Shown: piece by piece, positions 1-25,522 of the stretch
How positions within the stretch are numbered: position 1 is the first letter of the stretch
Layout: each line of letters opens with the position of its first letter
Source of the DNA: a virus
Virus record (IMG/VR): IMGVR_UViG_3300010883_000407
Span: 1 to 25,522 of that record
DNA length: 25,522 bases
Direction: 5' to 3' (one strand)
Notes under the pieces: generated by a model
The model's database searches: none
The model's input: only the letters and a program-made list of their open reading frames with translations
Told to the model about the DNA's origin: nothing
Program-made: the position numbers and the translations under genes

Positions 1-154
1 CAGGCCTTGATGTCACCTTATAACCTTTGGAAGCTATTGTTCAGCCATTTTCATACTGACAACCCTTACCGGTAAATCTATTTTAAAAAACTTTTGTCAT
101 TTTCAGACTTGATTATATATATATAAAGAAATTTTCCAAACGAGTGGTTTTTTT
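1..154. other. Non-coding stretch downstream of the thioredoxin gene
   Basis: No open frame of useful length is visible on either strand. The few minus-strand ATG codons run into stops within a few codons. The stretch holds a (TA)n run near 113-125 and a T-rich block at 147-165. The TA run resembles the AT-rich motifs found upstream of other genes here, so it could be a promoter for a gene beyond the left edge, but I cannot show this. Confidence 0.4.
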
Positions 155-493
155 TTATTTTTTTGAAATTAATCCTTCAAGGAAGTATTTAAGTGTGTCC
201 TCAGGTAAGGCACCTGGTTGAGAAAATACATCACCACTCTTTGAAATTGTAGTTGTGTTAGGAACACTCATTACTCTAAATAAACCAGCTATTTCAGGTT
301 CTTCTTCTATGTTTACTTTATATAAACTTACTTTATCTTTATATTCTGGTGTAACTTTGTTGAGCACCTGCTCATACATTTTACAAGGTCCTCACCAAGT
401 TGCATAAAAATCTATGAATATAGGTTTATCTGTAAGATTTTCACCTTCATTATAAATTTTCATAAATTCTGATTTTGTTAAATTATTAATCAC
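155..493 (-). CDS. Thioredoxin with in-frame TGA at the first active-site Cys (candidate selenoprotein)
   Basis: A thiol-disulfide oxidoreductase of thioredoxin fold and normal length (112 residues from the GTG at 493). The frame reads DFYATW-TGA-GPCK, so the first Cys of the usual WCGPCK motif (residue 34) is a TGA codon at 392-394, while the resolving Cys37 is kept. The cis-Pro loop SVP ends at Pro78, 44 residues after residue 34, the same spacing as Cys32-Pro76 of E. coli thioredoxin. Coding character is good on both sides of the TGA, which argues against a decayed gene. A hairpin resembling a bacterial SECIS follows. The GTG start overlaps the upstream stop (GTGATTAA) and has GGAG 3 bases before it; an ATG at 502 and one at 463 are alternatives. 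A standard gene caller would report only 155-379. The alternatives are a nonsense mutation or a sequence error. Confidence 0.8.
358..378 (-). promoter_or_regulatory. Candidate bacterial SECIS hairpin after the thioredoxin TGA
   Basis: On the minus strand, starting 13 bases after the TGA, the sequence folds as UGU-(bulged A)-UGAGC-AGGU-GCUCA-ACA. This gives a 5 bp stem with a four-base AGGU loop, extended by 3 bp beyond a bulge. The loop begins 22 bases after the UGA. Known bacterial SECIS elements lie just downstream of the UGA inside the coding sequence, with a short stem and a G early in the apical loop; the E. coli fdhF element has an AGGU-containing loop and a bulge in its stem. The match in position, bulge and loop is seen by eye only; no folding energy was computed. 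Confidence 0.6.
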
Positions 494-905
494 AATCTCC
501 ATCGTGTTCACAATCACAATTACAACCACAATGTTTTTTCCATTTACCTACTGGACATTCAGCTATAGCATAATGTACTTTCACATTCATGAAACAAGCA
601 CAATGAGAACATCTACCATCTTTTTTATTTGTATCTGGATTTGTTTGGTCGTATAAAAGAAACTCACAACCTTTACAGATTTCCCATCTTCTTTCTGCTT
701 CTTCTTGTGTTGTGATTGTTTGAGAACCTTTTAACCAAGACTTTAAAGACTTCCAATGAATTGTAGCTATATCTCTTATCTGTTGAGATGCTGGTGGAAG
801 TTTGTGTTCTTCCTTCAACATCTCTTCAGTTTTTTCAATACATTCTAGTTCTTCTTCAGTTGCCTCTCTGTCTTTTGTGACTTTTGGCTTGAAGTTAAAA
901 CTCAC
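486..905 (-). CDS. Cys-rich metal-binding-type protein
   Basis: A 139-residue acidic protein of unknown function. The N-terminal 70 residues are charged and helical in character. The core has paired cysteines: C77-x2-C80, C99-x2-C102-x-C104, then a CPVGKW segment with C117, an arrangement typical of zinc-ribbon or metal-cluster modules in small phage proteins. The last 14 residues add five more cysteines alternating with Gly, Asn, Asp and His, which looks metal-binding or redox-active. The start is GTG at 905, with AGGAG 11 bases upstream. It sits 3 bases after the CGFC thioredoxin-like gene and overlaps the TGA-containing thioredoxin gene, so the three are likely cotranscribed and may share a thiol or metal role. 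That role is inference. The real family could not be named from sequence alone. Confidence 0.75.
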   Translation of the reverse strand: MSFNFKPKVTKDREATEEELECIEKTEEMLKEEHKLPPASQQIRDIATIHWKSLKSWLKGSQTITTQEEAERRWEICKGCEFLLYDQTNPDTNKKDGRCSHCACFMNVKVHYAIAECPVGKWKKHCGCNCDCEHDGDCD

Positions 906-908
906 CTA

Positions 909-1697
909 TTATTTCACTCCTAAGTGTTTAATAAGTTTATCTACTTTTTGTTCAAGTCTTTGTATTCTGGCTTTATCATCTGCTGCTAAACTACCACCAG
1001 GCTGAGCTGCCTGTTGTTGTTGCATCTGTTGTCTCTGACCCTTCATTCTCTCTATAATTTGATCAGATTTTTGTAAGTTAGGTAGGTGATCATTTTCTTC
1101 TGCCCACTTTTCATATTCCTTACCCCACTCTTCAAGTTGTTTATCTGTTGCAGTTGGTGCTGGTGGCCTAGGAGGTTCTGATTTTGGTCTAGGTCTTTCA
1201 AGAATTGTATCTACAGATTGTGTATTAGGAAGGTGTGAATTTTCATCCAACCATTTCTGATACTCTTTTTTCCACTTTTCAACTTCTTTTTCTTCAGCAC
1301 CTTGAAATGGAGGTCTTGGAGGTGGACTTTTTGGTCTTGGTGGAGCTGGTATATCTTCACCATTAACCCATTTTAATATGTCACCTTTTTCTCGAAAACC
1401 ACATACTTGATTTCCAGTTTCACCATCTATAAACCATGGTGTACCACATTGTTTATTATATTTTTTTGAAATTTCGTCTTTTAATCCTCGATTATCTGGT
1501 TCTGCTAAATCAAGTTTTAATATATCGTGGCCTTCTTTTATTAATTCATCGACTATTGGTTCAGCTTTTTTGCAAAAACCACAACCTACTGTATAAAAAT
1601 AATATAAAGTGGATTCTTTTGTTTTTGGGGGTGATGTTTTTGATTTAGTTTCTTTTTTAACTTCTTCAAAAACTTCTTTTTCTTTTGTATCGGTCAT
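909..1697 (-). CDS. Thioredoxin-like protein (CGFC) with Pro-rich tandem repeats
   Basis: A 262-residue protein. After a Lys/Glu-rich start, residues 31-112 form a thioredoxin/glutaredoxin-like domain: YYFYTVGCGFCKK carries the redox pair C39 and C42, and CGTPWFIDGETG near 84-95 holds the Thr-Pro expected for the cis-Pro loop, followed by CGF and a terminal helix. Residues 121-167 and 170-216 are two copies of a 47-residue unit with a PPRPP stretch, a Trp/Lys/Glu helix and an HLPN turn. A Gln-rich linker and a C-terminal coiled-coil-like segment follow. The redox activity is a family inference; the tail may tether the domain to another phage protein. The start has GGAG upstream and a promoter-like motif at 1727-1741, so this gene probably heads the redox operon. 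No signal peptide is visible, so it likely acts in the cytoplasm or in the virion. Confidence 0.8.
   Translation of the reverse strand: MTDTKEKEVFEEVKKETKSKTSPPKTKESTLYYFYTVGCGFCKKAEPIVDELIKEGHDILKLDLAEPDNRGLKDEISKKYNKQCGTPWFIDGETGNQVCGFREKGDILKWVNGEDIPAPPRPKSPPPRPPFQGAEEKEVEKWKKEYQKWLDENSHLPNTQSVDTILERPRPKSEPPRPPAPTATDKQLEEWGKEYEKWAEENDHLPNLQKSDQIIERMKGQRQQMQQQQAAQPGGSLAADDKARIQRLEQKVDKLIKHLGVK
1050..1337 (-). repeat. Tandem 47-codon repeat inside the CGFC thioredoxin-like gene
   Basis: Two adjacent coding units (1197-1337 and 1050-1190) encode the same pattern: RPKS-PPRPP, a linker, an EKW/EEW-KEY-KW helix, a DxxHLPN-type turn and an I-(L/I)-E end. They are separated by two codons. This points to an internal duplication, with the second copy diverged mainly in the linker. 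Confidence 0.8.
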
Positions 1698-1726
1698 AAC
1701 CTTTGTCTCCTATAACATTGTTGAAT

Positions 1727-1741
1727 TCATATATAAATATA
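1727..1741 (-). promoter_or_regulatory. AT-rich promoter-like motif upstream of the redox cluster
   Basis: The minus strand reads ATATTTATATATGA, shared with other intergenic regions in this window. It lies about 30 bases before the ATG at 1697, with AGGAG between. It is probably a late promoter element; the opposite strand spells TATAAATA, the T4 late consensus, so the orientation is not certain. Confidence 0.45.
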
Positions 1742-1756
1742 TATAAAAATTAAAAA

Positions 1757-2155
1757 CTAGTCAATTTTTTCTATTTTATATATTCTCGTGTTTATTTTGT
1801 TTAATCCGTCTGAATTTGTTATCAATAACATATTCTTAAAGTTTTCCCATGGTATCATAAATTTTTGATCTAAGACACCATTATTTAAATTCTTTATGCA
1901 TTCGTTTAATGCATTAATAGTGTACAATGTATTCGAATGTTTCTTTCTATGTAGTGATATTGTTCCAATTACCTTATTATAGTCTACATTTTCTGTAGTA
2001 TCTACATTATAAGTACATATCAATTCATTTATATTATCTTCATTTTGTAGTACATAAATCTTATTAAACACGATTATATATGCATCACTAATACTCTTGA
2101 TTATATCATCAAGTCCGTCTTTAGTTGTAAATGTACATAATAGTTGTGTTCTCAT
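1757..2155 (-). CDS. Conserved-looking protein of unknown function
   Basis: A 132-residue soluble protein with no domain I can name. It alternates short hydrophobic strands and polar turns: an N-terminal RTQLLCTF strand, an IIVFNKIYVLQN hairpin, a TISLHRKK segment, then a Thr-Leu-Tyr-Thr-Ile-Asn-Ala-Leu helix start. This suggests a compact alpha/beta fold. There is no signal peptide or membrane segment. Its ATG shares one base with the stop of the HNH-like gene (TAATG), so it is likely translated by coupling. It ends in TAG. Its place after the polymerase and HNH-like genes hints at nucleic-acid metabolism, but the sequence does not show this. Confidence 0.7.
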   Translation of the reverse strand: MRTQLLCTFTTKDGLDDIIKSISDAYIIVFNKIYVLQNEDNINELICTYNVDTTENVDYNKVIGTISLHRKKHSNTLYTINALNECIKNLNNGVLDQKFMIPWENFKNMLLITNSDGLNKINTRIYKIEKID

Positions 2156-3897
2156 TATTTATTCTCTTTCTCAGCGAACTGAGTCCACCGTTGGTATTCA
2201 AATATATCTCTCTCTTTTTTCCAATCTTGCCATTCTTGTGATTTCTTTCGTTTTTTGGAAGGTAAATCTTTAAATGGTTCTGGGTTTTTAGCTGTCCACT
2301 CTATTAAAGCATTTTTGACAACTTTCTTTTTATTTTCCATAGATCCAGGTGAATCTTTAGCTGCTTTTATTTTATCTTTTATAGCCTTATCTCTTTTCAA
2401 TTGACCCGTTCTATGTTCTTGAATTTTCTCTGCAAATATCTCATCAAGTACTGTTGAGTCTGATGCCAATCCCTCTTCTACAATCATCTCAATAAATTGT
2501 TCTTTATTTTTTTCACGACCACCACTTGCTCTATTGTCGTTAAACCTTTTAATAGACTCTTCCTCTGTATCATTGGGGTATTTTTTAACAACCTTACCAT
2601 CATCATTTACAACCAAACCATAAGTACTTGAATCACCTTTAACAGGTTTAACAGGATTATCTTCTCCCTCACCTCTAGCATAGTCCAATCGTTTTCCACC
2701 AACATCTATCTTTTGAGTTTCATATCTTGACAATTCATTATCAGGATTAGCTAAATTCCAACCATATATAAAATTACCCAATTCCGTCTTACCCATTTTG
2801 TTAAGTTGATCTATAGTTACTCCTATTTCTCTTGGATTATCACTTCCTTTTGATTTTTCAAATTTCGTTTTCCAAAATGCTCTATCTTCAGCCTTTAACG
2901 CATTTTGAACTTCAGTACCCTCTTCTCCAGCAGCTATCTCAGCATCTGTTAGATAAAAATCTCTTTCTAAATTAGCTCTAATATCTTCATCGGTTTTCTT
3001 ACCTTTATACTGATTAAATCGTTCTTCCATGAACATCCAATTTTTTGGTTCATCTACTCCCAACGGCGGCCCATTACCTAATGATACAATATGATCTAAT
3101 TGACATTCACTAAATGGAACTACTTTGCCAGTTATAGGACTTATTCCACCCGTTTCTAAATATGCTCTTATTACATTTCTATATCTTGCAGCTCCCAATT
3201 CCCCAGTAGTATGAGTTGAACCAGGACCACCTTTACCTTTTATCTTAGTCTTTATACTCGTTATAATAGTAGGATCATACATATCAGATTTTTCACTACC
3301 TGACTTTGAACCTGTTTCTAAGTCTTCAATAAAAGTATCTATATTTTCTTCAGTTATCTCACCATATTTTCTTTTTTGATCTTCTTTTATAGCATTTATA
3401 ATTTTTTCAGGTTCATTATCTGGATCATTCAATATCCTTGTCAAATATTTTCTATAAGCTATTACATCTTCACGAGACATATCATACCTGCCAGCACCAG
3501 ATTCAATAGAACTTACTTTTAACATATTGTTAAGTTGATTATCTATATATTCAGCTTTTAAAGCTTCTTTTTTCTTTGGATTTTTTTCTTTGGATATTTT
3601 ATTTAAAACTTCTTTATTTGTATTTGCTTGAGCTTTAATACTATTTTTATCACCACCTTTAACTTTATCGTCACCCTTAGAACCCCAAGGCTCACCTACT
3701 CTACCCAACTTTTTATTCATTGGATTGTCTACATATTTTCTAACCTTTTCTAAAACTTTTTTGATAACTTTTCTTGGTAGTTTTAATTCATTAAGGGATT
3801 CTTCAAGTTTAACCATATGTAGGGGATTTTTTGGATTTGGCATTCCATCGTGTACACGATATGCCCATTCTGTAAGTATTATATCTATTAACTCCAT
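2155..3897 (-). CDS. Large Lys/Glu-rich protein with an HNH-like endonuclease core
   Basis: A 580-residue, highly charged protein. Residues 252-301 look like an HNH nuclease: SPITGK, then QLDHIVSL with D268 and H269, then N286 in PKNWMFM and N295 in RFNQYKGKK. This follows the D-H...N...N order of the betabeta-alpha-metal fold, although the usual zinc CxxC pairs are absent. The first 55 residues (ILTEWAYRVHDGMPNP..., then a Leu/Lys-rich helix) look like a separate module. The rest is low-complexity helical sequence, so a structural or DNA-packaging-associated role is also possible. It lies one base after the polymerase stop and overlaps the next gene. HNH activity is inferred from the residues only, and a free-standing homing nuclease is less likely given the size and embedded position. 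Confidence 0.65.
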   Translation of the reverse strand: MELIDIILTEWAYRVHDGMPNPKNPLHMVKLEESLNELKLPRKVIKKVLEKVRKYVDNPMNKKLGRVGEPWGSKGDDKVKGGDKNSIKAQANTNKEVLNKISKEKNPKKKEALKAEYIDNQLNNMLKVSSIESGAGRYDMSREDVIAYRKYLTRILNDPDNEPEKIINAIKEDQKRKYGEITEENIDTFIEDLETGSKSGSEKSDMYDPTIITSIKTKIKGKGGPGSTHTTGELGAARYRNVIRAYLETGGISPITGKVVPFSECQLDHIVSLGNGPPLGVDEPKNWMFMEERFNQYKGKKTDEDIRANLERDFYLTDAEIAAGEEGTEVQNALKAEDRAFWKTKFEKSKGSDNPREIGVTIDQLNKMGKTELGNFIYGWNLANPDNELSRYETQKIDVGGKRLDYARGEGEDNPVKPVKGDSSTYGLVVNDDGKVVKKYPNDTEEESIKRFNDNRASGGREKNKEQFIEMIVEEGLASDSTVLDEIFAEKIQEHRTGQLKRDKAIKDKIKAAKDSPGSMENKKKVVKNALIEWTAKNPEPFKDLPSKKRKKSQEWQDWKKERDIFEYQRWTQFAEKENK

Positions 3898-3898
3898 A

Positions 3899-5215
3899 TT
3901 ATAACCTCGTAGTAATATCTTTCATATTACCATAATTAAATCCCATTTGGGATTTTGTAAAATGTCTGTCCTCTTCTAAGATATCTTTAATTTCTTTCAA
4001 AGTTTCTACTCCGTCTTGTTTTGAATAGTCAAATAGGAAACTATCATAACCATAAAGGACTAATTTTGTCTTCTTATCTAATAAATATTCTTGAATTAAT
4101 AAAATCTTCCTAATATTTGATTCTGTTTCATATGCTTGAATCAAATAGTTAAATAGTTTATTTCTATTCAAATCCTCATAATTATTAAATAATAGTTTCC
4201 TTTTATAAATATCTGTGTAAACACAATTATGTGTATTTATTTCATTCCATTTTTTATTGATATATTTATGTGTTAAATCAAAAAATGGTACTTTTTCTCG
4301 TGTTTCTTTATCAATTCCACCATATAATAATCTAAATGTTTTGGCTTTTGATTCATCATATGTACAAACATAATACTCTGCAAGATGTGCATGTACAGAA
4401 GTTTCATGAAATTCTTTGTAACCTACCAAATCTGCAATTAATCTTAAATGATATGCATCAAAGTCAAACTCTACAAGATAATCATTTTCAGGTATGAATG
4501 CTTTTTTCTTTTCAGGTGTTAGAGCTGCAAAATTAACAGTTCCAAATGCATTAGATGGTCTACCTGTTGTTGTAGTTAGATTGAATTTACCATATAATTT
4601 ACCATCTGATATATGTTTCTTTACTCTTAAATCAAATATATCACATACATCATCTGATACCTTTACACCATTCTTTTCTATATTGTAGAAAGCTTGTATT
4701 GTATTGAGTGCACCATTATTCTCAAACCAACCTTCATCATTAATAAGTGGATTTAAATCTCTTTTTACCCACTCTAATATCTTATCTGATACCTCGTCAC
4801 AATACTCTTTATGTTTGATAATTGGTACTATTTCGTTAAGCTTTTTAACATTGTAGAACTTATTACTCAAGAAGTCTATTGCATTATTACGAACTTCCAA
4901 GTCCAATGGTTTTCCATGTAACCACCAATGTCCTATACTTACATCAAAAATCTTTCTATATTCAGGTAATATTGGTAATAGTTTTTTAGCATCTGGTGTA
5001 AGAACAAGTTGGTCATCATTCATTAAGAATGAATAATCAACCATATATTCTTTTGAATCTGGATGTAATTGAGGTAATATATAACTCTTTGAGGCATCCC
5101 AATTATCCACATCGTTTCCATGAACTTCCCTAACATAAAGTAAAGATAACTTATTATTCTTATGTTGTGGATGTAAGAATGGGTCTGAATATATGGGTAT
5201 AACAATATAAATCAT
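3899..5215 (-). CDS. Short family A DNA polymerase (palm/fingers only)
   Basis: A 438-residue DNA polymerase I-like protein. Visible motifs in order: TTGRPS at 216-221 (the TGR of family A); motif A EFDFDAYHLRLIA with metal-binding D251; motif B ESKAKTFRLLYGG with K290, F294, Y298 and G299; NYLIQ with N356 and Q360; motif C LYGYDSFLFD with D391. Both catalytic Asp positions are kept. The usual steric-gate Glu of motif A is His256, the Arg four residues before K290 is Tyr, and the HDE of motif C reads YDS. The first 200 residues show no clear 3'-5' exonuclease motif. T4 itself uses a family B polymerase, so this enzyme may have a repair or special replication role. It is the first non-structural gene after the baseplate genes. 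Its upstream leader has an AT-rich stretch but weak ribosome binding. Confidence 0.85.
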   Translation of the reverse strand: MIYIVIPIYSDPFLHPQHKNNKLSLLYVREVHGNDVDNWDASKSYILPQLHPDSKEYMVDYSFLMNDDQLVLTPDAKKLLPILPEYRKIFDVSIGHWWLHGKPLDLEVRNNAIDFLSNKFYNVKKLNEIVPIIKHKEYCDEVSDKILEWVKRDLNPLINDEGWFENNGALNTIQAFYNIEKNGVKVSDDVCDIFDLRVKKHISDGKLYGKFNLTTTTGRPSNAFGTVNFAALTPEKKKAFIPENDYLVEFDFDAYHLRLIADLVGYKEFHETSVHAHLAEYYVCTYDESKAKTFRLLYGGIDKETREKVPFFDLTHKYINKKWNEINTHNCVYTDIYKRKLLFNNYEDLNRNKLFNYLIQAYETESNIRKILLIQEYLLDKKTKLVLYGYDSFLFDYSKQDGVETLKEIKDILEEDRHFTKSQMGFNYGNMKDITTRL

Positions 5216-5259
5216 ACTTTAATATATAACCTTTTAGTGTAAAAAACAAGCTTTTTTTG

Positions 5260-8200
5260 CTATTTCCAACAATTGGAATAGTCTTGAGTATAAGTACCAT
5301 CATCATGCCAACAATCAGTCCAACTTGTAGAGCTACGATAAGTTGCACCTGCATTTCCTGTACTCCACTTTAAATCTTGCATATCTATTGCTGGAGATCC
5401 TGAAGAATTCCATTTGTCGTGCATATATCCTGCATCTGGACATCCCTGGAATATATATGTTTCGTCTGTTGAAGGAACTGGCCAACCCTCTTGGTCTTCT
5501 CCTGCATCGGGACCATCCCTAAAAGCAGCTGCTTCTGTCCATATCGCGTCAATTTCAGTTTGGTCGAAGAATTCATAAGTCCAATCTCCTTCTTGATCAA
5601 CAAGTTTAGTGTAACGCGCGGGAGGGTTACGAAAATTTGGTACACAACGACCACAAGGTAGATTACCGGCCGGCCATTGTTGTTCTCTGCCTTGTGTATC
5701 ATTCTCACCATAACCTGCTTGAAACTGTTTAGAAAGATCAGCTGATATCCATTTACATTTACCTGGAAAAGTATCAGTGGGGTTTCCTCCATATGCACCA
5801 AGTTTATATTGTCCAGGAGAATCATCACCACCATATTGTGTTGACCAACCAACCTTTGGATAAATCTGACCTAATTTTATTTGAATCTCATTTTTAGCTT
5901 CTGTTTCATTCGCGGCTCGAGTCTGACTTTCCGCCATACTATAACCATGTTTAGCTTGAAAATCATCTACATTCCAAAACGGAACATTAAATCCATCACC
6001 TTCACACATAGTTTTTAAGTTTGATTCACTTGTTGGTGGGTCGCCTGGTGCACCTGGATTACAATACCATGGTCCATAATCCCACCAATCATAAGTTCCT
6101 TCATATCTATAATGTTGGTCATTAATGAGTGTTCTTATTCCAGCTGTTATGGGATCTTCGTATTCACGAGCAGCATTCATTCCAGTCCCATTATAATTAT
6201 TAGTCTCAAGATAGTTTGCATCTGTAGGCATTCTTAACTCAGTAGGACCACCACTATTCATCATCATATGACACATATTACACATTAAAAGATCTTGAGG
6301 AGATATTACATAACCTGCTTCATTAGAAACTTCTTGTTCTTCAATTAGAATTGGATCTTGAACAACTAGTACTTCTGACTCCATTTCAGCAATATATGAA
6401 TCAGCAGGAGCATCTTTTGAGTCTACAATTTGACCAGTTATTGCATGTGAGTAGAAGCTATGTGTCTGATAATCGAACATATAGGTTCCAGTGTGGGTTG
6501 TCCAGGCATATCCTGTTTGACCTGTCTCTTCTATCATCTCCATCTTCTCATCTGGAAGATGTGGACCCCAATATCTCCAGTGTAATGGTTGATTAATTTT
6601 ACCAACATTTTTTACATAGTCTTCTGTGAGGAGACCTGGATTTTTATCTTCATTTGGTTTTTCTATTATTATCCAAAAATAACTTGGATCTTGTTTATGA
6701 GTAAGTAGAGTATAGTCTCTACCATGTACTAAAGTCACACCACAACCACGAGTAAATGGTGGCTTTAATTCCATAGTAGGTTTGAGCCATCCTTTCGTAT
6801 AATCATTATCTTCACAGTATCCCCATTTTTCTTTTGTTGGATCACTACCAGGACTACCACCTTCTTGAGGTCTTGGCATATCACCAGTATCATTCGTCTG
6901 GCCAGGGACTCCTGAATCTCTCCAATAAGCACCCATCTGTTGCATGTAACCAAATCCTCTTTCAACAACATAATCTCTTAGGCCTGCGTTATCACCATAT
7001 CCAGCAAATGCTCCTCGATTTTTAATTTCAACTGGAAAAAATACTCTTGCTTGTGTTCCATCTGCAATGTTAGCAGTAAAATCATAAGCAGATTCTATGT
7101 AATTAAAGTTTTCCTTTATATTAAGACTACGATTCACATCTAAACTTTTCATCATTGTTCCAATTTCAGAAAAAATAGCACCTCCACCTAATGGAGGTTT
7201 TTGAATTAGTTTCTGATATTGAGTAAAAGGACTATGCCATGGATTGGATTTATTGGTCAACAGATTCTGTAATCCATCTAGTGTAACTCCCCCCCTTATT
7301 GGGTATGATTTTATACTTTCTACTAACGCTTGAACTCCATACTCATGATTTTCATCATCTAAAATATTATTTGCTTTATTTTTCACACTATCTTGCTTTC
7401 CTGCAGCACCAGATGTTCTGACTCTAAATTGTGTTTCTAATGTTGTAAACCATCCATCAGGAGTTACATTTTGTTGAACTCTCATCACTTGGAAATAAAC
7501 AGTATTTTGATATTTTTCTGGTATGTAATCTACCCTAAAACAATCACCTGGTGATATATTACCAATACCGTAAATAGTTAATTGTAATTTTAATGGTAGT
7601 AAAGTAGGTTTTTTATCTCTCTCATAGTTTTTTCCTAACTCACCTTTAAAATACTCCTCCCTGGTTTGGTGTACCTTTATACCAAGTAGTTCCATTAATT
7701 TTTCATTTTCTGCAATAGTATTATTTGCTGCTTCTTCTCTTGCTTCCATTTCATCTTCTTCAAGGTCAGTATCATTTTCATCTGGGTCTGGTTCTCTTAC
7801 CAGTCGGTCATATCTAGCTCTAACACTAATAGTATTGGGGTCACGGGTATATTTTCTAGATGAGTCAAGTCTTAATTCTTCTCCAAAATACTGAAATAAT
7901 TCTGAGGCTGCTGCATGTTCTTCATTTAATTTATCTACAAAATGACTACCAATATATGGCATATAATTAACAAAATATTGATCTAACCTCTCAAGATTTT
8001 CCAATGATATTGATTGATCTAAAGCCCCTCTTCCACTTATCGATATTTGATCTGTAGATTTCATTCCTTGAATTGCATACATACTTCCTAAAGCACCTGT
8101 GGGGAAATCGAATGACATATTATAACCCTTAACAATAGAATTAGGTGACATAACACTAAATTTAAATAAATTGTTAAAAAATTGGTCTCCTCCACTATTT

Positions 8201-10215
8201 CTAATTTTAGTTTCAATTTCAGTCATATTTTCATCAATAATTGATAATCTATTATCATCTGCACCACTCCATACTTTCCAATTCATCACTCCACCAGTAT
8301 CTATATAAATATCACTTAGAATATCATCTATAACATCTTTAAAAGTATCATTAGATGTAAAGGCTTTAGTTATAGTGTCTACATTAATGAAAACTTCTCT
8401 TATTGGTATCCTAGATATTGATCCCTGTGAACCTTTATCCATTGCAGTTTTTGGATTTTCAGTTGCTAGATCTCCATCTGTATATTGTTTTAGTATTTCA
8501 GCGTCTCTTTTAGGTTCTCTATTTGGTCTTAATATTTCACCAATTTCATCAAATTCAGCACTATTATATGTATTATCCCATTCTCTAGGTAATAGTACTG
8601 TAGGGTAAACACCATCTCCAGGTAACTCGTCTTGTCTTACAATAAAAGTATCATGATAGTATGTAAATGAATTATCAGACCACAATGATACTTGAAAATA
8701 TTTTTTTTTATCGTAATGATTTATAGATTTATAATCTCTCCCAAAACCAAAATTTCCATTTAATATGTCATCTTCAAATCTACCCCAACTTATATATTTT
8801 TGTTTTCCAGAATCTGCAATTACCATTCCACTTAGAGTAGCCTTATCATCTGGGGTTAAAAGTTTGGTTTTTAATTTCTCTGATGTAATCCATTCAAGCA
8901 TTTCACCAAATTGTGTAATTCTAGTTGAACTTAATGAAAAATTAGCAATATTACCTTTCACATCCACATCTACTGGGGTTTCAGCATAATCAATCCAGTC
9001 CTGTAAAGCTTCTTGATCTTTTTGACTAAGTCTAGGAATTACAGCTTTCCACATTAATAAAGTTTCTATTTGGTATTTAATTCTTTGAACGGTTTTTGAT
9101 CTTATTTCTTGACCTAATAATGCAGAATTTTTAGATGTGAGATCTACAGTACATTCTACACTTCCATCTTCTAGAACCTTTGATGAATAATTTGTTACTA
9201 CTCCAATAATCGTTTCTAGGTCTCCCCTAGAGTTATAAACAATACCAGATTCCTCTTCAGGAGTTACATTTTTTCCTTCACCAAAGAGAAGTTCTTCTAT
9301 ATTATCCTGTTCAATTACATCTTCTGGATCATATATTTCTGTAGTATTCCAACCAATATCAACAAATATTTGTGCTCCAGGCCTTAAAAAATATTTTAAA
9401 TATATTTTATCGAAATCATTCCAATTATGAACTATAAAATTAACCGTTGTTCTTTTTATAACTCCCAATTGTCCTTCACTTGTAGAACTCATTCCAGTTA
9501 TTCCTGCAGCAGGTTTCATGTATGGATTATCTACCATCTCCTCAGGAATAACATCCCCCACCGTAACATCACCTGATAGTGTACTAGTTGAACCATAACC
9601 TGATTCATATTGTGCTTTTACTTGATCTCGTGTACTTTCACCCAACTTTGACCTCGTATCATGCACAAATTGATTAAAAATATTATTTCCGAGAGAGTAA
9701 ATTTTATGTCCAATTGATTTTTTTGCCTGTTCTTGTATTTTAGCATTGATTATAAAAAATTGATTACCGAACTTTCTAACACTTGCAGCTGCACCTAAAG
9801 TATTAGCTTGAGTATCTGCACTTTTTTTTGCTCTCTTTTCTAACTCCTCTATTCCTACATCTGTTTCACCTTCTTTTAAATAATCCTTTGGATTAAATAC
9901 TGTTTGATATGGATTTCCATATGTATTATAAGGTTCATTTAATTCTACACCACACCACATTCTAACCCAAGGGGTACGAGAACCTAAATCAACAATAGCA
10001 TGACCACCATCATTAAAACTAAAATCATTAAGTTCATTATATGTGTAAAAACCTTCATTTGATTCACCACCACCTTCTGTCCTATCATCTGGATAGGCTG
10101 ATGGGTTTATTTCATCCGTCATATTTCGTGGTTTTTCTGCTAGGAGTTGTCTTGATTCGAGTTTTTTCTTTACTCGATTGCTTATGTCAGAACCAAATAA
10201 TCTTTTTGTTATCAT
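5260..10215 (-). CDS. Giant baseplate hub-like structural protein with Cys/Trp-rich C-terminus
   Basis: A 1651-residue protein and the largest gene in the window. Residues near 75-90 (SRTPWVRMWCGVEL) begin a structural region. The segment at about 870-935, with a PLKLQLTIYGIG strand, SPGDCFRVDYIP and a strand-rich end FTTLETQFRVR, resembles the beta-rich domains of phage baseplate hub proteins (gp27-type). From about residue 1130 the composition changes: Gly, Trp, Asp and about twelve Cys, including MCNMC and PCGRC, against about three Cys in the first 1100 residues. This part has no domain I recognise and may be a receptor-binding or disulfide-stabilised tip. It follows the LysM-like gene closely, as expected for a hub gene downstream of a tape measure. 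The hub call rests on position and strand pattern, not on a firm match. Confidence 0.6.
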   Translation of the reverse strand: MITKRLFGSDISNRVKKKLESRQLLAEKPRNMTDEINPSAYPDDRTEGGGESNEGFYTYNELNDFSFNDGGHAIVDLGSRTPWVRMWCGVELNEPYNTYGNPYQTVFNPKDYLKEGETDVGIEELEKRAKKSADTQANTLGAAASVRKFGNQFFIINAKIQEQAKKSIGHKIYSLGNNIFNQFVHDTRSKLGESTRDQVKAQYESGYGSTSTLSGDVTVGDVIPEEMVDNPYMKPAAGITGMSSTSEGQLGVIKRTTVNFIVHNWNDFDKIYLKYFLRPGAQIFVDIGWNTTEIYDPEDVIEQDNIEELLFGEGKNVTPEEESGIVYNSRGDLETIIGVVTNYSSKVLEDGSVECTVDLTSKNSALLGQEIRSKTVQRIKYQIETLLMWKAVIPRLSQKDQEALQDWIDYAETPVDVDVKGNIANFSLSSTRITQFGEMLEWITSEKLKTKLLTPDDKATLSGMVIADSGKQKYISWGRFEDDILNGNFGFGRDYKSINHYDKKKYFQVSLWSDNSFTYYHDTFIVRQDELPGDGVYPTVLLPREWDNTYNSAEFDEIGEILRPNREPKRDAEILKQYTDGDLATENPKTAMDKGSQGSISRIPIREVFINVDTITKAFTSNDTFKDVIDDILSDIYIDTGGVMNWKVWSGADDNRLSIIDENMTEIETKIRNSGGDQFFNNLFKFSVMSPNSIVKGYNMSFDFPTGALGSMYAIQGMKSTDQISISGRGALDQSISLENLERLDQYFVNYMPYIGSHFVDKLNEEHAAASELFQYFGEELRLDSSRKYTRDPNTISVRARYDRLVREPDPDENDTDLEEDEMEAREEAANNTIAENEKLMELLGIKVHQTREEYFKGELGKNYERDKKPTLLPLKLQLTIYGIGNISPGDCFRVDYIPEKYQNTVYFQVMRVQQNVTPDGWFTTLETQFRVRTSGAAGKQDSVKNKANNILDDENHEYGVQALVESIKSYPIRGGVTLDGLQNLLTNKSNPWHSPFTQYQKLIQKPPLGGGAIFSEIGTMMKSLDVNRSLNIKENFNYIESAYDFTANIADGTQARVFFPVEIKNRGAFAGYGDNAGLRDYVVERGFGYMQQMGAYWRDSGVPGQTNDTGDMPRPQEGGSPGSDPTKEKWGYCEDNDYTKGWLKPTMELKPPFTRGCGVTLVHGRDYTLLTHKQDPSYFWIIIEKPNEDKNPGLLTEDYVKNVGKINQPLHWRYWGPHLPDEKMEMIEETGQTGYAWTTHTGTYMFDYQTHSFYSHAITGQIVDSKDAPADSYIAEMESEVLVVQDPILIEEQEVSNEAGYVISPQDLLMCNMCHMMMNSGGPTELRMPTDANYLETNNYNGTGMNAAREYEDPITAGIRTLINDQHYRYEGTYDWWDYGPWYCNPGAPGDPPTSESNLKTMCEGDGFNVPFWNVDDFQAKHGYSMAESQTRAANETEAKNEIQIKLGQIYPKVGWSTQYGGDDSPGQYKLGAYGGNPTDTFPGKCKWISADLSKQFQAGYGENDTQGREQQWPAGNLPCGRCVPNFRNPPARYTKLVDQEGDWTYEFFDQTEIDAIWTEAAAFRDGPDAGEDQEGWPVPSTDETYIFQGCPDAGYMHDKWNSSGSPAIDMQDLKWSTGNAGATYRSSTSWTDCWHDDGTYTQDYSNCWK

Positions 10216-10219
10216 TTTT

Positions 10220-10498
10220 TTAGTTACCTACTGCGTGTCTCAAAGTTGCTGGCATTCTTAATGATGTTCCTGCTGGAATATTATTTGAGGATAAATGATT
10301 TACTCTTGCTATAAACCACCAGTATTGTGAATCTTTATAATAAAGATCTGCTAATACATCACATCTATCACCTGCTACTGATATGAGATATATATCATCA
10401 TTTCTTTCTGGTACCTTTGAATAAATAGTGGTATCAAACTTTTTTTTGATAGTTGATTCTATCTTCGAAACTTTTGTTTTATTATATCTTACTGGCAT
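10220..10498 (-). CDS. Small LysM-like baseplate protein (gp53/gpX type)
   Basis: A 92-residue protein. Residues 33-83 fit the LysM-like fold found in small baseplate and tail proteins of contractile phages: a DIYLISVAGDRCDVLA strand-helix, YYKDSQYWWFIARVNHL with the typical double Trp, then IPAGTSLRMP as the closing 'proline-glycine-x-x-L-R-x-P' strand. In T4 the comparable domain sits in wedge protein gp53, and in P2-like tails in gpX. It lies between the large gp48/54-like gene and the hub gene, the usual place for this protein. Its role is probably to bind the hub or wedge rather than peptidoglycan. AAGGAA precedes the ATG. Confidence 0.75.
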   Translation of the reverse strand: MPVRYNKTKVSKIESTIKKKFDTTIYSKVPERNDDIYLISVAGDRCDVLADLYYKDSQYWWFIARVNHLSSNNIPAGTSLRMPATLRHAVGN

Positions 10499-10515
10499 TT
10501 TATTATTTCCTTATT

Positions 10516-12954
10516 TTAAGTCCATTCATCGTCTGGTTCAGTTATAGCAACTTCAGGTTTAGGAGGTTTAACATTAATATCATCACCACCAAATTTTTCT
10601 ACAAGACCATAAAAGAAATCACCACCTCTTTCACCATACAATCCTTTTGTATATTCGAGACTTGGTGGAGTTACATGAGTAACTTGATATTGTATATTTG
10701 CAATTATGTATTTTGGTGCTTGTAAATGATGCCCACCCGAAACATTATTAAAATACTGATCAAGACCCGCTTCCCACACTGCTTCATCAGGCACATTATA
10801 AGTTATAGATTTCAAGAATCCTGTAAGTTCTGCGTGAGGGTCATTTCCACCATAATCCATTCTTCCTAAATAATCTCCTATTACCATTTTTGTATAAGGT
10901 GGTTTCATTTTCATTTTTCCACTAAATCCAGCATTTCTAGATTCTTGATATGCAGGATAACACAATGATGTTAAATGATTCATTTTTTTGTAAATTGATA
11001 TAAATTCATCATATGTATGAGCAAATAATTTAAGTTGGAATGATATCATTCTTTCTGTTGATTTGTAAGTATAAACTGGTTCACTTCTTCCAAGATAATG
11101 GTGTGGTGTCCAGCTTGGAGTTATATTTTCATTTAATCCACTTATATATCCCCTAAAGAAAATAAAATCTCCAGTCCTTAAATCTTTAAAATAAAATTTT
11201 AGGCCATTCTTTGGATTTTTAAGTTCATCACTATTAATAACTTCTCTTTTATATGCATCATGAATACTATCTTTTTCAAGACCAGCTACCATTTTTGATA
11301 AAGTAATTCTATCACCACCTCTGGGTTTAGGTGGTTTTGAAGCACCATGAAATAATAACCAGTCTTTAGTATAGTCAAAAATATCATCATTATATTTAGG
11401 AGGTTTTGGTTGTTCACCAGTTTCTGTATTTGCAGGTGCACCCCTTGTCATAGAATCTTCTACTGTAAATCCTTCTTTTAATTCACCATATGTACGGGCT
11501 CCTGTACCTGGAAGTAATCCTGCTGCAATTTGATTAGGGTGTGACCTTTTTGTCTTTTCTACTAAAGCTATAGCTTTTATTAATCCTTCATCTTTACGGA
11601 ATAAAATATTAGGGACTCCACCTTGATTACCAGATCCAACTAATCTTGATAATGCTGAACCTAAAGTAGTAGTTGGATCATAAAATTTATTAAATCTCTG
11701 AGGGACTCTCATTAACATTGTATGTTTACCACCTATTAGTTGTTGTGGTGGGTTAAATGCAGGGAACGATGATGGTGCACCCATATTATTAAATTTTCTT
11801 TCATATGAACTACTTGAAACAACAGTAGTTGGAATTATTCCATATAGATTTTGTTTTAACATAAACAAAACACCTAATGGAGACGATAAAAATTTTGAGA
11901 TTCTAAGAGTATCAGTTACTGCTCTCATAATTGGTATAGTTCTACTACCCAAATTAGTAAATCTTCCTCCACCAAGTCCTCCTATACTACCTCCAGGTAT
12001 TTTACTTATAATATATGGTTCACCTCTGAACACACCACCTGGTTTTCTGTTCCAATATACTGATGAATTTGGATTTGGAGCTCTCATATCCATATTTTCT
12101 CTATTAACATTACTTGAATAATGATAACCAACACCTTCAAGTGGTCTATGGTTATTTTGATATAATAGAGACCAACCTGCTTTACCTTCATCATCCTTTT
12201 GGCCTAATGAATTAAGGTCAGGACCTGATCTTCCTCGAATACTTATTCTTCTATGTTTATTATCTTCAAAAGATTGTAATTGAGGACCACCTAAATCAAG
12301 ATTACCATTATAACTTGGAATATTATCTTGAATATAATTTCTATCTGGATTTAAATAATCTGTTTCTATAGATTGATTTGATATATATGTAGTTGATGGT
12401 TTGTTACCTTTTGTTAGTATAAAAGTATCCATTAATGATTTCTTATTGTCGTATCCAGCAGCACTAAGAACAACATTACCAGAAGTAATTATATCGTTAC
12501 CTGTTGCTGAATCATAATATCCTCTTGGTGTATTTATTGTTGAAAATGCATCAGAATATCTAATAAATCTGTTGTTAAATATACCACCTAAATCATTATC
12601 TAATGGAAATTTTCCAAGAGCTCCATGAGCCAAATTAATTGGCATAGTTGACATTGTATCTAAAATAGGTAAATTAGGATCTATAACAAATTTTGTTCCT
12701 GTTCCTCGATTAAAATTTAATGTAAAACCATCTGCATATTTAGTATCTGTGTCTAAGAAATTTGCTGGTCCTGGATGTTGATATTCTATTTTTAATGCTT
12801 GAGTTCCGTGAGGATACTTTCCGGTCATATCATCTTTATGAAAATCTCTGAGGGTACTATATTTACTAGTCATATTTGAAAATTTACTAACATTAGAATT
12901 TTCAAATTTCTTTATTCCTCGTGTAAATACACTTTTTAAATTTTCTAAACCCAA
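10516..12954 (-). CDS. Large baseplate/tube-initiator candidate (gp48/54-like C-terminus)
   Basis: An 812-residue protein starting at TTG (12954), seven bases after AAGGAG; no ATG fits. The first 550 residues are rich in Asn, Gly, Ser and Tyr with many short turns and no named domain. The last 250-300 residues form a strand-rich domain: FYFKDLRTGDFIFFRGYI, then SEPVYTYKSTERMISFQLKL, a helix with YDEFISIYKKMN, and KPPYTKMVIGDYLGRMDY. This layout resembles tube-like baseplate proteins such as T4 gp48 and gp54, which cap the baseplate and start tube growth. Position just after the tape measure gene supports this, since T4 has 29-48-54 in the same order. The exact gp48 versus gp54 identity is not resolved. 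Confidence 0.55.
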   Translation of the reverse strand: MGLENLKSVFTRGIKKFENSNVSKFSNMTSKYSTLRDFHKDDMTGKYPHGTQALKIEYQHPGPANFLDTDTKYADGFTLNFNRGTGTKFVIDPNLPILDTMSTMPINLAHGALGKFPLDNDLGGIFNNRFIRYSDAFSTINTPRGYYDSATGNDIITSGNVVLSAAGYDNKKSLMDTFILTKGNKPSTTYISNQSIETDYLNPDRNYIQDNIPSYNGNLDLGGPQLQSFEDNKHRRISIRGRSGPDLNSLGQKDDEGKAGWSLLYQNNHRPLEGVGYHYSSNVNRENMDMRAPNPNSSVYWNRKPGGVFRGEPYIISKIPGGSIGGLGGGRFTNLGSRTIPIMRAVTDTLRISKFLSSPLGVLFMLKQNLYGIIPTTVVSSSSYERKFNNMGAPSSFPAFNPPQQLIGGKHTMLMRVPQRFNKFYDPTTTLGSALSRLVGSGNQGGVPNILFRKDEGLIKAIALVEKTKRSHPNQIAAGLLPGTGARTYGELKEGFTVEDSMTRGAPANTETGEQPKPPKYNDDIFDYTKDWLLFHGASKPPKPRGGDRITLSKMVAGLEKDSIHDAYKREVINSDELKNPKNGLKFYFKDLRTGDFIFFRGYISGLNENITPSWTPHHYLGRSEPVYTYKSTERMISFQLKLFAHTYDEFISIYKKMNHLTSLCYPAYQESRNAGFSGKMKMKPPYTKMVIGDYLGRMDYGGNDPHAELTGFLKSITYNVPDEAVWEAGLDQYFNNVSGGHHLQAPKYIIANIQYQVTHVTPPSLEYTKGLYGERGGDFFYGLVEKFGGDDINVKPPKPEVAITEPDDEWT

Positions 12955-12965
12955 TTTATGTCTCC

Positions 12966-15125
12966 TTAACGAGCACTAGTTATGTCTCTACCTTCTTCTA
13001 CAGCCCTACCTGCATGTCTACCCATTTCTCTAGTGGCAGTACCACCAATACCAAAATATGAATCCATATTTCTTGTTAATTGTTGAATATCACCTCTCAA
13101 TACAGAAACTTCATTTGCTACTGGAGTAGTATCTACTCCACCACCACCAGCACCTGCAGATCTTCCAGCACCAATAGGTGATACACTTACATGTTCTCTT
13201 CCACCTGGATTATCACCAACCATTATAGGTTGTGGTCCACTAGTTACAAATGTTCCACCATTTGCTAATCCCATCATCGCACCACCACCACCACCAACAG
13301 CTCCACCAATAACTAGACCGGCTAGAGCTCCCGCGGGTCCTCCCATCATAAAACCTACACCAGCTCCTGCCAGAGCACCTAAAAGAGCCATAACTGTTTT
13401 TGGATGATTTGCAATCCACATTAATGTACTACCAATTGCTTCAACCATTTTCATAATATTCTTCCAACCACCACCATCCAACCATTTTGTAAAGTCATCA
13501 GCTAATTTATCAAGAACAGGTGCAACTTTTTTAACAATCTCTGCACTTATTGTTTTAAATTTATTCATAATTTGAGTTAAATTGGCTAGTGCATCTTTAC
13601 CCAATAAATCTGCAAAAGATTTTGCCTCTCCATTTAAATCACCTTGACCTTTAGCAAGTTTCATCATAGTCTGAACATCTATGTTTAAAGCATCAGCCAT
13701 GGCTTGTCTTTCGATTGCATTCATCTTTTCTAATTTATTAATACCACCAAGTTGTTTTAATACTTCATCCATCATACCAGGTAAATCATTTGCTAGTGCA
13801 AGTTCTCTTGCCCTTTGTAAGTTTATATCTTGGCCTAATACCATTTGAGCTTCAATTTCTTTATTCAAAGAACTTTGAAAATCCAACAATCCTGATGCTA
13901 TACCACCTACATTATCTAGAGATACACCTAATTTTCTTGCCTGAACTGCTGCTATCATTATATTTTTGCCACCATCCATTGCAAATTTTGCAAATGTCCC
14001 AGTGCTACTTGCTATATCTTTCATGACTGCTGCAGGATTTACATCATTTGCTCTTGCTAATTGATAGGCATTTTCTGCCATATCTTCAGCTTGAGTTGCA
14101 GTTAGTCCTCCTATTCTCATAAGAGTTCCGAATAGTTTTACACCCTCTGCTGTCGATAATCCCATTGCAACAGATGAATCTAAAATTTTAACTGACATAG
14201 CTGCAGCTTCTTTGACACCTATACCAAAACTTGAAGATAAATCATCTGTTATAGCTACAAGTTCTTTGGTATCTTTACCAAGTTCAATCGCCCCTGTTCT
14301 AGCATCAACAAATCCCTTGCCTAAATCTACTGCACCCATTACACCAAATTGTTCACCAGCTATATCTACTTGTTTTGAAAAATCCTTTAATATTGATTTA
14401 AAAATTTTAAATAGAACTATACCTGCACCAATTGCTACAACTACAGCTCCCATGGCAAGAGCTACACCCCCAGCGGCTTTAGGGACTCCCTTCATTATAT
14501 TTTTAAAATCCATTCCACCAGTGAGAATTTTTCCCATATTTTTTTCAATTATTTGCATTCCTTCTGGTCCAAAGCCCATTGCACTTGTTAACATTTTACC
14601 ACCAGGAACTTTTTCTATCAAGCCAGTCACTTTTTTTACTCCTTTCAGCATTGCCTCGGCTTGAGACTTTATTTCATCAGTCGATGCTAACATAGTCTTA
14701 TACCTACTTTCCTCTACTTTCCATGCTGCTATGTCAGTTTTTAAAGTTTTTTCTAGATCCTTATTATAACCTTTTGCAAACTGACCATTTTTTTGTCTTA
14801 GTTTTGATAAGTTATTCTCATGGTCTTGAACTTTTTGACTTGATTTTTCTATCCTATCTCTAATTGTGCCATCAGCTTTAGAAAGACCTACAATGTTGTT
14901 CATAACTTTAGTTTGGTCTGTTATTGATTCAGTGATTCCTGTTGAAACTTTTAGTTGTTCCTTAAGTATTTCAACAAATGCTCGAGCGGTGCTTAAACCA
15001 GATTTTTGAGCAATATTAATATCTTCTTGAATATCTCTATATTCTGAACTAGCCCGAAATTTCTTTTGGTCAGCTTTTAGTTGTGCTGCGTCTATTTTTG
15101 ATTGTGTTTTTCTATCATCTGGCAT
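12966..15125 (-). CDS. Tail tape measure protein (gp29-like)
   Basis: A 719-residue protein that should span the tail tube lumen and set its length. Residues 1-165 are charged and coiled-coil-like. Residues 218-242 are a hydrophobic helix (Ala/Val/Gly rich, then LFKIFK). The middle is helical and Ala/Met rich. Residues 575-613 are a long Gly/Ala hydrophobic stretch suited to membrane insertion during DNA delivery. Near 622-650 the sequence NGGTFVTSGPQPIMVGDNPG followed by REHVSV matches the 'GG...VGE.GpE.v.p' signature common near tape-measure C-termini. By the usual 0.15 nm per residue rule the tail would be about 110 nm. It follows the gp26-like gene and the frameshift extension, the usual order for tail chaperones and tape measures. 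Confidence 0.85.
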   Translation of the reverse strand: MPDDRKTQSKIDAAQLKADQKKFRASSEYRDIQEDINIAQKSGLSTARAFVEILKEQLKVSTGITESITDQTKVMNNIVGLSKADGTIRDRIEKSSQKVQDHENNLSKLRQKNGQFAKGYNKDLEKTLKTDIAAWKVEESRYKTMLASTDEIKSQAEAMLKGVKKVTGLIEKVPGGKMLTSAMGFGPEGMQIIEKNMGKILTGGMDFKNIMKGVPKAAGGVALAMGAVVVAIGAGIVLFKIFKSILKDFSKQVDIAGEQFGVMGAVDLGKGFVDARTGAIELGKDTKELVAITDDLSSSFGIGVKEAAAMSVKILDSSVAMGLSTAEGVKLFGTLMRIGGLTATQAEDMAENAYQLARANDVNPAAVMKDIASSTGTFAKFAMDGGKNIMIAAVQARKLGVSLDNVGGIASGLLDFQSSLNKEIEAQMVLGQDINLQRARELALANDLPGMMDEVLKQLGGINKLEKMNAIERQAMADALNIDVQTMMKLAKGQGDLNGEAKSFADLLGKDALANLTQIMNKFKTISAEIVKKVAPVLDKLADDFTKWLDGGGWKNIMKMVEAIGSTLMWIANHPKTVMALLGALAGAGVGFMMGGPAGALAGLVIGGAVGGGGGAMMGLANGGTFVTSGPQPIMVGDNPGGREHVSVSPIGAGRSAGAGGGGVDTTPVANEVSVLRGDIQQLTRNMDSYFGIGGTATREMGRHAGRAVEEGRDITSAR

Positions 15126-15137
15126 TTTAAATTAACT

Positions 15138-15383
15138 TTATATAAAGTCCTTTAGTTTATATGGTTCTACTTTAATTTTTTTTGCATCTGGATTTATATC
15201 AGATAGTTGGTCATTAAGAGCATCTTCAAATTCTTTAACATCTTTATTTAGTTGTTTCAATGAATCTTGAAACTTTTTACTTTTTTTAAGTGCTGGGGTG
15301 GCAACGAACCATTGAAATACTTTTTTAATTATTGATTCGTTTAAAATATTATGAATATCCATATATGATTTTTTCTTTGACAT
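15138..15383 (-). CDS. Small Lys-rich protein of unknown function
   Basis: An 81-residue basic protein: an N-terminal Lys stretch, an aromatic helix (IIKKVFQWFVATPAL), a charged coiled-coil-like helix at about 35-62 and a short tail ending in YKLKDFI. No domain is recognised. It lies between the tail chaperone pair and the tape measure and has its own promoter-like motif at 15411-15425 and an AGGAG site. The position suggests a tail assembly or minor tail role, which is inference. Confidence 0.7.
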   Translation of the reverse strand: MSKKKSYMDIHNILNESIIKKVFQWFVATPALKKSKKFQDSLKQLNKDVKEFEDALNDQLSDINPDAKKIKVEPYKLKDFI

Positions 15384-15410
15384 AAGACTCTCCTAATTAG
15401 ATATACTTAT

Positions 15411-15425
15411 TCATATATAAATATC
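15411..15425 (-). promoter_or_regulatory. AT-rich promoter-like motif upstream of the 81-residue gene
   Basis: The minus strand reads GATATTTATATATGA, matching the copy at 25376-25390. It lies 27 bases before the ATG at 15383 and could start a transcript carrying the tape measure and baseplate genes. Confidence 0.5.
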
Positions 15426-15439
15426 AAATTTGTGAAAAA

Positions 15440-15652
15440 TTATCGTTTGAATCTGGAAGATGATTTTGATTTTTGCTGAGATTTCTTTATTTGTTTATTT
15501 TCTTCTTCTTTAACTTTTACCAATTTTTTTAAATAAAATTGTCTTAGATATGTGGGCATATTATAGACATCATCATGGGTAAATCCTTGTCCATAATATA
15601 TAAGTTGAAATATTTGTTCGTGAATTTCTGGTTTATGCTTTGGAAGAAGGCC
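15440..15652 (-). CDS. gp51-like tail chaperone extension, reached by frameshift from the gp26-like gene
   Basis: An open frame of 70 codons, overlapping the end of the gp26-like gene in the +1 (equally -2) frame. It reads GLLPKHKPEI, an amphipathic helix HEQIFQLIYYGQGFTHDDVY, NMPTYLRQFYLKKL, then a Lys/Glu/Gln tail ending SSSRFKR. The 'helix, G-F-T-x-x-x-V-x-x-MP, R-x-FY' pattern resembles gp51-type and other tail-chaperone C-terminal modules. This frame has a TAA 7 codons before the GGC and no ATG, GTG or TTG until deep inside the domain (NMP), so it has no start of its own. A slip in the T7 run at 15653-15659 would join it to residue 247 of the gp26-like protein, giving about 317 residues. 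A G/GT-style pair before a tape measure is known in many tailed phages. Assembly role is by analogy. Confidence 0.75.
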   Translation of the reverse strand, partial: GLLPKHKPEIHEQIFQLIYYGQGFTHDDVYNMPTYLRQFYLKKLVKVKEEENKQIKKSQQKSKSSSRFKR

Positions 15653-16394
15653 AAAAAAATTCGATAGTTAAAGGAATATCTACCTCCACCATCTCACCTC
15701 CCGAATCCTCAATTTCCTGTTTTAATTGAATATCAGGTGCAACATCAGCTATTTGATTTCTTAATGCATATGAATCTTTTGCTAACATATTTTGAACCCA
15801 CATACCTATCTTACCTTTATCCGTCTCACCATCAATAGAAGTAATTGAATATTTTAATCTTGTTGTTAATTCTGGAGATATTTGATAACCAGCTTTTGAC
15901 CTTGATTTTACTTCTTGTTCTATTGCTTTTTCTTCTGTACCAGTTAATATTTTAAATTTAATTTCAGATTTAGAAACAGGTAGTTTAATTTCAAACTCAT
16001 TCGATTCTGTACCATCTGGAACAGATTTAAATGGACAATCTGACAAATCAAAAGTATGTTTAATATTTTCACCACTATTAGGATCTGTAATTGTAACTTC
16101 ATAATTTGAACCATAAGCAAGAATACGAGCAGCAACCATAACTGCATTTTTATCACCCAAAACTAAATCATTACAATTCAGTCCTGGAGTGAGAATTAAA
16201 TTATCAAGTAATTTCTCAATCACAACACCTTTCTTAATAAGATTCTGTGATGTAAGAATATCCTCTTCTTTTGCTGTCATATACTTGAGTTCAATTTTAC
16301 CAGACCTTAATGGGCTATCTTCTGGGTAAACTTTACCTTTACTTGGTAAATCTATAACTTCACTTGGAAATTTTTGTTTTTGTTCTTCTGCCAT
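15633..16394 (-). CDS. gp26-like baseplate/tail assembly protein
   Basis: A 253-residue protein matching the T4 baseplate protein family that includes gp26. Visible are LPSKGKVYPEDSPL near 17-30, then a GKIELKYMTAKEEDILTS strand-helix, KKGVVIEKLLDNLI, and DLVLGDKNAVMVAARILAYG, followed by a strand pair with the acidic and Cys-containing FDLSDCPF. The C-terminal half (IKFKILTGTEEKAIEQE, then RLKYSITSIDGE) is also typical of the family. A GGAGG sits just before the ATG. The end FFWPSSKA is encoded across a T7 run that also leads into a gp51-like frame, so two products are likely. T4 gp26 is near 208 residues, so this one is slightly long. Confidence 0.85.
   Translation of the reverse strand: MAEEQKQKFPSEVIDLPSKGKVYPEDSPLRSGKIELKYMTAKEEDILTSQNLIKKGVVIEKLLDNLILTPGLNCNDLVLGDKNAVMVAARILAYGSNYEVTITDPNSGENIKHTFDLSDCPFKSVPDGTESNEFEIKLPVSKSEIKFKILTGTEEKAIEQEVKSRSKAGYQISPELTTRLKYSITSIDGETDKGKIGMWVQNMLAKDSYALRNQIADVAPDIQLKQEIEDSGGEMVEVDIPLTIEFFWPSSKA
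15653..15659 (-). other. Putative slippery site (T7) for programmed frameshift
   Basis: The gp26-like frame reads GAA TTT TTT TGG CCT. The P-site Phe tRNA on TTT can move one base forward and still pair with TTT, so the next codon becomes GGC, the first codon of the gp51-like frame. A -2 slip gives the same frame with one more Phe. The zero-frame stop comes 5 codons after the TGG. A TTTGG/CCAAA inverted repeat overlaps the 3' end of the run. A GGAGGT lies about 22 bases upstream, further than known stimulatory sites usually lie. Confidence 0.6.
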
Positions 16395-16406
16395 TATAAC
16401 CTCCGA

Positions 16407-16586
16407 TTATTTTGATTCAGAAATAGATGCTTTTCTGTAATCTGTAACTAATTTCTTTATTTCACCGATAGATTTTCTGGCTCTACCACCAGCTGATTTA
16501 TTACCTCTTGATGAAAAATCTCTATGATTTTCTTGGAATGTTTCAAATAACTCATTAATTTCATTATATAACTTTTCTGTTGACAT
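16407..16586 (-). CDS. Histone H1-like (Hc1 type) DNA-binding protein
   Basis: A 59-residue gene too short for common length cut-offs. It reads STEKLYNEINELFETF, an acidic-to-neutral helix, then RGNKSAGGRARKSIGEIKKL and VTDYRKASISESK. The core GNK-(S/A)-A-x-x-x-R-(A/V)-R-K/x, then a second helix with YRK, matches the Hc1/histone H1-like family of small basic bacterial proteins known from Chlamydia and Bacteroidetes and seen in phages. AGGAG lies inside the end of the lysozyme gene, 6 bases before this ATG, so it is coupled to it. It probably binds DNA or packs nucleic acid, possibly in the virion or host takeover, but only the family is known. The short length lacks the Lys/Ala-rich tail of Chlamydia Hc1. 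Confidence 0.75.
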   Translation of the reverse strand: MSTEKLYNEINELFETFQENHRDFSSRGNKSAGGRARKSIGEIKKLVTDYRKASISESK

Positions 16587-16587
16587 T

Positions 16588-17067
16588 TTATACTCCTATA
16601 GCTCTTTTATACCAACCAAACCAAAATCTCTCTTGTTCTGGTTTCTTGATAACTAGATTAGCAAATCGTAACACACGATAAGCTCGAACTCTTTCAAGTT
16701 CTACATTTTGTACTGCTTTGATTGTAGCTGGTCCAATACCACCATCTACTTCTATTTTATTTCTATTTTTTGCATTTGCAGCTCTCTGTAATACTCTTAC
16801 AGCACCACCTCTACCGAAGTTGACACACATATCAAAATAGATATGTCGTAAATGAGATGGCATTTCATCACATTTAGCAGGTCTCCAATAATCTTGATGA
16901 TATATCTTCTTAGCCTGTTCTTTTGTGAGATTTTTAATGTCGACATTTGGATAAAACTTCTTTGTTATACCAAAGTTCGTTTCACCACCTCTGTCGTGTG
17001 GGTCGTTTACATAACCACCTTCGTGTTTTAGAACATCTTCTATTATTTCATTGAATGTTGTTTTCAT
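16588..17067 (-). CDS. GH108-type N-acetylmuramidase (lysozyme)
   Basis: A 159-residue peptidoglycan hydrolase of glycosyl hydrolase family 108. The catalytic Glu16 sits in HEGGYVNDP, followed by GGETNFGIT and the YHQDYWRPAKCD segment typical of the family. Residues 75-95 (IYFDMCVNFGRGGAVRVLQ) and VDGGIGPAT at 107-115 belong to the C-terminal peptidoglycan-binding-like region. There is no signal peptide, so release would need a holin, or it acts in the tail. A terminator separates it from the tube gene and a promoter-like motif ends 3 bases before its ATG. Location inside tail genes leaves open whether it is an endolysin or a virion-associated enzyme. Confidence 0.85.
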   Translation of the reverse strand: MKTTFNEIIEDVLKHEGGYVNDPHDRGGETNFGITKKFYPNVDIKNLTKEQAKKIYHQDYWRPAKCDEMPSHLRHIYFDMCVNFGRGGAVRVLQRAANAKNRNKIEVDGGIGPATIKAVQNVELERVRAYRVLRFANLVIKKPEQERFWFGWYKRAIGV

Positions 17068-17068
17068 C

Positions 17069-17083
17069 TCATATATAAATATA
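17069..17083 (-). promoter_or_regulatory. AT-rich motif directly before the lysozyme start
   Basis: The minus strand reads TATATTTATATATGA and is followed almost at once by the ATG at 17067. This leaves no room for a ribosome binding site after it. If it is a -10-type element, the transcript would begin within the first codons, so either translation starts differently or the motif has another function. Confidence 0.4.
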
Positions 17084-17091
17084 TATTATAT

Positions 17092-17121
17092 AAAAAAACC
17101 CTCAATAAAAATTGGGGGTTT
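17092..17121 (-). terminator. Rho-independent terminator after the tail tube gene
   Basis: On the minus strand AAACCCCCAA, a TTTTTA loop, then TTGAGGGTTT form a 10-base-pair-long stem with one C/A mismatch, followed by a run of T. The stem lies 28 bases after the tube stop codon. The plus strand also has T-rich sequence after the hairpin, so it may work both ways. Confidence 0.8.
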
Positions 17122-17148
17122 CTTTATTTGTATTTTATTCTTTATTAA

Positions 17149-17637
17149 TTAGAATTGAAGTATAGCGTAATCGTATTTTAATGTTAGTGTAATTTCAACT
17201 GGTTCACTATTAGCAAAATCCATTTCTCCAAAATTAGCAGTTTGAATATATGTTCCTTTAAGTGTCCATTCTTCAACAACATCACCTACTGGACCTAAAA
17301 CATTTAATGTTACATCTTTCTTATAGAAATCAGAATAACCATCTCTGCCAGTTACAGATTCGTGTGATAATCTAATCCATTCCATAGCAGCCTGAGATGC
17401 TGATGGAACAATTGGATCATATAAGACGATATCTATTGGTTGCCATTTACCTTTTCCTTTTACATATCGTGTTACATTCATATGTTCAAGTAATACTTCT
17501 TCAAATTCTATTTGTGGTCTATTTGCTGCTTTAATTGTATAAGCAGGTATACCATCAATGTTCATTATAAACCTATTCTGTAATTTAGGTTCAAATGGTG
17601 TAAACATAATATCTTGTGGTTCTAATAATTCAGCCAT
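17149..17637 (-). CDS. Tail tube protein (gp19-like)
   Basis: A 162-residue protein forming the inner tube of the contractile tail. It is the same size as T4 gp19 (163). Visible are FEPKLQNRFIMNIDGIPAYTI, the expected first strands; RPQIEFEEVLLEH; YVKGKGKWQPIDIVLYDPI; a helix AAMEWIRLSHES; then DVTLNVLGPVGDVVEEWTLK and the closing EITLTLKYDYAILQF. This order is standard for the family. It follows the two sheath genes, as expected, and ends before a strong terminator, so it may be expressed on its own short transcript from the motif at 17669-17682. Confidence 0.9.
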   Translation of the reverse strand: MAELLEPQDIMFTPFEPKLQNRFIMNIDGIPAYTIKAANRPQIEFEEVLLEHMNVTRYVKGKGKWQPIDIVLYDPIVPSASQAAMEWIRLSHESVTGRDGYSDFYKKDVTLNVLGPVGDVVEEWTLKGTYIQTANFGEMDFANSEPVEITLTLKYDYAILQF

Positions 17638-17668
17638 TAAATTTCTCCGATTAACTTCTTCATACCTT

Positions 17669-17682
17669 CTTATATAAATATC
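17669..17682 (-). promoter_or_regulatory. AT-rich promoter-like motif upstream of the tube gene
   Basis: The minus strand reads GATATTTATATAAG, a slight variant of the shared motif. It lies about 31 bases before the ATG at 17637, with GGAG near the start codon. Strong tube expression from its own start would fit the need for many tube copies. Confidence 0.45.
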
Positions 17683-17722
17683 TCAAAAGATAAAAAAGTA
17701 TAAACTTATTTGATTTCAGTCA

Positions 17723-19924
17723 CTACCCTTCAAAGGAAGCTCCACTTGGTTGAACTGTAAAGTCTAATATAATAAACTCAGCAGTTTTTGTTGGTTGAAC
17801 AAATATCTGACCATATAATATGTTTCTATCAACTACATCTGCAGTGTTATTTGTTTCATCCATAACTACTCTAAAAGCGTTTAATCCACTCTGTGATTGT
17901 ACTTGTTCCAAGAATGGATTTGCTATTTGTAAAAATCTTCTTCTTGTTTGAGCATTATTTTGTTCAAATACTAAGAAACGAGATGAAGAAGCAATAAACT
18001 TCTTAACTTTAATTAATAGTCGTCTTACATTAACTCTATCGAGAGCCGAAGCTTTCTTCTGTAATGTTTTCTGACCCCAAACAGTTACTCCCTCACCTGG
18101 GAATGTAGCTATTGGATTCACACCTGCAGAATATAAATCGTCTCTATTTGTTATAGTCAGTTTTCTTTCTGCCTGTACAACAGTATCTAAAGTTCCTCTA
18201 TTTAAACCAGCTGGTGCAAACCATTCGTGAGCTACTTTATCATTGAATGCTATTGAACTAATTACTCCAACTGAAGGTGGTGCCCATACATTTTTACCTA
18301 GTTGTTGTTCACGAACTTGTACCCATGGCCAGTAAGTAGCTGCGTAACTAGAATCTCTAGTTTTTGCCTCTGTAGTTGCCTGTGTCAATGCACTTCCGTG
18401 TGGAACTGGGTCTAAAAGAACTAAACAATCACCTCTTCTTTCACACATATCAATTGCCTTTGCAGTTATTGAACTATGTATTGATCCGATTGCTCCTGGC
18501 ATCATAAGTAAATTAAGGTCATATTCATCTTGATTTCCTAATAAGTCTAATGCATCTACATATTGATTATATCCTTTATTTGCACCATCATTACTTATAT
18601 CCAATCCTTGATTATTATTTTCCTCTATATTTTCATAAAATACTTTTGGATCTTGAACAGTTCCATCAGAACCACCACTAAATGAACCTCCGAATGAACC
18701 ACTACCAAGTCCAGGTAAAGAAGCAGTAAGATTTGCATCTCTAATATTTCCATTCTGGTCAAGGTAATCTGTAACTTCTTTCCTAACATCGACTCTTACA
18801 TATTTTGATTTAGGTGGATATGTACCTACATATGATAAATATGGATCACCAGCACCACCAGCATTTTGTATAGACTGATAAGAATCACCCATAACTTTTG
18901 CAACATAGTTGGTTGCCTGTGAATCTAGTGATACATTGTTCCAAGTTTCAAGAACTTGTTTTCTTTTGAAAGTATCATTACCAGCTCTGATTTCAAGTGT
19001 GAATGTACCTTTATTTTTATTTGTTTGTGTAATTTCCCATTTTAAATTATCTTTTGAACCAGATGTCAATATTCCATTATTACCTACTGGTACAGATATA
19101 CCACCATGAAAGGTAGATGCACTAAGTTGACCACTAGTAGCACCAGTTACAGTTGTATCATTATTACCATCAACTCCCTGTGTTACTTGTGTTAAACTTA
19201 ATATCAAACCCGTACCATCTTGAGTAGCTGTAATCTTTCCACCATGATTATTAGAATGTTCGATAGCAGCCTCTAAAGAATCAACCTGTGTTGTTGTAGT
19301 ATTAGAAGCGTGTACTTTCGCGTCCGATGCATCTTCATTTCCTGCACTAACCCAAGTATATGTTTTTGATGTACCATCTGTGGATACAAGTACAAGAGTA
19401 TCTCCAATTTCAGGTCTATCACCTGCAAAGAATTTTAGTGATGCAGTTGCTGCATTTGAACCTACTCCAAGTTCAACTTGATTATTCATCACATCTCCAT
19501 CTGCTAAAGTATGAAGTTTGAATGATATATTACCAACATTTTCATCGTCACCTGGTCTAGCACTACCTGTGTGAAATGATAGGTGTCCTGCATTACTACC
19601 AGTTAAGACATTTGCAGTCGCACCACTATAACTTCCTGCTAGTATTCTAACAACAGTTAATTTGTCTGCATTTTTTAGATAATTTTTTGCAGCTAGTGAA
19701 GTTAGATATGTGTACATACCTGCTCCATCTCCACTACCACTTTTGAAGGTATCACCAAATCTAGCTTGATATTCAGAGTATGAAGTAACTACAGTTGGTA
19801 CTAATACAGGTCCTTTAACAGTCGGACCTATAATTGCTGCACCTATGTCTGCAATTGCTGCGGGTAAAAACGATTGATCTATCTCTTTAGTAAAGACTCC
19901 TGGGCTTACAATTTTTTCAGCCAA
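17723..19924 (-). CDS. Tail sheath protein, second paralog, with inserted domain (gp18-like)
   Basis: A 733-residue contractile sheath protein. The N-terminal 100 residues (SPGVFTKEIDQ, then LVPTVVTSYSEY) and the C-terminal 270 residues (SALDRVNVRRLLIKVKKFIA and QTRRRFL) are nearly the same as in the upstream paralog; both are sheath hallmarks, and the C-terminus forms the conserved core that holds the sheath lattice. Residues 158-275 carry an extra strand-rich module (DGTSKTYTW near 183-191, then a HSNNHGGKITAT turn and a SLTQVTQGVDGNN segment) not present in the paralog. It resembles a surface-exposed beta domain seen in other phage structural proteins. It starts 14 bases after the first sheath stop, so the two are cotranscribed. 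Different sheath copies may be used in different parts of the tail or at different times. Confidence 0.9.
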   Translation of the reverse strand: MAEKIVSPGVFTKEIDQSFLPAAIADIGAAIIGPTVKGPVLVPTVVTSYSEYQARFGDTFKSGSGDGAGMYTYLTSLAAKNYLKNADKLTVVRILAGSYSGATANVLTGSNAGHLSFHTGSARPGDDENVGNISFKLHTLADGDVMNNQVELGVGSNAATASLKFFAGDRPEIGDTLVLVSTDGTSKTYTWVSAGNEDASDAKVHASNTTTTQVDSLEAAIEHSNNHGGKITATQDGTGLILSLTQVTQGVDGNNDTTVTGATSGQLSASTFHGGISVPVGNNGILTSGSKDNLKWEITQTNKNKGTFTLEIRAGNDTFKRKQVLETWNNVSLDSQATNYVAKVMGDSYQSIQNAGGAGDPYLSYVGTYPPKSKYVRVDVRKEVTDYLDQNGNIRDANLTASLPGLGSGSFGGSFSGGSDGTVQDPKVFYENIEENNNQGLDISNDGANKGYNQYVDALDLLGNQDEYDLNLLMMPGAIGSIHSSITAKAIDMCERRGDCLVLLDPVPHGSALTQATTEAKTRDSSYAATYWPWVQVREQQLGKNVWAPPSVGVISSIAFNDKVAHEWFAPAGLNRGTLDTVVQAERKLTITNRDDLYSAGVNPIATFPGEGVTVWGQKTLQKKASALDRVNVRRLLIKVKKFIASSSRFLVFEQNNAQTRRRFLQIANPFLEQVQSQSGLNAFRVVMDETNNTADVVDRNILYGQIFVQPTKTAEFIILDFTVQPSGASFEG

Positions 19925-19938
19925 TTAATTTCTCCGTA

Positions 19939-21891
19939 TTATTCTGGGAATGTAGCACCAGAAGGTTGAATTGTGAAATCTAATACAATAAACTCAGCAG
20001 TTTTTGTAGGTTGTAAGAAAATTTGTCCATAAAGGATGTTTCTATCAACCACATCTGGAGTATTATTTGTATCATCCATAATCACTCTAAATGCATTCAA
20101 ACCACTTTGTGATTGAACCTGTTCTAAGAACGGATTAACAATCGTTAAGAACCTTCTTCGTGTCTGTGCGTTATTCTGTTCAAATACCAAGAATCTTGAA
20201 GAACTTGCAATAAACTTCTTAACTTTAATTAATAATCTACGAACATTAATTCTATCAAGAGCCGAAGCTTTTTTCTGTAGTGTCTTTTGGCCAAATACTG
20301 TAACTCCTTGTCCAGGAAATGTTGCAATTGGATTGACATTTGATTCATACAAATCGTCACGATTTGATTGTGTTAATTTTCTTTCAGCTTGAACTGCTGT
20401 ATCTATACCACCACGATTCAAACCTGCTGGTGCAAACCATGGATGAGCTACTTTATCATTAAATGCATATATTCCACCTAGAGCTACTGAAGGTGGCACC
20501 CAAACATTCTTACCCAATGCAGGTTCTGGTATTTGTATCCATGGCCAGTAAGTAGCTGCGTAATTGGATTCGTGACCTTCTGCTTGGTCCTTAACTGTAG
20601 TAATATTACTTCCATATACAACTGGATCCAAGAGAACAAAACAATCTCCTCTATTTTCACAAACATCTATTGCTTTCTGACCTACTGCACTATGACTCTT
20701 ATCGATTATACCAGGTAATATAAGTAAATTAATATCATATTCATCTTGATTTGATAAAAGATTAAGTGCTTTTGTATAAGCTGTTTTACCTTGATCAGCT
20801 ACCCCTGGATTTAAACCTTGACTATTAGTACCTATATTATTAAACCATTCAAATTCTGGAGTTGTATCTGTTCCTTGAGGACCTCCAGCAGAATTAAATC
20901 CAATAAATCCATCTGTTCCACCAACGAATGAACCACTATTTGGTCCTGGAAGAGATGCAGAAGCTGCACTAGATCTAATAGTACCATTTTCATCAAGATA
21001 ATCTACAGTTTGTTTTAGTACCTCAACCCTTACATATTTTGACTTTGGTGGATAAGTACCAGTAAAAGTTATATATGGTTCTGATTCTGTTCCTCCAATT
21101 GAATTATATGAATCACCAACAACTTTTGCTATATAATTATTTGAATTTGGATCTAAATTAACATTATTCCAAGTTTCCATAACTTGTTTTCTTTTTAAGG
21201 TATCATTACCAGACCTAATAAGAAGTGTAAATGATCCCTTTGCTTTATTTATATTTGATATTTCCCATCTGATATTATGTTTTGAACCTGACTCTACGAT
21301 ATTTCCATATATTCCAAGAGGACTTATACTTTCGTAATGATCTGTCATCCAATTACCTCCTGGATGACCACCTCTACTAGCACTTCCATTATTCATTATA
21401 GAACCATCAGCTAATGTATGTAATTTAAGACAAGAAGCTGCAAGTTCATACTTTGTGTCAGTTGAACTACCAGAATAATGACCAGCAGTACCTTCGTCTC
21501 CATGATTTGTTTCTAATCCAGAACCATAAATAGCGGCTCCACTTCCACTAAATGTACCTTGAACATAAGCATTACTTCCTGTTGGAACGAAAGAATGGGC
21601 CCCTCCATATGTTCCATCAAGGATTCTAACTACAGTTAAAACATTTGAATGTTTTAAATAATTTCTTGCTGCTAGTGATGTTAAATAAGTTTGATATGCA
21701 CTACCACTTTTAAATTCGTTACCAAAAATTTGTTCAAATTCTGAAAATGATGTGACTACTGTAGGGACTAAAGCTGGACCTTTCATTGTTGGTCCTACAA
21801 TTGCAGCCCCTATATCTGCGATTGCTGCTGGTAAAAATGATTGATCTATTTCGTCTGTAAAGACTCCTGGGGAAACTACTTTTTCGGCCAT
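19939..21891 (-). CDS. Tail sheath protein, first paralog (gp18-like)
   Basis: A 650-residue sheath protein close to the T4 gp18 length (659). It has the sheath start SPGVFTDEIDQSFLPAAIAD, LVPTVVTSFSEFEQIFG, the central KSKYVRVEV region and the C-terminal core with RRRFLTIVNPFLEQVQSQSG, NAFRVIMDDTNNT and ILYGQIFLQPTKTAEFIVLDF. The region after KLHTLADGSIMNN is short and Gly-rich where the paralog carries its insert. AGGAG precedes the ATG. The long leader with a hairpin and promoter-like motif suggests strong, possibly stabilised, late expression. Confidence 0.92.
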   Translation of the reverse strand: MAEKVVSPGVFTDEIDQSFLPAAIADIGAAIVGPTMKGPALVPTVVTSFSEFEQIFGNEFKSGSAYQTYLTSLAARNYLKHSNVLTVVRILDGTYGGAHSFVPTGSNAYVQGTFSGSGAAIYGSGLETNHGDEGTAGHYSGSSTDTKYELAASCLKLHTLADGSIMNNGSASRGGHPGGNWMTDHYESISPLGIYGNIVESGSKHNIRWEISNINKAKGSFTLLIRSGNDTLKRKQVMETWNNVNLDPNSNNYIAKVVGDSYNSIGGTESEPYITFTGTYPPKSKYVRVEVLKQTVDYLDENGTIRSSAASASLPGPNSGSFVGGTDGFIGFNSAGGPQGTDTTPEFEWFNNIGTNSQGLNPGVADQGKTAYTKALNLLSNQDEYDINLLILPGIIDKSHSAVGQKAIDVCENRGDCFVLLDPVVYGSNITTVKDQAEGHESNYAATYWPWIQIPEPALGKNVWVPPSVALGGIYAFNDKVAHPWFAPAGLNRGGIDTAVQAERKLTQSNRDDLYESNVNPIATFPGQGVTVFGQKTLQKKASALDRINVRRLLIKVKKFIASSSRFLVFEQNNAQTRRRFLTIVNPFLEQVQSQSGLNAFRVIMDDTNNTPDVVDRNILYGQIFLQPTKTAEFIVLDFTIQPSGATFPE

Positions 21892-21926
21892 TTAAATTCT
21901 CCTGATGGGTTAAAATGTAAAGAATT

Positions 21927-21959
21927 ATGATAGATTGTATTAGCATAAATATCTATCAT
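21927..21959 (-). promoter_or_regulatory. Stem-loop in the leader of the sheath operon
   Basis: Perfect 9-base inverted repeat (plus strand ATGATAGAT at 21927-21935 and ATCTATCAT at 21951-21959) with a 15-base loop, between the promoter-like motif and the sheath start. A leader hairpin could protect the mRNA 5' end. It is not followed by a T run, so it is not a terminator. Confidence 0.5.
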
Positions 21960-21970
21960 ATATAAATATA
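21956..21970 (-). promoter_or_regulatory. AT-rich promoter-like motif upstream of the sheath genes
   Basis: The minus strand reads TATATTTATATATGA, the common motif. It lies about 65 bases before the first sheath ATG, the longest leader of the set. Confidence 0.5.
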
Positions 21971-22005
21971 TGATATTTTTTCAAACACCTTATATTTATA
22001 TTATT

Positions 22006-22323
22006 TTATTTTGATGTATCTGGAGTATCTGGAGTATCTGGAGTATTTTCTTCGGTTGAAATGAAAACTCCAGTCTCTGGATTTAGAGTTCCTTGGCCAT
22101 ACTTTTCAGTAGTCTCGTTTAAAAATGATCTTTCATCTGTTTGAAGTTTTTCAAATGATTTTTGTAAATCCTCTTCAAGTTTATTTAGGTCATCAAGTTG
22201 AGTATTCACTCTAATTCTTGACATATGTAACTGGCCAAAATCTCCTCTCATTTGGACATAACCATCTTGTATAGAATTTAATTTTTTAATTTCTTCTTCT
22301 GTGAATTTTACTTCTTTTGGCAT
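22006..22323 (-). CDS. Small coiled-coil protein of unknown function
   Basis: A 105-residue protein between the gp15-like and sheath genes. Residues 5-75 are mainly charged heptad-like helix (a FTEEEIKKLNSIQDGY start, then DDLNKLEEDLQKSFEKLQTDE), suggesting a coiled coil. The last part carries three TPD units before SK. No named domain was found. Position suggests a minor tail or assembly protein. GGAGG lies before the ATG. Confidence 0.75.
   Translation of the reverse strand: MPKEVKFTEEEIKKLNSIQDGYVQMRGDFGQLHMSRIRVNTQLDDLNKLEEDLQKSFEKLQTDERSFLNETTEKYGQGTLNPETGVFISTEENTPDTPDTPDTSK
22016..22042 (-). repeat. Three copies of a 9-base repeat encoding TPD
   Basis: The plus-strand unit gtatctgga occurs three times in a row and encodes Thr-Pro-Asp repeats at the C-terminus of the coiled-coil protein. 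Short in-frame repeats like this often vary in copy number. Confidence 0.85.
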
Positions 22324-22347
22324 TTATAACCTCCATTATTAATGTTT

Positions 22348-22363
22348 CTATATATAAGTATAT
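22348..22363 (-). promoter_or_regulatory. Variant AT-rich motif upstream of the coiled-coil gene
   Basis: The minus strand reads TATACTTATATATAG, differing from the common motif at two or three places. It lies about 25 bases before the ATG at 22323, with GGAGG between. Confidence 0.35.
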
Positions 22364-22369
22364 ATAAAA

Positions 22370-23236
22370 TTATTTTCCGACTTGTTTATTTGTAGCATCA
22401 CCTTCAAATCCAAATACAACTTTTGATGGAGTTAATTCTCTCTTCAAATTTGAAACTTTATTTGATACGACTGAATTTAAATATTCAGGTAATAAATATG
22501 TTTTTGTTATAATTTCAAATGTAGATTTTATAAACCGTTCTCCATCTTGATTCATTTCTGATGCATCAGTAATATTATCCATTGTACATAGAAATTTCAT
22601 ATCCTTTCCATCACCCCAATAAGTAGCACTTTGAGCTATAAATTCTTCTATTAATGTATTCATTTGTTCTATATAATTTGTCCATAGTACAAATTCGTAA
22701 GTTATATCTACATAATCAGGTACTCCAGTTACTAAATTTTCATATTTAGGTTTTATACCTGTTTGAACGGAAAATCTGTCATATCTATTATCCTTTGACC
22801 ACCCTGCATTTCTAACAACAGATGCATATTTTCTTTTTACATCGTGGTCAAAACCTTGGCCACTCAATGTATTTTTACCGATAGTAGTTCTTTTCAACAT
22901 TATTAATGGTAATACCAATGAACCATTTTTATCTCTCAATACTCCTCTTTTTCTAACAGCTTTCCACCTTTCTTCGTTACCATACATAACTGTAACATCA
23001 ATTGTTTCATTCGCTTCCCTAACCTTTGGTTTTATTATATTTTTAATATGATTTATGATAGAACCATCAATATCTTTTAATGTTACTGAATAATTATTAG
23101 CAAGATTATTACCAGGAATAACAGTTCTACTTGAATTTCCACTTTTATCTTTTATACCTTTAGTGGATACTTGTTCTGCCCTATTAATATTAGTAGAATC
23201 TACTACTTGTTTATTTGTTATTGGTTTAACAGCCAT
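22370..23236 (-). CDS. Tail sheath terminator/stabiliser (gp15-like)
   Basis: A 288-residue protein near the T4 gp15 length (272), which closes the tail at the neck end and joins it to the head. It shows the family's ordered pattern: a helix IDGSIINHIKNII, the strand TIDVTVMYGNEERWKAVRKRG (about 79-98), LVLPLIMLKRT, and a later EFVLWTNYIEQMNTLIEEF strand-helix, then a SATYWGD segment. The T4-like 'I-V-x-x-YG-x-x-E/R-W' and 'L-P-x-I-x-x' features are kept. Its place between the neck proteins and the sheath agrees with gp13-gp14-gp15-gp18 order in T4. Its ATG overlaps the preceding stop by one base. Confidence 0.75.
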   Translation of the reverse strand: MAVKPITNKQVVDSTNINRAEQVSTKGIKDKSGNSSRTVIPGNNLANNYSVTLKDIDGSIINHIKNIIKPKVREANETIDVTVMYGNEERWKAVRKRGVLRDKNGSLVLPLIMLKRTTIGKNTLSGQGFDHDVKRKYASVVRNAGWSKDNRYDRFSVQTGIKPKYENLVTGVPDYVDITYEFVLWTNYIEQMNTLIEEFIAQSATYWGDGKDMKFLCTMDNITDASEMNQDGERFIKSTFEIITKTYLLPEYLNSVVSNKVSNLKRELTPSKVVFGFEGDATNKQVGK

Positions 23237-23643
23237 TATTTATTTCCCATTTGTTTCTGATACAGATTTTTATGTCTTAGAGCCTTCAACTTATCTTTTT
23301 TATTATTAACCTTACCTTTATATTCTTCTGATTTGATGTCACTCATATCAGCTTTACCTATTGCAATCTCTCTCTTTATATCTACTTCAACGGCTCTACT
23401 CTTTTTAACTATATCTGGATTAACAGTTAACCCATCAAGTTTATTTAATATACCTGTCATCATCTCATTCACCTGAAGATTACCATTATCTGGTTGATAA
23501 GTATGTTTCTTTTCACCATAGATATTTTCTTCAACCTTATTACCATCTAATTCTTCAGTTTCAGGCTTTGGAATTGGTTTATAATTCGGACTATCCGTAT
23601 CATATTTAACAATTCTTTTATGTGTTATTTGTTGTACAGCCAT
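23236..23643 (-). CDS. Small basic protein of unknown function near the neck genes
   Basis: A 135-residue Lys-rich protein with no named domain. The start (MAVQQITHKRIV) resembles that of the gp15-like protein after it (MAVKPITNKQVV), and an ENIYGEK segment echoes the ENMYGES segment of the gp14-like protein before it. These could be short interaction motifs or remnants of duplication. A charged helical second half (VKKSRAVEVDIKREIAIG) follows. It overlaps both neighbours by one base, so it is made with them and probably belongs to the neck or tail terminator. Confidence 0.7.
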   Translation of the reverse strand: MAVQQITHKRIVKYDTDSPNYKPIPKPETEELDGNKVEENIYGEKKHTYQPDNGNLQVNEMMTGILNKLDGLTVNPDIVKKSRAVEVDIKREIAIGKADMSDIKSEEYKGKVNNKKDKLKALRHKNLYQKQMGNK

Positions 23644-24128
23644 TATTTAGGTCTCTCTTCTATCTGTAGTGATGATAACCTACTTCTATGTGCAAATGCC
23701 TTTACTTGGTGTTTATAACCTTGATGTCCTGCAATTAATTGTGGTTCAGTTACAGCATTCATTTCCCAATAAAAGTCATTCCAATCTACAATATCTCCAA
23801 CTTCTGGATAAAAATCAGCATCTTTTAATGTATTTCTATGAAAAAACATTTCTATATTTGCATTCAAGTCAGAACCAAATTCATCTTGATTAAAAGTAGG
23901 TTCACCATATGATATAAGACAATTTACTCTGAAACCTTTATCATAATATTTAGTAGTTGATTCACCATACATATTTTCTTCAGTATTTTCTACAGATATT
24001 TTATAAATATCAACAGTTTGGCCAACAAGTTCATCAATCAGTTCTTCATTTATTACATCAAATAATTGAACTTCTTTTTGTGGTACAAAAAATGGTTTAT
24101 TAGATGGTGATGTGTTTTTCTCTGCCAT
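23643..24128 (-). CDS. Neck/head-completion protein (gp14-like)
   Basis: A 161-residue protein. Features that match gp14-type neck proteins are a polar N-terminus, an LVGQTVDIYKISVEN strand, YGESTTKYYDKGFRVNCLIS, a FGSDLNANIEMFFHRN strand, the PEVGDIVDWNDFYWEMNAVTE loop-strand-strand and the last strand YKHQVKAFAH. T4 gp14 is longer (256), and this one is compact. It is expected to form, with gp13, the neck between portal and tail. It starts 4 bases after the gp13-like stop. The assignment rests on strand order and position rather than on high identity. Confidence 0.65.
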   Translation of the reverse strand: MAEKNTSPSNKPFFVPQKEVQLFDVINEELIDELVGQTVDIYKISVENTEENMYGESTTKYYDKGFRVNCLISYGEPTFNQDEFGSDLNANIEMFFHRNTLKDADFYPEVGDIVDWNDFYWEMNAVTEPQLIAGHQGYKHQVKAFAHRSRLSSLQIEERPK

Positions 24129-24132
24129 TTAA

Positions 24133-25347
24133 CTATCCTATGTAAATTCCAAGTGGTGCTTTGTTTAATATTGATTGTTGTGAATTAGCTTGGTCTTGTT
24201 CTGCTCTTGACCTTTCAGTTAATGATACTGCTTCTAAAAATTCTTTTAGTTCATCAGACAACAATATTTTTTCTTCTCTACCTTCAGATTTTAAAGCATC
24301 ACCATCAAGTGTCACATCACCATCAGGAATTGGCATTGATGAATATTTACTTCTAATAATTCCTAATAATTCTTTTGAAAGAGCTAATGTATATTTTCGT
24401 ATCCATTGTCTTCCAGCAGCATTAATTTCATTATAAGTAATAAATTTATATGGTACATTACTTGGATCCGTCACCTTATTAGTGGTATATGTTCTTGTAG
24501 TCGATTCTTGATCATCTCTAAGATAATATTGAAAATACAACGACCTACCAGCATCACCAGCATTTGGTCTTGGGAATATTCTTAATTTATTATCAACCAA
24601 CTCAAATGAATAATTTGATTTCCTTACTTTATCATTTGTTTCAATAGCTTGTGCTCTAGCAATGTCATATGAAACTGGTCTCAATATAAATGAAACTGCT
24701 GGAGATACATTACCCATTCCAAAAGCATCTAACATCTGTCTTTGTTCAAATGAACCAGCAAATGGATCATAAAATCTTGTTATTGCTGCAGGACCATAAT
24801 TAAATACTCGTTGTACTTCTATTCTTTTATTTGTATGAGATGAAGTTACAGTAGATTCAGTTTGTAAATCATAAACTTGTTTATCGGCAAGTAAAGTTAC
24901 TGAACCACTATGTAATGTTACTCCACCACCTATATTTATAGCCTCACCATATTGTTCTGATAATACATACGATGTTCCCAGATGAGGTGATACTGCTTCA
25001 ATTGAACCAGTTCCCATTGCATGAGATGCAGATCCTTTATTACTATACCCAGATCCTGAAGTTCTATTTGTTGCTCCATATTGTTCCCACAACCAATTCT
25101 TCATATTATATTGATTTATGTGTTGTGAATATTCTGAAATTGCTTCTTCAAACATTGCATAGATAGAACCTGAATTAAACTCAAGTTGCATTACAGGATG
25201 TCCTAATCTACGAGCTACAAACTTACATGCCTGTAAACTTTCACTTTGAAATGATATGTCAGAATCATATATTCCATATGGTGTAGCACCTACTGATTGA
25301 GTAACTTGTGTTGGGTCTTCATATAAGTATGAAAATTTTGATGCCAT
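24133..25347 (-). CDS. Neck protein (gp13-like)
   Basis: A 404-residue protein, larger than T4 gp13 (309). The N-terminal part has CKFVARRLGHPVMQLEF (41-57) followed by FEEAISEYSQHINQYNMKNW, the helix set near the start of gp13-type neck proteins. The centre holds a Gly/Ser/Thr-rich stretch. The C-terminal third has RQWIRKYTLALSKELLG, IRSKYSSMPIPDGDVTLDGD and a charged helix, the most family-like region. It likely sits below the portal and joins head to tail. It is the first gene after the terminator at 25400-25430 and has a promoter-like motif and GGAG, so it probably heads the neck-tail operon. Confidence 0.7.
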   Translation of the reverse strand: MASKFSYLYEDPTQVTQSVGATPYGIYDSDISFQSESLQACKFVARRLGHPVMQLEFNSGSIYAMFEEAISEYSQHINQYNMKNWLWEQYGATNRTSGSGYSNKGSASHAMGTGSIEAVSPHLGTSYVLSEQYGEAINIGGGVTLHSGSVTLLADKQVYDLQTESTVTSSHTNKRIEVQRVFNYGPAAITRFYDPFAGSFEQRQMLDAFGMGNVSPAVSFILRPVSYDIARAQAIETNDKVRKSNYSFELVDNKLRIFPRPNAGDAGRSLYFQYYLRDDQESTTRTYTTNKVTDPSNVPYKFITYNEINAAGRQWIRKYTLALSKELLGIIRSKYSSMPIPDGDVTLDGDALKSEGREEKILLSDELKEFLEAVSLTERSRAEQDQANSQQSILNKAPLGIYIG

Positions 25348-25375
25348 GTAAACTTCTCCAAGATGATATTATTCT

Positions 25376-25390
25376 TCATATATAAATATC
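25376..25390 (-). promoter_or_regulatory. AT-rich promoter-like motif upstream of the neck operon
   Basis: The minus strand reads GATATTTATATATGA, identical to the copy at 15411-15425. It sits just after a terminator and 28 bases before the ATG at 25347, the position expected for a promoter. Confidence 0.55.
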
Positions 25391-25399
25391 AATGGAAAC

Positions 25400-25430
25400 A
25401 AAAAAGGATGAGATAAAAATCCCACCCTTT
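25400..25430 (-). terminator. Rho-independent terminator of the upstream gene
   Basis: On the minus strand AAAGGGTGGGA, a six-base loop TTTTTA, then TCTCATCCTTT form an 11-base stem with two G-U pairs, followed by further T. It lies about 30 bases after the stop of the partial gene at the right edge. Confidence 0.8.
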
Positions 25431-25460
25431 AGAGTTTGTTATTGTTTTAAGGTTTAGTTA

Positions 25461-25522
25461 TTAAAATGCTTTAGCACCTAATATTTGAACTACAAACTTA
25501 CCAGCTGTATAAGTACCCACAG
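25461..25522 (-). CDS. 3' end of an unidentified gene (partial)
   Basis: Only the last 19 complete codons are present: VGTYTAGKFVVQILGAKAF and a TAA stop. A terminator follows. In T4-like genomes a capsid gene often lies near the neck genes, so a virion protein is possible, but 19 residues cannot show this. Confidence 0.6.
   Translation of the reverse strand, partial: VGTYTAGKFVVQILGAKAF

Follow-up and report, generated by a model that had tools for sequence, protein, structure and literature searches.

The window analysed here, a 25,522-nucleotide stretch of viral DNA (IMG/VR virus record IMGVR_UViG_3300010883_000407), carries a gene, trxU, that we read with a probability of roughly 0.93 as encoding a phage selenoprotein. 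Its product would be a UxxC thioredoxin with a UGA codon at the position of the catalytic cysteine, which comparative sequence evidence suggests is decoded as selenocysteine (Sec). The coordinates of the main features are collected in Table 1.

The trxU gene and its surroundings

The start codon of trxU (502-500) overlaps the 3' end of the upstream gene. With TGA written as U, the translation runs MEIVINNLTKSEFMKIYNEGENLTDKPIFIDFYATW-U-GPCKMYEQVLNKV...SVPNTTT...LISKK*, with exactly one TGA (394-392) and the active-site motif FYATW-U-GPCK. A preliminary description of this DNA had stated that the frame is intact on both sides of W-TGA-GPCK, and that the TGA lies as far from the cis-proline as the corresponding cysteine does in E. 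coli thioredoxin. Both points stand: the minus-strand frame from 502 to 155 reads through with a single TGA at 392-394, and U37 is separated from cis-Pro81 by 44 residues, the same distance as between Cys32 and Pro76. The thioredoxin family PF00085 (cut-off 23.5 bits) was matched by the read-through frame at 61.9 bits in a scan of the window, and by the trxU protein at 70.6 bits, above the curated cut-off, which identifies a thioredoxin domain. An AlphaFold2 model of the product (pLDDT 91.9, pTM 0.86), whose top PDB matches include E. coli thioredoxin (2trx) and chloroplast thioredoxins, confirms the thioredoxin fold at the level of predicted structure. Thioredoxins of isolate phages are less than 60% identical to the trxU product, and blastn of positions 1-2000 of the window against isolate phages gave no match.

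The window carries a T4-like tail block (baseplate hub, tail sheath, tube and head-tail adaptor), and trxU stands at the end of a conserved block with the genes for a Cys-rich protein and a Cys-form thioredoxin-like protein. The longest syntenic relative, G011 (113,475 bp), keeps the gene order of the window throughout the tail block as far as trxU (26-76% identity), and its major head protein, helicase, RecA-like protein, SSB and PhoH mark it as a T4-like phage. Two related tail sheath genes stand in tandem in the window (17723-19924 and 19939-21891) and likewise in L303, L358 and L385; G011 has a single copy. Inside the tail/thioredoxin block, a gene on the minus strand (3899-5215) encodes a 438-aa protein, 63% identical in G011, whose weak match to DNA polymerase A (PF00476, 21 bits) is below the cut-off.

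Table 1. Positions of the features discussed (window coordinates unless G011 is named)
Feature	Position	Strand	Description
trxU	155..502	minus	thioredoxin ORF, 115 aa, one in-frame TGA read through; ATG 502-500, stop codon 155-157
UGA codon, predicted selenocysteine	392..394	minus	position of thioredoxin nucleophilic Cys32 (W-UGA-G-P-C); TGA in 25/25 distinct family members
SECIS-like hairpin core	361..374	minus	UGAGC-AGGU-GCUCA; apical loop starts 22 nt after UGA
Extended SECIS-like element	350..385	minus	from folding; outer UGUAA/UUACA pairs, UGU/ACA pairs with bulged A (window member)
139-aa Cys-rich protein	486..905	minus	directly upstream of trxU; conserved neighbour; 75% identical in G011
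Second thioredoxin-like protein, Cys form	909..1697	minus	VGCGFCKK motif; trxU neighbour in nearly all family contigs
tRNA-Sec in G011	103633-103727 (G011)		Rfam RF01852 69.4 bits (gathering 47); ARAGORN tRNA-SeC, UCA

Conservation of the UGA codon and of the downstream hairpin

Relatives of trxU were sought in IMG/VR with peptide patterns that exclude the codon itself, which returned 14 loci, 13 of them covering the codon; in all 13, which are independent contigs, it is TGA. A degenerate DNA search specific for TGA (A-x-W-TGA-GPC) enlarged the set to 25 distinct TGA sequences drawn from many metagenomes, and no family sequence has TAA or TAG at this place. An initial TGA pattern, with Phe before Trp, gave chance matches only. 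Median dN/dS values are 0.31 upstream of the TGA and 0.36 downstream, so that purifying selection is similar on either side of the codon.

Two close relatives with a cysteine codon came to light in an alignment-based search, L121 and L123 (TGT in each), and the remoter phage and bacterial thioredoxins that were read also have Cys here; the TGA thus aligns with the first redox cysteine, and the position forms a Cys/Sec pair. Maximum-likelihood analysis placed the 25 TGA sequences in a single clade (90/85); L121 is its sister and L123 comes next. Close relatives with TGT or TGC, or a TGA drifting to other stops beside an unconserved hairpin, had been named in the preliminary description as arguments against a selenoprotein. 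Neither situation was encountered: the codon-blind relatives uniformly have TGA, Cys appears only in the two next-most-distant sequences and then in remoter thioredoxins, and the hairpin is both conserved and covarying. A scan of a genome collection returned remote bacterial Cys thioredoxins only, with no host contig among the matches.

The hairpin had been described as having an AGGU loop 22 nt past the UGA and a longer, bulged form beginning about 13 nt past it, and both forms were recovered. In all 25 members the UGA is followed by a hairpin, and the distance to the start of its apical loop is exactly 22 nt. The core spans 5-6 bp, a shortness that counts against the selenoprotein reading, and the outer pairs of the extended element are present in some members only. 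By plain folding, the 61 nt from the TGA are unremarkable by themselves when set against dinucleotide shuffles (z -1.1); compared with codon-preserving randomisations, the window element reaches z -8.3 (p 0.002). With the latter procedure, TGA members have a mean z of -4.4 versus -0.65 for 22 Cys homologs, the most extreme of which is L121 (z -6.5). In four members (L034, L065, L082 and L110) the hairpin is a different one, UAGUA-GUG-UACUA, and its register is shifted, with the loop still starting at 22 nt; their folding energy is less exceptional (p 0.04-0.11, codon-preserving randomisation) because their amino acids favour the fold.

Published bSECIS criteria (PMC13188914, Fig. 2) call for a loop of 3-9 nt, an upper stem of at least 4 bp, a G in the first two loop positions, a UGA-to-loop distance of 16-37 nt and an MFE of -7.5 kcal/mol or lower. 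The window element passes all five, and 21 of the 25 members pass, as compared to 8% of synonymous randomisations and 3/22 Cys homologs; the latter mostly lack the hairpin, with the exception of the nearest sister, L121. An Rfam scan of the first 2 kb of the window returned no family matching the hairpin.

Codon usage and covariation point in the same direction. The hairpin is written in codons that are rare among their synonyms in the window phage (GAG 0.16, CAG 0.18, GTG 0.064, CTC 0.034), and the series GAG-CAG-GTG-CTC is retained in 18-20 of the 25 members. Synonymous identity within trxU is highest in the six codons starting at codon 40, which span most of the 5' half of the hairpin. Two stem pairs show compensatory changes (UA to CG, GC to AU), with 4 double-change cells observed in the stem versus 1.1 in shuffles. 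Conservation over 25 sequences excludes a chance origin of the hairpin, and the SECIS-like element is under selection.

L121 retains the hairpin as CAAGC-AGGU-GCUUG despite its Cys codon, and L123 is without it. This distribution fits a history in which the phage lineage gained Sec and L121 reverted to Cys; an alternative history, in which the hairpin was gained before the TGA, also fits. Since L121 keeps the hairpin beside a Cys codon, the hairpin alone is no proof of present-day Sec insertion.

Decoding of the UGA and the tRNA genes of related phages

Alternatively, a suppressor tRNA or a general reassignment could make UGA a sense codon in these phages (for Trp, Gly, Cys or Ser), as in phages with recoded stops. 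Stop-reassigning phages with suppressor tRNAs are indeed known, and tRNAs with a UCA anticodon and a long variable arm occur in several phages, including the relatives L303, L358 and L385. Moreover, none of 18 genes checked in the window ends in TGA (14 TAA, 4 TAG), an absence that is weak evidence given the preference for TAA. However, TGA terminates 12/112 ORFs in G011, and in the coding frames of the window the trxU TGA is the single in-frame TGA seen, the other long frames having none. A read-through scan of 34 family contigs identified trxU as the sense-strand TGA conserved throughout, with no other among the matches listed; on visual inspection, the other conserved TGA cases among these matches were taken to lie antisense to genes. 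Thus, rather than the many in-frame TGAs and unused TGA stops of a stop-reassigned phage, we find TGA stops in G011 and, among the matches listed, conservation of the trxU TGA alone, which does not support general reassignment. Reassignment would also account neither for the conserved hairpin nor for a UGA at a Cys position, and the tRNA of G011 bears the hallmarks of tRNA-Sec in its stems and discriminator base. We consider this explanation very unlikely.

By sequence and fold, the G011 gene is a canonical tRNA-Sec, with an 8+5 acceptor/T stem (13 bp), a 6-bp D-stem, a 4-nt D-loop, a long variable arm and discriminator G73. In 395 Bacteroidota genomes, matches to RF01852 reach a maximum of 53.3 bits and are probably tRNA-Ser-like cross-matches, so that the 69.4 bits of G011 lie clearly above background. 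Both of its flanking genes are syntenic in relatives, an arrangement that speaks against a chimeric assembly; the tRNA gene itself is absent from the same site in the nearest relatives, which counts against the selenoprotein reading.

L303, L358 and L385, whose sheath and tube genes are 58-81% identical to those of the window and which are closer tail-gene relatives than G011, carry a UCA-anticodon tRNA between these two genes (L303:4851-4948, L358:4851-4948, L385:3289-3386). With a 7+5 stem, a 6-bp D-stem and 47.6 bits as tRNA-Sec, it may be either a tRNA-Sec, for which a 7+5 stem is known (PMC5330540), or a suppressor. Viral contigs often carry UCA tRNAs with a long variable arm, as in the IMG/VR loci L278-L397, where ARAGORN calls tRNA-SeC for at least 71 (71/120 among the matches listed); by Rfam, many among the matches listed look ordinary or suppressor-like, or lie near the cut-off. 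Since Bacteroidota tRNAs reach 53.3 bits, we did not accept scores near 47 (L303, L385, L284 and others) as proof. Thioredoxins were present in 5/40 other phages with UCA tRNAs, all of them without TGA.

The hairpin and the UGA might also form a regulatory switch, in which Sec readthrough under selenium-replete conditions controls trxU or an adjacent gene and catalysis is not the point. Sec insertion is dependent on the selenium supply, and trxU lies in a tight block and overlaps its upstream gene; nevertheless, the UGA coincides precisely with the catalytic Cys position in a thioredoxin that is intact in every other respect, and Cys is the sole substitution seen there, as a catalytic role predicts, which makes a mere switch highly improbable. 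A genuine stop or a sequencing error, leaving a broken gene or a short N-terminal peptide and a C-terminal fragment restarted at the ATG of codon 42, is hardly credible: the 25 distinct sequences, which come from many assemblies, share the TGA without a single TAA or TAG, selection is alike on either side, and a restart product would be without the active site.

In the selenoprotein reading, UGA-392 would be decoded as Sec while the phage infects a Sec-decoding marine bacterium, with SelB and Sec-tRNA-Sec binding the in-frame hairpin 22 nt downstream, as the known bacterial mechanism suggests. The preliminary description had proposed that the phage uses the Sec machinery of its host. For the lineage this is right in part. 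No sel genes were seen in the window, and no selB in the window or in 14 related or associated records (all possibly fragments); this counts against the selenoprotein reading, under which SelA, SelB and SelD would have to come from the host. The proposal does not extend to the tRNA in G011, which would supply its own tRNA-Sec.

Known systems, host and likely role

The seleno-thioredoxin would then reduce phage enzymes of nucleotide metabolism. Among the genes of G011, the best-covered relative, are those for an adenosylcobalamin-dependent class II ribonucleotide reductase and for CobS-like and CobT-like proteins. Thioredoxin reduces class II ribonucleotide reductases, and electron supply for dNTP synthesis is thus the most likely role, with the seleno-thioredoxin most likely acting as a fast reductant. 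In G011 this reductase would be its natural client, and the window phage, of which the contig is a fragment, may encode one too. In L434 (around 300-400), and at the same place in L435, L436 and L439, a conserved hairpin-rich non-coding stretch, TTGAGG..TTGC..CCTCAATAT...GGACAAGGCTT.GGC...GTGGTTGACCA, lies directly upstream of the CobT-like gene; it had no match in Rfam.

Related phages carry a second redox protein with a TGA, TlpA/ResA-like and with the motif FATW-TGA-GPCQSEAP (L047:8664-9770, plus strand; also L055, L109, L114 and L028). Its C-terminal region resembles Omp28-related selenoproteins (NF045500, 98 bits over residues 158-270, below the whole-protein cut-off), it bears a T9SS sorting tail (PF18962), and in most proteins of this type the TGA is followed by a hairpin of the AUCGGA-GGC-UCCGAU type. 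In L114 and L028, a CobS-like gene (71-73%) and a lysozyme gene (68-70%) have counterparts in G011. L092, a 115.9-kb contig, has near position 4789 yet another, third kind of thioredoxin, GATW-TGA-GPCKKM, with a downstream hairpin UGAAAC-AGUU-GUUUCA. On balance, we lean towards a marine T4-like phage lineage with a selenium module of its own, comprising the seleno-thioredoxin and a phage-specific SECIS, in some phages a tRNA-Sec that would boost Sec decoding by the host, and in related phages the secreted TlpA-like selenoprotein; such a virus would both depend on and remodel the expanded genetic code of its host.

Among named phages, the closest are those of Flavobacterium, Microcystis and Rhodothermus (capsid 34-50%), the nearest bacterial thioredoxins, at most 46% identical, belong to Bacteroidota and other FCB groups, and the secreted protein of related phages bears a type IX secretion tail. 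From these three indications we infer a host in the FCB group. No canonical tRNA-Sec was found with the RF01852 model in the 395 Bacteroidota genomes, which makes a Bacteroidota host unlikely, and another FCB phylum seems more likely. Literature on Marinimicrobia and selenocysteine yielded no usable host evidence. The literature context and our reading of the metagenome set suggest that the phages are marine.

Sec-containing thioredoxins (UxxC, PF00085) are an established prokaryotic selenoprotein family (PMC13188914), and thioredoxin selenoproteins of marine metagenomes are part of the selenoproteomes of the Sargasso Sea and of GOS (PMC1088965, PMC2398784); some of these might be of such phage origin. 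Bacterial UxxC thioredoxins resemble trxU as read here in their fold, in having Sec for the first Cys of CxxC and in an in-frame bacterial-type SECIS just downstream, whereas trxU is phage-encoded, lies in a T4-like structural and replication block and has a lineage-specific SECIS element. Cys thioredoxins of phages (PHROG 22) and TrxA of Bacteroidota/FCB, which include the nearest non-family sequences (L121, L123), share the fold but have Cys for Sec and are generally without the SECIS-like hairpin. Basilisk-like Bacillus phages are reported to have a tRNA-Sec gene (PMC6145125), a feature they share with G011; the passages that describe it name no selenoprotein gene, while the G011 contig has a canonical tRNA-Sec and the putative selenoprotein gene together. 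Cellular selenoproteins have been studied extensively, and the viral ones described are the selenium-dependent glutathione peroxidases of a few poxviruses (PMC8310308). Like the predicted trxU product, these are encoded by the virus and rely on the host for decoding, but they are different enzymes, from eukaryotic viruses and with a SECIS of eukaryotic type. In a marine survey of 2021, viral sequences were reported to be scarce or absent except in a few named families (PMC9402790). The preliminary description knew of no well-described phage selenoprotein of this kind, and we likewise found no description of a selenoprotein of a bacterial virus in the searchable literature, which covers few subscription journals. 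The kind of protein is thus already known, and its encoding by a phage would be a new biological setting.

Annotation pipelines normally split such genes in two, and more of them may therefore be hidden. Gain and loss of Sec can be traced directly through L121, which has a residual hairpin next to its Cys codon, and through the deeper Cys form, which has none. The spread of the family across many metagenomes would mean that phages carry genes readable only by a Sec-decoding host, and a Sec-dependent gene would limit host range, in a testable manner, and tie phage replication to the supply of selenium.
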